Source: Candidatus Methanomethylophilaceae archaeon
Lineage (GTDB): Archaea; Thermoplasmatota; Thermoplasmata; Methanomassiliicoccales; Methanomethylophilaceae
Direction of reading: 5' to 3'
Length of the DNA: 64,000 nucleotides
Assembly: GCA_944320485.1 (NCBI GenBank)
Contig: CALUHQ010000069.1
Location: 1-64,000 of the forward strand
This document shows, one piece after another, positions 1 to 64,000 of this stretch. The first letter of the stretch is position 1, and each line of letters starts with the position of its first letter. The position numbers and the translations under genes are program-made. A model generated the notes under the pieces. The model was given only the letters and a program-made list of their open reading frames with translations, searched no databases and was not told the origin of the DNA.

Positions 1-532
1 AACGGGTCTTCCTGGCGAGGTCACCGATGCCGCCCAGGACCATCCGGACCGCACCCGCCATGCCGACCCAGAGCCCGTACGAGGCGCTGACCGTGACTGC
101 GGCCACTTCCTCTATTCCTTCGTTGTAGGAGAGGTCGGAGTTGTACATGACCATCAGGACGATGGAGACGATGGCGAGGATCAGCGCGATGAATCCGAAC
201 AGCTTGCTGATGGCCCCGCTCTTGCTGGCCACGGGGAGGACCGTGGCGATCAGGCCGACGATACCGCAGACCAGCGCCACCAGGGGCACGTATGTGTAGT
301 CGGTCAGGTCGAGGTCGGACAGGTTTATGCTGAAATGCTGTCCGAGGAAGTCGGTCTCATAGATTGCGGCGTCAGAATACAGCCCCCATCCGGAGAATCC
401 GTACACGCCCTTCTCCCCCAGGATGGTCATCTCTATCGATCCCCACTCCAGGAAGACGCATACTATCATCAGGATGGCACCGAGGATCCCAAGGATCCCC
501 ACGAAGTTGACTTTAGTGTCACTCAAGTGCAT
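1..532 (-). CDS. Multi-spanning membrane protein, 3' end outside window
   Basis: The minus-strand frame is open from an ATG at 532 to the window edge, so the C-terminus is missing. The product begins MHLSDTKVNFVGILGILGA and has about four hydrophobic helices: one at the N-terminus, two in the middle and one near the end. It aligns along its length with the next gene (781-1287). Shared features are the MH start, a Trp-rich segment after helix 1, the V-P-L-V-x-L-V-C-G-I segment and the Y-G-x-W-V-G C-terminal helix. The two are a tandem paralogous pair. A TATA-like element at 561-568 lies about 30 bases upstream, so the transcript is probably nearly leaderless. I do not recognise the family and assign no function. 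Confidence 0.75.
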   Translation of the reverse strand, partial: MHLSDTKVNFVGILGILGAILMIVCVFLEWGSIEMTILGEKGVYGFSGWGLYSDAAIYETDFLGQHFSINLSDLDLTDYTYVPLVALVCGIVGLIATVLPVASKSGAISKLFGFIALILAIVSIVLMVMYNSDLSYNEGIEEVAAVTVSASYGLWVGMAGAVRMVLGGIGDLARKTR

Positions 533-554
533 CACCGGGATGAAAACAGAACCG

Positions 555-572
555 CCCGTTTATATCGGTTGC
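555..572 (-). promoter_or_regulatory. TATA promoter, copy A of a duplicated element
   Basis: On the minus strand this reads GCAACCGATATAAACGGG, with an archaeal TATA box about 30 bases before the ATG at 532. The same element recurs at 688-705 with 16 of 18 bases identical. The copy nearest the gene is the likelier working promoter. Confidence 0.55.
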
Positions 573-640
573 ACGGGACGCATCGTGACCAGACGAAAGG
601 ACGGTCTGGAAGGACCAGATCAGAGGCCCGTCACATCACT

Positions 641-660
641 TTATGCTCACTTGAGCATAA
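641..660. promoter_or_regulatory. 20-bp palindrome, probable operator
   Basis: TTATGCTCACTTGAGCATAA has perfect 9-base arms around a 2-base centre. It lies between the two TATA-like copies (555-572 and 688-705) upstream of the first membrane-protein gene. This looks like a dimeric regulator site; the regulator is unknown. Its half-site TGAGCA also occurs in the TetR operators near 4.1 kb, but there the half-sites are in the opposite order. Confidence 0.5.
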
Positions 661-687
661 TCAAAACAGGCTCCCGAAGTGCAGGGG

Positions 688-705
688 CCCGTATAAATCG
701 GTTGC
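688..705 (-). promoter_or_regulatory. TATA-like element, copy B of the duplicated promoter
   Basis: On the minus strand this reads GCAACCGATTTATACGGG and matches the element at 555-572 at 16 of 18 positions. Both copies also have AAAACAG a few bases away on the plus strand, so a longer stretch was duplicated. If active, it would place the palindrome at 641-660 just downstream of the transcription start. Confidence 0.4.
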
Positions 706-780
706 GTAGGGAAGGGTCCGGATGCCCGCCGATGCGGACATCCGGGGACGGTCTCAGAACGTCTGCATGTAGTCGTACGG

Positions 781-1287
781 CTACTTCAGGAGTCCGCCGA
801 TGCCGCCGACGATGACCATGACGGCACCGATGACGCCCACCCAGACTCCGTACGACGCCTCGTAGTTCAGGATACTGGTCGGGATGACCTCCCCGTTGTG
901 GCTTGATATGTCACCGGAGTAGAGTACAGCCAGCGCGATGCTGGCCACGGCCAGGACGATCGTCACAACAACGGCGACCTTGTTCGCCGTCGCGGTGCTG
1001 CTGAACAGCTGGAGGACCACGGAGACGATCCCCAGTATGCCGCAGACCAGGACCACGAGCGGTGCGTAGTCGTACTCCGTGGCTCCGACGACTGGTATGC
1101 CGTACTGCGCCGAGATGTTCTCGGCATCGATGCTGCCTGCATGGAGGTCCCAACCGGTGACGTCGAAGGACATTCCGATGACGGGCAGGTTCACGGTGGC
1201 CCAGTTCAGGAGCACCGAGAATATCATCACGAAGGCCCCCAGGACACCCAGGATCCCGATTATGTTCTTCGGATCGTTAATGTGCAT
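781..1287 (-). CDS. Multi-spanning membrane protein, paralogue of the 1-532 gene, ends in TAG
   Basis: The product is 168 residues from the ATG at 1287 (MHINDPKNIIGILG). It has four hydrophobic helices: near residues 10-30, a middle pair, and a C-terminal helix rich in Val/Ile. It is a tandem paralogue of the gene at 1-532. A TATA-like stretch at about 1316-1325 and AGGGG before the ATG support the start. The stop at 781-783 is TAG, the only gene-terminal TAG found here. If TAG is decoded, the protein gains pyrrolysine plus PYDYMQTF and ends at a TGA at 754-756. Family and function are not recognised. Confidence 0.75.
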   Translation of the reverse strand: MHINDPKNIIGILGVLGAFVMIFSVLLNWATVNLPVIGMSFDVTGWDLHAGSIDAENISAQYGIPVVGATEYDYAPLVVLVCGILGIVSVVLQLFSSTATANKVAVVVTIVLAVASIALAVLYSGDISSHNGEVIPTSILNYEASYGVWVGVIGAVMVIVGGIGGLLK

Positions 1288-1343
1288 CAACCCCTTGGCC
1301 AGGCAACGCACTCGAAGGATTTAAGGTCAGGCTCCGAGGTCCG

Positions 1344-3287
1344 TCATTCCTGTTCGGAGGTCTCCTCATCGGGCTTCGGCCAGACCTCGCGGACGACCTC
1401 GAAGTCGCCCGGCGGCAGGATCCTGGAGACCTCCTCCTCGGGGACGTCGAACCTCTTGGCGATCTCGCTGGACTGGCGTCCCGTCTTCTTTCCGGGACGT
1501 ATGACGAGGTACCTCTCCGAGGCCGCGAAGCACTCCACCGGTCCGCACATGACCTTCCTCGCGTTCTGGTAGTAGATCTCCCCGACTGCCAGCTCCAGAG
1601 GCAGGTGGTGCTCGTAGTTCCTCTTGCCGCGGATGATGAACGCGCCCCTCGGGACGAACTCCCCCGGGTTGGGGGTCTTGCTGACCTGGTCCGGGTACAC
1701 CCAGAACGCGGTGCCCTCGGCCAGCGCGGCTATCCAGGACTTGGACTGTGCCAGGGCGAACTGGCAGCATTCCCTGAGCTCCTGGTCGGACGCCTTGGCC
1801 CCGTCCTTGACGATGACCGACGGGGCCCCGTGGACGTCGGCGTGAGCGTAGAGGTCCCCGTCCTTCAGATGCTTCTTCACCACGTTGTCGTTGGTGTGCG
1901 CGTCCCTGCCGGCGATGACCAGCCTGTTGCCGGAGGTGATGAACCACTTGTACCTCTCGAACCAGAACTGCTTGGTGGGCTGCGCCTTTCCGGCAGCCTC
2001 CATCCTGGCGCGGTCTATCCCCTTCTGGATCTTGGACATCTCGGCGCGGCTCTCCTCGAGCGCCTCTTCGGCGCGCTTGGCCTTCTCGCCGACCTCCTTC
2101 CCCCTCTGGTACAGGTCGGAGGCGTTGGCGTCCAGCCCCTTGGTGTAGTCCAGGGTGACCGTCTCCCCGGCGAACACGCCGGTGACCGTCGATTTGGATG
2201 GGTCTATGCCGGTGACGTACGGGATCTTGGACGCGCCCTCCCTCAGCTTCTCCCAGGGGATCTTCGCCGACTGCTCCAGCAGGACGGCCAGGAGCTCGCT
2301 GACCTTGGCGTAGTCCGTGTACAGGGCCTCGGCCCTCCTGCGGTAGACCTCGCACTGCTCCCTGTACTCCTCCAGGGTCTCCTCCTGCTTGGATATCCTC
2401 TTCTGGAGCTTCTCGATGCGCGGATCCACGAAGGCCTCCTCCTCGGCCTCGCCGACCTGGACCATGTAGGCGTCGATGGCCTGGGACATGGTGTCGAACC
2501 TCCTCTTCTCCAGGTCGGAGTGGGAGACCATGTCGACGGGGGCGAAGTCCTGGATCTCCCCGTCCTTGAGGAACGCGGTGGGCTCGGGGGACGTCATCAC
2601 CATCTCGACGATGCCGCGCATGGTGTCGTACATCCTGTCCACCACGTCGTCCCCGACCTGGGATGCGGGAGTGGACTTGTCGATGCCGACGCGGTCGCAG
2701 ATCTCCTCGGCGTACTGTCCTCCGAGGTTGACGGAGGTCGCCAGGGTCCTGACCGCGTCGGAGTCGGAGGACCTGAACGATGACACGAAGTCCTCCCTGG
2801 AGGACTCGGTGGGGTCGAAGCGGGACTTGGGCATTAGGTACGGCTCGCCGGGGCGGGTCTTCCTGTCCCTCCACGTCTTCTGTATGAGGCAGTTGAGGAT
2901 TGTGCCGTCCTTGACGAGCAGCACGTTCCCTCCGCCGAACATCTCGAAGATAAGCTGGTAGTCGCCGTCCGCCTTCGACAGGCTCATCTCGACGACGCGG
3001 TCGAACCCGACCTGCCTCACACCGTTCACGCGGGCGTTGTCGATGTACTTCCTGAGGAACGATGCGAAAGACGTCGGGAGGGTCGGCGTCTCGGGCTTCA
3101 CCGACGGGCAGTACAGCCATTTCTTGTCCCTGAAGAAGAGCTCCCTCTTGCCCTCGCCCTGGACGTTGATCCTGAAGAGGACGTTGCCTGCGCCCCAATG
3201 GTAGATCTTGTCCATGTGGGCGCCCTCGAGGCCGGACAGCTCCGTCACGATGGAGCGCACATCGAAGGAACTCATCTCTTTCTTCAT
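1344..3287 (-). CDS. NFACT / Rqc2-type ribosome quality control protein
   Basis: This 647-residue protein has NFACT family architecture. The N-terminal NFACT-N region (about 1-200, starting MKKEMSSFDV) is followed by a helical/coiled-coil middle rich in Glu and Lys (about 290-330 and 395-445). NFACT-R lies at about 450-560, with the characteristic W-F-I-T-S-G-N-R and H-A-D-V-H-G-A-P-S segments. The Asp-Arg pair of Rqc2/RqcH proteins is visible at residues 96-97. Known homologues bind 60S/50S subunits carrying stalled peptidyl-tRNA and recruit tRNA to extend the nascent chain. The length is typical and nothing looks broken. The gene stands alone, back to back with unrelated genes. The ATG at 3275 is an alternative start. 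Confidence 0.9.
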   Translation of the reverse strand: MKKEMSSFDVRSIVTELSGLEGAHMDKIYHWGAGNVLFRINVQGEGKRELFFRDKKWLYCPSVKPETPTLPTSFASFLRKYIDNARVNGVRQVGFDRVVEMSLSKADGDYQLIFEMFGGGNVLLVKDGTILNCLIQKTWRDRKTRPGEPYLMPKSRFDPTESSREDFVSSFRSSDSDAVRTLATSVNLGGQYAEEICDRVGIDKSTPASQVGDDVVDRMYDTMRGIVEMVMTSPEPTAFLKDGEIQDFAPVDMVSHSDLEKRRFDTMSQAIDAYMVQVGEAEEEAFVDPRIEKLQKRISKQEETLEEYREQCEVYRRRAEALYTDYAKVSELLAVLLEQSAKIPWEKLREGASKIPYVTGIDPSKSTVTGVFAGETVTLDYTKGLDANASDLYQRGKEVGEKAKRAEEALEESRAEMSKIQKGIDRARMEAAGKAQPTKQFWFERYKWFITSGNRLVIAGRDAHTNDNVVKKHLKDGDLYAHADVHGAPSVIVKDGAKASDQELRECCQFALAQSKSWIAALAEGTAFWVYPDQVSKTPNPGEFVPRGAFIIRGKRNYEHHLPLELAVGEIYYQNARKVMCGPVECFAASERYLVIRPGKKTGRQSSEIAKRFDVPEEEVSRILPPGDFEVVREVWPKPDEETSEQE

Positions 3288-3324
3288 GGCCGTCCCTATT
3301 GCGGGAGCTCCGAGATAAAATTAA

Positions 3325-3996
3325 TCACACCTGTATGCCGCATATCACGATGCGGTGGGTCTCGAACGCATCCACCAGGCGGTCGATGTAGCCGTCCAGG
3401 TCGTCCATGGAGACGTCGAAGGTCTTCAGCTGTATGGAGCAGATGACCCTCATCACGCTCTTCTCGTCCATCGCACCCTGATCCTCCGACATGCGGCGCA
3501 GCACGGCGCCTATCGCACCGCTGTAGGCAATCATGCCGATGACGAACGACGGGTCATCCATGGTGTCCCTGTCCTCCGGATGGAGCGACCCGAGCCTCTC
3601 CATGTAGAACGCGGAGATCCTCCTCTGTATGTCCCACCTCTCGGTGGCGACGGACAGGAGCTCGGCGATGCGGGGGGACCTGCTTGACGCGAATATCTCT
3701 ATGCACGGCAGGTAGCACACCCTCTCGGGTATCCCGACGTTCGGGCCGATCAGGTCGTCCATCATGTCCATGGCCTCGGACAGCGCCTTTATCGCTATGT
3801 CGGCGAAGATCTCGTCCTTGCTCCCGTAGATGTTGTACAGACTGCCGTTGAGGATGCCGACCTTCTGGAGGATCTGGCGGGTGGTGGTCTTGTCGTAGCC
3901 CTGCTCGATGAAAAGCTCCAGGGACGCATCCAGTATGGACTGCCTCATCTCCTCTGTGCGCTCCGCACGGCTCTTGGACCTCTTCTTCGCAGCCAT
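3325..3996 (-). CDS. TetR/AcrR-family transcriptional regulator
   Basis: A 223-residue regulator. The N-terminal TetR DNA-binding domain (about residues 10-60) has the typical R-Q-S-I-L-D-A-S-L-E-L-F-I-E-Q-G-Y pattern, then T-T-T-R-Q-I-L-Q-K-V-G and S-L-Y-N-I-Y-G-S-K. The all-helical C-terminal domain is presumably ligand-binding. The start at 3996 was chosen because GAAGGATGG precedes it and because upstream residues are not TetR-like. It is divergent from the MMPL transporter at 4124. A 12-bp palindrome sits at each gene's expected transcription start, so it very likely represses itself and the transporter. Confidence 0.9.
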   Translation of the reverse strand: MAAKKRSKSRAERTEEMRQSILDASLELFIEQGYDKTTTRQILQKVGILNGSLYNIYGSKDEIFADIAIKALSEAMDMMDDLIGPNVGIPERVCYLPCIEIFASSRSPRIAELLSVATERWDIQRRISAFYMERLGSLHPEDRDTMDDPSFVIGMIAYSGAIGAVLRRMSEDQGAMDEKSVMRVICSIQLKTFDVSMDDLDGYIDRLVDAFETHRIVICGIQV

Positions 3997-4065
3997 GTTC
4001 CATCCTTCCATGAGTCGGGCCGATGTTAAACCCTTCCCCCGCACGGGGTTGCTTCGTATCAAATG

Positions 4066-4114
4066 TTGAGCATGTTCAAAAACAATAAATACGAGATTAT
4101 TTTGAGCATGCTCA
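4066..4114. promoter_or_regulatory. Divergent promoter with two TetR operators
   Basis: TTGAGCATGTTCAA (4066-4079) and TGAGCATGCTCA (4103-4114) share the consensus TGAGCATGYTCA. They flank an AT-rich core AACAATAAATACG (4081-4093) that supplies a TATA box in both directions. The left operator lies at the expected start of the tetR transcript and the right one at the expected start of the MMPL transcript. This allows coordinate steric repression. Confidence 0.75.
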
Positions 4115-4123
4115 GGTGAAACG

Positions 4124-6601
4124 ATGTTCGAGTCTTATTCGAAACACGTGCTGAAACACCCGAAGGCCATAATCGCGGTCTGGATCGTCGCCCTGCTGGT
4201 GGCGCTGCCCTTCGCGGCGCAGGTGGGCGGTGTCCTCAACTACGACATGACCTCCATGGGCGGTTTCGACTCCGAGTCCACGGAAGGACAGGGGATCGTG
4301 GACGAGTACTTCGAAGGGTCCGTATCGACCGGGACGATACTCGCGATACCCTACGCCGATGACGGGGGGCTCTCCGCCATCGAATCCGGATTGGTCGACT
4401 CCGGGGCGCTGTCCGCGTCCCTGGCATCAAGGTACGGGGACGACGTGACGTGCAACGTCATGGGAGCCTACGGAAGGACGGGCTCCGATTCCGGGGTGTT
4501 CATCATAACGTTCTCGTTCGCGGAGGGGCTCTCCGCGATAGACGAGGTGGGAGGCATCAGGGCCGCCGTGTCCGAAGCCAAGGCGGCGGCAGGCATGTCG
4601 GACCTCACGACGTACGTGACCGGTTCGGCGCCGATAGCCAGCGACACGATGTCCGGTGCGGATGCCGACATGGCCAAGGTCGATCCGCTGTCGATACTGC
4701 TGATCGTCCTGCTGCTGGGCGTGTTCTTCTGGACCCTGGTGACGGCGGCAGTCCCGCCGATGGTGGTGGGGACTGCCTACGGCGTGGTCCTGGCGCTGAT
4801 CTTCGCGCTCGGGTCGCTGATGGACATCTTCTACATCACGAGGATGATCGTGCTGGTCTCCATGCTCGGAGCCGGTGTCGACTACTCCATCTTCATAATA
4901 TCCAGGTACAGGGAGGAGCGCAAGAACGGTCTCGAGAAGGATGCCGCCATAACGGAGGCGGTGAAGTGGGCGGGAGAATCCGTCTTCACATCGGGGATGG
5001 CGGTGATCATCGGGTTCGCGGTGATGGCCCTGTGCACGTTCTCGCTGGTCTCCACCATGGCGGTGTGCCTCGCCGTGGGCATCGTGTTGGCCATGCTCGC
5101 CGCGCTGACATTGATCCCGGCGGTCATAGCGATCGTCGGGGACAGGGTGTTCTGGCCCCGCAGCATCGACGACTACAGGCACGGCAGCGAGATGCGCGGC
5201 GGTGTGTACGGAAGGATGGTGGACATGGGCAGGAGGTACTTCTCGCATGCCGGCAGGTTCTCCATCAAGCATGCCAAGGCGATCGTCGTCGTGGCGGTAG
5301 TGCTGACGGTGCCGCTGGCATACACCGCGTTCACGTCAGACGATTCCTTCGACATGATCAGCGTCATGCCCGATTCCGAGGCCAAGGACGGCGTGGACGC
5401 CATCACGGAGTACACGGACGGCGGCATCATAATGCCCACATACGCCCTGATCGGGCTGGATTCGCCCATCGCCTCGGTCTCCCAGCCAGCGGCGGGGGTA
5501 GGCATACTGACATGGTCGTCCGATGCCCGGACGTATCTGACCGGTCTCAACGGGGTTTCGTCATCCATAATCAAGGCGGACGGGAACGTCAGCTACGTCC
5601 TGGGTCCCACGTCTTGGGCGGCGGTGTACGCAGCAGGTCACGACGCACTGGTGGCATCCGGCGTCCCAGAACCGGCGGTCACGGCCGAGATGGTCAACCG
5701 TGCGGTGATGGGACAGCTCCCGGACGCCGTGTCGATGGGCCTCGAGAGGTTCTTCGACTCGTACGGCTGGTCGCTGACCCCCGATGCACAGATCCCTCTG
5801 GGACCAGGGACCTCCGTCCCGGTGGCTTCCCTCATAGACTACAACGTGAACGTCTCCACGGGGCTCGTGTCCACCGACGGGAGGTACGTCCAGCTCATGG
5901 TTGTGGTCAAGGACGAGCCCATGTCCCAGACATCCATGGACTCCGTCGTCACGATGAGGGATGTCCTGGCATCGGAAGCCGCGGTGAACCCGTGGATCGC
6001 GGGGACATGGGTGGTCGGCACGCCGGCGGTCCTGAGCGACATCTCCGACCTGGTCAACGACGAGTTCCGCTGGATAGAACTGGGGGTCACCGTCCTGATC
6101 TACGTGCTGCTCCTGCTGGTGCTAGGCGTCTACCTGACACCGATCCGTTCCCTCGCCACGATCCTCATGAGCGTGGTCTGGACCCTGGGGGTGCTGCAGC
6201 TGGTGTTCGCACAGGCGCTCGGCATGGAGATCATCTGGATAGTACCCATCGTGCTGTTCGTGATCTGCCTCGGGCTCGGCATGGACTACGACATCCTGGT
6301 GACCACCCGCATCAGGGAGGGCAAGCTCAAGGGCCTCTCCAACGACGAGGCCATAGAGGAGGCGCTCGCCAAGTCCGGATCCATCATCACGCTGTGCGGG
6401 CTCATCATGGGAGGCACATTCCTGACACTCCTGGTGTCCGGATCGGCCATGCTCCAGGAGATAGGGTTCGCCCTGGGCTTCGCGATCCTGGTGGATTCGC
6501 TGCTGGTGGTCCCCTATGTGGTCCCGGCGCTCATGCATCTCATGGGCGACTGGAGCTGGAAGGGCCCCAGGTTCCTCGCGTCCCGCAGGGGAGGCGACTG
6601 A
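4124..6601 (+). CDS. MMPL/RND-family membrane transporter
   Basis: This 825-residue protein has the duplicated RND layout. Each half has one helix (about 17-35 and 385-400), a large external loop, then a bundle of five helices. The MMPL-type motif in the middle of each bundle is clear: G-A-G-V-D-Y-S-I-F at about 248 and G-L-G-M-D-Y-D-I-L at about 720. Family members export lipids, drugs or other hydrophobic compounds using the proton gradient; the substrate here is unknown. GGTGA precedes the ATG. Linkage to a divergent TetR and paired operators suggests induction by its substrate, as in efflux systems. Confidence 0.9.
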   Translation: MFESYSKHVLKHPKAIIAVWIVALLVALPFAAQVGGVLNYDMTSMGGFDSESTEGQGIVDEYFEGSVSTGTILAIPYADDGGLSAIESGLVDSGALSASLASRYGDDVTCNVMGAYGRTGSDSGVFIITFSFAEGLSAIDEVGGIRAAVSEAKAAAGMSDLTTYVTGSAPIASDTMSGADADMAKVDPLSILLIVLLLGVFFWTLVTAAVPPMVVGTAYGVVLALIFALGSLMDIFYITRMIVLVSMLGAGVDYSIFIISRYREERKNGLEKDAAITEAVKWAGESVFTSGMAVIIGFAVMALCTFSLVSTMAVCLAVGIVLAMLAALTLIPAVIAIVGDRVFWPRSIDDYRHGSEMRGGVYGRMVDMGRRYFSHAGRFSIKHAKAIVVVAVVLTVPLAYTAFTSDDSFDMISVMPDSEAKDGVDAITEYTDGGIIMPTYALIGLDSPIASVSQPAAGVGILTWSSDARTYLTGLNGVSSSIIKADGNVSYVLGPTSWAAVYAAGHDALVASGVPEPAVTAEMVNRAVMGQLPDAVSMGLERFFDSYGWSLTPDAQIPLGPGTSVPVASLIDYNVNVSTGLVSTDGRYVQLMVVVKDEPMSQTSMDSVVTMRDVLASEAAVNPWIAGTWVVGTPAVLSDISDLVNDEFRWIELGVTVLIYVLLLLVLGVYLTPIRSLATILMSVVWTLGVLQLVFAQALGMEIIWIVPIVLFVICLGLGMDYDILVTTRIREGKLKGLSNDEAIEEALAKSGSIITLCGLIMGGTFLTLLVSGSAMLQEIGFALGFAILVDSLLVVPYVVPALMHLMGDWSWKGPRFLASRRGGD

Positions 6602-6610
6602 AAACCATTC

Positions 6611-6630
6611 CCGCCCCTGCGAGGGGGCGG
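6611..6630. terminator. GC-rich hairpin between convergent genes
   Basis: CCGCCCC / GGGGCGG with a 6-base loop, lying between the MMPL stop and the convergent SNF transporter stop. No long T tract follows, so its role as a terminator or RNA-end stabiliser is inferred. Confidence 0.45.
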
Positions 6631-6631
6631 T

Positions 6632-7978
6632 TCATCCGATCCCGCCAAGCAGCGCACCCGCCACGAGCGCTATGAGTGTGAGCGCGCAGTACGCGTATTT
6701 TCCGACGGGGAAGAACCATCTCCCGAGGGGCCTGTCAGCTCCTTCGTTGACGTTCCTCATCGTGAACTCGCGTCCAGCGACCCAGAACAGCATCACCGCG
6801 GCCAGGAGGGCTCCGAGCGGGCAGATGTAAATCGACACGCCGTCCATCCACGGGGACACGATGGACTGTATGCACAGTGCGACGGCACCCCCGAGGGCGA
6901 CCATGGACAGGGTCGCCAGCAGGCGGCTCGCCCCGAGCTTCTCCTGGATGAACGCCACGGGGGTCTCGTACAGGTTCAGGATGGAGGCCAGTCCCGCGAA
7001 GAACACGCAGACGAAGAACACGATGCCCACGATCATCCCGCCCTCCATGCCGTTGAACACGTTCACGAGGTACACGAACATGAGTCCGGGGCCGCCCTGC
7101 GTCGGGTCGGCACCGCCGGCAGTCATGGCGGGGATGATGATGGCCGCGGCGAGGAGGGCGGAGACGGTGTCGAACAGTCCGACGTAGAACGCGCTGCTGG
7201 GGATGGAGTCCTTCCTTCCGAAGTACGATCCGTAGACGACGCTCCCGTTGCCGGCGACGGACAGCGAGAAGAACGCCTGTCCGAAGGCGAATATCCACAC
7301 CAGCGGTTCGGCCAGGAGGCCGAAGTCGACTGTCAGGATGTAGCTGTACCCGGCCGATGCACCGGGGAGGGTCCCCACGTAGACGGCCAGGGCTATCAGG
7401 AGTATGAACAGGACGGGCATCAGGAACTTGTTGGCCTTCTCGATCCCACCGGAGACTCCGCGGGACATGATCAGAAGGGTGATGACAGCGGCGATGACCA
7501 CCCAGATATTGGCTCCCCACGCGCTCGATGTGGCATCGAACATGCCGGAGATCGCCCCCATGTCCTGCCCCATGTCGGACAGGTCCCCCGTGAATGCCAT
7601 GACCATGTACTTGGTGATCCACGCCATCACGCAGGTGTATCCGATCGCAAGGGCCAGGGACCCGACGACCGGGATGAGCCCGATGCGCTCTCCCAGCTTC
7701 CTGTTTCCCCAGCGGAGCTCGGTGCACATCCCGAACGCACCTGACGGTCCGGCCCTCGCGGCACGTCCCAGTGCGAACTCGGCTATGACGCCTGTCGCAG
7801 TGATCAGGACCACGAATATCAGGTACGGGATGATGAAGGTCAGGCCGCCCCAGAGCGACACCATGGCGGGGAACCTCCAGATGTTCCCCATGCCAACGGC
7901 GGAGCCGATGGATGCGAGGATGAAGCCGCGCTTGCTCCGGAACTGGTCACGTTGCGTTTCCGTGGTCTCATCGGTCAT
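6632..7978 (-). CDS. Sodium:neurotransmitter symporter family (SNF/NSS) transporter
   Basis: A 448-residue protein with about 11-12 hydrophobic helices. The N-terminal signature S-K-R-G-F-I-L-A-S-I-G-S-A-V-G-M-G-N-I-W-R-F-P is that of prokaryotic LeuT-like NSS transporters. The unwound helix-1 segment and the later G-N-G-S and N-x-Y-E-T-P motifs are present. Known homologues couple uptake of amino acids (often Trp, Tyr, Leu or Ala) to Na+. The ATG at 7978 has GAGGGC upstream, and a TATA-like stretch lies near 8042-8052. That stretch is shared back to back with the tRNA-Thr promoter. Confidence 0.9.
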   Translation of the reverse strand: MTDETTETQRDQFRSKRGFILASIGSAVGMGNIWRFPAMVSLWGGLTFIIPYLIFVVLITATGVIAEFALGRAARAGPSGAFGMCTELRWGNRKLGERIGLIPVVGSLALAIGYTCVMAWITKYMVMAFTGDLSDMGQDMGAISGMFDATSSAWGANIWVVIAAVITLLIMSRGVSGGIEKANKFLMPVLFILLIALAVYVGTLPGASAGYSYILTVDFGLLAEPLVWIFAFGQAFFSLSVAGNGSVVYGSYFGRKDSIPSSAFYVGLFDTVSALLAAAIIIPAMTAGGADPTQGGPGLMFVYLVNVFNGMEGGMIVGIVFFVCVFFAGLASILNLYETPVAFIQEKLGASRLLATLSMVALGGAVALCIQSIVSPWMDGVSIYICPLGALLAAVMLFWVAGREFTMRNVNEGADRPLGRWFFPVGKYAYCALTLIALVAGALLGGIG

Positions 7979-8081
7979 TATCGGCCCTCTTTCGTCGCTA
8001 TATCTTGCAGATATTTGTTCCTGGCAGGTCATCAGACAGTAAGGTTTATGAATGAGGTGCCAATACGCTTGCTTACACACT

Positions 8082-8156
8082 GCCGCCGTGGCTAAGGGGT
8101 ATAGCGACGCCTTGGTAAGGCGTAGGTCGTGGGTTCGATTCCCATCGGCGGCTCCA
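8082..8156 (+). tRNA. tRNA-Thr (anticodon GGT)
   Basis: A full cloverleaf can be drawn. The acceptor stem is GCCGCCG / CGGCGGC, the anticodon stem ACGCC / GGCGT closes the loop TTGGTAA, and the T arm is GTGGG-TTCGATT-CCCAT. Loop position 34-36 is GGT, which reads Thr ACC/ACT codons. The discriminator is T and CCA is encoded. There is no intron. A TATA-like GGTTTATGAA lies at about 8043-8052. Confidence 0.95.
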
Positions 8157-8184
8157 TCTCACTTCTCAATCAGCCCTATTGAAT

Positions 8185-8300
8185 TGGTCGTCATGTCTTG
8201 TTTGCTCTGACGACCACTTATGCATCGGCATAAGTGCAGCATATGCTCTGCTTAAGCACGGCCTAAGCACATATGCATCAGCATAAGCACGGCATATGTC
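8185..8300. repeat. Cluster of inverted repeats and degenerate direct repeats upstream of the AlbA_2 gene
   Basis: Three layers are visible. First, a 9-base inverted repeat TGGTCGTCA / TGACGACCA (8185-8193, 8208-8216). Second, a perfect 9-base inverted repeat CACTTATGC-ATCG-GCATAAGTG (8215-8236). Third, four degenerate direct repeats built on GCnTAAGCAC followed by GGCATATG-like sequence (about 8228, 8250, 8261 and 8281), including the palindrome TGCTTAAGCA (8249-8258). The cluster ends about 20 bases before the next start codon and resembles a multi-site operator or iteron set. The first hairpin could also end the tRNA transcript. Confidence 0.7.
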
Positions 8301-8322
8301 ATGCTCAAGCCGGAGTGTTCCC

Positions 8323-9809
8323 ATGCCCCTGCCGATCAGCGTTTCAAACCTCATCTCTGGAAGGACAATCGAAAGCAGTCGGATCGAGTACAAGCGCGGG
8401 TGGAATCCCGAGAAGGTCCTCCATACGATCTGCGCCTTCGCCAACGACTATGAGAACATCGGCGGAGGGTACATAATCATAGGAGTGAGCGAGGAGGACG
8501 ATCGGCTGAAGACGGCGGTCGGACTCACGGATGCGGAGACCTCGGCGTTGGAGAAGGATCTGTTCAACAAATGCAATCTCATCCAGCCCAGATACATGCC
8601 CGTGGTCTCGGTCGAGAGCTACCAGGATGTGAACATAGTGGTTCTCTGGGTCCCCAGCAACGATTCCCGTCCGTTCACATGCCCCATGTCCCTGTCCCAG
8701 GACAAGGGTCGCGGGTCCGAGCGCGGTTACTTCATCCGCAGGATGTCCCATACGATCCGCGCAGACAGGGACGAGGTGGCGGAGCTCATGATGAGGGCGA
8801 AGCGCAGATCGTGACGAGCTGGTGAACCCCGATGCCAACATCGCTGACATAAGCCGCTCCCGTATCCTGGAGTACCTCCGGCGGGTCGGAAGCTCGATTC
8901 CGGAGAGCATGTCCACTGAGGAGATTCTGGATTCCATGAGGCTCGCCGTGGGCCCTCGTGAGCAGAGGATGTTCGTGAACGCGGCCCTGATGATGTTCTG
9001 CGAGGATCCGGAGAGGTTCTTCGACCGTGCCCGTATCGAGGTGGTGGTGAAGCCCGATCCCACCGGCTAGGGGATGACGGAGAACGTGTTCAGGGGCCCC
9101 GTCTACGCACAGCTCGAGATGGCGCTCGGATTCATCAGATTGTATGTGATCCGGGAGAGGATATTCAAGATAGACAGGCAGGCCGAGGCCCTAAGGGTGT
9201 TCAACTTCTCGTACAATGCTGTCGAGGAGGTCCTGGTGAACGCGGTCTTCCACAAAGGCTACCAGATCGGGGAGCCGGTCGTGGTCACGGTGACCCCCGG
9301 CTCGTTGGAGGTCCTGAGCTTCCCCGGATTGGACAGCGGGATCTCCGACGAGGACATCTCGAGACTCGAGATAAGGTCCAGGGGCGACAGGAACAGGCGT
9401 CTCGGCGATTTCCTCAAGGAGCTCGGGATGGCAGGAGCACGCAACACAGGAATCCCGAAGATTGTCGGGGCGATGAGGCGCAACGGTTCCCCGGATCCGG
9501 TGTACGAGACCGATGCCGACCGCAGATACCTGAACGTGGTGCTGAAGGTGCATCCGCGTTTCATGGACGACGTCCCGCAATCGGGAGCCCGCACTCCCAA
9601 CACGGGTCAGACCGACGAAGACCTGAAGGGACTCATGATCGCGTGCCTCGAGAAGGAGGGATGCCTGACATCCAAGGACCTGTGCACCGGCATAGGGTAC
9701 AGGGCGGTCAACGCCAGGTTCCGCAGGCTCCTCTCCGAGCTCATGGAGGAGGGCTGCGTGCAGTACCTGTATCCGAACCCGAGGGACAGCCGTCAGAGGA
9801 TATGCTTGA
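8323..9809 (+). pseudogene. AlbA_2 (Schlafen-type) / RecG-like HATPase protein, interrupted by a +1 shift and an in-frame TAG
   Basis: Three adjacent reading frames together give one known architecture. The first is an N-terminal AlbA_2 domain (8323-8814, with S-R-I-E-Y-K-R and G-G-G-Y-I-I-I-G-V). The second is a linker (8813-9067, NPDANIADISRSRILEYL, then P-E-R-F-F-D-R-A-R-I-E-V). The third is the HATPase_c_4-like C-terminal domain (9071 onward, F-R-G-P-V-Y-A-Q-L-E and N-A-V-E-E-V-L-V-N-A-V). Skipping one base at 8812 joins the first two. A single TAG (9068-9070) separates the second and third, which share a frame. Downstream no stop occurs in frame before the convergent DUF1015 gene, so the true end is uncertain (a TGA in another frame is at 9807). 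It may be decaying, recoded, or carry a sequence error. The chosen ATG has GGAG upstream. Confidence 0.7.
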
Positions 9810-9818
9810 AAAGGAAGG

Positions 9819-9838
9819 GGGAGGGCCTTGGCCCTCCC
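9819..9838. terminator. GC-rich hairpin between convergent units
   Basis: GGGAGGGC / GCCCTCCC with a 4-base loop (CTTG), immediately after the DUF1015 stop on the minus strand and at the end of the AlbA_2/HATPase region on the plus strand. Confidence 0.5.
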
Positions 9839-9841
9839 TGG

Positions 9842-11029
9842 TCAGAACATCTTGTAGAACACGAAGCCGGACCAGATCTTGGGGAAGAAGAACGTCGTCT
9901 TCTTCGGCATGCGCTTGCCGATCATGGACAGGTCCCAGATCTTCTCCAGGCTGGGGTCGTTGAGGACGATCGCGAGGTCGTGCTTCTTCTCGTCCATCTT
10001 CCCCAGGACGGAGTCCAGCTTCGCGTCGTAGGAGACGTCGGCCTTCCCCTCGTCGGATTTGAACACGCCCTTCAGGATCTTCTCCTGGGCGACGTAGGTG
10101 TCCAGTGTCCACATGGGGTCGTCCCCGCCGTCGTAGTCGGCGAAGTAGCACGCACCGGACTTGAAGAGCAGTCCCATCATGTGGTCCTTCAGACCGTCGA
10201 CCATCCCGTCGCGGGTGGTCTCGGTGAGGGTCATGGCCTTGGATATGCCCTTGATGGCGTTCCTCTCCGAGATGTCGCCGGCGTCGACCAGCCTGTGGGT
10301 CGGCCAGATGACCAGTCCCTCGTCGTCCGCGGCAACGAGCGTGGCCAGGACGAACTGCTTCCTCTCGTCGTCCGGGTTCTCCAGGGCGTAGTTCAGGGCG
10401 GTCTCGTACCTGTGGTGGCCGTCGGCGATGAGCATCTTCTGGTCGGCCAGCTGCTCGGTCACCTGGGCGGTGATCGCCGGGTCGGAGAGCCTGCTGTACC
10501 TGTGCTCGACGCCGTCGGAGTCCACGTACCTGTAGACGAGGGAGGCGTTGTTCGTGATGGCCTTGTTCAGCTCCGGGGTGAATCCCTGGTAGATTCCGAA
10601 GATCGATTCCAGGTGGCATTCCATGTCCCTCAGGAGGTTCAGGCGGTCCGCCTTCACCTTGGAGAACGTCTCCTCGTGGGGGATGATGTTGCCGTCCTCG
10701 TACCTCTCCGTCTTCAGTATCCCCACGATCCCGCGGCGGACGCGCGTGGTGCCGTTGTCGTCGAAGGTCTGCTCGTAGATGTAGAACGAGTCGGGGTCCT
10801 GCTTCAGTGCGTTGTCTGAGATCCACTGCTCGAGTTCCCTCCTGGCCCCGTGGTACCTCCTGTCGGCGTCGGGGTTCAGGGTCAGCCTGGTGACGTTGTG
10901 GGGGCGGGACTGCAGGTCCGCGAGGTAGTCGGGCCCGATGACGTCGTAGGGCGGTGAGATGCGGTCGCCGACGTGCTCGCCGGCCTTGATGTTCGGTCTC
11001 AGTCCGGGGAAAGGCAGGAAAGTTACCAT
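9842..11029 (-). CDS. DUF1015 family protein
   Basis: A 395-residue protein matching DUF1015 (COG4198) at its signature places. These are the start F-x-G-L-R-P near residue 7, S-P-P-Y-D-V-I at about 25, and the central A-D-G-H-H-R-Y-E-T-A motif at about 200 (ParB-like fold active region). The length is typical. Biochemical function is not established to my knowledge; nucleotide-dependent kinase-like activity has been suggested for related folds. A TATA-like element (TTCTTATAGAAC, within a short palindrome at 11063-11075) lies about 35-40 bases upstream. Single-gene transcript. Confidence 0.85.
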   Translation of the reverse strand: MVTFLPFPGLRPNIKAGEHVGDRISPPYDVIGPDYLADLQSRPHNVTRLTLNPDADRRYHGARRELEQWISDNALKQDPDSFYIYEQTFDDNGTTRVRRGIVGILKTERYEDGNIIPHEETFSKVKADRLNLLRDMECHLESIFGIYQGFTPELNKAITNNASLVYRYVDSDGVEHRYSRLSDPAITAQVTEQLADQKMLIADGHHRYETALNYALENPDDERKQFVLATLVAADDEGLVIWPTHRLVDAGDISERNAIKGISKAMTLTETTRDGMVDGLKDHMMGLLFKSGACYFADYDGGDDPMWTLDTYVAQEKILKGVFKSDEGKADVSYDAKLDSVLGKMDEKKHDLAIVLNDPSLEKIWDLSMIGKRMPKKTTFFFPKIWSGFVFYKMF

Positions 11030-11089
11030 GAGATGTGACCTCTGTATCGCCTAATGTCCGTGTTCTATAAGAACGGCGCGGAACCCCCG

Positions 11090-11590
11090 TCACTGCTTCG
11101 GGGCGTAGAGTCCGACCATCTTGGCATGTGCCAGCACATGGCCCTGCATGGCGAAGTAGAGCTCGTTGAGCCTGAATCCCCTCTTCAGGTCGAGGACGGT
11201 GTCCAGGGCGTAGATCTTGAACGTGTACCTGTGCTCGCAGTTGGGAGGGGCGGGACCTCCGTATCCGGTGGCCTGCTCGATCGTGTTCTCGCCCGCCACG
11301 CTGTGCCAGCTGTTGCAGCCCTCTGTGAAGTCGGGGCCGTTGTGGGACTCGCCCTCCTTGACGGCGGTCTTCCTGAGGTCGCTGATGGTCCAGTGGACCC
11401 AGCAGAACCCGCAGACCGGGACGGCGTCGTAGTCGTCGAAGATCACGGCGAAGCTCTCGGTCCCCTCGGGGGCGTCGGATATCTCGAAGGGCATCGACAG
11501 TCCCGGCATGCCGTTGACGAAGACGTCTCCCTTCACCCCGTACCTGTCCTGTATCCTGCCGTCGACGATTGCGCTGCTGCTGACCTTCAT
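11090..11590 (-). CDS. PEBP family (YbhB/YbcL, Raf kinase inhibitor-like) protein
   Basis: A 166-residue protein with the phosphatidylethanolamine-binding protein pattern. It has S-F-A-V-I-F-D-D-Y-D-A (ligand-site Asp), the V-H-W-T-I-S-D segment, G-Y-G-G-P-A-P-P and a later H-R-Y-T-F-K-I-Y-A-L-D. Bacterial and archaeal members are cytosolic and of unclear role. The ATG at 11590 is preceded by AGGTGA. It is divergent from MazG; one AT-rich patch (about 11613-11626) can supply TATA boxes to both. Confidence 0.88.
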   Translation of the reverse strand: MKVSSSAIVDGRIQDRYGVKGDVFVNGMPGLSMPFEISDAPEGTESFAVIFDDYDAVPVCGFCWVHWTISDLRKTAVKEGESHNGPDFTEGCNSWHSVAGENTIEQATGYGGPAPPNCEHRYTFKIYALDTVLDLKRGFRLNELYFAMQGHVLAHAKMVGLYAPKQ

Positions 11591-11677
11591 GATGGTTCAC
11601 CTGCGTGCGGGGATGCCTTATGCGGATTTAACGACTGGGAGATTACAGTTATCTCGGACATCGCCGATGCCCGTGCC

Positions 11678-12043
11678 ATGGATGATTCGGAAGCGACCGT
11701 CTCGATGATGAAGGACCTGGTCAGGGAGTTCTGCGAGGAGCGCGACTGGGACCAGTTCCACAACCCCAAGGACCTGGCCATAGGGATGGCCACCGAGTCG
11801 TCGGAGCTCCTGGAGATCTTCCGTTTCAAGTCGCCGGAAGACATCGATGCCGTGATGGCCGACCCCGTCCGCTCCGCTCATGTGAAGGAGGAGCTGTCCG
11901 ACGTGCTGTACTTCGCCCTCAGGTTCGCACAGATGAACGGGATAGACCTGTACACGGAGCTGGTGCGCAAGATCGGGATAGACGCCGAGAAGTACCCGGC
12001 GGACAAATGCAGGGGAAGGAACCTGAAGTACGACGAGCTCTGA
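11678..12043 (+). CDS. MazG-like nucleotide pyrophosphohydrolase
   Basis: A 121-residue single-domain MazG-like protein. The ATG at 11678 (MDDSEATV) fits the usual start of this subfamily. The metal-binding pattern is visible: E-S-S-E-L-L-E-I-F at about 38-46 and K-E-E-L-S-D-V-L-Y-F at about 70-79, equivalent to the EExxE and ExxD motifs. Members hydrolyse (d)NTPs to NMP and PPi as house-cleaning enzymes. The TATA-like GGATTTAAC lies about 50 bases upstream. The gene ends 6 bases before the convergent DUF5131 gene. Confidence 0.88.
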   Translation: MDDSEATVSMMKDLVREFCEERDWDQFHNPKDLAIGMATESSELLEIFRFKSPEDIDAVMADPVRSAHVKEELSDVLYFALRFAQMNGIDLYTELVRKIGIDAEKYPADKCRGRNLKYDEL

Positions 12044-12049
12044 AATCGG

Positions 12050-12721
12050 TCACTCCGGATTCGCCTGGGAGAAGCCCTTGGGGAGCTCCCTCACCAGCTC
12101 GCGCTCGTCCACGATCCCGTTCAGGCTCTCGTTTATGAACACTGGTATCCCCGTGTCATGGGCCTGGTCGCATATCGACATCGTCCAGGAGGGCTCGGGA
12201 TGGAAGCATGCGTTCCTGCGTCCCGTCTCGGCACCTATGACCACCCATTCGATGCCGGACAGGTCGACGGTGCCCACGTCCTCGACCAGCGGGTCGAAGG
12301 TCACATGGTAATGGCGGGCGTCGACGTTGCGTCTCAGCGTCCCGATCCTTCCGAGGCTCTCCCTGTCGCACACCGACACGCCGATCCATGCGCAGTCGAG
12401 GTCCGTGGAAAACCGCAGGAGGTCCGGGCGCTTGGTCAGGAAAACATAGGTGTTCTGAGGGTTCTCCCGCATCTAGCCGAAGACCTTGCTCCTCCACGGC
12501 TGCTTCCAGTACGCGAGGTCGCTCATTCCGTTCAGTAGGAAGTTGGTGGGCTCCGACGTCCTCATGAGCTCCAGCTTGCGTTCATGGAACACGGGCTGCG
12601 GGTTCTCGCCAGAAGTGTGGTAGTATCCGCAGCTGTTGCGGGCGTAGCACAGCTCGCACCCGTCAGGGCATCCGAACACGATGTTCAGGTTTCTGATAAG
12701 GGTCTTGATGTGCGCCGTCAT
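12050..12721 (-). CDS. DUF5131 (phage Gp37/Gp68-like) protein with in-frame TAG, probable pyrrolysine codon
   Basis: Two halves of one DUF5131 protein are contiguous in the same frame and separated only by TAG at 12473-12475. The upstream half has the radical-SAM-like Cys motif C-P-D-G-C-E-L-C and ends S-D-L-A-Y-W...K-V-F-G. The downstream half resumes M-R-E-N-P-Q-N-T-Y-V-F-L-T-K-R-P, exactly where homologues continue without a break. Read through, the product is 223 residues, close to family size. A TATA box (CTTTATAGCC, about 12748-12757) sits about 30 bases before the start; GTG at 12727 is an alternative. Function is unknown. The reading as pyrrolysine is an inference from the intact flanks and the near absence of terminal TAG here. 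Confidence 0.78.
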
Positions 12722-12794
12722 CCTCACGGCATCTTGTTTAAGGGCTATAAAGCTGAAGGTATCATGGATGGAGCCATGATGTTCTGTGTTCCGG

Positions 12795-12820
12795 GGTCCA
12801 CGGGGCGGGCCCCGTGGATC
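12795..12820. terminator. Strong GC-rich hairpin downstream of hypE
   Basis: An 11-bp stem (GGTCCACGGGG paired with CCCCGTGGAT(C), one G-T pair) with a 4-base loop, just 3' of the hypE stop on the minus strand. The upstream edge borders the DUF5131 promoter. Confidence 0.55.
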
Positions 12821-12824
12821 CAGG

Positions 12825-13871
12825 TCAGCAGATCCTCGGCACGGGGTCCCCGGCGGGGGCCTCCAGGACCCTCTTGCCGCCCACCTCGGTCCTCAGTATG
12901 ACGCGCTCGGAGCCCCCCACGGCATGTCCGATGATCGCGGCGTCCTTCCCCTCGGGCGTGCGCCTGATGGCCTTCAGGACCTCGTCCGCCATCTCCGGGA
13001 CCACGCCGATGACGCACTTCCCCTCGTTGCCGATGCTGAGGGCGTCTATGCCCAGGAGGTCGCAGGCGTTGACGACACCGTCCCTCAGGGGGATGGCGCT
13101 GTAGTCGATCTCCATGCCCACGTGCGACTTCCCGCACCACTCGTTCAGGGTGTTGGCGAGACCTCCGCGGGTCGGGTCCTTCATGGCCACGATGCCCCCG
13201 GCCTTGAGTCCCTCGGCTATCATCCTGTTGAGGGGTGCGACGTCGCTCTGGACCTCGCTCTCGAAGCCGTATCCCTCGCGGAAGGAGAGCAGGGCGATCC
13301 CGTGGTCGCCCATGTACCCCGAGACGATGATCGCGTCGCCCGGCCTCACGCTGGAGTCGGTGCACCACCTGTTCTCCACCTTCCTGTACTCGGCGGCCTT
13401 GGCAAGGTTCGAGTCGAGGTACGGGGAGCGCTTCCCGACCGCGGACGTGGCCATGACCATCTGGTCCACGGCGCCCGATTCGACCACCTTCGTGTCGCCG
13501 GTGACGATCGGCACCCCGCATCCTGCCGCGGTCTTGCCCATGGAGTCCATGACCCTGTCGACGACGTCGACCTCGAGCCCCTCCTCCATGATCACGGAGC
13601 ATGCGAGCGCGATCGGCGACGCGCCCATGACGGATATGTCGTTGACGGTTCCAGCCACGGAGATCTTCCCGATGTCCCCTCCGGGGAAGAACAGGGGCTT
13701 CACGGTGTGGCCGTCGATGGTGAAGACGACGTCGTCCACGACGGCCGAGTCATCCATGGAGTCCAGCGGGACGTCCGCATTCATCTTCGGGAAGTGGTTG
13801 ACGATGTGCTTGGAGAGGAACTCCTGCATGAGCTCCCCGCCCGCCCCGTGGTTCAGGATTACCTTCGACAT
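12825..13871 (-). CDS. hypE: Hydrogenase maturation protein HypE
   Basis: A 348-residue member of the AIR-synthase-like family. It starts MSKVILNHGAGGELMQ, has the D-D-S-A-V-V-D-D and G-G-D-I-G-K-I-S-V-A-G-T-V-N-D segments, and D-P-T-R-G-G-L-A-N-T-L in the second half. It ends P-R-I-C. The C-terminal Cys is the residue carbamoylated by HypF and dehydrated to thiocyanate, the CN donor for the NiFe-hydrogenase Fe centre. No other hyp genes are nearby, so it acts in trans. The start is the conserved Met; upstream in-frame residues are not family-like. Confidence 0.93.
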   Translation of the reverse strand: MSKVILNHGAGGELMQEFLSKHIVNHFPKMNADVPLDSMDDSAVVDDVVFTIDGHTVKPLFFPGGDIGKISVAGTVNDISVMGASPIALACSVIMEEGLEVDVVDRVMDSMGKTAAGCGVPIVTGDTKVVESGAVDQMVMATSAVGKRSPYLDSNLAKAAEYRKVENRWCTDSSVRPGDAIIVSGYMGDHGIALLSFREGYGFESEVQSDVAPLNRMIAEGLKAGGIVAMKDPTRGGLANTLNEWCGKSHVGMEIDYSAIPLRDGVVNACDLLGIDALSIGNEGKCVIGVVPEMADEVLKAIRRTPEGKDAAIIGHAVGGSERVILRTEVGGKRVLEAPAGDPVPRIC

Positions 13872-13986
13872 GTCGCGTGGATGCGTGACCGTGGATTTGA
13901 TTGTTCGGTTCGGAGCGTCGTCCGCGCGCGCATTGCCCAAGATATTATATGGGGAGGCGGGCATGGGCACCCCCGAGGTATCTGGG

Positions 13987-15141
13987 ATGGTATCGAAGAG
14001 GCTTCAGGAGATTCCCGCATCAGGAACAATCGCAATATCCAATCTGGTCAGCCAGATGAAATCGGAGGGAATCGACGTCGTCTCGTTCTCCATGGGCGAG
14101 CCCGACTTCACGACGCCTGAGAACATCATAGATGCCTGCTGCGACTCGCTCCACAGGGGCTTCACCCACTACACCCCGTCGATGGGGATCCCGGAGCTCA
14201 GGGAGGCGGTGGCGGAGTCCACCCGTAGGAACAACGGCGTCCCGTGCGACGCATCCAACGTCCTGATCACCCCCTGCAAGCAGGCCATTTTCATGACCAT
14301 GCTGGCATTCATCGATCCCGGGGACGAGGTCATCCTCGCGGACCCCTCCTGGGTGTCCTACGAGGCGTGCATCCGCCTGGCCGGAGGGAAGCCCGTCTAC
14401 GTGCCCACGAGGTACGAGGACAACTTCGTCCTGGACCCGGCACTGGTCGAGGCGGCCATCACCCCCAGGACCAAGATGATCATCCTGAACACCCCCTCCA
14501 ACCCGACAGGGACGGTCATCCCCGCGAGCACGCTGAAGCAGATCGCCGACATAGCCGTCGCCCACGGGATCAAGGTGTTCTCCGACGAGATCTACGAGGC
14601 CATCGTCTACGACGGCAAGCACACGTCCATCGCGTCGTTCCCCGGAATGTTCGAGAACACGATCATCGTGTCGGGGCTCTCCAAGAGCTACGCGATGACG
14701 GGCTGGAGGCTCGGATGGGCCATCGCACCCAAGGACGACATCGCCGCAATCAACAAGCTCCAGTCCCACTCCATCTCCTGCTGCGTGTCCTTCGCCCAGG
14801 AGGCCGCCGTCGAGGCCATCAACGGCCCCCAGGACTCCAAGGAGGCGATGGTGGCGGAGTTCAGGAAGCGCCGCGACCTGGCCCTGGACCTCATCGAGGA
14901 CATCCCCGGCCTGGAGTGCAACGTCCCGCAGGGCGCGTTCTACGTCTTCCCCAAGTACGAGGTGGACATGCCCTCCGCAAAGCTGGCCGAGGCGCTCCTC
15001 AGGCAGGGGCACGTCGCGGTCACGCCCGGCACCGCTTTCGGTCCCGGAGGCGAGGGATTCTTCAGGGTATCCTACGCCGCGTCCGAGGACCAGATCCGCG
15101 AGGGCTTCGACAGGATCAAGAGGACGCTGGCACAGCTCTGA
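13987..15141 (+). CDS. Class I/II aminotransferase (aspartate aminotransferase-like)
   Basis: A 384-residue PLP fold-type I enzyme. It opens with S-K-R-L-Q-E-I-P-A-S-G-T-I-A-I-S-N-L and has N-T-P-S-N-P-T-G-T-V (cofactor Asn). The PLP Lys lies in S-G-L-S-K-S-Y-A-M-T-G-W-R-L-G-W, and the C-terminal F-R-V-S-Y-A provides the carboxylate Arg. The family transfers amino groups between Asp/Ala/aromatic amino acids and 2-oxoglutarate; exact specificity cannot be read off. The TATA at 13942-13949 predicts a start near 13972, so the ATG at 13987 is preferred over 13963. A hairpin follows the stop. Confidence 0.9.
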   Translation: MVSKRLQEIPASGTIAISNLVSQMKSEGIDVVSFSMGEPDFTTPENIIDACCDSLHRGFTHYTPSMGIPELREAVAESTRRNNGVPCDASNVLITPCKQAIFMTMLAFIDPGDEVILADPSWVSYEACIRLAGGKPVYVPTRYEDNFVLDPALVEAAITPRTKMIILNTPSNPTGTVIPASTLKQIADIAVAHGIKVFSDEIYEAIVYDGKHTSIASFPGMFENTIIVSGLSKSYAMTGWRLGWAIAPKDDIAAINKLQSHSISCCVSFAQEAAVEAINGPQDSKEAMVAEFRKRRDLALDLIEDIPGLECNVPQGAFYVFPKYEVDMPSAKLAEALLRQGHVAVTPGTAFGPGGEGFFRVSYAASEDQIREGFDRIKRTLAQL

Positions 15142-15156
15142 GGGGGCCTTCCCCCT
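15141..15156 (+). terminator. Hairpin after aminotransferase gene
   Basis: AGGGGG-CCTT-CCCCCT begins at the last base of the TGA stop. A new TATA-like element (TACTTATAGG, about 15176-15186) for the next operon follows. Confidence 0.5.
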
Positions 15157-15233
15157 CGGCGCGCTCCACGCGCGCGTTACTTATAGGAGCTCACGGATTA
15201 CCCAGCATTGCCTCTAGGGCATGAGGGATTATC

Positions 15234-16298
15234 TTGAGCAGGACGCTTTTCACCGTTGGTCCGGTATACGTCGCACCGGACACTCTCGAATCGATGAACA
15301 GACCCATGATCACGCACCGCTCCAAGGAGTACAAGGAGCTCCATGGGGACATCGTCGAGAAGATCAAGAAGACCCTGGACACGGACATGGACGTGTTCCT
15401 CGTGGCAGGGTCCGCCACCGCGTTCCTCGAGGGCGCCATAAGGAACGGCTCCGCCAGCAGGACGATGGGCATCACCAACGGGTCCTTCGGCAACAGGTCC
15501 ATTGAGATCGCCGAGCTCAACGGCAGGACCGTCGACAAGGTCCAGGTCCCCTGGGGCAAGGCGATGAAGCCCGAGGACATCGAAGGGAAGGTGTCCAAGG
15601 ACGTGGAGCTGGTCCACTGGGTCAGCAACGAGTCGTCCACCGGTGTGTTCAGCGACTCCGTGGCCCTCGCCAAGTCCGTGAGGGAGCAGAACCCCGATGC
15701 GCTGATCATGGTCGACGCCGTCACGGCCGCCTACGCCATGGACATCAAGGTCAAGGACATGGACGCGGATGCCATCGTGTTCGGCACCCAGAAGGCCCTG
15801 GCCCTGCCCCCCGGACTCGCGATCATGCTGTGCTCCGAGAGGATGCTGGAGAAGGCCAAGACCGTGCCCAACCGCGGGTTCTACACCGACCTCCTCAAGA
15901 TCAAGAAGCAGAGCGACGTGAACTACGCCCTCACGACGCCCCCGGTCTCCCTCATGTACGGTCTGGACCACCAGCTCGACAAGATAATCTCCGAGGGGGT
16001 GCAGGCGAGGTACGCGAGGCACCAGAGGATGGCCGACATGGTGAGGGACTGGGCCGACAGGAGGCTCGCCGGCGTGTTCCCCGAGGAGGGCTACAGGTCC
16101 AACTCGATCGGGGTCCTCAACCGCGGCGACCTCGACTTCGACAACTTCCATTCAAAGCTAAAGGCCAGGGGATACGAGATCTCCAACGGCTACGGCGACG
16201 TCAAGGAGAAGACGTTCAGGATCGGGCACATGGGTGACACCACGCCCGAGGCCATCGGCGAGCTCCTGTCCGTCATGGACGAGATTCTGGAGGAATGA
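15234..16298 (+). CDS. Class V aminotransferase, probable phosphoserine/alanine aminotransferase
   Basis: A 354-residue class V PLP enzyme starting at TTG (15234), with GAGGG six bases upstream. It has the N-terminal F-T-V-G-P-V motif and V-A-G-S-A-T-A phosphate-binding region. The cofactor Asp lies in M-V-D-A-V-T-A and the Lys in F-G-T-Q-K-A-L-A-L-P-P-G. It overlaps serA by 4 bases (ATGA). Class V enzymes of this type act as phosphoserine aminotransferase in methanogens, and the coupling to serA supports that over alanine-glyoxylate exchange. This is the second step of serine synthesis. Confidence 0.85.
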   Translation: MSRTLFTVGPVYVAPDTLESMNRPMITHRSKEYKELHGDIVEKIKKTLDTDMDVFLVAGSATAFLEGAIRNGSASRTMGITNGSFGNRSIEIAELNGRTVDKVQVPWGKAMKPEDIEGKVSKDVELVHWVSNESSTGVFSDSVALAKSVREQNPDALIMVDAVTAAYAMDIKVKDMDADAIVFGTQKALALPPGLAIMLCSERMLEKAKTVPNRGFYTDLLKIKKQSDVNYALTTPPVSLMYGLDHQLDKIISEGVQARYARHQRMADMVRDWADRRLAGVFPEEGYRSNSIGVLNRGDLDFDNFHSKLKARGYEISNGYGDVKEKTFRIGHMGDTTPEAIGELLSVMDEILEE

Positions 16299-17881
16299 AA
16301 ATGACATCAAAGATCCTGGTTTCCGACCCCCTCTCCGAGGAGGGTCTCGAGATCCTCAGGCAGTCCGGGTTCCCCGTGGACGTTAAGCCCGGCCTGTCCG
16401 AGGATGAGCTCTGCGCCATCATAGGCGACTACGACTGCCTCATCATAAGGTCCGGCACCAAGGTGACCCAGAAGGTCATCGACGCCGGGAAGAACCTGCG
16501 CGTCATCGGACGTGCGGGCGTAGGGGTCGACAACGTCGACGTCCCCTACGCCACCGACAATGGGATCCTCGTGATGAACACCCCCTCCGCGAACATCTTG
16601 TCCGCGGCCGAGCACTCCTGCGCGATGCTCCTGGCCCTGGCGAGGAACATCCCCTTCGCCCACGAGTCGATGCACAAGGGCGAGTGGAAGAGGTCCAAGT
16701 ACACCGGGGTCGAGCTCAACGGCAAGATCCTGGGCATCATCGGGGTCGGACGCGTCGGTGGAGAGGTCGCCAAGCGCATGAAGGCATTCAACATGACGCT
16801 CATCGGGTACGACCCGTTCCTCCCCAAGGAGGTCGCCGACAGCCTCGGCGTCAGGCTCACGACGCTGGAGGAGGTCATCACCACCGCCGACTTCATGACG
16901 ATCCACACGCCGCTCCTCCCCGAGACCAGGAACATGATCTCGATGGAGCAGTTCAAGATGATGAAGCCCAACGCGAGGATCGCCAACGTGGCCCGCGGAG
17001 GCATCGTCAACGAGGACGACCTCTACACCGCCCTCAAGGAGAAGGTCATCGCAGGAGCGGCGTTCGACGTCTGGTGCAACGAGCCCCTCAGCGACGACGA
17101 GAAGAAGCTGATGGAGCTGGACAACCTCGTCACCACGCCCCACCTCGGAGCGTCCACCGTGGAGGCCCAGGAGAGGGTCGCCGTCGAGATCGCCGAGCAC
17201 GCGGTCATGTACCTCAGGGACGGGGTCATCTCCAACGCCATCAACGCCCCGCGCGGGCAGCTCGACGCCGAGACCGAGCCCTACCTCCCCCTGGCCGACA
17301 GGATGGGCAGCCTGGTCCAGCAGATGGTGGGCAACCACCCCCTGGACAAGATCGAGGCGATCTACTGCGGCAAGCTCGCGGGCAAGCAGACGAAGCTCAT
17401 CACCATCTCGACCGTCATCGGGTACCTGAGGAGGGTCATCGGCACCGCCAACATGATCAACGCTCTGCCCGTCGCCAAGGCCAAGGGCATCGAGATCGCC
17501 GAGACCAGCAACGACACCGCCAAGGACTACGCCAGCGTCCTCGAGATCAGGTTCACTTCCCAGGGAAGGACCCGCTCCATTAGGGGGACCGTCATCGGCG
17601 GACTCCCGAGGCTCGTCGGGGTCGACTCCTTCTCCTTCGACATACCCATGAGCGGCGACATGATGTACCTCAGCTACAAGGACGAGCCCGGGGTCATCGG
17701 GATCGTGGGCAACACCCTCGGCGAGGCCGGGATCAACGTGGCCCAGATGTCCGTCGGAAGGGACGGCGACCGCGCCCTGATGTTCCTGACCGTCGACCAG
17801 AGCATACCCGAGGGAATCGTGGAGGAGATCTCCAAGGCCGTCGGCACCGAGGACATCAAGTTCCTCGATCTGGTGGAATGA
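16295..17881 (+). CDS. serA: D-3-phosphoglycerate dehydrogenase
   Basis: A 528-residue long-form SerA. The catalytic/NAD part spans about 1-315: G-R-A-G-V-G-V-D-N near 75, Rossmann G-I-I-G-V-G-R-V-G-G near 145, Arg in N-V-A-R-G-G, Glu in C-N-E-P-L and His in T-P-H-L-G-A-S-T. An ASB-type intervening domain (about 320-450) and a C-terminal ACT domain (about 455-528) follow. It oxidises 3-phosphoglycerate to 3-phosphohydroxypyruvate, and the ACT domain suggests feedback by serine. It overlaps both neighbours by ATGA. Confidence 0.95.
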   Translation: MKMTSKILVSDPLSEEGLEILRQSGFPVDVKPGLSEDELCAIIGDYDCLIIRSGTKVTQKVIDAGKNLRVIGRAGVGVDNVDVPYATDNGILVMNTPSANILSAAEHSCAMLLALARNIPFAHESMHKGEWKRSKYTGVELNGKILGIIGVGRVGGEVAKRMKAFNMTLIGYDPFLPKEVADSLGVRLTTLEEVITTADFMTIHTPLLPETRNMISMEQFKMMKPNARIANVARGGIVNEDDLYTALKEKVIAGAAFDVWCNEPLSDDEKKLMELDNLVTTPHLGASTVEAQERVAVEIAEHAVMYLRDGVISNAINAPRGQLDAETEPYLPLADRMGSLVQQMVGNHPLDKIEAIYCGKLAGKQTKLITISTVIGYLRRVIGTANMINALPVAKAKGIEIAETSNDTAKDYASVLEIRFTSQGRTRSIRGTVIGGLPRLVGVDSFSFDIPMSGDMMYLSYKDEPGVIGIVGNTLGEAGINVAQMSVGRDGDRALMFLTVDQSIPEGIVEEISKAVGTEDIKFLDLVE

Positions 17882-18273
17882 AGATGGGGATAATCACCGT
17901 AGACGAGCTCACGCTCGCCATCAAGAACAGCATAGACAGCTCCCACGGGATGGTGGAGGAGCAGGCCTACGAGCTCGCCCACCACGTCCTGAACTTCTTC
18001 GGGTACTCCGACAGGATCATAGACAACATCCTGGAGCCCGAGGACAGGGACGCGTTCTACATGCTGGAGGACGCCGGCATACTGACCACCGAGAGGGAGG
18101 AGACCACCCTGTACGACGGCAGGGAGTGGAGGATCCACTACTGGCTGTTCAGGAGGGAGAAGATCGCCTCCATGATGATGAGGTCCGCCGGCGAGTCGGT
18201 GGAGACCGTCCAGGAGGAATCCGTCTACGACGACCTCCCCGACGACATATGGCATCGCGGCGCCGATGCCTGA
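17878..18273 (+). CDS. DUF6015 family protein
   Basis: A 131-residue acidic helical protein beginning MKMGIITVDELTLAI. It overlaps the serA stop (ATGA) and so is translationally coupled. It matches what I know as DUF6015, a small family in Thermoplasmata-type archaea. The body has a Y-E-L-A-H-H-V-L-N-F-F-G-Y segment and an E-W-R-I-H-Y-W region suggestive of a winged-helix-like C-terminus. No catalytic motif is visible. Function is unknown; the operon position links it to serine synthesis or to the helicase that follows. Confidence 0.7.
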   Translation: MKMGIITVDELTLAIKNSIDSSHGMVEEQAYELAHHVLNFFGYSDRIIDNILEPEDRDAFYMLEDAGILTTEREETTLYDGREWRIHYWLFRREKIASMMMRSAGESVETVQEESVYDDLPDDIWHRGADA

Positions 18274-18293
18274 AACCCGTTAAACCAGATCAT

Positions 18294-20156
18294 ATGGACC
18301 TCTTCCCCTACCAGTACCGTCCCGGTCAGGGGGAGCTGGTCCGTTTCATCTCCGAATCCGTGTCGGACGGCATGTGCCCGGTCGTCGAGGCCGGGACCGG
18401 CACCGGGAAGACGGTGTCGGCGCTGGCGGGCACGCTGTCCGTGGCGATGGAGCGCGGCCTCAAGGTGGTGTATCTCACCCGCACGAAGTCGCAGCAGAAG
18501 CAGGTCGTCAGGGAGGCCGCGGCGATAGGCCACGGCATCCTCTGCGTCGCTCTGCAGGGCAGGTCGGCGGCGTCGTGCCCCATGATGAGGGACGACCCCG
18601 AGCTCGCGTCCGGCACACCCGAGGAGATATCCAAGCTCTGCTCGGAGTACAAGAGGAGGACCGACGGGCAGTGCCACTGCCGCTTCTACGCGAACATCGA
18701 GCATACGGACATCGACGAATGGGTGGAGACCATCCGCGAACGGCATCCGGAGCCGGAGGAGTTCGCCCGCATGTGCGAGGATGCCGAGCTGTGCCCCTAC
18801 GAGCTCCTGAAGTACGCCCTGCCCCACGCCGACGTCATCGCCGCATCCTATCCCTTCGTGTTCCTGCCGCAGGTGCTGGGGCGCCTGGAGGAATGGACGG
18901 GGACCCCGCTCCACAGGATGGTCGTCGTCGTGGACGAGGCGCACAACCTGCCGGACTACCTCCGCGATGTGCAGACCTTCGAGTACTCCAGCCGCGCCCT
19001 GGATCTGGCGGAGAAGGAGGCCAGGGACAACGGGGACAGCGAGGTGCACGACGGCCTGACGGTGACGGATATAATCGCGGTCCTGAGGGAGATCATGGGC
19101 CATGCGGTCAAGGAGTACCTCATCGAGGACGACGGTATCCTCCCGCCGTACTTCCTGGAGGACGAGCTCATGAGCCGTCTGGGGACCACGTCGGTGAACG
19201 TGATGCGCATATGCCAGGGCCTCGAGGACCTGGGGGACTCGATATCGGAGCGCAAGAGGCAGAGGAGGAAGCTCCCGCGCTCGTACATAGGCAGCATGGG
19301 GGCATTCATCTGCGCATGGATATCCGGTGCGGAGGACTGCCACGTCAGGCTCATCATCGGCGGGAGTAACCCATGCTTCCAATCGTACTGCATGGACCCG
19401 TCGGGTGCGTCCGGGCCGCTGAACGACTGCTACGCATCCGTCCACATGTCCGGGACCCTGGAGCCCATGGACTCGTACGTGTCCGACCTGGGTCTCGACA
19501 GGCCCGTGGTCCGCAGGATAGACGGCTTCTTCCCGCGGGAGAACCTCCTGACGCTCTATACGGACGAGGTGTCGATGCGCTACGAGGACCGCTTCATTGA
19601 ATCCAACTACAGGCGCCTCAGGGAGCTCCTGATAAGCACGGTCAACTCCGTCCATGTGAACACGGCCGTGTTCTTCCAGTCGTACCAGTTCATGGACAAG
19701 ATGTTGGAGGAGGGGCTGGTGTCCGATCTGGGGCGGGACGTGTACCACGAGAGGAGGGACATGCCTCAGCAGGAGCTGATGGAGGTGTTCGACACGTTCC
19801 GCGCGTCCGAGGGCAGCGTCCTGCTTTGCGTGACCGGCGGGAGAATAAGCGAGGGCCTGGACTTCCCGGACAAGAGCCTCGAGCTGGCGGTCATCATCGG
19901 GATCCCTTTCCCCAAGCCCACGGCCAAGATGAAGGCGATGACCCGCTACTACGATGCCAAGTTCGGCGATGGGCGCCTCTACGTCTCAATAATCCCAGCC
20001 ACCAGGAAGATGAGGCAGTCGATAGGGCGTCTCATCAGGTCCGAGACCGACCGCGGCGTGGCCGCGATACTCGATCGCAGGGTGGCCACCATGAAGGGGA
20101 TAGACGCGCTCCAGTGCGGGGACATCCCCGAGGCGGTGCGGGCCTTCTTCTCCTGA
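18294..20156 (+). CDS. XPD/Rad3-type DNA helicase with Fe-S domain
   Basis: A 620-residue superfamily 2 helicase. Walker A G-T-G-T-G-K-T is at about 34-40 and the DEAH box (V-D-E-A-H-N) at about 213-218. Helicase C-terminal motifs G-R-I-S-E-G-L-D-F and Q-S-I-G-R-L-I-R-S are present. Between Walker A and DEAH lie Cys residues near 95, 116, 127/129 and 161/167, consistent with the XPD 4Fe-4S cluster. Archaeal XPD is a 5'-3' helicase implicated in DNA repair. The ATG at 18294 is preceded by no clear SD and lies 20 bases after DUF6015, likely in the same operon. Confidence 0.92.
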   Translation: MDLFPYQYRPGQGELVRFISESVSDGMCPVVEAGTGTGKTVSALAGTLSVAMERGLKVVYLTRTKSQQKQVVREAAAIGHGILCVALQGRSAASCPMMRDDPELASGTPEEISKLCSEYKRRTDGQCHCRFYANIEHTDIDEWVETIRERHPEPEEFARMCEDAELCPYELLKYALPHADVIAASYPFVFLPQVLGRLEEWTGTPLHRMVVVVDEAHNLPDYLRDVQTFEYSSRALDLAEKEARDNGDSEVHDGLTVTDIIAVLREIMGHAVKEYLIEDDGILPPYFLEDELMSRLGTTSVNVMRICQGLEDLGDSISERKRQRRKLPRSYIGSMGAFICAWISGAEDCHVRLIIGGSNPCFQSYCMDPSGASGPLNDCYASVHMSGTLEPMDSYVSDLGLDRPVVRRIDGFFPRENLLTLYTDEVSMRYEDRFIESNYRRLRELLISTVNSVHVNTAVFFQSYQFMDKMLEEGLVSDLGRDVYHERRDMPQQELMEVFDTFRASEGSVLLCVTGGRISEGLDFPDKSLELAVIIGIPFPKPTAKMKAMTRYYDAKFGDGRLYVSIIPATRKMRQSIGRLIRSETDRGVAAILDRRVATMKGIDALQCGDIPEAVRAFFS

Positions 20157-20238
20157 CGAATCCTGCATGTATCGCTTCTGTACAAAAAGGACAGCTCCCT
20201 ATCGCAGGTGTAATAAAGAACGTGACGTTCAGCCACGC

Positions 20239-20508
20239 ATGGAGATTCAGATAGACGAGGACGTCAAGAACTACATCGCGTCACAGGGCTGCGACTTCCG
20301 CATCTGCACGGCGTGCATGGGGCCGGCCCTCGTCCCGGTATCGGTCAAGGGGCCCAAGGAGACGGACCTGCGCATCCCTGTCGGGGACCACACGCTGTTC
20401 ATATCCCGCATCCAGGCCAGATACATCGACCGTGTCACCATGGACATGATCTACGACGAGTACGAGATAGACTCCTGTCCCGCGTTCTACACCAGAAGGT
20501 ACTACTGA
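20239..20508 (+). CDS. Small Cys-containing protein, unrecognised
   Basis: An 89-residue protein starting MEIQIDEDVKNYIA, with C-D-F-R-I-C-T-A-C-M near the N-terminus (Cys 18, 23 and 26) and another Cys near the C-terminus, then F-Y-T-R-R-Y-Y. The Cys set could hold a metal or cluster. A TATA-like GTAATAAAG at about 20207-20216 sits about 30 bases upstream. It converges on the ThiI-like gene with a 5-base gap. I do not recognise the family. Confidence 0.7.
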   Translation: MEIQIDEDVKNYIASQGCDFRICTACMGPALVPVSVKGPKETDLRIPVGDHTLFISRIQARYIDRVTMDMIYDEYEIDSCPAFYTRRYY

Positions 20509-20513
20509 TCTGA

Positions 20514-21137
20514 TCAGACCAGGTAGGCGGAGTCGGCCGATACGGACGCCAGCGCGTCCAGGTCTATCCTATCAGAGAAGCCGGAGACCTTGGCGGGGTT
20601 GGCCTCCGTTATGGGTTTAACGGGGACGATGCTGCATCCGTGTCCCGGTCTTATCGAGATCTCGTAGGTGCCGATCTCCTTGGCGATCGCCTCGATCTCT
20701 ATCTTGTCCATCCCGATGAGCGGTCTGACCACAGGGAAGTCGAGGCCTATGTTCTCTGACCTGATGTTCCTGAGGGTCTGGGACGCCACCTGTCCGAGGG
20801 AGTCCCCCATGACGATGCCGGTGCATCCCAATCTCTTCCCGAGCTCCCTGGCGGTGCGCTGCATGGCCATCTTGCACATGACGCACTGGTAGCTGCGGTC
20901 GCACCCCTTGGAAATCGCTTCCTGGGTGGGTCCGTGGGGGGCGAAGTAGAGCGGCATGTCCTTGCCGGTGACCTCCCTGAGCCTCTCGGCGAGGGTCTTG
21001 GCGTCCTCCGCGCCGGCCTCGTCGGTGTACGGACGGTTGTCCATGTGGAGGAGGATGACGTCCGCTCCTACGGATGCCATCTTGTATGCGGCCACAGGGG
21101 AGTCGATCCCGCTGGACATCAGGGCGATGAGCTTCAT
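20514..21137 (-). CDS. ThiI-like PP-loop sulfurtransferase without THUMP domain
   Basis: A 207-residue protein consisting of only the PP-loop domain. The pyrophosphate-binding S-S-G-I-D-S-P-V-A-A is at residues 8-17, the C-V-M-C pair near 87-90, and M-G-D-S-L-G-Q-V-A-S-Q-T-L is typical of ThiI. Full ThiI has N-terminal THUMP/NFLD domains for tRNA binding, which are absent here, so a partner or a non-tRNA substrate is possible. It adenylates and thiolates, classically forming 4-thiouridine at tRNA position 8. The start overlaps the csl4 stop by one base (TGATG). It is the last gene of a three-gene operon. Confidence 0.85.
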   Translation of the reverse strand: MKLIALMSSGIDSPVAAYKMASVGADVILLHMDNRPYTDEAGAEDAKTLAERLREVTGKDMPLYFAPHGPTQEAISKGCDRSYQCVMCKMAMQRTARELGKRLGCTGIVMGDSLGQVASQTLRNIRSENIGLDFPVVRPLIGMDKIEIEAIAKEIGTYEISIRPGHGCSIVPVKPITEANPAKVSGFSDRIDLDALASVSADSAYLV

Positions 21138-21694
21138 CAGATCTTCACATCGCCGTAGTCGTCGGCCAGCTTCCTGGGCATGCTGTACCTGCACTCGGGG
21201 CAGTAGAGTCCCGTGCCCTTCCTGACCATCTCGGTCTTGCACTTGGAGCAAAGCGCCCTGATGCATCCCAGGTGGTCGTCCTTGGTGGTGAGCTGCAGGG
21301 ACGGCTTGATGCCGGTGACCCTGGCCCTGATGTAGTCTCCCTTCCTGAGCTCCTTGGACACATCGTCGGTGTACTTCGGGGAGATCTTGGACACGTGGAG
21401 GGTGGCGTAGGTCTCACCGCCCAGGGTCCTGTCGCATCCGTCCTTGGCCACAACATCGGCGGTGGCCATGGTGTTCCTGATATCCGCCACGACGGCGTAG
21501 ACGATGTCGCCCTCGGCGAGGACGTTGGGCGGGTTGGGGGAGACGACCCTGGCGATGCACTCCTCGTCATCGAGCTCGAGCACCCCGACCTGGGAGGCAT
21601 AGACGGTGCCGTCCTCGGAGAACGTGCCCTCTCCGCCCATGTACTCCTCCTCAATAGCAACCTCGTCTCCCGGAAAAACAAGTTCTGGACTCAT
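21137..21694 (-). CDS. csl4: Exosome complex subunit Csl4
   Basis: A 185-residue protein with the Csl4 layout. There is an N-terminal domain with P-G-D-E-V-A, a central S1 RNA-binding domain (about 60-135, with G-D-I-V-Y-A-V-V and K-G-D-Y-I-R-A-R-V), then a zinc ribbon (C-S-K-C ... C-P-E-C). It caps the archaeal RNA exosome (Rrp41/Rrp42 ring), bringing substrate RNA and DnaG. GGTGAT precedes the ATG. It lies between the METTL5-like and ThiI-like genes on one transcript. Confidence 0.92.
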   Translation of the reverse strand: MSPELVFPGDEVAIEEEYMGGEGTFSEDGTVYASQVGVLELDDEECIARVVSPNPPNVLAEGDIVYAVVADIRNTMATADVVAKDGCDRTLGGETYATLHVSKISPKYTDDVSKELRKGDYIRARVTGIKPSLQLTTKDDHLGCIRALCSKCKTEMVRKGTGLYCPECRYSMPRKLADDYGDVKI

Positions 21695-21700
21695 ATGAAA

Positions 21701-22294
21701 TCACCTTATGTTGACGACCTCGACGTCAACGCTCTTCTTCTCCTTACTATGGAACGCGAATGTATGCGGGATTACGTACTTATAGGTTTTATGCAAGGCC
21801 ACGGACCTTCCGCGGCTCTCGCAGAAGCGCTCGACGAAGTCCAGCGTCTCGGCCATGTGGATCGAGTAGACGCACTCCGAGATGTCCATCGCCTTCCTGA
21901 GGAACGCACGGTCCGCGTTGCGGTTCTGGCATCCGAAGGGAGGGTTCATGAAGACTGTGTCCGCCCCCTCGGACACCTCCTCGACGTCGCAGAGCCTGAA
22001 CTCTATGTCCGCCCCGAACGCCTCCGCGTTCCTCCTGGCGACCGAGAGCGCGGACTCGGACCTGTCGAACCCGACGACCATTCCCGCGCCCAGCAGCCAC
22101 GCCCCGATGGAGAACATGCCGGTCCCGCATCCCAGGTCGATCACCTTCATCCCCTCCACGTCGCCGTTCCTGTAGGCGGTGAAGAGGATGTCCGCCGCCA
22201 TGACGGCCGGGGTCATGTACTGCTCAAGGGAGGGGTCCGGATCCTCGAATCCGGACACGGACTGCAGCCGCATCTCAAGGTCTCTCTTCCTCAT
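21701..22294 (-). CDS. METTL5-like RNA N6-adenine methyltransferase
   Basis: A 197-residue class I SAM methyltransferase. It has the N-terminal L-E-Q-Y-M-T-P region, SAM motif V-I-D-L-G-C-G-T-G-M-F near 50-60, the acidic F-D-R-S strand end, and catalytic N-P-P-F-G typical of adenine-N6 enzymes. Archaeal and eukaryotic METTL5-type proteins methylate small-subunit rRNA adenine. It is the first gene of the operon with csl4, and a TATA-like ATAAATCAC about 25 bases upstream suggests a leaderless start. Confidence 0.82.
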   Translation of the reverse strand: MRKRDLEMRLQSVSGFEDPDPSLEQYMTPAVMAADILFTAYRNGDVEGMKVIDLGCGTGMFSIGAWLLGAGMVVGFDRSESALSVARRNAEAFGADIEFRLCDVEEVSEGADTVFMNPPFGCQNRNADRAFLRKAMDISECVYSIHMAETLDFVERFCESRGRSVALHKTYKYVIPHTFAFHSKEKKSVDVEVVNIR

Positions 22295-22463
22295 CGAGGG
22301 GGTTAACGCTTCTGTGATTTATCCATGCATCCCGGCCCCTCGGACACGGTTGGATGCCCGCTCCATGGCACCGATGTTTCGATGCTGGCACATATGGATG
22401 GGATGATTCAGTGCCGACCGTCGCAAGCCAACCATTATATACGATACAATCCTAATGGAGACG

Positions 22464-22560
22464 TAGAAGTGCCTACCGGGTTCAGATGTCGAAGGTAGGC
22501 TCGTTCGACCCTTATAACCGTTTTACCGGGTCCGAGACTTCGGTCGAGGATCCGGGACCT
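22464..22560 (+). ncRNA. Candidate structured small RNA with UUCG hairpin
   Basis: An ATTATATA box at 22434-22441 predicts transcription from about 22464. Two hairpins follow. The first is GCCTACC / GGTAGGC (22471-22477 / 22493-22499). The second (22526-22555) has an 8-bp outer stem with one G-T pair, a symmetric GA/GA internal loop, a 3-bp GAC/GTC stem and a TTCG tetraloop. No ORF in the stretch looks real. It could be an independent RNA or part of a long purH leader. It does not match tRNA, 5S, SRP or RNase P signatures I could check. The strand is inferred from the TATA box. Confidence 0.5.
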
Positions 22561-22693
22561 TTCTCAGATTCTTGCCGGTCCGGTGCCGTGTCGCCGTCTT
22601 CCGTTTTACGAATCTCGTCACGAGGTCGATGGTTTTCGTAGAGGCGCAGGGCATCTTTATCTATCGGTATCCGATTCGATTGATGCATACAAT

Positions 22694-24283
22694 GTGTATG
22701 CGTGCCTCGGAAGAGGGGGTATACCACTGTCGAAAATCAGCAGAGCAATCATCAGCGTCTCGGACAAGACCGGCATCGTAGAATTCGCTAAGGAGCTGGC
22801 CTCCATGGGCGTGGAGATCATCTCCACCGGCGGGACCTACAAGATTCTGAAAGAGAACGGCGTGTCGGTCGTCGAGGTATCCGATGTCACCGGGTTCCCG
22901 GAGATGCTCGACGGGCGCGTCAAGACCCTCCACCCGAAGATCCACGCGGGGATCCTGGCCCGCAGGGACCTCAAGGAGCACATGGACGCGATCGCCTCGA
23001 TGGGCATCCAGTCCATCGACATGGTCGTCGTCAACCTCTATCCGTTCAAGCAGACGGTCCTGAAGGACGGCGTGTCCTTCGACGAGGTCGTCGAGAACAT
23101 CGACATAGGCGGCCCCAGCATGATCCGCGCCGCGGCCAAGAACTACAAGTCCGTGGCCGTCGTCACCGACGCCGACCAGTACTCCGAGGTCATCGCCGAC
23201 ATGAAGGCCAACGGCGGGGCCATCAGCGAGGGGCTCCTGGGCAAGCTCATGGCGGAGGCGTTCGTCGTCACCGCCAACTACGACAACATGATCGCTTCCA
23301 GGATGTACGGGAAGTTCTGCGAGGGATTCCCCAAGTCGTTCCCGATACCCCTCGAGAAGGTGGAGGATCTAAGGTACGGTGAGAACCCCAACCAGTCCGC
23401 CGCGTTCTACAAGGACCCGTTCACGCCCGGTACCACCGTCGCCAAGGCGGAGCTCCTGCAGCACGGGAAGCAGCTGTCCTACAACAACATCCTGGACCTG
23501 GACAAGGCCCTGGACATCTGCATGGACTTCGAGAAGCCCACTGCGGTGGTCATGAAGCACACCAACCCCTGCGGTCTCGCCTCGGCAGACAGCATCTACG
23601 AGGCCTTCACCACAGCGTACAACGTCGATCCCCTCTCCGCCTTCGGATGCGTCATCTGCCTCAACAGGAACTGCGACATGCCCACCGCAGAGGAGATCTC
23701 CCACCACTTCGTGGAGGCCGTCATCTGCCCCGAGTTCGACGAGGGTGTGGTGGACCTGCTGGAGAAGAAGAAGAACATCCGTCTGCTGAGGACCAACGCC
23801 CCCATCGGCCCCTCCGAGAGGCACAGGGAGTACAAGATGAAGAAGGTCCAGGGAGGCATGCTGATCCAGACCGACGAGGACGTGGAGATCGACCCCGCCA
23901 ACCTGAAGGTCGTCACCAACCGCGCCCCCACGCAGGAGGAGATCCACTCCCTGCTGTTCGCCTGGAAGCTGGCCAAGCACGTCACGTCCAACGCGGTCGT
24001 CTACGTCAGGGGCGAGCGCGCCGTGGGGATCGGAGCCGGCCAGATGAGCCGTGTGGACTCCGCCAAGATCGCCACCATGAAGGCCAACGAGCCCACCGAG
24101 GGCTGCGTCATGGCCTCGGACGCCTTCTTCCCGTTCAGGGACGGTGTGGACGAGGCTGCCAAGGCCGGTGTCACCGCGATCATCCAGCCCGGAGGCAGCA
24201 TCAGGGACCAGGAGGTCATCGACGCCGCCAACGAGCACGGCATGGCGATGGTCTTCACCGGATGCCGTGTCTTCAGGCACTGA
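22694..24283 (+). CDS. purH: Bifunctional IMP cyclohydrolase / AICAR transformylase
   Basis: A full PurH. The N-terminal cyclohydrolase domain has V-S-D-K-T-G, S-T-G-G-T-Y, T-G-F-P-E-M-L-D-G-R-V-K-T-L-H-P-K-I-H and N-I-D-I-G-G-P-S-M-I-R-A-A-A-K-N. The C-terminal AICAR transformylase has L-R-Y-G-E-N-P-N-Q, K-H-T-N-P-C-G and the end G-C-R-V-F-R-H. It catalyses the last two steps of IMP synthesis. The start is uncertain. GTG at 22694 is the nearest canonical codon, but CTG at 22727 has AGAGGGGG upstream and matches the conserved N-terminus (SKISRAIISVSD). A TATA-like TCTTTATCTA lies at 22653-22662. Confidence 0.93.
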   Translation: MYACLGRGGIPLSKISRAIISVSDKTGIVEFAKELASMGVEIISTGGTYKILKENGVSVVEVSDVTGFPEMLDGRVKTLHPKIHAGILARRDLKEHMDAIASMGIQSIDMVVVNLYPFKQTVLKDGVSFDEVVENIDIGGPSMIRAAAKNYKSVAVVTDADQYSEVIADMKANGGAISEGLLGKLMAEAFVVTANYDNMIASRMYGKFCEGFPKSFPIPLEKVEDLRYGENPNQSAAFYKDPFTPGTTVAKAELLQHGKQLSYNNILDLDKALDICMDFEKPTAVVMKHTNPCGLASADSIYEAFTTAYNVDPLSAFGCVICLNRNCDMPTAEEISHHFVEAVICPEFDEGVVDLLEKKKNIRLLRTNAPIGPSERHREYKMKKVQGGMLIQTDEDVEIDPANLKVVTNRAPTQEEIHSLLFAWKLAKHVTSNAVVYVRGERAVGIGAGQMSRVDSAKIATMKANEPTEGCVMASDAFFPFRDGVDEAAKAGVTAIIQPGGSIRDQEVIDAANEHGMAMVFTGCRVFRH

Positions 24284-24293
24284 GAAACTCACG

Positions 24294-24311
24294 CGGGGGC
24301 CATCCCCCGCA
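24294..24311 (+). terminator. Hairpin downstream of purH
   Basis: GCGGGGG-CCAT-CCCCCGC between the purH stop and the convergent membrane-protein stop, followed by the AT-rich stretch AAATTCAATAATTTTAG. Confidence 0.55.
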
Positions 24312-24323
24312 AATTCAATAATT

Positions 24324-25205
24324 TTAGACGTCTCTCGACGGTTTGAGGCGCTCGACCAGCCTCTTCTTCTCCGCAGGTTCTATCCTCTCTATCCCCTCGG
24401 CCTTCATCAGCGTGACCATGAGCCTGTCCTCGTAGTGCCACTGGTTGTAGATGTGGTTGTTCGTGGAGCGGTAGACGATGAACAGCATGACGAACGAGTA
24501 GAGGCCCAGGGTGCACACGAACAACAGGATGTGGATCCAGATCGGCCTGTGCTTGATGACCTCCGGCATGGGTTCGATGTAAAGTCCCGTCGCCGTCAGA
24601 CGCTTGGCCAGTTCGTTCGTGAACTCGACCTGGCGGTGCTCGTGGACATAAGGGTACCTGAGGATGGATATGAAGACGAGGAAGAACATGGCGAAGGCGG
24701 TGGCGATGGACAGCAACACGAAGTCGAATCCTTGGTAATTCGAGTTTTCAGCCGGCCCGCTGAACATGATCTGCATGGACAACGGTATCAGGGCGACGGC
24801 GAATGCCATGACCGCCAACGCAGGGATCTTCATCAGGCCCCTCTCCGAGCGCACCCATTCCAGATCCATCCTGGCGAGTCTGGACACGTCGCATCCTCTG
24901 CCTTCGGCGTAGGATATGAGGCCGGATCTCCATTCGTGATCCCTCGCGGAATGCTCGCTCAGCCTGTTGTACATGCTGAGCATTATGAACATGATCATCA
25001 GCGACTCGATCACCATGATCGTGGTGGTGCACTGTCCGGTGTCGGTCTTCAGTTCCGAATTGTTGTTCAGGAGAGAACCTGCTATGAACGTACACGCTAC
25101 TGGTACCAGTAGCAATAGGGCCATGGATCCACCTGTGATGATCGTGTCATGGTTGTAGCGGTTGGAGACGCTGCTGACGAAACGGTTCAGCCCCTGGTCG
25201 TCCAT
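24324..25205 (-). CDS. Membrane protein of unknown function
   Basis: A 293-residue protein. A hydrophobic pair follows the N-terminus (about 28-45 and 62-82), then a charged cytosolic-type stretch (85-120). A second pair (about 125-147 and 160-182) precedes a further charged stretch (183-225), and a last long hydrophobic region (228-250) precedes a basic tail. There is no signal peptidase site and no recognised domain. The stop is TAA, the only one seen in the window. It is divergent from the membrane protein at 25246 over 40 bases, with TATA-like sequences for both. Confidence 0.65.
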   Translation of the reverse strand: MDDQGLNRFVSSVSNRYNHDTIITGGSMALLLLVPVACTFIAGSLLNNNSELKTDTGQCTTTIMVIESLMIMFIMLSMYNRLSEHSARDHEWRSGLISYAEGRGCDVSRLARMDLEWVRSERGLMKIPALAVMAFAVALIPLSMQIMFSGPAENSNYQGFDFVLLSIATAFAMFFLVFISILRYPYVHEHRQVEFTNELAKRLTATGLYIEPMPEVIKHRPIWIHILLFVCTLGLYSFVMLFIVYRSTNNHIYNQWHYEDRLMVTLMKAEGIERIEPAEKKRLVERLKPSRDV

Positions 25206-25245
25206 GAATGGTATATATTCTTAAGGATGATAAACATTCGGTGAC

Positions 25246-25791
25246 ATGATGCTGGAACGCGAAACCGACAGTCAGAAGCGCTGGATCAAGGATGTACGTA
25301 GGAAGAACCGTATGCCTGTCCAGATCATGGTCGCGGAAGCGTTCCTTGTGGTCATGGTGGCCCTCTACATCCTGAAGATGGGATTGCTGGCCTCAGTCAT
25401 CTTCGAAGGGACGGACGCATCTCAGAGCATGCTCATGTCCGTCCTGTACACGATACTCATGCTCACGGCCATGTCCGCCATCATGGGGCTGTCATCCCGT
25501 AGGGCGAGCTCATGGCGCAAGGTCATGAGGAACTGCCTGACGTTCACGCTGATGTCGTTCGTCTCGGCGTTCGTCTACTCCTCGGACAGCATCACCCATG
25601 TCGTGGACACGAATCCGTTCCTCACGCTCATCGTCCTCGCGCTCGTGATGGCGATGATGCTGTACTCGGACTCGGTCAAGAGGTTCTACACCCCGTCGAT
25701 GATGGAGGTCAAGCCCGTCAGAGACTGGGCCAAGTACATCTTCGTGGGGAGCCTGTACGGCGATGAGTACAGGGTCGTGCGCGGATCCTGA
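25246..25791 (+). CDS. Small membrane protein of unknown function
   Basis: A 181-residue protein with a charged start (MMLERETDSQKRW), four hydrophobic helices (about 30-50, 62-85, 98-115 and 125-145) and a cytosolic C-terminus. GGTGAC precedes the ATG, and GTATATATTC (25211-25220) is a good TATA box. Its general plan (charged tail, paired helices) resembles its divergent neighbour, though no sequence similarity is obvious. The family is not recognised. Confidence 0.65.
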   Translation: MMLERETDSQKRWIKDVRRKNRMPVQIMVAEAFLVVMVALYILKMGLLASVIFEGTDASQSMLMSVLYTILMLTAMSAIMGLSSRRASSWRKVMRNCLTFTLMSFVSAFVYSSDSITHVVDTNPFLTLIVLALVMAMMLYSDSVKRFYTPSMMEVKPVRDWAKYIFVGSLYGDEYRVVRGS

Positions 25792-25797
25792 AGCGGG

Positions 25798-26016
25798 TCA
25801 CTGCTTCCCGTTGAGCTCCTCGGCGACCTCTTCCAGGTCCTCGGGGATGATGGGCCTGCCCTCGGCCTTCCGCTTCATGTGGCCTCCGGGGCCACCGCGG
25901 TCGATCCTGGCCTTCTCCAAGCACTCGGGATCGTCGCAGACGAACGCGGCGTACACGATGTTCTTGCAGGGCTTCCCGCAGTACTCGCACACATAGTCTT
26001 CCATGTTGAGTGCCAT
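25798..26016 (-). CDS. Small zinc-ribbon-like protein
   Basis: A 72-residue protein beginning MALNMEDYVCEYCGKPCKN. A C-E-Y-C-G-K-P-C set (Cys 10, 13, 17) and a later C-D-D-P-E-C pair suggest one small zinc-binding module; the C-terminus is charged. The TATA-like TCTTTATCTATCC (26034-26046) lies about 25 bases upstream, so translation is probably leaderless. The TnpB element inserted immediately upstream of this promoter. Function is unknown. Confidence 0.7.
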   Translation of the reverse strand: MALNMEDYVCEYCGKPCKNIVYAAFVCDDPECLEKARIDRGGPGGHMKRKAEGRPIIPEDLEEVAEELNGKQ

Positions 26017-26051
26017 GGTGCGTGAATCCGCTGACGGATAGATAAAGATGC

Positions 26052-26070
26052 TAGGAGACCAGCGTGTTGG
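26052..26070 (+). repeat. Inverted repeat, right (3') end of the TnpB element
   Basis: TAGGAGACCAGCGTGTTGG is the perfect inverse of 27392-27410. It lies downstream of tnpB in the gene's orientation. The guide part of an omega RNA would begin just beyond it, reading into the promoter region of the small zinc-protein gene. Confidence 0.85.
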
Positions 26071-26180
26071 CGGCCTGGGGCCGCCCCCGTGCAGTCTCCC
26101 GGTGTTGTCAGCAGGGCTGACCGTTCTCCGCCGGGCGGAAGGTCTCCACACCGAGACCCTTGGTGAGTATGTTGATGGCG
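26052..26180 (-). ncRNA. Predicted TnpB omega RNA (right-end RNA)
   Basis: In known TnpB systems the guide RNA scaffold overlaps the 3' end of tnpB and runs to the element end. Here that interval holds GGCGGCC-TGGG-GCCGCC and other GC-rich inverted segments capable of a compact fold. The extent is by analogy only; the 5' boundary is a guess. Confidence 0.35.
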
Positions 26181-27274
26181 GCGTTGCGGTCCCTGTCCAT
26201 GATCAGACCGCAGCATCCGCAGCGGTAGGTCCTCTCGGACAGCGGGAGATCCCGTTTCACGTTCCCGCACCCGGAGCAGGTGCGGGACGTGAACGCCGGG
26301 TCCACGAGGATCAGGGGGATGCCGGCCTCTGCCGCTTTGCATCCCACCATCCCCACGAGGGTAGCCCAGCTCGCCTCCGTGTACCTGTCGCGAACGGCGG
26401 CGCTGTTGTCCGCCTTCTCCTTCATCCTCTTGACCTCGAGGTCCTCGAGGACTATTTTAGTGTGACCTTCGACCATGTCGTGGGCCAGTCTGTGCAGGAA
26501 CCCCCTGCGCCTCCTGTGTATGTCCATGTGGATGACGGCGAGCCTCCTCCGGCAGCGCTCCCATGCCGGCGAGCCCCTCTCGTGCTCCGCTATCCTCCTC
26601 TGCAACTTTGCTATCGTTTCCTTCTCCTCGGCGTAGAAGTCCTGCACCTCTACGGTTTTTCCGGAGGTGTCCGTCACCAGGTTGCCGAGGCCGAGGTCGT
26701 AGCCCTCCGGGAATGAGTGGTCCTCCAGATTCTCCTCGTTCCTCATGATAGGCTCCACGCTGTACACGATGACGGCGTGCCACTTCCCACGGGCATCGCG
26801 CTTGACGGTGCACATGACCATCTTGCCTTTGGGATGGTACGAGTTGCGGTACCTCACATCCCCGATCTTGGAGAGATGGAGGCGGTCCCCCTTGAACTTG
26901 AATCCTTGGTCTGACTCATAGCAGAACGAGTCGTAGCGGTTGGCCGACCTGAACCTCGGGACGTGGATGAGCCTCCCGGTGACGCCGATCCTGCATCCGG
27001 ACATCGCGCGGTGCACGCGCACCGCGACGTTCTGGCGACACATGGAGTATGCATCCGCCCTCCCGGGCACGGACTTGGACACCAGGGTCCCTAGTTTCAT
27101 CATCCCGAATCTGTCGAGTTTCCTCCCCTCTGTCGCGAGGAGCTCTCTGGACCTGGAGAGGAGCTCGTTGTACAGCAGGCGGCAGTGCTCGAGGCTCGCC
27201 TCGAGCGCCTTCGTCTGCGTCGCATTGGGATACAGCCGGTATGTGACCGATCTGTACCGCTTCTCCTCCTCCAT
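26108..27274 (-). CDS. tnpB: TnpB, RNA-guided nuclease of a transposable element
   Basis: A 388-residue protein starting MEEEKRYRSVTYRLYPNATQ. All RuvC catalytic residues are present: D193 in G-Y-D-L-G-L-G-N, E277 in I-V-L-E-D-L-E and D362 in M-D-R-D-R-N-A-A-I-N. The zinc finger is C333-x2-C336 ... C352-x2-C355. The spacing is nearly identical to the experimentally studied ISDra2 TnpB (D191/E278/D361 by memory). It looks full-length and potentially active. The TATA at about 27293-27302 (CTTATATACA on the minus strand) implies a leaderless transcript. Confidence 0.93.
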   Translation of the reverse strand: MEEEKRYRSVTYRLYPNATQTKALEASLEHCRLLYNELLSRSRELLATEGRKLDRFGMMKLGTLVSKSVPGRADAYSMCRQNVAVRVHRAMSGCRIGVTGRLIHVPRFRSANRYDSFCYESDQGFKFKGDRLHLSKIGDVRYRNSYHPKGKMVMCTVKRDARGKWHAVIVYSVEPIMRNEENLEDHSFPEGYDLGLGNLVTDTSGKTVEVQDFYAEEKETIAKLQRRIAEHERGSPAWERCRRRLAVIHMDIHRRRRGFLHRLAHDMVEGHTKIVLEDLEVKRMKEKADNSAAVRDRYTEASWATLVGMVGCKAAEAGIPLILVDPAFTSRTCSGCGNVKRDLPLSERTYRCGCCGLIMDRDRNAAINILTKGLGVETFRPAENGQPC

Positions 27275-27391
27275 GGTTGAACACCATCGGGAATGTATAT
27301 AAGCAGATCCAGGGGAGGTCGCCGAAAAAGGTACCCTCTGAAACAGATGGCCAGACATCCGGAAATGGCACCGAATACCCTCCGAAAACCA

Positions 27392-27410
27392 CCAACACGC
27401 TGGTCTCCTA
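27392..27410 (-). repeat. Inverted repeat, left (5') end of the TnpB element
   Basis: CCAACACGCTGGTCTCCTA on the plus strand, the exact inverse of 26052-26070. The sequence just outside it on the tnpB strand (ending ATGGGG) would be the target-adjacent motif in a TnpB system. Confidence 0.85.
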
Positions 27411-27427
27411 CCCCATAGATAAATGGT

Positions 27428-27450
27428 GCCTCGGGGACGGGCCCCGAGGC
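27428..27450. terminator. GC-rich hairpin downstream of nadC
   Basis: GCCTCGGGG / CCCCGAGGC with a 5-base loop. It lies 3' of nadC on the minus strand, between it and the TnpB element. Confidence 0.55.
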
Positions 27451-27458
27451 CTTAGCGT

Positions 27459-28259
27459 TCAGTTTATGTCCATCGAGAACTGGATCGCCGGCGCGGAGTG
27501 TGTGAGGCAACCCATGGACACTATGTCGGCCTTCCCGATGTATTCGGGGATCCTCTCGACGGTCATGTCACCGGAGGCCTCCACGAGGATCCTCTCGTTG
27601 ACGCGCCTGACTGCGTCCCTGATCTCCCCTGTGATCTCGGGTCCCACGTTGTCCGCCATGATGATGTCTGCGCCCATCTCGGCGGCCGTCACGGCGTCGT
27701 CGACGTTGTCCACCTCGACCTCGACCTTCAGGGAGAACGATGCCTTCGAGACCTTCTCCATGGCGCTCTTAACGGAGCCGCAGGCCCTTATGTGGTTGTC
27801 CTTGACCAGGATCATGGAGTCCAGGCCGGCCCTGTGGGGGTCCCCTCCGGCGACGGCCACTGCCTTCTTCTGGAGCGGTCCGAACCCGGGCACGGTCTTG
27901 CGGGTGGCGGCAATGATTATCTCGCCTCTGCCTGCCTCAACCGCGCGGGCGGTGAGGGTGGCGGTGCCGCTCATCACCATCAGGATGTTGAGCACGGTCC
28001 TCTCGGCGGTAATCATCCCCGCGAGGGGGCCGGAGACGGACATGATGCGGGATCCCGCCTTCACATGGTCGCCGTCCTTGTAGAGGGACGTTGCGTCGGC
28101 CCCGACCATGGCGAACAGCTCCTCGGCCTCCTCTATGCCGGCGACGACCGCGTCCTGCTCGCAGGTGATGTACGCGGTCCCGTCGGTGTTGGGGACCGTC
28201 AGGACCGTGGTGATGTCCCCCTTCCCGACATCGGCCTTGAGGTAGACGGACAGGTCCAT
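27459..28259 (-). CDS. nadC: Nicotinate-nucleotide pyrophosphorylase (carboxylating)
   Basis: A 266-residue quinolinate phosphoribosyltransferase. It has G-D-I-T-T near the N-terminus, the catalytic-face segment E-R-T-V-L-N-I-L-M-V-M-S-G-T-A-T, the A-A-T-R-K-T-V-P-G-F/G-G-D-P-H-R-A-G-L region and I-L-V-K-D-N-H-I. It forms nicotinate mononucleotide from quinolinate and PRPP in de novo NAD synthesis. No nadA or nadB is nearby. It starts two bases after the stop of the beta-CASP gene, so the two are co-transcribed. Confidence 0.93.
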   Translation of the reverse strand: MDLSVYLKADVGKGDITTVLTVPNTDGTAYITCEQDAVVAGIEEAEELFAMVGADATSLYKDGDHVKAGSRIMSVSGPLAGMITAERTVLNILMVMSGTATLTARAVEAGRGEIIIAATRKTVPGFGPLQKKAVAVAGGDPHRAGLDSMILVKDNHIRACGSVKSAMEKVSKASFSLKVEVEVDNVDDAVTAAEMGADIIMADNVGPEITGEIRDAVRRVNERILVEASGDMTVERIPEYIGKADIVSMGCLTHSAPAIQFSMDIN

Positions 28260-28261
28260 GC

Positions 28262-29497
28262 TCACACGTCCAGCTCGAACTCCTCGCCGGTCTGCGGGAG
28301 GATGACGTTGTAGTCGCTGAGGTCGTCCAGGAACGCCTCCCTGGCCTCGGAGTGCATGATGATGACGTTGTCCGGGTCGCAGCCCTTGATGAAGTCGACG
28401 ATCTGGCTGTGGTCGGCGTGGGCGGAGAAGTCGTACTTCTGGAGCTCGCACTCGATCTTGACGATCTCCCCGTCGATCTTCACGCAGCCCTGCTCCATCA
28501 GCATCCTGCCGTTGGTGTCCTCCGCCTGGTAACCGACCAGGAGGATGGCGCTCTTGGGGTCGTTCCTGAGCTGGTTGAGGTACCTCAGGACGGGTCCTCC
28601 GTCGAGCATGCCGCCGGTGGTGACGATAATCTGTCCCTTGATGGCGGCGTCCCTGTTGGCGGGTCTCCTGACCTCGTGGAACCTCTTCTTGGCGTTCCTG
28701 AGCTGCCTCGCGTCCCTGAGATACTCGGGGTAGTCGAGGAACAGGCGGGTGACCGCACGGCCCATCCCGTCCACCCACATCTCGTACCCGAGGTCCTTCA
28801 GCAGGAGCATGATCTCCTGGGTCCTTCCGACGGCGAAGCACGGGATCAGGACGGTCCCTCCGCGGTCGATGACCTCGTCGATCTTCGCGATGAAATCCTC
28901 CTCGGTCTGCTGTCTCGGAGGGTGGTTGCGTCCGCCGTAGGTACCCTCGATGAACAGGTTGGTGCAGTCGGTGGGCTTGGCGCCTCCGACGAGCCTCTGG
29001 GTCTCGGTGTGGATGTCCCCGGAGTAGACGGTCTTGACGTCGCGGCTGAACTCGAACATGGAGGCACCGGGGATGTGTCCGGCGTCGAGCATGCTGACGT
29101 CGACGTGGTTGATCGTGATGTCGTCCCCGTAGGTCATGGGCACGACGCTCCTCATCGTCTTCTCGATGTCGTCCATCGAGTAGGGCTGGACGTAGTCCTC
29201 GGCCTTGGCGATCTTGAGCGTGTCCTTCATCATGAGCTCGGAGATCTCCGCGGTGAGAGGGGTGGTGAACAGGTCGCACCTGTCCCTTCCGACGACCTGC
29301 GGGACCATGCCGCAGTGGTCGAGGTGCGAGTGGGTGAGGAACATGTAGTCGATCTTGGGTGCGGGGATGGGGAACTCCGGCGGCTTGGTGGGACTGAGCC
29401 CGTACTCGACCAGGACGGTCATTCCGTCCCCCTCCATCGTCATCCCCATGCGGCCGACCATGTCCGCGCCGCCGAGGAATTTGAATTTCATTTTCAT
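28262..29497 (-). CDS. Beta-CASP metallo-beta-lactamase ribonuclease (aCPSF2-like)
   Basis: A 411-residue MBL-fold nuclease. Motif 2 is H-S-H-L-D-H at about 56-61; the D-A-G-H-I-P-G-A motif and Y-S-G-D-I-H follow. The beta-CASP domain has C-F-A-V-G-R-T-Q-E, T-T-G-G-M-L-D-G-G-P, and the C-terminal F-S-A-H-A-D-H and M-H-S-E-A-R-E motifs. The absence of N-terminal KH domains separates it from FttA/aCPSF1 and fits the shorter aCPSF2-type, known as 5'-3' exonuclease/endonuclease in RNA decay. GGAG precedes the ATG at 29497; 29491 is an alternative start. Confidence 0.9.
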   Translation of the reverse strand: MKMKFKFLGGADMVGRMGMTMEGDGMTVLVEYGLSPTKPPEFPIPAPKIDYMFLTHSHLDHCGMVPQVVGRDRCDLFTTPLTAEISELMMKDTLKIAKAEDYVQPYSMDDIEKTMRSVVPMTYGDDITINHVDVSMLDAGHIPGASMFEFSRDVKTVYSGDIHTETQRLVGGAKPTDCTNLFIEGTYGGRNHPPRQQTEEDFIAKIDEVIDRGGTVLIPCFAVGRTQEIMLLLKDLGYEMWVDGMGRAVTRLFLDYPEYLRDARQLRNAKKRFHEVRRPANRDAAIKGQIIVTTGGMLDGGPVLRYLNQLRNDPKSAILLVGYQAEDTNGRMLMEQGCVKIDGEIVKIECELQKYDFSAHADHSQIVDFIKGCDPDNVIIMHSEAREAFLDDLSDYNVILPQTGEEFELDV

Positions 29498-29835
29498 TCG
29501 TCTCAACTCCTTTTCGTAATGCCTCAGTGAGGGCTTGTGAAAGGGGGCGTGCCCCCCCTGACTGTGATTGATGATACAGGACCGCGCGTCCCATATTATA
29601 AGGATAGGGGAGGGTAGTTGGACCCCATATTTCAAGTTATGCTAAGGAAAAACGTCCGTCGTCGTCGCAATCCAACATAGCCAGACATCAGTTTGTCGGA
29701 CCGGGCGCGACCAATCGGAGGCAAGTGTGATGGATTATACATCCATCTGTTTTGACAGCACAATAGCCAGACATGCGGATAAACGCTCGACTTTATTGCC
29801 AAGGGTTAAATGTGCCATCACCATACGTTGCGCGC
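29498..29835. other. Intergenic region with hairpins and a 12-bp direct repeat, no gene seen
   Basis: It holds a GGGGGC-GT-GCCCCC hairpin (29543-29556), an ATAGCCAGACAT direct repeat (29677-29688 and 29763-29774), and an inverted repeat GATGGAT-TATAC-ATCCATC (29729-29747). A TATA-like GGTTAAATG (about 29804-29812) drives the next gene. No convincing ORF is present. Confidence 0.6.
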
Positions 29836-32166
29836 ATGGGAGCGCTCGATAAGAGAATCTTCAGCGGTGTGGCTATGTTGTCCGCACTGCTCTTCGTCGT
29901 ATCAGCGATTCTGCTCCTGGCCGACGGGGGCGATGTGAACGCTGACTCCAACGACACCGCACTGTACATCCTAACCGTGTCCGGCATATTGGCCGTGGTC
30001 TACTCCGTCGTCCTGATGATGGACCGTTCCAGCTTCGTGAGGACCTTGAGCGGAGCTGTGGTCGCGATAGCCGGCATCATCTATCTGGCCGTGCCGTTCG
30101 CGGGCGGTGCGGACACCATGATCGCCGTGGCGTCCATCGTCGCCGCCGTGGCCATGATCGCGGACATGCTGGCCCTCTGGGTATCCCGCGTATACGGAGC
30201 GATGTACGTCACCGCCGTCCTGGCCGCTCTAGAGCTCATCACGGGAGTGCTCCATTTCATCAACGATCCGCAGGCCTCTTACTACGCCATCGCCCTTCTC
30301 GTGTTCGGCGTCTGGCTGTGCCTCTCCGCATACGTCACCGGTTTCGTGAAGACCGAGAACGCCACCAGGACGAGGGAGGTCAAGGAAGACAAGGTCGCCA
30401 AGAAGGCGGAGAGGCCGCAGGCCAAGAACACCAAGGCGACCAAGAAGGCTAAGAAGCCCGAGAAGAAGGAGGAGTCCAAACCCGAGCCCAAGCCCGAGGT
30501 CAAGGAGGCCCCCAAGGAGGAGCCCAAAGAGACTCCCAAGGAGGAGCCGAAGCCTGAGCCCAATCCCGCCCAGCAGCACGAGGGTTCCGAAGAGAGGCCC
30601 AAGATCAAGCCCGTGAGGACGGTCGAGCTCCCGAAGAGGAATGCGGACGTCAAGCCCGAGTCCAAACCCGAGCCCAAGCCCGAGGTCAAGGAGGCCCCCA
30701 AGGAGGAGCCCAAAGAGACTCCCAAGGAGGAGCCCAAGGCAGCTCAGCCTGCGAAGTCCTCCAACGACTTCATGAAGAAGCTCATGACCTCGCAGAACGC
30801 CAACAGGGCCAAGCAGGTCAGGCCGGTAGAGGTCCCCAAGGAGGAGCCGAAGGAGGAGCCCAAGCCAGTCGAAGAGGCTACCGAAGCCCCGGCCCCCAAG
30901 GAGGAGGCAGTTCCCGAGGTGCCGGTCCAGCCGGCTGCCGAGGAGGTCGAGACGCCAGATCAACCGGAGGAACCCAACGCAGTGGAGGCTCCCGAGGAGC
31001 AGCCCGTGGAGGATGCTCCCGTCCAGTCGGACGAGGCCATAGAGGAGCCCGAGCCCGAAGAGGTCCCCGTCGAGGAGCCCGAGATCGTCGAGCCTGAACA
31101 GGCCGTAACCGAGGAGGTCATCGAAGAGGAGGCCCCCACCGAGGAGCCGGAGGTTGCGGACGAGCAGCCGATGGATGACGAAGAGGCCTACGGTGCGATC
31201 GAGTACATCCCCGAGGATGAGCAGCCTGCCCAGCCCGAGGATGTTCCCGAGGAGCAGCCCGAGGCCATCGAGGAACCCGCTCCCATCGAAGAGCCTGTGG
31301 CCATCGAGGAACCCGCTCCCATCGAAGAGCCTGTGGCCATCGAGGAGCAGCCCACCGTGACCGAGGAGCCCACCGTGACCGAGGAGCAGCCCGAAGAGGC
31401 CGTCGTCGAGGAGCAGATACAGCCCGACTGGTCCGCGGTCGTGCACGACGCATCCCAGGCGAAGCCGACCCAGGACGACGAGCAGCCTGCCCAGCCCGAA
31501 GAGGCCCCTGAGGAGGAACCCGAGGTCGTCGAGCCCGAGCATGATGTGCCGGAGGAGGTCCCCGTCGAGGAGCCCGAGGCCATCGAGGAACCCGCTCCCA
31601 TCGAAGAGCCTGTGGCCATCGAGGAGCAGCCCACCGTGACCGAGGAGCCCACCGTGACCGAGGAACCCGAGGTCGTCGAGGCGGAGCCGACTGTCACCGA
31701 AGAGGCTCCTGCGGAGGAGTCCGAGCCCGAAGAGGCCGTCGTCGAGGCTTCCGAGCAGCCCGAGGCAGACGCGACATCGGAGGTCGTCCCGGCCGCCGAG
31801 CCTGAAGCGGTGACAGCAGTTCCCGCCGAGGAGTCCGAAGAGGAGCTCGGGGAGGACCTGTACACGGACTACTCGCCGGAAGCGGTGGTCCGCAGGGCGG
31901 CATGGAACAAGGGCCTCAGGTGCAGGCGCAACTACGGTCCCCACAACATCCCAGTCGCCTTCGTCAAGGGCAAGGTCGCGGTCTTCGTCGACGAGCCCGG
32001 AGCGGACACATCCGTGGACGCGGAGCTGGAGGCGGAGGGCTGGACCGTGATCAGGTACGACGCTACCACGGTCACGGACGGGAAGGCCCAGGGAGAGGAG
32101 ATTGCGGCCGCCGTGAAGGCGAACCTGCGCAGTTCCAAGTCCTCCAAGAGGAAGTCGAAGAAGTGA
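29836..32166 (+). CDS. Repeat-rich membrane protein with Vsr-like C-terminal domain
   Basis: A 776-residue protein in three parts. Part one has six hydrophobic helices (about 9-28, 42-61, 70-90, 93-113, 119-142 and 149-170). Part two is a basic Lys/Ala stretch (about 178-215) followed by roughly 450 residues of Pro-Glu-Val repeats such as EEPAPIEEPVAIEE and KEAPKEEPKETPKEE. Part three is a C-terminal domain (about 690-770) with A-V-V-R-R-A-A-W-N-K-G-L-R-C-R-R-N-Y, V-A-V-F-V-D-E and G-W-T-V-I-R-Y. Part three resembles the Vsr/DUF559 PD-(D/E)XK fold, but the position expected for the first catalytic Asp reads Ile-Pro-Val-Ala. So a nucleic-acid-binding or scaffold role is as likely as cleavage. 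The TATA places the start at the ATG at 29836, leaderless. Confidence 0.8.
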   Translation: MGALDKRIFSGVAMLSALLFVVSAILLLADGGDVNADSNDTALYILTVSGILAVVYSVVLMMDRSSFVRTLSGAVVAIAGIIYLAVPFAGGADTMIAVASIVAAVAMIADMLALWVSRVYGAMYVTAVLAALELITGVLHFINDPQASYYAIALLVFGVWLCLSAYVTGFVKTENATRTREVKEDKVAKKAERPQAKNTKATKKAKKPEKKEESKPEPKPEVKEAPKEEPKETPKEEPKPEPNPAQQHEGSEERPKIKPVRTVELPKRNADVKPESKPEPKPEVKEAPKEEPKETPKEEPKAAQPAKSSNDFMKKLMTSQNANRAKQVRPVEVPKEEPKEEPKPVEEATEAPAPKEEAVPEVPVQPAAEEVETPDQPEEPNAVEAPEEQPVEDAPVQSDEAIEEPEPEEVPVEEPEIVEPEQAVTEEVIEEEAPTEEPEVADEQPMDDEEAYGAIEYIPEDEQPAQPEDVPEEQPEAIEEPAPIEEPVAIEEPAPIEEPVAIEEQPTVTEEPTVTEEQPEEAVVEEQIQPDWSAVVHDASQAKPTQDDEQPAQPEEAPEEEPEVVEPEHDVPEEVPVEEPEAIEEPAPIEEPVAIEEQPTVTEEPTVTEEPEVVEAEPTVTEEAPAEESEPEEAVVEASEQPEADATSEVVPAAEPEAVTAVPAEESEEELGEDLYTDYSPEAVVRRAAWNKGLRCRRNYGPHNIPVAFVKGKVAVFVDEPGADTSVDAELEAEGWTVIRYDATTVTDGKAQGEEIAAAVKANLRSSKSSKRKSKK
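30472..30548 (+). repeat. Internal 77-bp direct repeat, copy 1
   Basis: The stretch encoding ESKPEPKPEVKEAPKEEPK and the next six residues is repeated essentially base for base at 30658-30734. The near identity at DNA level suggests recent duplication and possible length variation of the Pro-Glu linker. Confidence 0.8.
30658..30734 (+). repeat. Internal 77-bp direct repeat, copy 2
   Basis: Second copy of 30472-30548. A different, 36-bp tandem unit encoding EEPAPIEEPVAI follows further down (about 31264-31345 and again 31582-31625). Confidence 0.8.
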
Positions 32167-32174
32167 TCTTCACT

Positions 32175-32196
32175 GGAGGGGGCTCCGGCCCCTTCC
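32175..32196 (+). terminator. Hairpin downstream of the repeat-rich membrane protein
   Basis: GGAGGGGGC ... GGCCCCTTCC imperfect stem, 9 bases after the stop and before the TFS promoter (TATA GTTTTATATCG, about 32240-32250). Confidence 0.5.
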
Positions 32197-32285
32197 GAAC
32201 AAACCGCTTACCGCATCCCTTTCTATTACGCGCACGAACCAAGTGTTTTATATCGTCAGTCAATCCCCTCGGTGAGGCTGACAAA

Positions 32286-32585
32286 ATGTTTTGTCCATCA
32301 TGCGGATCGATGATGTTCCCCAAGGACGGAAAGTACGTTTGCAATTCATGCGGCGAGACGAAGGAGATCGGAGGCAAGGCCGAGGTCATAGTCACCGACT
32401 CCAGGGACAAGATGATGAAGGTCATCGAGGACGATGTCGCGACCCTCCCCAAGACGCGCATCCTGTGCCCCGAGTGCGGACACACCGAGGCGTTCTTCGT
32501 CATAAGGCAGACCCGCGCCGCGGATGAACCTGAGACCAGGATCTATCGTTGCTGCAAGTGCAACCACTCCTGGAGGGAGTACTGA
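32286..32585 (+). CDS. Transcription factor S (TFIIS/RPB9-like)
   Basis: A 99-residue protein with two zinc ribbons: N-terminal C-P-S-C-G ... C-N-S-C-G (residues 3-23) and C-terminal C-P-E-C-G ... C-C-K-C at the end. The C-terminal ribbon carries the Q-T-R-A-A-D-E-P-E-T loop, whose Asp-Glu pair reaches the RNA polymerase active site and triggers transcript cleavage. First gene of a long operon; its stop overlaps the PCNA start by one base. Confidence 0.95.
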   Translation: MFCPSCGSMMFPKDGKYVCNSCGETKEIGGKAEVIVTDSRDKMMKVIEDDVATLPKTRILCPECGHTEAFFVIRQTRAADEPETRIYRCCKCNHSWREY

Positions 32586-33319
32586 TGTTCAGCGCGGAGC
32601 TCAAGTCCGATACGCTGAAGGGAATTGTCAACATCATATCGACGCTCATAGACGAGGTCAAGTTCACAATCACGCCCGAGGGAATGACCCTCAAGGCCGT
32701 CGACGCGGCCCACGTCGCGATGATCGAGATGGAGATCGAGAAATGCGCCTTCGAGAGCTACAGCGCGGAGGACTGCGAGATCGGGCTCGACCTCGACAAG
32801 GTCAAAGGCGTCCTCAAGCTGGCGTCCGCCGGCGACATCATCAGGATGGAGCAGGACGACACCCACGGCAGGCTCGTCTTCAAGGTCGGCAACATCACCA
32901 GGCGCATGAACCTGGTGGACACAAGCACAATGAGCGACCCCAAGGTCCCCCAGCTCTCGCTCACCGCCAAGATCAGCCTGTCGGTGGATGAGCTTCAGAA
33001 GGGGATCCGCGCCGCGGACACGATCTCGGACCACATCACCCTCAGGGCGGGCACGGGCTACTTCGACCTGTCCTGCGAGGGAGACACCGATTCCGTCAGC
33101 CTCCGCCTGGAGGGCGACTCGGTCAAGGTGGACACCGACGCCGAGGTCTGCAGCATGTTCCCGCTCGACTACTTCTCCAACATCACGAAGGCGATCCCCG
33201 CCGGGACGCAGATAAGCGTGGAGCTCGACAACGACTACCCGGTCAAGCTCGTGTTCGCGCTGGCCGACGGGAACGCCAGGGTCAACTATCTGCTTGCCCC
33301 CAGGATCGAGAGCGAGTGA
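32585..33319 (+). CDS. pcn: DNA polymerase sliding clamp PCNA
   Basis: A 244-residue archaeal PCNA. The N-terminal F-S-A-E-L-K-S-D-T-L-K, G-M-T-L-K-A-V-D-A-A-H-V-A-M-I-E and the internal F-P-L-D-Y-F and C-terminal Y-L-L-A-P-R-I-E are family features. It forms a homotrimeric ring tethering polymerase, ligase and FEN1. It overlaps the TFS stop (TGATG) and is followed one base later by transketolase, so transcription factor, clamp and pentose genes share a transcript. Confidence 0.96.
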   Translation: MFSAELKSDTLKGIVNIISTLIDEVKFTITPEGMTLKAVDAAHVAMIEMEIEKCAFESYSAEDCEIGLDLDKVKGVLKLASAGDIIRMEQDDTHGRLVFKVGNITRRMNLVDTSTMSDPKVPQLSLTAKISLSVDELQKGIRAADTISDHITLRAGTGYFDLSCEGDTDSVSLRLEGDSVKVDTDAEVCSMFPLDYFSNITKAIPAGTQISVELDNDYPVKLVFALADGNARVNYLLAPRIESE

Positions 33320-33320
33320 C

Positions 33321-34151
33321 ATGAAGGACATAACCGTCGCCGAGCTCGAGGGGATAGCGAACAGGCTCAGGATCCACGTGGTCGAGATGACCACGGCGGC
33401 CGGATCGGGACACCCCGGGGGATCGCTCTCCGCGGCGGACCTGATGGCGGTCCTGTACTTCCGCAATCTCAGGCACGACCCCTCCAACCCGTCATGGGAG
33501 GACAGGGACAGGTTCGTCCTCTCGAAGGGCCATGTCGCCCCCGTCCTGTACGCGGCCCTCGCCGAGTCCGGGTACTTCCCGGTCGAGGACCTCCTCACAC
33601 TCAGGAAGATGGGGTCCAAGCTCCAGGGTCACCCGGTGCGCGGGAAGACGCCCGGGGTCGAGATGTCCACGGGGTCCCTGGGCCAGGGGCTCAGCATGTC
33701 CTGCGGCATAGCGCTCGCGGGCAAGATCGACGGCAGGGATTACCGCACGTACTGCCTGCTGGGCGACGGGGAGCTCCAGAGCGGCCAGAACTGGGAGGCG
33801 GCGATGTTCGCCAGCCAGAACGGCCTCAGCAACCTCATAGCCATAGTCGACAGGAACCGCCTGCAGATCACCGGGAACACCGAGGACGCGGTGGGGCTGG
33901 AGCCCCTACCGGAGAAGTGGAGGGCCTTCGGCTGGAACGTCATCGTCATCAACGGGCACAACATCAGGCAGATCATGGAGGCCCTGGACAAGGCCGCGGA
34001 GTCCAGGAGGAGGCCCACGGTCATCATCATGAACACGGTCAAGGGCAAAGGCGTCTCGTTCATGGAGAACAACGCCGGGTTCCACGGCAAGGCCTGCAAC
34101 AAGGAGGAGTTCGAGAAGGCCATGGCCGAACTCAAGGGGGCGTCCGAATGA
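33321..34151 (+). CDS. Transketolase, N-terminal subunit
   Basis: A 276-residue TPP-binding half of transketolase. H-P-G-G-S-L-S-A-A-D is at about 31-40, S-K-G-H-V-A-P at about 68-74, and the diphosphate/Mg motif G-D-G-E-L-Q-S-G-Q-N-W-E-A-A near 150. With the following gene it forms the complete enzyme, as is common in archaea. It transfers two-carbon units between sugar phosphates, supplying pentoses or erythrose 4-phosphate. It overlaps the C-terminal subunit gene by ATGA. Confidence 0.94.
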   Translation: MKDITVAELEGIANRLRIHVVEMTTAAGSGHPGGSLSAADLMAVLYFRNLRHDPSNPSWEDRDRFVLSKGHVAPVLYAALAESGYFPVEDLLTLRKMGSKLQGHPVRGKTPGVEMSTGSLGQGLSMSCGIALAGKIDGRDYRTYCLLGDGELQSGQNWEAAMFASQNGLSNLIAIVDRNRLQITGNTEDAVGLEPLPEKWRAFGWNVIVINGHNIRQIMEALDKAAESRRRPTVIIMNTVKGKGVSFMENNAGFHGKACNKEEFEKAMAELKGASE

Positions 34152-35089
34152 GTGAGAAGCTCGCACAGCGCAACTACTACGGCAAGGCACTCGCCGATCT
34201 CGCGGCCGAGAGGGACGACGTGGTCGTCCTCGACGCGGACCTGGCAGGGTCGACCAAGACATCCGATTTCAAGAAGGTCTGTCCCGAGAGGTTCGTGGAG
34301 GTGGGCATCGCCGAGCAGAACATGATCGGCATCGCCGCAGGCCTCGCGGCATCGGGGAAGGTTGCCTTCGCATCCACGTTCGGCGTGTTCGCCACCGGCA
34401 GGTGCTGGGAGCAGATCAGGCTCGCGGTGGCGTACCCCAGGCTCAACGTCAAGGTCGTCGCGACCCACTGCGGCATCAGCGTCGGGGAGGACGGTGCATC
34501 GCACCAGGCCCTGGAGGACATGGCCATCATGCGCGCACTCCCGAACATGACCGTGATCTCGCCCGCGGACGCCTACGAGGCATACTCCGCGACCAAGGCC
34601 ATAGCGGACTACGACGGCCCCGTCTACATGAGGATGGGCCGTGCGGAGTTCCCGACCACCACCCAGGAGGGGGCACCGTTCACAATCGGCAAGGCCACGG
34701 TGATGAGGGAGGGTTCCGACGTCACCCTGGTGGCCTGCGGACAGATGGTCTCGTTCTGCCTGGATGCGGCCGAGACCCTGGCGGCCGAGGGCGTCTCCGC
34801 CGAGGTCATCAACATGTCCACGATAAAGCCCCTGGACGCGGAGACGCTGCTGGCATCCGTGTCCAAGACCGGCTGCTGCGTCTCCGCCGAGGAGCACAGC
34901 ATAATCGGAGGGCTGGGATCCGCCGTCGCGGAGGTCCTCTGCGAGAACCGCCCCGCTCCGCTGGAGAGGGTGGGGACGAGGGACACCTTCGGGGAGTCCG
35001 GCAAACCAGACGAGCTCATGGAGAAGTACGGGCTCACGGCCGCGCACATAGTGGAGGCGGCCAGGAAATCCATTTCGAGGAGGAGCTGA
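34148..35089 (+). CDS. Transketolase, C-terminal subunit
   Basis: A 313-residue half carrying the pyrimidine-binding domain ([11 protein letters not shown] near 50, with the conserved Glu) and the C-terminal transketolase domain (T-L-V-A-C-G-Q-M ... [12 protein letters not shown]). Its start overlaps the N-subunit stop. DXP synthase is excluded by length and by the split organisation; archaea use the mevalonate route. Confidence 0.94.
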
Positions 35090-35090
35090 C

Positions 35091-35738
35091 ATGAAGATTT
35101 TCATAGACACTGCGAACCTGGACATGATCAAGGACATCAACAGCTGGGGCATCCTCGACGGGGTCACCACCAACCCCAGCCTCATCGCCAAGGAGGGCGT
35201 GGACGTCAGGACCCGCGTGAGGGAGATCGCCGAGGTCGTCGACGGGCCCATCTCCGCCGAGGCCATGTCCATGACCTGCGACGAGATGGTGAAGGAGGGC
35301 CGCGAGCTCGCCGCCATCCACCCCAACATCAACGTCAAGCTGCCCATGTGCATCGAGACACTGAAGGCGACGAAGATCCTGTCCTCCGAGGGCATCAGGG
35401 TCAACGTCACGCTGATCTTCTCCCCGCTCCAGGCCCTTCTGGCCGCCAAGGCGGGAGCCGCGTTCGTGTCGCCCTTCATCGGCCGTCTCGACGACATCGG
35501 CGAGCACGGGATCGACCTGGTCTCCCAGATCAGGACGATCTTCGACAACTACGGCTTCGACACGGAGATCATCGCCGCATCCATCCGCGGCCCCGTCCAC
35601 GTCCTGGACGCCGCCATGGTCGGTGCGGACATCGCCACGATCCCCTACGACACCCTCAAGCTGATGGTCAAGCACCCCAAGACCGACGAGGGCATCGCCA
35701 AGTTCATCGCGGACTACGAGAAGTCCAAGAAGAGCTGA
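35091..35738 (+). CDS. Transaldolase / fructose-6-phosphate aldolase, TalC type
   Basis: A 215-residue small transaldolase. It has [23 protein letters not shown], and the Schiff-base Lys in N-I-N-V-K-L-P-M-C. The family stretch [12 protein letters not shown] and [12 protein letters not shown] is also present. It follows transketolase by one base, giving a non-oxidative pentose module of three genes. Transaldolase and F6P aldolase activities cannot be separated from sequence alone. Confidence 0.93.
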
Positions 35739-35742
35739 GGAG

Positions 35743-36882
35743 ATGCGCGACGTCGTGGTGGTCGGCGGGGGTCCCGCCGGCAGCCGTGCGGCCGCGCTGC
35801 TGGCCAGGGGCCATGACGTGCTGGTGCTCGAGGAGCACGGCGAGTCCGGCGTCCCGGTCCAATGTGCCGGCCTGGTCACCGACGATGTCGTCAAACTGTC
35901 CGGGGTGGACCCGGACATCATAACCACCCTTTTCGGGGCGGAGGTCGTCTTCCCGGACGGCTCCGCCCTCACAGTGCGTTCCAAGGTCCCGAAGGCCAGG
36001 ACGATAGACCGCCGGCAGATGGACTCCCGTATGGCCGATGCCGCGATGGCGGCCGGTGCCGAGTACAGCTACCGCGAGAGGTACGTGTCCCACAGCACCC
36101 AAGGTGGCGTCCGGGTCCGCACCGACATAGGGGAGCACGGGTGCAGGCTCCTGGTGGGGGCGGACGGACACACATCGGCTGTCTCCAGGTCCCTGGGCAA
36201 CACCCCTCGGGAATACATCAGGGGGATGCAGGCGGACGTCGCCATGAGGATGGAGGACCAGGAGCTGTTCAGGGTCCGTCTGGGCTCGGAGAACGCCCCG
36301 GGGTTCTTCACATGGGAGATACCCTGCGGGGACTACACTCGTGTCGGTCTCTGCACATCGTGGTCCGCAGGGCCGCCCGTCGACCATCTCAGGAGGCTTC
36401 TCAGGAGGATAGGGGCCGAGGACAGGGTCATCGCGATGCACAGCGGCAAGATCCCGCTGGGAGGGATAGGGAGGACGGTCTCCGACCGCTGCATGCTGGT
36501 GGGCGACGCCGCCTGCCAGGTGAAGCCAGTCTCCGGCGGAGGCCTCTATCCGGGTCTCACCGCCGCGGGCATACTGGCCGATGTGGTGGATGCCGCGCTC
36601 CGCGAGGACGATTTGTCCGAACGCAGGCTGTCGAGGTATGCCAAGGGGTGCGACCACGCCTTCGGGAAGGAGCTGTCCAGGGGGTACATGCTGAGGAGGA
36701 TGCTCCTCCGCATGGACGACGGTGACCTGGACGCCGCAGGGGCGTACGCATCCAGGGAGGACGTGAGGTCGATCCTCGACGGGATAGAGATCGACCGTCC
36801 CTCCGACGTCATCGGGTCGCTGGTGCGCCATCCGCGTGCCGCCCTGGCGGCCCTGCCGATACTCATGAGGTGCATATTCTGA
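35743..36882 (+). CDS. Geranylgeranyl reductase family FAD-dependent oxidoreductase
   Basis: A 379-residue flavoprotein. The N-terminal dinucleotide fold is V-V-V-V-G-G-G-P-A-G-S-R-A-A; V-P-V-Q-C-A-G-L follows with the conserved Cys. The second FAD motif is M-L-V-G-D-A-A-C-Q-V-K-P-V-S-G-G-G-L-Y near 250-270. Archaeal homologues saturate the isoprenoid chains of membrane ether lipids. It lies between the pentose genes and taw2 and overlaps taw2 by 13 bases. Confidence 0.9.
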   Translation: MRDVVVVGGGPAGSRAAALLARGHDVLVLEEHGESGVPVQCAGLVTDDVVKLSGVDPDIITTLFGAEVVFPDGSALTVRSKVPKARTIDRRQMDSRMADAAMAAGAEYSYRERYVSHSTQGGVRVRTDIGEHGCRLLVGADGHTSAVSRSLGNTPREYIRGMQADVAMRMEDQELFRVRLGSENAPGFFTWEIPCGDYTRVGLCTSWSAGPPVDHLRRLLRRIGAEDRVIAMHSGKIPLGGIGRTVSDRCMLVGDAACQVKPVSGGGLYPGLTAAGILADVVDAALREDDLSERRLSRYAKGCDHAFGKELSRGYMLRRMLLRMDDGDLDAAGAYASREDVRSILDGIEIDRPSDVIGSLVRHPRAALAALPILMRCIF

Positions 36883-37898
36883 AGAGAGTGACATTCGCCA
36901 GGGTCCCGGCGGACGATGCCGGGCCGAGGATAAGGGAGCTCATGGACCGCGGGTTCGTGGACCTGCATGCCAAGATATCCAAGGACGGTGGCTATCGCTA
37001 CATCCCGATCCTCCCGGAGCATGTGGACGAGGTCGCATCCGAGGGGTACGAGATGACCGAGGGCGACGCGCACACGCTGGACCGCAGGAGCCCACAGGAG
37101 AGGATACGCGAGGCCCTTTCGGGATACCCGGACCTGGTCGGCATCCTCCCTGACCGCTGGGAGTTCGTCGGGGACATAGTCATCCTCAAGATGGACCCGA
37201 GGTGCCGCCCGCACGGGAGGCTCATCGGGGAGGTCTACGCGGACGTCCTGGGAGCGAAGACCGTGTGCGCCGACGTGCGCGGTGTGTCGGGGGAGTTCAG
37301 GCAGCCCAGCATGGAGGTCCTCTACGGCACGGACACGGAATCGGTCCGTCTCGAGAACGGCATACGTTACGGCTTCGACGTCACCAAGGTCATGTACGCG
37401 TCCGGGAACACGGACGAGCGCATGAGGATGAGGCGTCTGGACTGCACCGGCGAGACGGTGGTGGACATGTTCGCCGGCATAGGTTACTTCACCCTTCCCC
37501 TGGCCAAGTACTCCGGGGCCAGGAGGGTCTTCGCCTGTGAGAAGAACCCCGAGTCGTACGGCTTCCTGGTGCGCAACGTGAGGGACAACGGCGTATCGGA
37601 TGTGGTCATACCCATCCTGGCGGACAACAGGGACCTGCTCGGCCGCGGGTTCGCCGACCGCATACTGATGGGGTACGTCCAGACAACCTCCGAGTTCCTT
37701 CCTGCCGCCCTGAGGATGATCAAGCACGGCGGGGTGATCCACTATCACGACACCTTCTACGTCCACGAGTACCGCGAGAGGATCGAATCGATATTCTCGG
37801 AGCACTGCGGGGATGGATACGAGATGATGGACATCCGCGAGGTCAAGTCGTTCGCGCCCTCCGTCTCGCACTACGTGGCGGATGTCAGGATCCTGTGA
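36870..37898 (+). CDS. taw2: Wyosine aminocarboxypropyl transferase Taw2
   Basis: A 342-residue Trm5-like SAM enzyme starting at GTG inside the previous gene. The SAM motif D-M-F-A-G-I-G-Y-F-T-L-P is present. In place of Trm5's Asn-Leu-Pro catalytic motif it has M-G-Y-V-Q-T-T and I-H-Y-H-D-T, which marks Taw2. Taw2 transfers the 3-amino-3-carboxypropyl group of SAM to 4-demethylwyosine at position 37 of tRNA-Phe. Last gene of the TFS-PCNA operon; a strong hairpin follows. Confidence 0.86.
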   Translation: MHILKRVTFARVPADDAGPRIRELMDRGFVDLHAKISKDGGYRYIPILPEHVDEVASEGYEMTEGDAHTLDRRSPQERIREALSGYPDLVGILPDRWEFVGDIVILKMDPRCRPHGRLIGEVYADVLGAKTVCADVRGVSGEFRQPSMEVLYGTDTESVRLENGIRYGFDVTKVMYASGNTDERMRMRRLDCTGETVVDMFAGIGYFTLPLAKYSGARRVFACEKNPESYGFLVRNVRDNGVSDVVIPILADNRDLLGRGFADRILMGYVQTTSEFLPAALRMIKHGGVIHYHDTFYVHEYRERIESIFSEHCGDGYEMMDIREVKSFAPSVSHYVADVRIL

Positions 37899-37930
37899 GC
37901 CGTCGGCCTCAGAAAGTGATAAGAAAATGT

Positions 37931-37955
37931 CCCGACGGCAAAGGACGCCGTCGGG
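37931..37955. terminator. Strong hairpin between convergent genes
   Basis: CCCGACGGC / GCCGTCGGG, a 9-bp perfect stem with a 7-base loop, between the taw2 stop and the convergent Cys-protein stop. Confidence 0.6.
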
Positions 37956-37961
37956 GGATGT

Positions 37962-39464
37962 TCAGACCCTCTCGTTGGCGGAGCACGCGGTGAGGAGGGT
38001 GTTCATGGCGTCGCGGTACTTCTCGCCCTGGGCCTCGACCACGTTCCTGACGAACGGCATCAGGTACTTGGAGAAGTCCAGCTCGTCCGCGGACAGCTTG
38101 ATCGGCACCTCGATGCCCGAATCCAGTGCGAATGCGGCGGCCAGCACTCTGGATTTGCTGTCCTTCAGAGGGGTCTTGGAGATCGTCTCCGCGACCATGT
38201 TGCCTCCGCCCACCTTCGACGCCTTCGCCATCTTGTCGGCGATGGCCGTCATCGGTCCGGGCTTCTTGAACTCCGGCAGGGATGCCACAACGTCCGCGGA
38301 CAGGTAGACGTTGCGGGCGTTGGCGAGTGCGATGGCGGGCTGCGTCTTGGAGAGGTCCCCGAGCTTGGAGACCGTGGCCGCATCGGTGTGCGCGATCACA
38401 AGGTCCCTCCAGTCGGCCTCCCAGAGGAGGTTGTACGCCTCGGACACCTTGTTGGTCTTGAGGATCATCGCCCTGCTGTTGTCGGCGAGGAACCTGCTGA
38501 GGGTCGCCTTCAGGTCATCCTCTCCGGAGAGGTCCGCGATGAACTCGTCCAGGGACGAACCGTAGTTCTTCGAGCCGATGATGTACGTGGACTTCTCGGC
38601 CCCCTTGAGGTCTCCGATCTTGGACCTCTTGACCGAGCTCAGGAGCCCGGCGTCAGTGACCTTCCCGAGCATGTACTCCTTCAGCCTGTCGCCTGTGACC
38701 CGCTCCACATCGGACTCCCCAGCGGAGTGGTACTTGTGCCTGACGGACACGGTGATGTCGTCCAGCGGATCGACCGCCGCCAGCCTGGAGACGATGTACA
38801 TGAGCGTGGACACGTCCTTGGCGCAGTCGTCGCAGATGCGTATCGTCTCGCCCAGGGATCCCACCGAGATCTCGAGGACGGCGGACGTCTCGTGGCCGCA
38901 CTCCAGTCCGTCGTCGGGGAACTCGTAGGGGGTCTCCCAGAATGTGTCGTAGAGGTAGTCCTCGGGCATGTTCGGCTTGTCCGAGCACACGAGGTCCTCG
39001 CCGAACGAGTACAGGTGGAGCTTGTTCTTCTTGATGACCGGCCCGTACAGGAGCATCCTCTTGCGGGGGTCGTCATAGTACTGGCATCCGATCAGGAATG
39101 GTGCGCCGACCGTTCCGCGGACCGCGTACGAGACCTTCTCGCCCCCGAGCATCCCGCTTGCCAGCATGGGGATGGATCCCTCGGCGGCCAGGGATATGGT
39201 CCCCGCATACGCCCTGTAGATCTCGTCGCCTCCCAGCTTGGAGGCCTCCTTCACCAGGGCATCCTTGTTGTTGCGGATCTTCTGCAGGGAGTCGATGTTC
39301 TTGAACGTCTTGTCGAAGACGCACTTCCTGCAGTTCCCAGCGCACTGTGGCCTTATGATCCCCGGATTGTCCGCGAGTGTCCTAGCGCGCTCCAGTAGAT
39401 CGTCCTCCAGCCTCTTGGAGGAATGCTTCACACCTCTCATTCTGAGACGTCTCTTGCCGGCCAT
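37962..39464 (-). CDS. Unrecognised 500-residue Cys-containing protein
   Basis: The product starts MAGKRRLRMRGVKHSSKRL. An N-terminal Cys cluster, C-A-G-N-C-R-K-C (about residues 41-48), and a C-G-H-E ... C-D-D-C set near 190-215 suggest two metal sites. The middle has Gly-rich beta-like stretches (G-P-V-I-K-K-N-K-L-H-L-Y-S-F-G-E) and the C-terminal half is helical. No transmembrane segment is seen. The upstream Arg/Lys-rich start could bind nucleic acid. I know no named family, and the conserved look suggests a lineage-specific protein. It is transcribed alone, with hairpins on its 3' side. Confidence 0.7.
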   Translation of the reverse strand: MAGKRRLRMRGVKHSSKRLEDDLLERARTLADNPGIIRPQCAGNCRKCVFDKTFKNIDSLQKIRNNKDALVKEASKLGGDEIYRAYAGTISLAAEGSIPMLASGMLGGEKVSYAVRGTVGAPFLIGCQYYDDPRKRMLLYGPVIKKNKLHLYSFGEDLVCSDKPNMPEDYLYDTFWETPYEFPDDGLECGHETSAVLEISVGSLGETIRICDDCAKDVSTLMYIVSRLAAVDPLDDITVSVRHKYHSAGESDVERVTGDRLKEYMLGKVTDAGLLSSVKRSKIGDLKGAEKSTYIIGSKNYGSSLDEFIADLSGEDDLKATLSRFLADNSRAMILKTNKVSEAYNLLWEADWRDLVIAHTDAATVSKLGDLSKTQPAIALANARNVYLSADVVASLPEFKKPGPMTAIADKMAKASKVGGGNMVAETISKTPLKDSKSRVLAAAFALDSGIEVPIKLSADELDFSKYLMPFVRNVVEAQGEKYRDAMNTLLTACSANERV

Positions 39465-39548
39465 GGTGCGGAGAATGGGCTGTTCGTAGATGAACCTTGG
39501 GCATGGAACCACGTTGTCGTCGAGAGCCCCCGGGACGACCGTCCCTCT

Positions 39549-40067
39549 TCAATGGTAGAGGCTCATGCTGTCGTCGGGACCCTCGAAGCGGCGGAGGTCA
39601 CCGTCGTTCTCGTCCACCTCCCTGAGCATGGAGTATATTATGAACTGGAGGTGGTCCTTGGACGGCCTGTCGTCGAATATGTACGAGTGGTCGAACGTGA
39701 TCATCCCGTTGTCGGGGTACAGGACGAAGTGACCGTAGACGCAGTCGGCGTTGAGACGGTTGATCTCGCGCAGGACCTCGTCCTGCCTCTCCGGAGGGAC
39801 CGTGACCGCCAGGACCGCGGACAGCAGGATGCATCCCTCTATGACGGCGGCCTGGAACCCTATCTCCAGGTCGTCCCCCTGGACGGTGAACAGTATGTGC
39901 CTGTTCTCCTCGTCCGCCTCGCAGTCCACGCCAAGTTCGGCCATGGCGTTCCTCAGTGTGTTGAACACCTTCTCGTCGCTGCTCCTTCCCAGTCCCTCGA
40001 ACATGAATGTCGGCCTCCTGCCTTGTGACGGATACAGTATCCATTCCTGTCGCATAACTGTGCGCAT
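39549..40067 (-). CDS. YbjN-domain protein
   Basis: 172 residues from the ATG at 40067; the ATG at 40004 (MFEGLGRSSDEK) is a plausible shorter start. The body has the alternating beta/alpha pattern of YbjN (type III secretion chaperone-like fold): F-T-V-Q-G-D-D-L-E-I-G-F, then V-T-V-P-P-E-R-Q-D-E-V-L-R-E-I-N-R-L-N, then F-V-L-Y-P-D-N-G-M-I-T-F-D-H. The role in archaea is unknown. It is divergent from the HD-domain gene across a short shared promoter. Confidence 0.75.
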   Translation of the reverse strand: MRTVMRQEWILYPSQGRRPTFMFEGLGRSSDEKVFNTLRNAMAELGVDCEADEENRHILFTVQGDDLEIGFQAAVIEGCILLSAVLAVTVPPERQDEVLREINRLNADCVYGHFVLYPDNGMITFDHSYIFDDRPSKDHLQFIIYSMLREVDENDGDLRRFEGPDDSMSLYH

Positions 40068-40081
40068 GCCTCGTCCCCCGA

Positions 40082-40116
40082 TGATGCACAAATACGCATC
40101 CCCCGTTCCATGTGTG
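40082..40116. promoter_or_regulatory. Shared divergent promoter, YbjN and HD genes
   Basis: CACAAATACGC (about 40087-40097) reads as a TATA box on either strand and lies about 25-30 bases from both start codons (40067 minus, 40117 plus). This fits two leaderless transcripts leaving one core. Confidence 0.5.
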
Positions 40117-40551
40117 ATGATCTACACTCCGATGACCAGGAAGGCGGCCGCGGTCGCATACGACGCGCATCACGGGCACATCGACGACGGAGGTCTCCCG
40201 TACATCATGCACCCCCTGCATCTGGCGGAGGGGATGGACGACGAGCTGTCGACCTGCGTGGCGCTCCTCCACGACGTGGTCGAGCACACCGATGTCACGT
40301 TCGACGACCTGGAGGGGGAGTTCCCGCCGGAGGTGATCCGCGCACTCCGCCTGCTTACCCACGACGAGAGGACGGACTACATGGACTACGTCCGCGGCAT
40401 CAAGGGGGACCCGCTGGCCGTGAAGGTCAAGCTCGCCGACCTGGACCACAACTCGGACAGGACCAGGTTCGAGGGCACCGTCCCGGACGATGTCGTAGAC
40501 TCCTGGATCGAGAGGTACGATGCCGCAAGAAGGATACTGAAGGAAGAGTGA
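40117..40551 (+). CDS. HD-domain (p)ppGpp-hydrolase-like protein (MESH1/SpoT-like)
   Basis: A 144-residue compact HD-superfamily protein. Metal ligands are visible: H-P-L-H-L-A near 33-38, H-D-V-V-E-H near 53-58 and K-L-A-D-L-D-H-N-S near 105-113. This set is typical of SpoT/MESH1 hydrolases, which cleave ppGpp or related 3'-diphosphates. Archaea rarely make ppGpp, so another substrate (for example NADPH or a nucleotide) is possible. Confidence 0.82.
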   Translation: MIYTPMTRKAAAVAYDAHHGHIDDGGLPYIMHPLHLAEGMDDELSTCVALLHDVVEHTDVTFDDLEGEFPPEVIRALRLLTHDERTDYMDYVRGIKGDPLAVKVKLADLDHNSDRTRFEGTVPDDVVDSWIERYDAARRILKEE

Positions 40552-40580
40552 TCCCCGGCCTGCTGACCGGGTAAGGACTT

Positions 40581-41687
40581 TCAGTACAGCTGCTCGGAGC
40601 AGTACGGGCAGTACTTCGGCGTCTTGGGGAGGCCGGAGATGTCCTGTCCGCAGTACGGGCAGTTGTTGAACCTCGGGGCCGAGGCGGGGGCCTGCGGCGC
40701 GGGAGGCGTCTGGGGCTGCGCAGGTGCGGGTGCCGCCTGGCCCTGCTGCATCTGCATCTGGGGCGAGGGCTTGCCGCATCCGTTGCAGAACCTGTAGGGG
40801 TACGGGTTCGGCGCCCCGCAGTAGGGGCACATGGTCTGGGGCGCCTGCTGGGCACCGGCCTGGACCCCCTGCAGGGGCTGCTGCTGGAGCTGCTGGTACA
40901 TCTGGGGGAACAGGAGCATGCCCGCGCCCATGGCGGCCCCTCCGTCGGAGTTGCCGATGGCGTCGGCCATGCTCTCCATGACCTCGTACCTCCTGAAGGC
41001 CTCTCCGTTGGCGGAGCTGAACTGCAGGTACTCGAAGACCTTCTGCTGGTCCTCGTCGGTGGTCCTGACCTCGGCGATCTTCAGGGATAGGAGCTCTATG
41101 CCCCTCTGCTGGAAGTACTGCTCCACCAGGACCTTCGTGGTGGTGGACGCCTTCTCCAGGTTGTTGAGGACGTCCATGTAGTACTGCTTGGTCAGCTGCT
41201 GGGTGACCTGCTCGTTGATGAACCCCTTCATGAAGGCGTTCACGTCGCCGGTGGTGTAGTTCTGCAGGCCCCCCAGGACCTGAGTGTAGAACACCGGGAC
41301 GTCGGAGACCCTGAACTGGAAGTCCCCGTTGGCCATCAGCGTGATCGGCACCTCGTATCCAGGCGCGGCCTTGATCATCCCGCGGATGCCCCACTTCCCG
41401 TTGAACATCTTCAGGGAGACGAAGATGATCTGCACCTTGAACGGGGTCTCCTTGTACCCCAGCGCCAGGTTGTACAGCTTGGTCAGCCAGGGGATGTTGC
41501 TGGACGTGATCAGGTGCCTGCCGGGCTCCAGCACCCCGGTCAGCTGCCCGTCCCTGGCGAATATCGCCACGGCGTGCTCCGGGACGGTGACGGATGTGAG
41601 CGTCCTCAGGTCCGTGTGCTCGCACGCGTAGATGATGTCGTCGGCCCCCTGGCTCTCCCAGGTCACGACGTTCGTTTTCTCTGCCAT
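40581..41687 (-). CDS. SPFH/band-7 domain protein with C-terminal zinc ribbons
   Basis: A 368-residue protein. The SPFH-type domain (about 10-245) is of the virion-core-protein/YdjI kind, without an N-terminal transmembrane helix: V-P-E-H-A-V-A-I-F-A-R-D-G-Q, then G-Y-E-V-P-I-T-L-M-A-N-G-D-F-Q-F-R-V. A Gln-rich stretch follows, then two zinc ribbons at about 290-312 (C-P-Y-C-G ... C-N-G-C-G) and 342-366 (C-P-Y-C-G ... C-P-Y-C-S), with a Pro/Ala linker between. SPFH proteins oligomerise as membrane-associated scaffolds. It is the last gene of a five-gene operon whose first two members also carry Cys pairs. Confidence 0.88.
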   Translation of the reverse strand: MAEKTNVVTWESQGADDIIYACEHTDLRTLTSVTVPEHAVAIFARDGQLTGVLEPGRHLITSSNIPWLTKLYNLALGYKETPFKVQIIFVSLKMFNGKWGIRGMIKAAPGYEVPITLMANGDFQFRVSDVPVFYTQVLGGLQNYTTGDVNAFMKGFINEQVTQQLTKQYYMDVLNNLEKASTTTKVLVEQYFQQRGIELLSLKIAEVRTTDEDQQKVFEYLQFSSANGEAFRRYEVMESMADAIGNSDGGAAMGAGMLLFPQMYQQLQQQPLQGVQAGAQQAPQTMCPYCGAPNPYPYRFCNGCGKPSPQMQMQQGQAAPAPAQPQTPPAPQAPASAPRFNNCPYCGQDISGLPKTPKYCPYCSEQLY

Positions 41688-41691
41688 TCAA

Positions 41692-42228
41692 TCACTCCTC
41701 GCTCCCGCCGAAGCCCTTCATGATGGTCTCCCTCTGGTTGTAGTCCTCCATCATGGAGTCCACGCCCCTCTCGAGGTTACGGATCTCGGCCTTGACCTCC
41801 ATCCCGCGGTCGACGCTGTCCAGGAGGTCGGCGGCGCCCTCCCTGAGCAGCCTGATGTCGTCCATCAGCTTCGCATCCCATCTGACCAGCGCGTCCAGGT
41901 CGTCCTCCATGATCTTCACGGCGTCGTGGAACCCGGAGTAGCCGTTGACGGCCTTCTTGATCCCAATGTCGTACCTGTCCACCTTGGTCCTGATCCTCTC
42001 CAGGTCCAGCATGAGGTCGGGCTGGGACACCAGCTCCCTCTGTATGGTGGCCAGGTCCTGTTTGGTTCCCTGTATGGCGCGGGACAGCTCGCCCCTGACC
42101 GCCCTGTCCTCCTCCCTGCGGAGGTTCTTCTCCCTGTAGCCCCTGTATCCGGGGATGTAGAGTGCAATCCTCTCGATGAGGGACAGCTCGCCCTTCATCT
42201 CGCTCTTGACCGTTTCATCGACTCCCAT
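41692..42228 (-). CDS. Coiled-coil protein of the SPFH operon
   Basis: A 178-residue highly charged protein with no transmembrane helix. It begins with about 20 residues that include I-A-L-Y-I-P-G-Y-R-G-Y-R-E-K-N-L-R-R-E; the rest is predicted as long alpha helices with heptad spacing. Proteins with the same P-G-Y-x-G-Y-x-E-K-E-x-R-R-E opening are found beside SPFH genes in bacteria, as I recall. The plan is reminiscent of PspA-like coiled-coil proteins, but I see no sequence match to PspA. It starts 2 bases after the upstream gene and ends 4 bases before the SPFH gene. Confidence 0.78.
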   Translation of the reverse strand: MGVDETVKSEMKGELSLIERIALYIPGYRGYREKNLRREEDRAVRGELSRAIQGTKQDLATIQRELVSQPDLMLDLERIRTKVDRYDIGIKKAVNGYSGFHDAVKIMEDDLDALVRWDAKLMDDIRLLREGAADLLDSVDRGMEVKAEIRNLERGVDSMMEDYNQRETIMKGFGGSEE

Positions 42229-42230
42229 TC

Positions 42231-42602
42231 TCACACGTTCCTGTTCTTGAGCGCCATCGCGATTCCTATGACGGCGACGATTATGATCAGCACGGCGGCC
42301 GTGATCAGCACCTCTCCGGAGAGGATGTACACGAAGCCGGTGACCCCCACCCCGGCGACGATCCCGCCTGCGGCCATGGCGGCGTCGGACGCGGAGGGGC
42401 CGAAGTTGTCCTCGCCACCCTTCCTGGCGAAGCTGGTGGCGGCTATGTAGAGTCCGAACACGAGCAGTATCGCCGAGAACGCGTTCAGGAGGTCGCCCGT
42501 GTAGAAGTACAGGATAACCCCCAGCGCGATCGCGATGAGGAGCATCCCCACGGCGATGGCGTTCCACGTCCTCGGGTTCATTCCCTTGGATTCCTCTGTC
42601 AT
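42231..42602 (-). CDS. Small membrane protein of the SPFH operon
   Basis: A 123-residue protein with four hydrophobic segments (about 14-33, 38-58, 74-92 and 95-117) separated by short loops, and no recognised domain. The ATG at 42602 has GGGATGGAAAG upstream; an ATG at 42620 overlapping the previous stop (ATGA) is an alternative. It is the only integral membrane member of the operon, so it is a candidate membrane anchor for the SPFH and coiled-coil partners. Confidence 0.75.
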   Translation of the reverse strand: MTEESKGMNPRTWNAIAVGMLLIAIALGVILYFYTGDLLNAFSAILLVFGLYIAATSFARKGGEDNFGPSASDAAMAAGGIVAGVGVTGFVYILSGEVLITAAVLIIIVAVIGIAMALKNRNV

Positions 42603-42616
42603 CTTTCCATCCCTTC

Positions 42617-44161
42617 TCATATCTTCAGGACAGCCCCCAGGTCGGTGCGCTCGATCACTCCCGGGACCAGTCCGGAGAACTCCTTGGGCAGGGTTATGCG
42701 CCCTCCGGACGACCCGCACGGGACGTAGACCAGCCTCTTGACGCTGGGGCTGCTAAGTTTCAATTTGGAGTGGCTGCGGGCGCACTGGTCGAGGTAGCAT
42801 TCCACGAGCCTCGTGGCCTCGGCGCGGGTGCTCAGGGGGAGCACTATCTCCCTGGTGCCCGGGCTGTTCATCGCGGCCGAGTCCGCCAGCTTCCCTATGC
42901 CGGCGCCTCCGCTGATGCTGTCCTCCTGCCCCTTCATGCGGGACAGTATCGAGCTCTCGGGTGCGGCGGAGAATATGTCGGTCAGGCCGAAGCGCGGGTT
43001 GGACAACGCCTCGGCGGAGGTGGTGAACGTCGCGGGCACCATCAGGTCCTCGGACACCTCGACCGCCTTCTTCGAGAACAGCGAGCCGGTGGTGAAGCTG
43101 TACCTGAGGTCCACGTCCCAGAACGGGAACAGGACGTCGCCCGATCCGGCGCAGATCGGCAGGGTCCCGCCGTTCCGGGCGGTCACGATCTCCTCGACGA
43201 ACCCGTTGAGCTCGAAGTCCCTCTCCTTCCTGTCCAGGAGGTGGTTCCAACGGGGGTCGTCCGGATACGCCACGCTGGACAGCCTGTTCACGAGCTCCAG
43301 GGTCTTCAGCGGATCCTTCCCCGTTCCGTTCGTGACCATGTCGGCGGTGCTCTTGAGGGTCTTGCACTGGGCCAGCTCAAGGTCCACCGCCCTCAGCATC
43401 ACCGCCGTCTTGGGGTTGGCCATTATCTCCTTCTTGGCCGACTCCAGCTTGCCTATCGCGGACTCGGCCTTCGCGGAGCATCCCATCGCATCGCCGTTCA
43501 GGACCATGTCCGAGGCCGTGCAGACCTCGGCCAGGGCCTCGAGCCTGGATGCCAGGGGGGCATAGTCCCTGCATCTCCTCACGGAGTCGGCCGCCTCCTT
43601 GAAGTTCTTGGACATGAGGGCGAACCTCCCGGGGGTGGTGTCCGTCAGGAGCTTGGAGTTGTTCACGATCATGGCGTACGCCGAGGCCAGGTTCTCGCCG
43701 TCCACGATGGCGGCCTTGTTCTCCTGGTCCACGGCCAGCGGCTCCAGGCTCTTCAGCTTCGCGTTGAACTCGAACGCCTGGGAAGACGTGTGGCTGGACT
43801 TCGCCGGGTCCCCCTTGGAGAACGGCAGGACGATGAGCGGGGAGGCCGTGACCGTGTTGAGGGCGAAGCGGAACTCCCTGAGCTCCACGTCCAGCATGGG
43901 CTTCACGTTGTTCATGTAGATGTTGTGCCTGGCTATCGGGTCCACGTTCTCGCTCTGGGCGAGGGAGAACCCGCCTGGGATGGCCTTCCCGATCCACGAT
44001 TTGATCTCGGCCATCATCTGGTCCATGTACGCCTTGGCGTCTACCCTCTGCTGCGTGGTGCCGCAGCTCGGGCATGTCACATAGGGCGAATCGGACTCTA
44101 TGTCCTTCCTGTCCAACGGTGCGCCGCAGTACTTGCAGCGCAGCTCTATCATGTCGTCCAT
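42617..44161 (-). CDS. Zinc-ribbon protein of the SPFH operon, unrecognised body
   Basis: A 514-residue protein. The N-terminus is a zinc ribbon (L-R-C-K-Y-C-G-A-P-L ... V-T-C-P-S-C-G, residues 8-34). A helical middle (about 40-300) has regularly spaced Ala/Leu, and a beta-rich C-terminal half includes G-S-G-D-V-L-F-P-F-W-D-V-D-L-R-Y-S-F. I do not recognise the body. No transmembrane helix is seen. It starts 1 base after the upstream gene's stop and is coupled to the small membrane protein. Confidence 0.75.
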   Translation of the reverse strand: MDDMIELRCKYCGAPLDRKDIESDSPYVTCPSCGTTQQRVDAKAYMDQMMAEIKSWIGKAIPGGFSLAQSENVDPIARHNIYMNNVKPMLDVELREFRFALNTVTASPLIVLPFSKGDPAKSSHTSSQAFEFNAKLKSLEPLAVDQENKAAIVDGENLASAYAMIVNNSKLLTDTTPGRFALMSKNFKEAADSVRRCRDYAPLASRLEALAEVCTASDMVLNGDAMGCSAKAESAIGKLESAKKEIMANPKTAVMLRAVDLELAQCKTLKSTADMVTNGTGKDPLKTLELVNRLSSVAYPDDPRWNHLLDRKERDFELNGFVEEIVTARNGGTLPICAGSGDVLFPFWDVDLRYSFTTGSLFSKKAVEVSEDLMVPATFTTSAEALSNPRFGLTDIFSAAPESSILSRMKGQEDSISGGAGIGKLADSAAMNSPGTREIVLPLSTRAEATRLVECYLDQCARSHSKLKLSSPSVKRLVYVPCGSSGGRITLPKEFSGLVPGVIERTDLGAVLKI

Positions 44162-44162
44162 C

Positions 44163-45095
44163 TCATCTGCCCATCCTTGCGAACGCTATCTGGCTCTGCA
44201 GGGCGGCGATCTCCGCCTGCAGGCGCGCCTCCATCGCGCGCATCTCCTGCAGTGCCTGGTTGTAGTATGCCTGGGATATCTCGTCGGAACGGTTGGAGAC
44301 CGCCGAGTAGCAGGCGCGGCAGATGTAGATGTGCGCGCCGTCGTCGGGACTCGACCTGGCCGTCGGCTTGTCGTCCTTGTCCAGGGCGGGGGACACGTCC
44401 GCCGGGGCGGAGTAGAAGTGGATCCCCTCGCCGGTGGCGATCCTTCCGCACAGCCAGCAGGTGCATGTACGGGAGTAGGCCTGTATCCTCTCGAGGTTGG
44501 CCTCCCCGGACTGGCCGTTCTGCTGGCGGTAGCCCATGGCGATCTGCTGGTACTCGGCCGCCTGCGTCGGGTTGTCCCACACGACCCCGTCGGCCATGGT
44601 CTCGTACGCGATGGCCATCAGGTTGTAGAACTCGGTGTTCCCGGTAACGGTGGTGTCGTTCCTGAACAGCTGCAGGATGATGAGGTTCCTCTCGCCGAGC
44701 TTGGCCTGGAAGTCCTGGGCGAGCGTCTGGAGGGCTTCCCCCTTCTGCATCAGCTGCTGCCCGGACCCGCCGGACGACAGCAGTTCTATCTTCCTTATCG
44801 TGAGCTCGCATTCGGAGATCAGGTCGTCCCTGTTGATGTCCAGAAGACCGAAGTCGAACGAGGGGTCGTCCATCCTCTGGAGCGCTCCGAGCAGATTCCT
44901 GTAAGCGTTGACGTTGGTGAGACGGTCCTTCAGGTCGATCAGCGCCACCTTGACGGCGGCCACGTCGTCGGTCCCGCCCTCTTTGTCTATCGACTTCTGG
45001 AGATAGTCGCGGGCCTTGTCGTACTCGCCTCTCTTGATGAGATCCTTGCTCTCGTCGTAGAGTTCGTCTCCGCTTTTGAAGAGCTTGAAAACCAT
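44163..45095 (-). CDS. TPR-like protein with Cys motifs, first gene of the SPFH operon
   Basis: A 310-residue protein starting MVFKLFKSGDELYDE, with GGGAAGGGAA before the ATG. The first 60 residues look like a TPR pair (L-I-K-R-G-E-Y-D-K-A-R-D-Y-L-Q-K). The middle is helical. Near 200-260 are C-T-C-W-L-C-G and C-R-A-C, a treble-clef/zinc-ribbon-type site split by a loop. The C-terminus is a coiled coil (A-M-E-A-R-L-Q-A-E-I-A-A-L-Q-S-Q). Function unknown; the operon suggests an adaptor in a membrane-associated complex. Confidence 0.75.
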   Translation of the reverse strand: MVFKLFKSGDELYDESKDLIKRGEYDKARDYLQKSIDKEGGTDDVAAVKVALIDLKDRLTNVNAYRNLLGALQRMDDPSFDFGLLDINRDDLISECELTIRKIELLSSGGSGQQLMQKGEALQTLAQDFQAKLGERNLIILQLFRNDTTVTGNTEFYNLMAIAYETMADGVVWDNPTQAAEYQQIAMGYRQQNGQSGEANLERIQAYSRTCTCWLCGRIATGEGIHFYSAPADVSPALDKDDKPTARSSPDDGAHIYICRACYSAVSNRSDEISQAYYNQALQEMRAMEARLQAEIAALQSQIAFARMGR

Positions 45096-45271
45096 TTCCC
45101 TTCCCACATCGGGTATGCGTCCTGAGTAGTTAATGATGATTAAGGGACGCTCAGGAATGGCGTACGGGTGCCGTCCACGGGGCCGGCCGGAGACCGCGGA
45201 CCAATCATCTGAGCGATTCTCCAGACGTTCCCTGTATAGACGTTCATATCATCAGCGGATGTGCCTATTTG

Positions 45272-45342
45272 ATTAGACATTTGTCTAATAAAACATTTGG
45301 ATAGTAACGTATTCATCTGGAAAATACAGAAACATTTATAAA
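45272..45342 (+). promoter_or_regulatory. glnA promoter with upstream palindrome
   Basis: ATTAGACA-TT-TGTCTAAT (45272-45289) is an 8-base perfect inverted repeat about 45 bases upstream of the TATA box TTTATAAA (45335-45342). The ATG at 45366 is about 25 bases after the TATA, so the transcript is leaderless. The palindrome is a likely nitrogen-responsive or MarR-type operator/activator site. The preceding 45096-45265 holds TCCTGAG ... CTCAGGA and no gene. Confidence 0.65.
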
Positions 45343-45365
45343 TCTCGGAGACTCAATGCAGGTTT

Positions 45366-47552
45366 ATGTCCTATACCAGGTTCGATGCAGTGGAGGAGGC
45401 GTTCGTCAGGCCTCCCGTGAAGGCCGTGCCTCCTGCTCCGGCCACATCGGAGTACTACGGTTGCTACGTCTTCAACAGGAAGAACATGAGGAAGTACCTC
45501 TCTGCCGACACCAGGCAGAAGGTATACGAGTCGATCGAGCAGGGAATCACGCTCAACAGGGACGTCGCCGAACAGGTCGCCGCCGGCATGAAGCGCTGGG
45601 CGATGGACATGGGCGCCACCCATTACACCCATTGGTTCCAGCCGCTCACGGGCGGCACCGCCGAGAAGCACGACTCCTTCGCGGAGCCCTACGGCAAGGG
45701 GGAGAGCCTGGAGGAGTTCACAGGCAAGCTGCTCTGCCAGCAGGAGCCGGACGCATCGTCGTTCCCCAGCGGCGGTCTCAGGAACACCTTCGAGGCCAGG
45801 GGTTACACGGCATGGGACCCGTCGTCGCCCGCCTTCGTCATGGGCGACACCCTCTGCATCCCGACCGTCTTCATCTCATACACCGGGGAGGCGCTCGACT
45901 ACAAGGCGCCCCTCCTCAAGTCCGAGGCAGCCGTCTCCAAGGCGGTCGCCGACGTCCTGAAGTACTTCGGTATAAAGGACGACCCCGTGTTCTCCTATCT
46001 GGGCTGGGAGCAGGAGTACTTCCTGGTTGACGCCTCGCTGTACGCGATGCGCCCCGACATCATCATGGCGGAGAGGACCCTCGTCGGTCACAACTCCGCC
46101 AGGAACCAGCAGCTGGAGGACCACTACTTCGGATGCATCCCCGCCAGGGTGCTCGAGTTCATGAAGGACCTGGAGTTCGAGTGCTACAAGCTCGGCATCC
46201 CGATCAAGACCAGGCACAACGAGGTGGCCCCGAACCAGTTCGAGATCGCGCCCGTGTACGAGCAGGCGAACCTGGCCATCGACCACAACCTGGAGCTCAT
46301 GGCAGTCATGAAGACCGTCGCCGAGAACCACGGGTTCAAGGTGCTCCTCCACGAGAAGCCCTTCGCGGGCATCAACGGGTCCGGGAAGCACTGCAACTGG
46401 TCCCTGGGCACCGGTTCCGGCATCGGGCTGATGTCCCCCGGCAAGAACGACAAGGACAACCTGAGGTTCCTCACGTTCATGGCCAACGTGCTCAAGGCGG
46501 TCTACGACAACAACGGTCTCCTCAAGGCGTCCGTCATGACCGCGTCCAACTCCCACAGGCTCGGAGCCAACGAGGCTCCCCCTGCGATCATCTCGTCCTT
46601 CCTGGGAACCCAGGTCTCCAACGCCTTCAAGGAGCTGCTCCAGTCCAAGGACATGGTCAAGATCGAGGGGAAGAGCAGGTTCAGCCTCGGCATCCCCCAG
46701 GTACCCGAGCTCCTCATCGATAACACCGACAGGAACAGGACCTCGCCCTTCGCGTTCACCGGGAACAGGTTCGAGTTCAGGGCCGTCGGTTCGTCCGCCA
46801 ACTGCGCTTCCGCGGTCACCGTGCTCAACACGATCGTGGCCTACCAGCTCACCAAGTTCAAGGAGGCCGTCGACAAGAGGATCGAGGCCGGGACCCCCGC
46901 GATGCAGGCCGTCCTGGACGAGACCAGGGAGACGTACAGGGCCTGCCAGAACGTGTGCTTCGACGGCAACGGTTACTCCGACGAGTGGAAGGAGGAGGCC
47001 AAGAGGCGCGGACTCGACTGCGAGACCTCCGCGCCGCTGTGCTACGACAGCTTCCTCTCGGAGGGCACCATCAAGGTCTACAGGGAGACGGGCGTCATGA
47101 GCGACGTCGAGCTGAAGGCGAGGACCGAGATCAACTGGAACATCTACAGCAAGAAGATCGAGATCGAGGCCAGGGTCCTGGCGGACCTCACGGCCAACCA
47201 CATCCTCCCCGTCTCCACCAGGTACCAGAACATCCTGCTGGACAACGTGTCCAAGATGAAGGACATCTTCACGGACAAGGGCGAGTTCGATCAGGTGGCG
47301 TCCGGCGAGATCAGCATGATTAAGGACATAGCCAGGCACACCAGCGAGGCGAGGGCCCAGGCCGTCAGGATGGAGGAGGAGTGCGACAGGATCGACGCCA
47401 TCGAGTGCGAGAGGGAGAGGGCGATCCAGTACCACGACGTGATCGTGCCCTACCTCGAGTCCATCAGGGAGCACGTCGACGCCCTCGAGATGATCGTGGA
47501 CGACGAGATGTGGCCGCTCCCCAAGTACCGCGAGCTCCTGTTCATACGCTGA
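45366..47552 (+). CDS. glnN: Glutamine synthetase type III (GlnN type)
   Basis: A 728-residue GSIII, far longer than archaeal GSI (about 450). GSIII signatures are present: F-x-P-L-T-G-G-T-A-E-K-H-D near 80-92, G-W-E-Q-E-Y-F-L-V-D near 213-222, the ATP-site N-G-S-G-K-H-C-N-W-S near 337, and N-R-T-S-P-F-A-F-T-G-N-R-F-E-F-R near 460. It makes glutamine from glutamate, ammonia and ATP. GSIII is best known from Bacteroidetes, Clostridia and cyanobacteria, so transfer from bacteria is likely. Glutamate synthase follows 27 bases later. Confidence 0.95.
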   Translation: MSYTRFDAVEEAFVRPPVKAVPPAPATSEYYGCYVFNRKNMRKYLSADTRQKVYESIEQGITLNRDVAEQVAAGMKRWAMDMGATHYTHWFQPLTGGTAEKHDSFAEPYGKGESLEEFTGKLLCQQEPDASSFPSGGLRNTFEARGYTAWDPSSPAFVMGDTLCIPTVFISYTGEALDYKAPLLKSEAAVSKAVADVLKYFGIKDDPVFSYLGWEQEYFLVDASLYAMRPDIIMAERTLVGHNSARNQQLEDHYFGCIPARVLEFMKDLEFECYKLGIPIKTRHNEVAPNQFEIAPVYEQANLAIDHNLELMAVMKTVAENHGFKVLLHEKPFAGINGSGKHCNWSLGTGSGIGLMSPGKNDKDNLRFLTFMANVLKAVYDNNGLLKASVMTASNSHRLGANEAPPAIISSFLGTQVSNAFKELLQSKDMVKIEGKSRFSLGIPQVPELLIDNTDRNRTSPFAFTGNRFEFRAVGSSANCASAVTVLNTIVAYQLTKFKEAVDKRIEAGTPAMQAVLDETRETYRACQNVCFDGNGYSDEWKEEAKRRGLDCETSAPLCYDSFLSEGTIKVYRETGVMSDVELKARTEINWNIYSKKIEIEARVLADLTANHILPVSTRYQNILLDNVSKMKDIFTDKGEFDQVASGEISMIKDIARHTSEARAQAVRMEEECDRIDAIECERERAIQYHDVIVPYLESIREHVDALEMIVDDEMWPLPKYRELLFIR

Positions 47553-47579
47553 ACCGGCCTATAACGGGGTGCATCCGAC

Positions 47580-50500
47580 ATGCCTTCCAGAGGACTCTAT
47601 AGACCTGAGTACGAGCACGACGCCTGCGGCGTGGGGATGGTCGTCGACATACACGGAGCGAAGAGCCACCGTGTGGTCGAGAACGCCCTGGGGCTGCTGG
47701 AGAACATGGCCCACAGGGGCGCCGAGAACGGCGACGGAAGGACTGGGGACGGGGCGGGGATACTCGTCCAGATCCCCCACTCCTTCATCGTGGCGTCCGG
47801 CATCAGGGTCCCCGAGCCCGGGAGATACGGGACGGGCCTGGTTTTCCTTCCCAAGGACGATTCCGCGGCCGACAGGTTCATGGACATCCTCAGGGCCGAG
47901 TGCGACAGGCATGCGGTCTACGTCATCGCCGAGAGGGAGGTCCCGGTGGACCATTCCGTGCCGGGCCCCATGGCCGCGGCAGGCGAGCCCCGCATCGTCC
48001 AGGTCTTCGTGTCGTCCTTCGACAGCCAGGAGGTCCTGGAGAGGAAGCTCTACAGGGTCAGGAAGGTCGTGGACAACACCATCGCCGCGTCCGACGACCC
48101 GTGCCGCGGTGAGTTCTACATATGCAGCCTGTCGACCCGGTGCATGGTCTACAAGGGCATGCTCACCCCCGACCAGCTCCGGTCGTACTACACCGACCTG
48201 TCGGACCCCCGTTTCGAATCGACCATCGCCATGGTGCACTCCAGGTTCAGCACCAACACCCTGCCGGCATGGAAGCTGGCACAGCCGTTCAGGATGCTCT
48301 GCCACAACGGCGAGATCAACACGATCCGCGCCAACAGGTCCTGGATGAAGGCCCGCGAGGGCGTCATGGGCTCCGAGACGATCCCGGACATCGAGGAGGT
48401 GTTCCCAGTGGTCCAGGAGGGCATGAGCGACAGCGCCACCCTGGACAACGTCTTCGAGTTCCTGACGATGTCCGGCAGGACGATGCCCGCCGCCCTGTCC
48501 ATAATGATCCCGGAGTCGTGGAATGACAGGAACCCGATCCCGGACAGCCTGAAGGCCTACTACGAGTACCACTCGATCCTCATGGAGCCCTGGGACGGGC
48601 CCGCCGCAGTCCTGTTCACGGACGGGAGGATGGCCGGAGGGATGCTGGACAGGAACGGTCTGCGTCCCGCCAGGTACGGTGTCACCGGGGACGGGCTCAT
48701 GATCCTGGCCTCGGAGGCGGGCGCTGTGCATTCCGACGCGGACCTGGTCGAGACCGGGCGTCTGAGGCCTGGCAAGATGATGATAGTCGACACCGTCGAG
48801 GGGCGCATCCTCGGGGATAGCGAGATAAAGGTGGCCCTGGCGGACGCATACCCGTACCGCGACTGGCTCGAGAGGAACCGTCTGGACCTCGACCGTCTCT
48901 CGTCGGGAAGGCAGGTCGGGAGGCACGTGCCCGACTACGGCCGCATGCTGGCCTGCTTCGGCTACTCGGAGGAGGACCTTACCCGCGTCATGGAGCCCAT
49001 GGTCGTCACGGGCAAGGAGGCGATAGGGTCCGCGGGGTACGACGCCCCGCTGGCGATCCTGTCCGACCGTCCCCAGTCGCTGTTCAACTACTTCCGCCAG
49101 CAGTTCGCCCAGGTCACGAACCCCCCGATCGATCCGATCAGGGAGGAGCTGGTGATGTCCCTCACGGGATACGTCGGCTCGGTCCAGCAGAACATACTGG
49201 CCACCGAGCCCAGGCACTGCAAGGTGGTCAAGGCAAGGCACCCGGTCATCACGAACAGGGAGCTGGACCTCCTGAGGAACCTCAGGTACAGGGGCTTCGA
49301 TTCGAGGACCCTGGATGCCACATTCGTCCCGGACGGGGCCGACGCTCTGGAACGCGCGGTGACCCGTCTGTGCTCGGAGGCCGAATCGGCGGTCGACGAC
49401 GGGGTCTCATTCATCATAATCTCTGACCGCGGGGTCTCGGGGGACAGAGTCCCCGTGCCATCGCTCCTGGCGCTCTCTGCGGTCCATCAGCATCTGGTGT
49501 CCGTGAGGAAGAGGCTGAGGACCGCCCTGGTGGTCGAGTCCGGCGAGCCCCGCGAGGTGGAGCACTTCGCCCTTCTGATCGGGTACGGCGCCAACGCCGT
49601 CAACCCGTACATGGCCCTCGCCGCGGTGCAGGACATGGTGGAGTCGGGAAGGGTCAGGCTGGACGCCGACACCGCCGAGGCCAACTACCTGCATGCGGTG
49701 GACAAGGGACTGCTCAAGGTGATGTCCAAGATGGGGGTCTCGACGATACGCTCCTACAGGGGCTCGAGGCTCTTCGAGGCCGTCGGCCTGGACCAGTCAC
49801 TCATGGACGACCGCTTCGGCGGGACCACGTCCGCCGTCGGCGGGATAGGCATGGAGGACATCCAGCGCGAGTACGTGCGCGTCCACAGGGAGGCGTTCGA
49901 CGGCACGGCCATCGCCGACCGCGGCGAGTACTCCTACCGCAAGGGCGGGGAGAGGCACAGCTGGAGCCCCGAGGCGGTCAGGATGCTCAGGTCCGCGGCC
50001 AGGGACGGGGACGCCGGAAGCTACAGGCGCTTCGTCGAGCTGGAGGACGGCGGGATGTTCTTCCTCCGCGACCTCCTGGACATAGGGTCGGAGGGGAAGG
50101 TCCCGATCGAGGAGGTGGAGTCCGCGGAATCCATCATGCGCAGGATGGACACGGGCGCGATCTCGTTCGGCGCGATAAGCCTGGAGGCCCACGAGACCCT
50201 CGCGGCGGCGATGAACATGGTCGGTTCACGCAGCAACACGGGCGAGGGCGGGGAGGACCCGGCGCGCTCGAAGGTCGGACCGGACGGCAGGAACACGAGG
50301 TCCGCCGTGAAGCAGGTCGCCTCCGGCAGGTTCGGAGTCACCGCCCAGTACCTCGTCGATGCGGACGAGCTGCAGATCAAGGTCGCCCAGGGCGCGAAGC
50401 CCGGCGAGGGCGGACAGCTCATGGGGTTCAAGGTCGACCCCCTCATCGCCGCCACGAGGCACACCATACCCGGGGTCACGCTTATCTCGCCCCCGCCGCA

Positions 50501-51974
50501 CCACGACCTCTACTCCATAGAGGACCTGAAGCAGCTCATCTACGACCTCAAGTGCATCAACCCCAAGGCAGACGTGAGCGTGAAGCTGGTATCCGAGGCC
50601 GGGGTCGGGACCGTGGCCGCAGGCGTGGCCAAGGCAGGGGCGGACATCATACTCATATCGGGAGGGGACGGGGGCACGGGTGCCAGTCCCCTCTCGTCCA
50701 TAAGGTACGCCGGCTCCCCGTGGGAGATCGGACTGGCGGAGGTGCAGCAGACCCTCGCCCTCAACGGTCTCCGCGGGAGGGTGCGCCTCCAGGTGGACGG
50801 TCAGATCAAGACGGCCCGCGACATCGTCGTGGCCGCGCTGCTCGGGGCCGAGGGGTTCGGACTCGCCACCGCCCCGATGGTCGCCATGGGATGCGTCATG
50901 TGCAGGAAGTGCCAGACGAACACATGCCCTGTGGGCATAGCCACCCAGGACCCCGAGAGGAGGAAGAGATTCGATTCGAGCCCCGAGGACGTCGTCAGGT
51001 ACTGGAGGTTCCTGGCGGAGGACGTCAGGAGGATACTCTCCGGGATGGGCTTCAGGACCATCGACGAGATAGTCGGCCGCACGGACCTCCTGACCCTGAA
51101 GGACGTGGACGGCAAGGCGGCGTCCCTGGACCTGTCCCAGATGCTGTACGGCGCCGGGGGCGAGTCATGCCGCGACGCAGGGCAGCCAGACCTCCTGCAC
51201 GACGCGTTCGACCGCAGGGTCCTGCAGGACTGCGGCAACCTCCTCGGTCACGAGACCGTCAGGCTGTCGTACCGTCTGGCGAACACCGACCGTTCGGTCG
51301 GGACCATGCTGTCCGGAGAGATCGTCCGCAGGGACCTGAGGCTCCGGAGGGACGACGTGGAGATCGAGTTCACGGGTTCCGCTGGCCAGAGCTTCGGGGC
51401 GTTCCTCGTGGACGGCATGACGTTCAGGCTCAGGGGTATCGCCAACGACTACGTCGGCAAGGGGCTCTCCGGAGGGAGGATTGTCATCATACCGGGCGAC
51501 AACATGTCCGGAGGGGAGGCGATCGTGGGCAACACGGTCCTGTACGGCGCGACGTCCGGGGAGCTGTACGTCGCGGGAACTGCGGGGGAGAGGTTCTGCG
51601 TCCGCAACAGCGGAGCGGTTGCCGTGGCGGAAGGCGTCGGCGACCACTGCTGCGAGTACATGACGGGCGGCCGCGTTGTCGTCCTGGGAAGGTGCGGCAG
51701 GAACTTCGCCGCAGGCATGTCGGCGGGCATAGCCTACGTCCTGGACGAGGACGGGGACTTCGACCGCCACTGCAACATGGACCTGGTCGAGCTCACTCTG
51801 GTGGAGTCGCCATCCGATGTGGCGGAGCTCCTGGAGATCGTGAAGGCGCATGCCCGCGAGACCGGCAGCCCGAGGGCCAGGGAGATACTGGACCGCTGGG
51901 ACGAGTACCTGCCCAGGTTCCTGAAGGTCATGCCGGTGGGCTACAAGCTGCTCCTGGAGAAGGAGTCGGAGTGA
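47580..51974 (+). CDS. gltB: Glutamate synthase, large subunit (full length)
   Basis: A 1,464-residue alpha-type GOGAT. The N-terminal class II glutaminase domain has C16 in H-D-A-C-G-V-G as the probable mature nucleophile. A central domain follows, then the FMN domain with G-G-D-G-G-T-G-A-S-P and the 3Fe-4S Cys set C1105/C1108/C1111/C1116 (C-R-K-C-Q-T-N-T-C-P-V-G). The C-terminal GXGXG beta-helix completes it. It converts glutamine plus 2-oxoglutarate to two glutamates. Most archaea have split versions, so this bacterial-type fusion next to GSIII suggests joint transfer. No gltD small subunit is nearby; ferredoxin or another reductase must supply electrons. Confidence 0.95.
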   Translation: MPSRGLYRPEYEHDACGVGMVVDIHGAKSHRVVENALGLLENMAHRGAENGDGRTGDGAGILVQIPHSFIVASGIRVPEPGRYGTGLVFLPKDDSAADRFMDILRAECDRHAVYVIAEREVPVDHSVPGPMAAAGEPRIVQVFVSSFDSQEVLERKLYRVRKVVDNTIAASDDPCRGEFYICSLSTRCMVYKGMLTPDQLRSYYTDLSDPRFESTIAMVHSRFSTNTLPAWKLAQPFRMLCHNGEINTIRANRSWMKAREGVMGSETIPDIEEVFPVVQEGMSDSATLDNVFEFLTMSGRTMPAALSIMIPESWNDRNPIPDSLKAYYEYHSILMEPWDGPAAVLFTDGRMAGGMLDRNGLRPARYGVTGDGLMILASEAGAVHSDADLVETGRLRPGKMMIVDTVEGRILGDSEIKVALADAYPYRDWLERNRLDLDRLSSGRQVGRHVPDYGRMLACFGYSEEDLTRVMEPMVVTGKEAIGSAGYDAPLAILSDRPQSLFNYFRQQFAQVTNPPIDPIREELVMSLTGYVGSVQQNILATEPRHCKVVKARHPVITNRELDLLRNLRYRGFDSRTLDATFVPDGADALERAVTRLCSEAESAVDDGVSFIIISDRGVSGDRVPVPSLLALSAVHQHLVSVRKRLRTALVVESGEPREVEHFALLIGYGANAVNPYMALAAVQDMVESGRVRLDADTAEANYLHAVDKGLLKVMSKMGVSTIRSYRGSRLFEAVGLDQSLMDDRFGGTTSAVGGIGMEDIQREYVRVHREAFDGTAIADRGEYSYRKGGERHSWSPEAVRMLRSAARDGDAGSYRRFVELEDGGMFFLRDLLDIGSEGKVPIEEVESAESIMRRMDTGAISFGAISLEAHETLAAAMNMVGSRSNTGEGGEDPARSKVGPDGRNTRSAVKQVASGRFGVTAQYLVDADELQIKVAQGAKPGEGGQLMGFKVDPLIAATRHTIPGVTLISPPPHHDLYSIEDLKQLIYDLKCINPKADVSVKLVSEAGVGTVAAGVAKAGADIILISGGDGGTGASPLSSIRYAGSPWEIGLAEVQQTLALNGLRGRVRLQVDGQIKTARDIVVAALLGAEGFGLATAPMVAMGCVMCRKCQTNTCPVGIATQDPERRKRFDSSPEDVVRYWRFLAEDVRRILSGMGFRTIDEIVGRTDLLTLKDVDGKAASLDLSQMLYGAGGESCRDAGQPDLLHDAFDRRVLQDCGNLLGHETVRLSYRLANTDRSVGTMLSGEIVRRDLRLRRDDVEIEFTGSAGQSFGAFLVDGMTFRLRGIANDYVGKGLSGGRIVIIPGDNMSGGEAIVGNTVLYGATSGELYVAGTAGERFCVRNSGAVAVAEGVGDHCCEYMTGGRVVVLGRCGRNFAAGMSAGIAYVLDEDGDFDRHCNMDLVELTLVESPSDVAELLEIVKAHARETGSPRAREILDRWDEYLPRFLKVMPVGYKLLLEKESE

Positions 51975-52409
51975 TCATTCCGGGGAGAGGTCGTCGAGTA
52001 TGCGGGACAGCATGGCCTTCAGCCTCTCCCTCTCATCCGGTTCCAGGGAATCCATCAGCCGGTTCTCCATGGAGATCCTGTGATGCTCCTGGGAGCGGAC
52101 CAGCTCCCTTCCCGCATCGGTCAGGCGGGCGTTCTTCGCCCTGCGGTCCGAGGGGCTCTGGACCAGTTCGACGAATCCCCTGCGCTCCAGCTTCTTCAAG
52201 ACCCCAGCGACGGTGGGCTGTGCGACGTCGAAGCGCTCCTCTATCTCCTTCATGGACACGGGGCGGTCCCCGCACCGGCCCATGTACATCACGAACCTGA
52301 TCTGCGAGGGGGTGAGGTCGAAGTCCTCCAGGGACTCCTCCAGATGCCTCATGAGGATGCGATCGATCCTCATAATCATGGATCCGCAATCTTCTTCCAT
52401 GCTAGTCAC
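51975..52409 (-). CDS. MarR-family transcriptional regulator
   Basis: A 144-residue winged-helix protein: L-T-P-S-Q-I-R-F-V-M-Y-M, then the HTH S-M-K-E-I-E-E-R-F-D-V-A-Q-P-T-V-A-G-V-L-K-K-L, then the wing R-R-G-F-V-E-L-V-Q-S-P-S-D-R-R-A-K-N. The start is GTG at 52409, matching the leaderless position set by TATA ACTATAAGT (about 52432-52440). It abuts the gltB stop tail to tail. It may regulate glnN-gltB, but no copy of their palindrome is seen at its own promoter. Confidence 0.9.
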   Translation of the reverse strand: MTSMEEDCGSMIMRIDRILMRHLEESLEDFDLTPSQIRFVMYMGRCGDRPVSMKEIEERFDVAQPTVAGVLKKLERRGFVELVQSPSDRRAKNARLTDAGRELVRSQEHHRISMENRLMDSLEPDERERLKAMLSRILDDLSPE

Positions 52410-52474
52410 GGGCCGTCCAGCATCGGCGGTGCTACTTATAGTCTGAGCATTCTGCTTCGAGAAAACGGGAAAGG

Positions 52475-52492
52475 GGAGGGGATCGCCCCTCC
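52475..52492. terminator. Hairpin downstream of apt
   Basis: GGAGGGG-ATCG-CCCCTCC between the marR promoter and the apt stop; it serves as the 3' hairpin of apt on the minus strand. Confidence 0.5.
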
Positions 52493-52502
52493 GATGGATG
52501 GT

Positions 52503-53027
52503 TCAGGCGCCCTCGTAGACGAGCAGGGCCTCCACGTCGAGTCCCTTGAGCTTCTCGCGTCCCTCGAGGCCGGCCAGCTCCATGACGAAGGCTGCCTTGA
52601 CGACCTCGCCTCCGAGCCTCTCGACGAGCCTGACGGCGGCCGCGGCGGTGCCTCCGGTGGCGATGAGGTCGTCGATGAGGACTACCTTCTGTCCGGGCCT
52701 GATGGAGTCGGTGTGGATCTCGATCTCGGCCTGGCCGTACTCGAGGTCGTACGACTCAGTGATGGTCTCGCGGGGGAGCTTGCCCTTCTTGCGCACGAGG
52801 ATGAATCCCTTCCCGAGCGCGTAGGCTACGGGGGCCCCGAAGATGAAGCCCCTGGACTCGGTCCCGAGGACGAGGTCGAAGTCCTTGTCCTTCACGAGGT
52901 CGATGAGGCCGTCTATCGCCATGCGGAAGCCTTCGCTGTCGCTGAGGATGGTCGTTATGTCCCTGAAGAGGATCCCTTTCTTGGGGAAGTTGGGGATCTC
53001 GGTGACATAGTCCTTCAGTTCTTTCAT
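52503..53027 (-). CDS. apt: Adenine phosphoribosyltransferase
   Basis: A 174-residue protein starting MKELKDYVTEIPNFPKKGI, with the APRT opening I-P-N-F-P-K-K-G-I-L-F-R-D-I-T, E-S-R-G-F-I-F-G and the PRPP motif V-V-L-I-D-D-L-I-A-T-G-G-T. It salvages adenine to AMP with PRPP. TATA CTTTATATCC (about 53049-53058) is about 25 bases upstream. It could feed the AMP phosphorylase encoded 2 kb away. Confidence 0.94.
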   Translation of the reverse strand: MKELKDYVTEIPNFPKKGILFRDITTILSDSEGFRMAIDGLIDLVKDKDFDLVLGTESRGFIFGAPVAYALGKGFILVRKKGKLPRETITESYDLEYGQAEIEIHTDSIRPGQKVVLIDDLIATGGTAAAAVRLVERLGGEVVKAAFVMELAGLEGREKLKGLDVEALLVYEGA

Positions 53028-53377
53028 GCCTGGCGGTAGGGTTTCCGGATATAAAGGTAGGGGTCCGTCGGAACGTGACGGGAAGGAGGATGATAAGACA
53101 ACCCGGAACAGGGCAGGTCCGATGACACTGCCCCAGCAGAACATTCCCCGGAGGGATAATGGCGTTTGTCGCGGTCATCAGTCGAGTCTTGCGAACGACC
53201 TTGCTCAGAGCGCCAACGGGAGATAAGCGTCAATCGACCAGTCTTTCTTCGAGACGCTTGAACTCGAGTCGTTCTCGCCGCAGATCCAAGTTACTTTCCG
53301 TTTACTGATCTCTACTTGCCTCCTTGAGGGAAAGTACGCGTTGGAAGTATTTAAAGGAATCAGTTCGTTCATCGCAT
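53028..53377. other. Intergenic region, no gene seen
   Basis: It contains the apt promoter, a TACTTTCC ... GGAAAGTA inverted pair with a loop of about 28 bases (near 53294-53337), and a strong plus-strand TATA TATTTAAAG (53348-53356). Reading frames here are short and not protein-like. Confidence 0.55.
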
Positions 53378-53478
53378 AACGTGGAATGGCTACGGAATTC
53401 GTAGCATGGCCGATGGAATCCTCGGAATCCGTATGTCTGATGATGGAAAACGAATGGGCCTCCGACGGGGTCGGAGGC
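53378..53478 (+). ncRNA. Candidate small RNA, about 100 nt
   Basis: The plus-strand TATA at 53348-53356 (GTATTTAAAGG with purine-rich BRE before it) is the best promoter in this gap, yet no plus-strand gene follows. About 25 bases on starts a stretch with GCTACG-GAATT-CGTAGC (hairpin) that ends in GCCTCCGA / TCGGAGGC (53458-53478). That final hairpin also serves the convergent gene at 53488. No known RNA family is recognised. Confidence 0.4.
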
Positions 53479-53487
53479 TGGTTGATC

Positions 53488-54210
53488 TCAGAAGAAGAAG
53501 AACCCGCAGCCCTCGGAGACCGAGATCCTGGCCACGGCCTCCATGCGGTCCACGGGGCCGGAGTAGCGTCTGACCATCATCTTGCCCTCCTCGGGGAGAG
53601 CCTCCCTGAGGACCTCGACCTCCCTGAGCAGCTCCTCCGCATCCTGAGGCGTGAACCTCTTACCGGTTTTCGCGGATTCAGGGACGGATGCGACGATGGG
53701 GCATCCGTGCCTTCCGGCTATCTCGGGCAGGAGGCTGTTGTCGGGCCCGAAGGCCCCGATGCACCCGCGGCCCTTGTCCCAGGACAGGGGGCAGTTGGCG
53801 CACATCTCGTTCATCTCGTCGAAGGACAGCATGTCCCATCCGGTGAGCCTGTCGTCATCGCCGGCTTTCGCGAGGACGGCTTCCCTGATGTTGTCCGGGA
53901 GGCCCTCCAACACTATCCAGCCGGTTGCCTCGCTGACGGCCAGCGGCTCGAGGACCTTCCTGTCCTCGTCCTTCTTGACCTTGTCCATGTACACCGCGTC
54001 GGTCTCGGGGTTGATCCTGTTGCGTTTGATGAACGCCTCCCAGTCCCCGACGGCCTCCTTGGCCTCTTCGAGGCTGACCTTCACGTCGCGCTCCACGTAG
54101 TCCTCGAATCCGGACATGTCGTCCAGGTGCACCTTCACGATGTTCCCGCGGAGCTCCCTGCAGGGCGCGCTGGGCGCCTCGGTCTCGCAGATCCCGATGT
54201 TGATTCCCAT
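53488..54210 (-). CDS. Unrecognised Cys-containing protein, C-terminal Phe run
   Basis: A 240-residue soluble acidic protein, MGINIGICETEAPSAPCREL. A central M-C-A-N-C-P-L-S-W-D-K-G-R-G-C-I-G-A-F-G-P motif (about 137-157) carries three Cys in Cys-x2-Cys-x9-Cys spacing, plus N-terminal Cys 8 and 17. This suggests a metal or Fe-S site. It ends G-C-G-F-F-F-F. GAGAAGGA precedes the ATG. It follows the ferredoxin-domain gene by 60 bases in the same direction and is probably its partner. No family name is known to me. Confidence 0.68.
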   Translation of the reverse strand: MGINIGICETEAPSAPCRELRGNIVKVHLDDMSGFEDYVERDVKVSLEEAKEAVGDWEAFIKRNRINPETDAVYMDKVKKDEDRKVLEPLAVSEATGWIVLEGLPDNIREAVLAKAGDDDRLTGWDMLSFDEMNEMCANCPLSWDKGRGCIGAFGPDNSLLPEIAGRHGCPIVASVPESAKTGKRFTPQDAEELLREVEVLREALPEEGKMMVRRYSGPVDRMEAVARISVSEGCGFFFF

Positions 54211-54270
54211 TCCTTCTCGCCTCCGCCGATGGTTCGGCACGTCAGAGCGATTCGCGGTTCCGTATTAGTA

Positions 54271-54882
54271 TCATACTATCACGGACCCGCTGCGGGATAT
54301 CACGATCTCGGACACCGGGATGTCCTTCCCAGACTTCTCCACGGCGGCCCTCACGAGGTTGGCGATCGCCCTGCAGCAGGGGACCTCCATCCTGACGACC
54401 TTCACCTCGGTGACGGGGTTCCCCGCGAATATCGCCGCCAGCTTGTCGAACCTCTGGCGGTCGTCGAGCTTGGGGCATCCGATGAGCACTGCGTCTTTGC
54501 CGACGAACCTCTCCCTGAAGCCCTGGATGGCGAACGCCGTGCAGTCCGCTGCCACCACGATCCTGCCGCTGAAGTGGGGGGAGACGGTGGGTACGAGGGC
54601 GATCTGGATCGGCCACTGGTATCCCGGCTCCGCCATGAGGCACTCCGACGGTCCCGAGACCTGGAGGACGCCCATGTCGTCCGCGACGGGGGTCCGTTCG
54701 AGGAACGATATCGCGCCATGGGGACACGCCGGCAGGCAGTCGCCCAGGCCGTCGCAGAAATCCTCCCTCACGAGCTCGGCCTTCCCGTCCACCAGTGCGA
54801 TGGCTCCTTCGTGGCACGCCTCCACGCATAGGCCGCAGCCGTCGCATCTCTCCTTGTCGATCTTGATCTTCCTCCCGAGCAT
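54271..54882 (-). CDS. Two-cluster ferredoxin-domain protein of the anaerobe-specific Fe-S binding family
   Basis: A 203-residue protein. The first cluster motif is C-D-G-C-G-L-C-V-E-A-C (residues 11-21) and the second C-D-G-L-G-D-C-L-P-A-C-P (about 43-54), the spaced form typical of this family. After it come W-P-I-Q-I-A-L-V-P, V-A-A-D-C-T-A-F-A, G-C-P-K-L-D-D and M-E-V-P-C-C. Homologues are widespread in anaerobes; no biochemical role is firmly known. TATA TTCTTTATCC (about 54903-54912) implies leaderless translation. Confidence 0.82.
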   Translation of the reverse strand: MLGRKIKIDKERCDGCGLCVEACHEGAIALVDGKAELVREDFCDGLGDCLPACPHGAISFLERTPVADDMGVLQVSGPSECLMAEPGYQWPIQIALVPTVSPHFSGRIVVAADCTAFAIQGFRERFVGKDAVLIGCPKLDDRQRFDKLAAIFAGNPVTEVKVVRMEVPCCRAIANLVRAAVEKSGKDIPVSEIVISRSGSVIV

Positions 54883-54949
54883 GATGTCCGGAGGTATCGG
54901 AGCGGATAAAGAATTAACGCTGTTAGGATAGGTTAAACCGATAGGCGGT

Positions 54950-56455
54950 TCACTGGCCGGGCCCGACATGGGAGATGATCATGCCCTCGACCACGATCGG
55001 TTCGTACTCCTCAGCGATCTCCAGTGCATGGGCCAGCTTGTCCTCGCGCTCCGCGTGAATCCTCATGAGGACGTCGCCCTCGGACACCTTGGAACCTACC
55101 TTCCTCTCGACAAGTACTCCTGCGCCCTTGTCACCCGGCGCCCCGGCGGCCTTGGCCACCGAGACGACCGCGCTGTTGGAGATACGCCTCACGAACCCGG
55201 GACGGTCCGCTACGACCTCGGCCGTGTACATGCCGGGCACCATATCCTCCGAGCGGACGCACGGGTCCCCTCCCTGTGCCGCGACGATTGCGGCGAACCT
55301 GGAGCGGGCCCTGCCGGACTCCAGTATGCGCCTGGCCTCCGCCGCCCCGTCGCGGGAACCGGCCAGGTCCAGGAGCGCCCCGGCGCAGATGCACGCCTTG
55401 TCGGCCACGTCCGCATATCCGGGGTCGCCCTCCAGGACGCGCATGCACTCCCTGGCCTCGAGTACCGGTCCGACGGCCCTCCCTAGCGGCTGCTCCGCGT
55501 ACGTGACGATGCACTCCACCCTGATGCCCAGCGTGTGGCCCAGTTCGACGAGGTCCCTGGCGTACGACCTGGCCTCCTCGATGGTCCTGACCTTCGTCTC
55601 CGACCCGAGGGGGATGTCCATGACCAGGTCGGTGGCGCCCGCCGCAACCTTCTTGCTCATTATGGATGCCAGGAGCTGGGGCCTGGGGTCGATGCCCAGC
55701 GGGCGCTGGACTGTGATGAAGACGTCCCCGGCAGGACCCAGGTCGGTGGCACCCGTCCACGAGAACACGCCTCCCACATCGGAGGCTATGCGCCTCACGT
55801 CGTCCGAGTCCAGGTCCACGTCGCAGAACGTCTCCACGAAGTCTGCGGTGCCGCAGGCGCTGCTGATGGCGCGGGAAGACAGCTTCGGTATGGTCAGGCC
55901 CGCCTCGGCGGCTATCGACACGACGATGGGGGTTATCTTGTTCCCCGGGACGCCCCCGAAGCTGTGGAAGTCGAACACGCGGACGTCGTCGAAGGATATC
56001 CTGTCGCCGGTCTCCGCCATGGACCTGGCGTAGGCCGCTATCTCGTCGATGTCCATGCCTCTGATGTAGAGGGCTGTGAGCCAGGCGGCTATCTCGATCC
56101 TGGACAGTCTGCCGGAGACGACGTCGTCCACCAGCTGCGAGATCTCCTCGGCGTCGAGGTGCCTGCCCTCCATCTTGTCGCGGATGCTCCTCACGGAGTC
56201 CGGGCTGTGGGATATCGCCACCTCCACGGGATCTCCCGGGGAAGCCGACGCGGCCTCCTGGACGGAATGCGGCAGGAGGATCCTCCCGGGGACGACCAAT
56301 GTGTCTGAGACGGACACTATGGCGACAGCCGACCCCTTGCCGGAAACCCTGACACGGTCGCCCTCGGAGACCCCGAGGACTTCGCAGTCGGTCTCGTGCA
56401 TGAGGACGGTGGGTTCCGAGGTGTCGAGGTCGTAGTTGCCGGCTTCCAGGATCAT
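54950..56455 (-). CDS. deoA: AMP phosphorylase (DeoA family)
   Basis: A 501-residue archaeal AMP phosphorylase. It has the N-terminal double-psi-barrel-like domain found in archaeal members (about 1-85), then the thymidine-phosphorylase fold with S-S-R-A-I-S-S-A-C-G-T-A-D-F (phosphate/nucleoside site), F-D-F-H-S-F-G-G-V-P-G-N-K, and M-D-I-P-L-G-S-E-T-K-V. It converts AMP plus phosphate to adenine and ribose-1,5-bisphosphate, the entry to the archaeal AMP pathway with R15P isomerase and type III Rubisco. Neither is in the window. It pairs logically with apt. Confidence 0.92.
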   Translation of the reverse strand: MILEAGNYDLDTSEPTVLMHETDCEVLGVSEGDRVRVSGKGSAVAIVSVSDTLVVPGRILLPHSVQEAASASPGDPVEVAISHSPDSVRSIRDKMEGRHLDAEEISQLVDDVVSGRLSRIEIAAWLTALYIRGMDIDEIAAYARSMAETGDRISFDDVRVFDFHSFGGVPGNKITPIVVSIAAEAGLTIPKLSSRAISSACGTADFVETFCDVDLDSDDVRRIASDVGGVFSWTGATDLGPAGDVFITVQRPLGIDPRPQLLASIMSKKVAAGATDLVMDIPLGSETKVRTIEEARSYARDLVELGHTLGIRVECIVTYAEQPLGRAVGPVLEARECMRVLEGDPGYADVADKACICAGALLDLAGSRDGAAEARRILESGRARSRFAAIVAAQGGDPCVRSEDMVPGMYTAEVVADRPGFVRRISNSAVVSVAKAAGAPGDKGAGVLVERKVGSKVSEGDVLMRIHAEREDKLAHALEIAEEYEPIVVEGMIISHVGPGQ

Positions 56456-56500
56456 GTGGGCTCCTCCGCAGAACGGACTCCATGGCGGTCGGTCCGGTGC

Positions 56501-57319
56501 TCAGAACCGGAAGACCCCTAGTATGAACGACACGAGCGCGATGACCATGGCCAGCTTGGCGTACTTCTGGGCCCTGTGGGGGTCCTTGAACACCACGGCC
56601 GCGCAGTACAGGAACACGGCATCGGCGGCCACGACTGTGTAGTAGAGGGGGCCGTAGCTGTTCCAGACCATCGGGGCGACGCTGAGCACAGGGCCGGCGA
56701 CGAAGAACACGCAGGCCAGCGCGGCAGCGTTCCTGGTGCCGATTCTCATCGGGAGGGTGAGCCTCCCCTCGTCGGAGTCCATGTCCTCGATGTCCTTGGA
56801 GATCTCCCTGCCGACGGACACCAGCATGGCCATCAGCGCGATCACGACGTTGTCGGCCATGTCGCCGACGACCGCCCCTCCGAGCAGGAACATCATCCCC
56901 GTGAGGACGGCGATGGTCACGTTCCCGACGAAGCCCCTCTGCTTGAGGGCCACCTCGTAGGCGACCATCAGCACGCATGCCACCACGACAACCGCGATGC
57001 ACTCCAGGTCGACGGTCAGGAACGACACCACCACGGACCCGCCCAGCATCAGCAGGGCGACGTGCAGTGCCGTCCTCCTCTCCATCCTGCCGGACGGTAT
57101 GGGGCGTTCGGGATGAGCGGTCTTGTCGATCTCGAAGTCGATGTAGTCGTTGAGGGAGTTGCCCCCGCAAATGAACATGAAGACCACCACGGCGGATATC
57201 AGGAGGTTGAGCCACTGGTCGACCATGTCTGTCCCTGCGGCCATGAACGACGCCACGGTGACGCCGACGATGCCCATTACGGCGTTGCCCGTCCTGAATA
57301 GCTGGAGGTACTTGTTCAC
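56501..57319 (-). CDS. ubiA: UbiA-family prenyltransferase, probable digeranylgeranylglyceryl phosphate synthase
   Basis: A 272-residue membrane protein with about 8-9 helices. The first Asp-rich motif is N-S-L-N-D-Y-I-D-F-E-I-D (about 54-65), with D-K-T-A-H-P-E-R-P-I-P-S-G typical of the archaeal lipid branch. The second motif is E-I-S-K-D-I-E-D-M-D-S-D-E-G (about 153-166). It transfers the second geranylgeranyl chain to GGGP. The GTG start at 57319 lies about 25 bases after TATA ATCAAATACC, so it is leaderless. Confidence 0.9.
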   Translation of the reverse strand: MNKYLQLFRTGNAVMGIVGVTVASFMAAGTDMVDQWLNLLISAVVVFMFICGGNSLNDYIDFEIDKTAHPERPIPSGRMERRTALHVALLMLGGSVVVSFLTVDLECIAVVVVACVLMVAYEVALKQRGFVGNVTIAVLTGMMFLLGGAVVGDMADNVVIALMAMLVSVGREISKDIEDMDSDEGRLTLPMRIGTRNAAALACVFFVAGPVLSVAPMVWNSYGPLYYTVVAADAVFLYCAAVVFKDPHRAQKYAKLAMVIALVSFILGVFRF

Positions 57320-57407
57320 GCGGTGCCATGATTCTGCAGGTATTTGATTGTTCGATTCCGGCCAGATGGTTTTTTGTGCGTCACGTCCATAGCGTCGCAG
57401 GGAGCCA

Positions 57408-58109
57408 TTGCTAACACAGGACTACATCGGTCTGGCACTTGTCTACGCCATCATCGCATCGTCCCTGCTCGTCGCCCTCGCGATGGAGCGCAGGGGTTCG
57501 CAGAGGGATGTACGCAAGGTGGTCCACATAGGCGTCGGACTCTTCGTGTTCGTGTGGTGGATGTTCTCCGAGAACTGGATAATGCTGGTGTTCTTCACGG
57601 TCCCGTTCGCGGTGATACTGTTCGTGGCGATGTTCAGGGACAACGCCATCTCGAACTCCAAGCTGGGGGACCTGGCCAACAACAGGGGCCACAGGACCGG
57701 GCTGTTCCTGTACGCGGTGACCATCACGATACTGGTCGCGTTCCTCTGGGACCACTGGACCGCGGCCACCATAGGGGTGGTGGCCATGACGTTCGGGGAC
57801 GGCATGGGGAGCGTCATCGGCAAGAGGTACGGGGCGCACAGGGCGTCCAACGGCAAGTCGGTCGAGGGGTCCGTGGGGGTCTTCGCAGCCACGGCTGTCA
57901 TGTCCGCAGTGATAATCCTGTTCTACGGCTGGCTCACCTCTTCCGGCTACTACCCGTCCGGCGACAGCGTGGCCATCGTCCCGGTCTGGGCGGTCTCAGT
58001 CATCGCGGGCGCGCTGGCGACCATCCTGGAGGCGATCTGCCCCGGACAGTACGACAACATCGTGACACCGCTGGTCGTGTCATCGGCCATGGTCCTGCTG
58101 GGGCTCTGA
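57408..58109 (+). CDS. Dolichol kinase / CDP-alcohol cytidylyltransferase-like membrane protein
   Basis: A 233-residue protein with about 7 hydrophobic helices starting at TTG. R-K-V-V-H-I-G-V-G near residue 36 and F-G-D-G-M-G-S-V-I-G-K-R-Y-G near 126-139 are the motifs of the SEC59/dolichol-kinase and CTP-transferase superfamily. K-S-V-E-G-S-V-G-V-F follows. The substrate is probably a polyprenol or lipid. Neighbouring lipid gene ubiA is divergent, and a kinase-like gene follows 4 bases later. Confidence 0.83.
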   Translation: MLTQDYIGLALVYAIIASSLLVALAMERRGSQRDVRKVVHIGVGLFVFVWWMFSENWIMLVFFTVPFAVILFVAMFRDNAISNSKLGDLANNRGHRTGLFLYAVTITILVAFLWDHWTAATIGVVAMTFGDGMGSVIGKRYGAHRASNGKSVEGSVGVFAATAVMSAVIILFYGWLTSSGYYPSGDSVAIVPVWAVSVIAGALATILEAICPGQYDNIVTPLVVSSAMVLLGL

Positions 58110-58113
58110 TACC

Positions 58114-58689
58114 ATGGCGTGGTACGTGGTCGACGGGATGGACGGGTCCGGCAAGAGCACCGTCGCCGGCATCCTGAAGGGGGAGCTGGAGGCCAGGGGG
58201 AGGTCGGTGCTGGTCATAGCGCATCCGAACCGCGACACCATGGTGGGACGGATGGAGCTGCGCTTCCTCAGAGGGGACGGCAGGCTCGACGTCATCATGT
58301 CCACCATCCTGTACGTGGCGGACGTCCTGCATTCGCTGCGCGTGATGCGCGGGCGGAAGGGCAGGGGATACGACGACGTGATCTTCGTGAGGTACATCAT
58401 GGCCGTCGCCTACCTTCCGGACAGGATGTGCGACCGCGCCTACGGGGCGATCTCCCGTATCCTGCCCATGCCGGACACGAAGGTCCTGGTGGACGTCGAT
58501 CCGCAGATTGCGATGGGGCGCATCTTCGACCGCGGGGAGGACCTGGAGGTTTTCGAGACGGTGGAGAGACTGTCCGCCGTGAGGGCGAGGATGCTCCGTC
58601 TGTCCGAGGGATGGGAGGTCATCGACAACGGTTCCTCCCCGGATGACCTGTCCGAACCGGTCCGCGGCATCGTTGGAAGGACGCCGTGA
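58114..58689 (+). CDS. dTMP kinase-like P-loop nucleotide kinase
   Basis: A 191-residue protein. P-loop G-M-D-G-S-G-K-S-T is at residues 8-16; V-R-Y-I-M-A-V-A-Y-L-P-D-R is in the position of the DR(Y/H) motif of thymidylate kinases. A V-L-V-D-V-D-P-Q-I-A-M-G-R-I segment precedes a short lid. It differs from canonical Tmk (no clear D-R-Y, long basic insert), so another small-molecule phosphate acceptor is possible. It is co-transcribed with the lipid-kinase-like gene, which hints at a coupled pathway. Confidence 0.75.
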   Translation: MAWYVVDGMDGSGKSTVAGILKGELEARGRSVLVIAHPNRDTMVGRMELRFLRGDGRLDVIMSTILYVADVLHSLRVMRGRKGRGYDDVIFVRYIMAVAYLPDRMCDRAYGAISRILPMPDTKVLVDVDPQIAMGRIFDRGEDLEVFETVERLSAVRARMLRLSEGWEVIDNGSSPDDLSEPVRGIVGRTP

Positions 58690-58701
58690 TGCGTTCGATC
58701 C

Positions 58702-59409
58702 TCAGATGGGTTCGTGCGGGCACAGGTCCCCGCAGTCCGCCGGGACCATCTCCGGCACGTCGCCGAACATGGCGACCTTGTCGCCGCAGCACGCCACGCA
58801 CCCCTTGACACCGGGCCTCGAGCCTATGTCCTCCACGGCCCTTCCCATGGATGCCTCGTCTTTCACCAGGTTCCCCAGGGCGGTGGCGCAGCAGTCTGCC
58901 AGGATGACGTCGTCCGAGAACACGGTGCTGATGCTGCTGGCGCCGAGGGACACCGAGGGCCCCACGGTGCGGGACGAGGAGCAGATCCCGGTGATGGAGT
59001 CGGACGATACCGAGAACGCCAGGTCCCTGAACACCGGGTGATCCGCATAGACCCCGACCAGCCTGGGCTCGGGCGAGAGGAACGCTATGTCGCCGCCGTT
59101 CTCCACGACCGCATGGGACGATCCCAGTTCCACAAGTCTCTCAGCTATGTGGACGGCAACCGCGCCGGCCACCCCCGCCATCGGCCCGACGCCGGCGACG
59201 ACGGACGCATCGCACATGCGCCTCACAAGGTCCTCGTCACCGGGGGACGCGGGGTACGGGTCGTAGGTGATGCCGAAGAACGGGTCCTCCGAGATCCTCG
59301 ACTCTATCGAGTAGCGCGCCTCCATGAGCGCGTCGAACGCCGCGTCCCGGAGGCCGTCGTCGCACACGACGGTGAGGATGCTCTCCCTGTAAGAGAGGTT
59401 GAACCTCAT
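58702..59409 (-). CDS. UPF0280 family protein (COG2122, ApbE-like)
   Basis: A 235-residue protein starting MRFNLSYRESILTVV. V-G-P-M-A-G-V-A-G-A-V-A near residue 90, V-V-E-N-G-G-D-I-A-F near 115-124 and a Cys-containing I-L-A-D-C-C-A-T-A segment mark UPF0280. Its methanogen homologue has been tied genetically to sulfide-dependent cysteine/homocysteine formation. The start overlaps the stop of the NIL-ferredoxin gene by ATGA, giving a three-gene sulfur operon. Confidence 0.9.
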   Translation of the reverse strand: MRFNLSYRESILTVVCDDGLRDAAFDALMEARYSIESRISEDPFFGITYDPYPASPGDEDLVRRMCDASVVAGVGPMAGVAGAVAVHIAERLVELGSSHAVVENGGDIAFLSPEPRLVGVYADHPVFRDLAFSVSSDSITGICSSSRTVGPSVSLGASSISTVFSDDVILADCCATALGNLVKDEASMGRAVEDIGSRPGVKGCVACCGDKVAMFGDVPEMVPADCGDLCPHEPI

Positions 59410-59813
59410 AGCTCGAGCTGGATCGCCTTCACCGAACAGGCGTTGATGCAGGCCCCGCAGGCGATGCAGGTGGTGGTGTTGAGCTTGACCTCCATCGTGT
59501 CCGGCTGGTGGTAGATGGACCTGGTGGGGCATAGGGATACACACGCACCGCAGCTCCAGCACCTCTCGTAGTCGTGGAAGATGTGGCCGCTGAGCTCCCT
59601 GACCTTGAACCCGATCTCGCGGATGCGGGCGATCCCCCTGATCATGTCGTCCTTGTCGCCGACGAGGCTGAGGAGCATGAACCCGTGGCCGTCCCCGCCG
59701 ATGTCGGCCCTCAGGACGTTGGGCTTGAGGTTGAACTCGGACACCAGGGTATAGGTGACCGACTCGAGGACGTTGCTCTCGTCGAAATCTATCCTGAACT
59801 TCTTCTCGACCAT
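59406..59813 (-). CDS. NIL-domain ferredoxin of homocysteine synthesis
   Basis: A 135-residue protein with an NIL/ACT-like domain (about 1-75) and two 4Fe-4S motifs: C-W-S-C-G-A-C-V-S-L-C-P (about 89-100) and C-I-A-C-G-A-C-I-N-A-C-S (about 118-129). In Methanosarcina the homologue (MA1822) acts with the DUF39 protein (MA1821) in reductive sulfur transfer to aspartate semialdehyde to make homocysteine. Same order here; it starts 2 bases before the end of DUF39 on the operon. Confidence 0.92.
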   Translation of the reverse strand: MVEKKFRIDFDESNVLESVTYTLVSEFNLKPNVLRADIGGDGHGFMLLSLVGDKDDMIRGIARIREIGFKVRELSGHIFHDYERCWSCGACVSLCPTRSIYHQPDTMEVKLNTTTCIACGACINACSVKAIQLEL

Positions 59814-59814
59814 C

Positions 59815-60966
59815 TCACATCCCCCTCTCGAGAAGCGGTTTGACCCTGCCCTCTCTGGGCAGCGGTATGCAGGGCTGGTTCAGCAGGAACTCGCCGTGCT
59901 CGATCCAGTCCTTGAGCTGATCGGCCACCTTCCTGGCCCCGGCCAGCGACGACATGGACGATGTCCTGATCTTCCTGCCCTGGTACTCGATGCTGCCGGA
60001 GCGGAGGTCCGCGTAGGTGTAGCGCTGCATGCACTGCCTGTTGGACGGGAGGCTGTAGTCGACCATCTCCGCGTAGATCTCCTCGTCGGATATGGCGCAC
60101 CTCCTCATGACGTCGGCGTTCAGGACGGGTATCGGGACGCCTATGCCGATGGCCAGGGATATGCCGTAGCCGGTGATGTCCAGTCCCCTGACGTACTTGG
60201 CGTCCATCTGCTTCATGTCGCCGATGACGGCCAGCGTCCTGGAGCCCTTCACGGGGATTCCGTTGACCTCCTCGGACGTGGTGTTGAACTGGGTCCCCTG
60301 CCATGCGACGTAGCCCTCGCCGCCGGCCAGGAAGATCCTGGTGCCGATGCCGATGGTGTCCAGGTGGGGGTCGTTCATCAGCGGGGACAGGGCCCCGGCC
60401 GAGCTGTAGGTGGCGTTCTTCATGTTGGGGAGGAGCTTGCCCATGTACGTGTACAGGGTCCTGTTGGACGTGTTGGTGGCGACGCTGTAGTTCTGGTACA
60501 TGTTGCGGGGGTTGTACAGGTACGCCTCGTTGATGTCGTCCAGCGAGATGTAGGTGTCTATGCTCTTTCTGACGTAGCAGTCCGTGCCCGGGCCCCATGC
60601 CTGGAGGCGGACCTTCTTGCCGGCGATGAGGTCCTCGATGACGTGCGCCCCGCCGTATCCGGTGCCGGGCGGGTCGATGAGGGACGTCGCACCGATGTAG
60701 GTGTCCACGGCGGCGAGCCCGCCGTAGGCCTCGACGTTGTTGAGCCTGATTCCCGTCATCCTTATCGGCGGGTCGGCGTGCCCGAAGTTGAGGAAGGCCC
60801 CCGACGAGCACATGGCTCCGAAGGTTCCTGTGGTGACAACGTCGACCTCCTCGGCCGCCTTTTCGGCCCCTTTCCTCCTGACGAGGTCCACGACCTCCTC
60901 CGCTGTCAGGACGACGGCCTTGCCGGAACGGATCCTCTCATTGATCTCATCGTAAGTCTTGGTCAA
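59815..60966 (-). CDS. Homocysteine biosynthesis protein (DUF39, MA1821-like)
   Basis: 383 residues from TTG at 60966, chosen for GAGCGAGGGA upstream and the family-like N-terminus (L-T-K-T-Y-D-E-I-N); TTG at 60996 is an alternative close to the predicted transcription start. Conserved DUF39 features include V-T-T-G-T-F-G-A-M-C-S-S-G-A (Cys of persulfide type), G-P-G-T-D-C-Y and the C-terminal M-S-S-L-A-G-A-R-K-V. It is required with its ferredoxin partner for homocysteine from sulfide in methanogens. First gene of the operon. Confidence 0.92.
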   Translation of the reverse strand: MTKTYDEINERIRSGKAVVLTAEEVVDLVRRKGAEKAAEEVDVVTTGTFGAMCSSGAFLNFGHADPPIRMTGIRLNNVEAYGGLAAVDTYIGATSLIDPPGTGYGGAHVIEDLIAGKKVRLQAWGPGTDCYVRKSIDTYISLDDINEAYLYNPRNMYQNYSVATNTSNRTLYTYMGKLLPNMKNATYSSAGALSPLMNDPHLDTIGIGTRIFLAGGEGYVAWQGTQFNTTSEEVNGIPVKGSRTLAVIGDMKQMDAKYVRGLDITGYGISLAIGIGVPIPVLNADVMRRCAISDEEIYAEMVDYSLPSNRQCMQRYTYADLRSGSIEYQGRKIRTSSMSSLAGARKVADQLKDWIEHGEFLLNQPCIPLPREGRVKPLLERGM

Positions 60967-61212
60967 GTTCCCTCGCTCCCGTATCGATTTGAACAACGTG
61001 CACTGCTATTCCTGGTAGATAATTGTTGGTCCCAGAAATATTCCTATAGTAATATTTTGAGGGGGTTCGAAGGAAGATGTGTTGCGGAGCTTGACTGTAG
61101 AGATCAGGGTTATTTCTGATTCAAACCAATCAATCGTTGTCTGGGTGGTTTGTCTCAGGCATGTTTAATAGGACATCATCCATTATGCACTTAAGACACT
61201 AAAGTATGTCAC
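60967..61212. other. AT-rich intergenic region, no gene seen
   Basis: It holds promoter-like sequences for DUF39 (about 61017-61026 on the minus strand), an AT-rich block AATATTCCTATAGTAATATT near 61035-61055, and plus-strand TATA-like GTTTAATAGG (about 61160) and CTTAAGAC (about 61191) for the surface-protein gene. No protein-coding frame is convincing. Confidence 0.6.
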
Positions 61213-61272
61213 GGGGGGGGGGGATTCAGGCTCTTTTCGGTCTTTCCCTCCCGTCCTCCGTATGGAGGGAAA
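61213..61272 (+). promoter_or_regulatory. G11 tract and SD-masking hairpin upstream of surface protein
   Basis: Eleven consecutive G (61213-61223) lie 50 bases before the ATG, in or at the edge of the leader. Further down, CCTCC (61255-61259) can pair with GGAGG (61264-61268), the Shine-Dalgarno site of the gene. A second copy of its complement, TCCCTCC (61245-61251), gives an alternative pairing. This permits slippage-dependent and structure-dependent control. Confidence 0.65.
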
Positions 61273-64000
61273 ATGAACAATCTGACTAAGATGGCGGCAA
61301 TAGTAGCAGTGATTGTCGTCGTGTTTGGATGTGTGGTACTAGTATCGAATGATTCTGAAGCCACCTCATACTATGTTGGCGGTTCTGGAGCTAGCGATAC
61401 AAATTCAGGAAGCGAAGACGCTCCTTTTGAGACATTTGAGAAAGCAATAGCAGGTGTAAAAAAGAACGACATCATTTATTTGAATGAGGATGTCACCACC
61501 TCTCCTGTATCTATCAATGTCAGGATGACCTTGAATTTGAATGGTCATACTCTGACGATAGTGGAAGGAGACAGTGATTCTGAGTTGGGAATTCAGATTA
61601 GCTATTCAGGTACTTCCTCTCCAGCATATATCAGAAACGGAACGATTATTGATGATCGTGGAAGTGCATCGGGGGTTGCTAATAAGACCGCCGTGGAAGT
61701 CCATGGTGTAGGATCCAAACTTACTCTATCGGATGTCACCATCAAGAGTTACGGTTCTGACGGAGACGGTTACAACTACGCCGTTCGTGTAAATGATGGA
61801 GCTACTCTCACTCTTAACAGTGGTTCTACAGTGACCGAAATGATTCCGGATCATGATACGGATTATGGTGTCGTCGGAATAGCGATCAAAGGAAATGGAA
61901 CCGAAGATGTGACAACGCTCGTTGTTAACAACGGCGTTACCATCGACACCGGGGCTTTTGCCATCGCGGGTAATGGCACCTATCACAACACATCCATTAC
62001 TATCAACGGAGGAACCATAACAAGTGATTCACAGGCAATATATCATCCACAGAACGGAGACCTTTTGATAGTGGGCAGTCCCACAATCACAGGGGAAACC
62101 GGAATCGAGATGCGTTCCGGCAATCTCACGATCACAGGTAACCCCATAATCAAAGCTACAGGTGAATTCAAATGCGAGCCCAACGGCAACGGGAGCACTA
62201 CCAGTGGAGTGGCTGTTGCCATTGTTCAGCATACGACTCAGCAGAACATCAATGTGAGCATCTCCGGAGGAACCTACGATGGAGTGCATTCACTGTATCA
62301 GAATAACCCACAGGGCAATCCCTCACCCTCGCTCAGCGGCATAAAGATTGACGTCACAGGCGGAACGTTCTCCGGTACCGACAGTGCGGTCAAGTTCGAG
62401 AACTACAGTGATATGACAGACAGTCATATCAGAGGTGGATCCTTCGCAGACAACAGTGCGACATCCTATATGCCTACCGATTTCAAGCTAGAACAGATTG
62501 ACGGTTCGTATTATCCAACGAGTTCTGAGACGGATTCGGTTGCAAAGATCGATAATATGAATTTCGCATCGATCGAAACAGCCATTTTGGCTGGAAAGGG
62601 GAAGACTATCATTCTTCTGGATAACATAGAACAGAGTTCTGCCTTAACTCTCGAGGATGGAGAATACACCATCAATCTCAACGGACACAACATATCCTTC
62701 GAGAATGTTCTCTTCACCATAGCAGAGAATGCCAAGCTCACAGTTAAGGACGAACCTGAAGACGGTACGTCCACGGAGACAGGGTACCTTTCGGGATCCA
62801 AGAACTATTTCCTGACCGTCGATGGAGACCTTAATCTCCAGAGTGGGAAGATTGTGGGAACCAGCAGCTACTCTCTTAAGATAGGTGCTTCTGCCACTCT
62901 CGATATGACCGGGGGGACGATTGAGGATGGAAGTTCCAATGCCATCTATCTGTCTGGAACCGCCAACATATCCGGTGGAACGGTTGGCAAGATCTACTTC
63001 GTCAACAGCAAAGCCGTGCTGAACATTGGAACTTCTGAATCCACCAGTGGCCCCACTATCGAAAGCATCAGACCTGCCGAAGGAACGGTGCATTTCTATT
63101 ATGGTACTGTCGGAAGCGTTACCAGTGCATTCGGTTCAGAATCCACATTCACATCGAACGGGATATTCACAAGCGAAGTATCCGGAAAATACATTCCCCA
63201 GGGATTCGTTCTCCGTGAGTCCTCAACCTCCAATCAATACTACATAGACAGGATGACCGAAACCGATGCTGCGGCCAAGATCGTCCGTCCGGGACTATCC
63301 GAACCCCTCCTCTCAACAATAGATAGTGCGGCATCGGCCGTCACCAACGGAGATACACTCGTACTCCTGGATGATTTCGATGACACTCTGATTGTGAAGA
63401 TATACGATGGAACCATCGATCTCAACGGATATAATGTCAGTGCAACCGGGGCAGATGACGACTACGGCATAGAGATCGGACCCGATTATGGAACGGAGTA
63501 CGTCAAGGGTAGTGTCTCTCTTGTGAACAACGGGACTTCCAAATCCACCATCACCTCCAAGACTCCATTGTACACAAAAAGTGGGGATTCCACCAAGTAT
63601 CTGGATGTGGAGATAGGAGACAACATCGAGTTCACATCCACGGACAACTCCGGACTTATCGAACTCGGAACGTCTGCCCGTCTCATTCACACGGATGCTG
63701 CTGTGTCCATGATCGACAACGGTGTCTTCAAATCCACAACAGGTGGAGTGGACTACATCTACGGTACCGCCGCAGCTGCGATGAAGGCCAGTGATGATAA
63801 TAAGGCAGAGTTGCTCGGCGATTATGTCGGAAACATAGCACTCAACTCACCAGGATCATACGAGTTGGATCTCGGCGGACACACCGTGACATACACAATC
63901 ACCATAGATACTAAAAATGAGAAAAACAACGTCAAGGCAGCCATTCAGATAACATCTGATGATACATCTCTGACTGTCACCAACGGAACAATTTCCACCA
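61273..64000 (+). CDS. Large beta-helix surface protein (adhesin-like), 3' end outside window
   Basis: The frame is open for 909 codons to the window edge. The N-terminus has a signal/anchor-like helix (M-A-A-I-V-A-V-I-V-V-V-F-G-C-V-V-L). The rest is a Thr/Ser/Gly/Asn-rich ladder of short repeats: L-N-G-H-T-L-T-I, I-T-I-N-G-G-T-I-T, V-S-I-S-G-G-T-Y-D, M-T-G-G-T-I-E-D-G and others. This is the pattern of parallel beta-helix adhesin-like proteins in gut methanogens. Three sections begin with a sentence such as F-E-T-F-E-K-A-I-A-G-V-K-K-N-D-I-I, typical of such domains. GC is visibly lower and codon use more A/T-ending than in all neighbours, suggesting transfer or selection. SD GGAGGG precedes the ATG. 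Confidence 0.85.
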   Translation, partial: MNNLTKMAAIVAVIVVVFGCVVLVSNDSEATSYYVGGSGASDTNSGSEDAPFETFEKAIAGVKKNDIIYLNEDVTTSPVSINVRMTLNLNGHTLTIVEGDSDSELGIQISYSGTSSPAYIRNGTIIDDRGSASGVANKTAVEVHGVGSKLTLSDVTIKSYGSDGDGYNYAVRVNDGATLTLNSGSTVTEMIPDHDTDYGVVGIAIKGNGTEDVTTLVVNNGVTIDTGAFAIAGNGTYHNTSITINGGTITSDSQAIYHPQNGDLLIVGSPTITGETGIEMRSGNLTITGNPIIKATGEFKCEPNGNGSTTSGVAVAIVQHTTQQNINVSISGGTYDGVHSLYQNNPQGNPSPSLSGIKIDVTGGTFSGTDSAVKFENYSDMTDSHIRGGSFADNSATSYMPTDFKLEQIDGSYYPTSSETDSVAKIDNMNFASIETAILAGKGKTIILLDNIEQSSALTLEDGEYTINLNGHNISFENVLFTIAENAKLTVKDEPEDGTSTETGYLSGSKNYFLTVDGDLNLQSGKIVGTSSYSLKIGASATLDMTGGTIEDGSSNAIYLSGTANISGGTVGKIYFVNSKAVLNIGTSESTSGPTIESIRPAEGTVHFYYGTVGSVTSAFGSESTFTSNGIFTSEVSGKYIPQGFVLRESSTSNQYYIDRMTETDAAAKIVRPGLSEPLLSTIDSAASAVTNGDTLVLLDDFDDTLIVKIYDGTIDLNGYNVSATGADDDYGIEIGPDYGTEYVKGSVSLVNNGTSKSTITSKTPLYTKSGDSTKYLDVEIGDNIEFTSTDNSGLIELGTSARLIHTDAAVSMIDNGVFKSTTGGVDYIYGTAAAAMKASDDNKAELLGDYVGNIALNSPGSYELDLGGHTVTYTITIDTKNEKNNVKAAIQITSDDTSLTVTNGTIST

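Follow-up and report, generated by a model that had tools for sequence, protein, structure and literature searches.

An In-Frame TAG in a Radical SAM-Like DUF5131 Gene of a Methanomethylophilaceae Archaeon Is Probably a Pyrrolysine Codon

In the 64,000-nucleotide stretch of archaeal DNA analyzed here (hereafter the window), a gene for a radical SAM-like protein of the DUF5131 family is interrupted by one in-frame TAG, and we estimate from sequence comparisons that the chances are about three in four that this codon is decoded as pyrrolysine. A previous sequence-only reading had already taken the TAG for a probable pyrrolysine codon, and this proposal is supported by the pyl genes of the same genome, by the TAGs of four of its methyltransferase genes, by the predominance of Lys at the corresponding position of the homologues and by the rarity of TAG as a stop; the TAGs of a core gene for an 87-amino-acid protein and the conservative nature of the replacements that follow the DUF5131 TAG likewise make decoding likely. 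The pyl system of this archaeal order has been described (Borrel and colleagues 2014, PMC3941956). In Candidatus Methanomethylophilus alvus, where 1.6% of the genes end in TAG, 16 pyrrolysine proteins were predicted besides the methyltransferases, and the authors reasoned that constitutive expression of the pyl cassette allows in-frame TAGs to stabilize (Borrel et al. 2014, PMC4153887). Given these predictions, the DUF5131 case is less novel than the sequence-only reading had implied when it set pyrrolysine in such a protein apart from the methylamine methyltransferases.

Results

The Reading Frame Across the TAG

With the TAG read as a residue, the frame of the DUF5131 gene occupies 12050-12727 of the reverse strand; it opens either with the ATG at 12719-12721 or with the GTG at 12725-12727, which adds two residues, and closes with the TGA at 12050-12052. 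Counted from the ATG, it consists of 82 sense codons, the TAG at 12473-12475 (codon 83, or residue 85 from the GTG), 140 further codons and the TGA, a total of 223-225 codons depending on the start. There is no frameshift, TAA or TGA across the 225 codons, and the TAG is the sole interruption. The stretch on its 3' side (12053-12472, reverse strand), whose first codon is ATG, shows homology to the C-terminal region of family members. On its 5' side, at 12647-12670 of the same strand, lies a CX3CX2C motif (C20, C24 and C27 from the GTG), the expected ligands of a radical SAM [4Fe-4S] cluster.

A genome-level Pfam search placed DUF5131 at 12134-12691 as one match with one TAG inside it (99.1 bits, cut-off 28.9), and in the protein with the TAG counted as a residue, residues 13-198 fit the DUF5131 profile (PF07505) in a single stretch (99.5 bits, cut-off 28.9). 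The claim that the TAG is the only break between two in-frame halves, with no base lost, is therefore upheld by one family match that runs straight through it. The GC content of third codon positions is 0.87 before the TAG and 0.85 after. A fold resembling an insertion element was sought around the TAG and none was found (z 0.15), nor was a PYLIS element detected here.

Homologues and Family Assignment

When the genomes of 84,980 bacterial and archaeal species were scanned, 330 relatives emerged, of which the best 80 were analyzed. These 80 come from gut Firmicutes, Treponema and a handful of other taxa; they are near full length, 49-53% identical to the protein of the window and devoid of in-frame stops. 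The statement that the homologues run on without interruption at the TAG is likewise confirmed, the best 80 of the 330 being stop-free over the match and gapless at the site. The column of the TAG holds Lys in 80 of 84 homologues, Ala in three and Arg in one. Identity to the bacterial homologues is 48% before the TAG and 53% after it, and since the latter value is an average over 140 codons and 80 bacterial proteins, the homology that follows the TAG is beyond chance.

Among NCBIfam families the best fit is to TIGR04471 (radical SAM mobile pair protein A), with a score of 268 bits that lies below the equivalog cut-off of 355; the archaeal copies that adjoin a B gene also fall under this cut-off (316-319 bits). 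The three Cys of the CX3CX2C motif are invariant in comparisons both with the archaeal homologues and with 34 bacterial ones. The earlier characterization of the product as radical SAM-like needs to be corrected in that the product is homologous to radical SAM mobile pair protein A. It resembles TIGR04471, which lies within PF07505, in its full-length homology, its identity to the gut Firmicutes and Treponema copies and its Cys motif, and differs from it in the in-frame TAG, in the lower score and in having neither an adjacent pair protein B nor a preceding MarR-like gene.

An AlphaFold model with Lys in place of pyrrolysine has a mean pLDDT of 77 and puts the residue in a helix (74-86, pLDDT near 90) between two strands. 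Its best structural matches in the PDB are to the radical SAM enzyme spore photoproduct lyase and are marginal (E 6e-3, probability 0.91, TM 0.32-0.37); a sequence search of the PDB with the DUF5131 protein returned no relative.

Within the archaeal order the gene occurs in 5 of 147 genomes and is intact in the other four, so that among the five carriers just this genome has a TAG at the site. This patchy archaeal distribution suggests lateral transfer. The gene is flanked by a convergent gene for a MazG-like protein (PF12643; 11678-12043, forward strand) and, upstream on its own strand, by hypE (TIGR02124, 366 bits, cut-off 252; 12825-13970, reverse strand), neither of which encodes the usual partner; pair protein B (TIGR04470) is absent from both sides and is located on another contig (G000:C32:4181-5032). 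There it lies directly behind a DUF1848 gene, in the place of pair protein A (L133 1462-3299, reverse strand). Two congeners keep B without A and, together with the position of B on a separate contig behind DUF1848, this indicates that A may be dispensable. The presence of B in the genome was consequently dropped as an argument for a working A.

The Pyrrolysine System of the Same Genome

The genome to which the window belongs is a 1.71-Mb assembly in 83 contigs, presumably metagenome-derived and estimated to be 88% complete. Judging from its pyl genes, this methylamine-using methanogen is probably a member of Methanomassiliicoccales close to Methanomethylophilus. The search for pyl genes that had been proposed as a check found pylT, pylS, pylB, pylC and pylD, a complete set, with protein scores all above the curated cut-offs (PylS 277, PylB 427, PylC 312 and PylD 193 bits). 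A similarity search detected pylT (G000:C71:16470-16539), 91% identical to the M. alvus tRNA-Pyl; an ARAGORN run did not detect it. Contig C71 carries, in order, two mtmB genes with in-frame TAGs, pylT, pylS (without its N-terminal domain), pylB, pylC and pylD, and on contig C8 mtbB and mttB, both of which contain an in-frame TAG, are accompanied by a second pylB. The Rfam elements PYLIS_2 and PYLIS_3 are present in mtbB and mttB.

The second pylB, on the 7.5-kb contig with mtbB and mttB (L150, G000:C8), is divergent, and the contig could represent either a second cassette or a contaminant. The pylB of the main cluster (L024 9387-10448, forward strand) overlaps pylC at its end. In the genus (loci L166-L194), 8 of 28 pylB genes end in TAG, 19-24 codons before the next stop, a count uncorrected for shared ancestry. 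Given how seldom TAG serves as a stop elsewhere, a pyrrolysine-dependent read-through or feedback at the pylB TAG is conceivable.

TAG as a Stop Codon

Stop usage was tallied over sampled stretches totaling 563 kb, using a simple home-made codon-bias caller that included some false ORFs, and the 536 genes so called end in TGA (485), TAA (39) or TAG (12). The 12 TAG calls comprise two mtmB genes, mtbB, mttB, the DUF5131 gene, the gene for an AlbA/HATPase-like protein in the window, the gene of the 87-amino-acid protein and five others. These five are pylB, whose next stop lies 20 codons further on, a small membrane-like protein of the window (754-1287, reverse strand) whose TAG end comes eight codons before a TGA, a zinc-ribbon protein whose TAG is plausibly a true stop, and two unclear cases. 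At least half of the 12 are TAG-interrupted reading frames. The case of L044, in which T2SSF is followed by DUF2085, was left out of the in-frame TAGs because it may be two genes. When TAA was read as sense, it mostly added segments of negative coding score or ran into the next gene, and the TGA cases that we inspected by eye revealed only separate neighboring genes or antisense frames.

The Lys codons of this genome are predominantly AAG (6534/6980), and TAG is its likeliest nonsense mutation, reached by about two thirds of the paths. The occurrence of TAG rather than TGA is for this reason weak evidence when taken alone, and we abandoned as a statistical proof the observation that all of the interruptions are TAG and none TGA.

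Selection on the Region That Follows the TAG

Conserved residues are retained equally on the two sides of the TAG (37/58 before, 59/90 after). After it, replacements are more conservative than in a crude neutral simulation (mean BLOSUM 0.11 vs. -0.61, z 3.6); before it they are not (z 0.6). Columns that are conserved even in distant archaeal copies show no advantage in retention after the TAG (31/48 kept, compared with 28/42 for the rest), while before it they are kept in 24 of 32 cases as against 13 of 26 (p 0.045). In a separate simulation, likewise crude, a neutral run to equal divergence would leave no stop 13% of the time. As the divergence of the gene may largely predate the TAG, these tests demonstrate past selection on the region and not selection today.

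Other Genes That Contain a TAG

The 87-amino-acid protein is encoded in 28 of the 31 genomes of the genus and is thus a core gene product. In this genome its gene (L040 930-1190, reverse strand; G000:C29) has a TAG at residue 60, where the other copies shown have Tyr; in two sister species (L209, G002 and L210, G001) there is a common TAG at residue 12, where the other copies shown have Lys or Arg. That a core gene has twice gained a TAG, one of them kept across species, strongly suggests that TAG is decoded outside the methyltransferases in this genus, and this gene is perhaps a better test of non-methyltransferase pyrrolysine than the DUF5131 gene.

Near the pyl cluster, a gene for a DUF4428-SHOCT protein (L024 1058-1405, reverse strand; G000:C71:9057-9404) has an in-frame TAG at residue 39, and three congeneric homologues of it have no internal TAG. 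In the window, right after a tRNA-Thr gene, the AlbA/HATPase_c_4-like gene at 8296-9820 of the forward strand contains a TAG (9068-9070) and, apparently, a frameshift (near 8813) and is likely to be decaying.

Discussion

The evidence assembled above has to be weighed against the possibility that the DUF5131 gene is a young pseudogene, one in which translation mostly ends at the TAG, or passes it to no effect, and whose protein is no longer needed. The gene is patchy in the order, its B partner does not adjoin it, and B outlives A in congeners; the protein has diverged by 50% from a family whose bacterial members share 86% identity, and after the TAG the most constrained columns are not favored in retention. 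Moreover, the AlbA/HATPase_c_4-like gene, with its apparent frameshift and its TAG, indicates that decaying genes here do collect TAGs. Nonetheless, a pseudogene accords poorly with 225 codons free of frameshifts, TAA and TGA, with the retained Cys motif, with the conservative changes after the TAG and with an identity that does not drop beyond it, and the tRNA-Pyl that is present would cause the TAG to be at least partly read. We therefore consider decay of the gene to be unlikely.

We give very little credence to a split gene, in which translation would stop at the TAG and restart at the adjoining ATG (TAGATG) to make two cooperating polypeptides. The ATG does abut the TAG, at a column where 80 of the 84 homologues have Ile and one only (L114) has Met; however, as read by eye, the sequence has no good ribosome-binding site where one would normally lie, a weak AGGT at 10 bases being the sole candidate, and the GGAGG that lies 18 bases before the ATG derives from Trp-Arg codons. 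Split relatives were not found, and tRNA-Pyl would compete. An error of sequencing or assembly appears equally improbable. The genome is represented by a single metagenome assembly, fragmented and incomplete, but a one-base substitution that yields exactly TAG would be an unlikely error in an otherwise clean gene, and the same pattern recurs in several other genes, including the core gene that bears a TAG in the sister species.

Decoding of the TAG as pyrrolysine thus remains the reading that we prefer. A single substitution would have turned an ancestral AAG codon for Lys into TAG, the gene being otherwise mainly found in gut Firmicutes. PylB, PylC and PylD would make the pyrrolysine, PylS would charge it onto tRNA-Pyl (CUA), and this tRNA would read the TAG. 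The predicted product is a full-length radical SAM-like protein of 223-225 residues, putatively an active enzyme, with pyrrolysine in a predicted helix at the position where its relatives have Lys. Most likely, the replacement of Lys by pyrrolysine is tolerated and near-neutral and provides no new catalytic device. A functional replacement of the near-invariant Lys, in which pyrrolysine would take on a role in chemistry or binding, or would tie synthesis of the protein to the pyrrolysine supply and so to growth on methylamines, seems to us very unlikely. The gene shares an in-frame TAG with the MtmB, MtbB and MttB genes of the same genome, a methyltransferase family in which decoding is known; in those enzymes, however, the pyrrolysine is catalytic and conserved, whereas at the DUF5131 column relatives have Lys or Ala, and no PYLIS was detected in the gene.

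The closest parallel is with the proteins predicted in Ca. M. alvus, which belongs to the same order and likewise has a full pyl set, TAG-free homologues of the proteins concerned, coding sequences interrupted by TAG and joined to an in-frame extension, and few TAG stops (1.6% as compared with at most 12 of 536 calls here); unlike the present case, neither DUF5131 nor radical SAM mobile pair protein A is among the proteins listed (PMC4153887, Table 7). With the DUF5131 gene, the few proteins predicted to have pyrrolysine at a TAG that functions as a normal sense codon gain a clear new example.

Standard gene callers will split such TAG-containing genes in two. According to a report of 2025, some archaea read all of their TAG codons as pyrrolysine, reportedly with proteomic support. 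The DUF5131 gene and that of the 87-amino-acid protein, with its TAGs at different residues in different species, lend support to the idea that TAG is becoming a sense codon in these gut methanogens.
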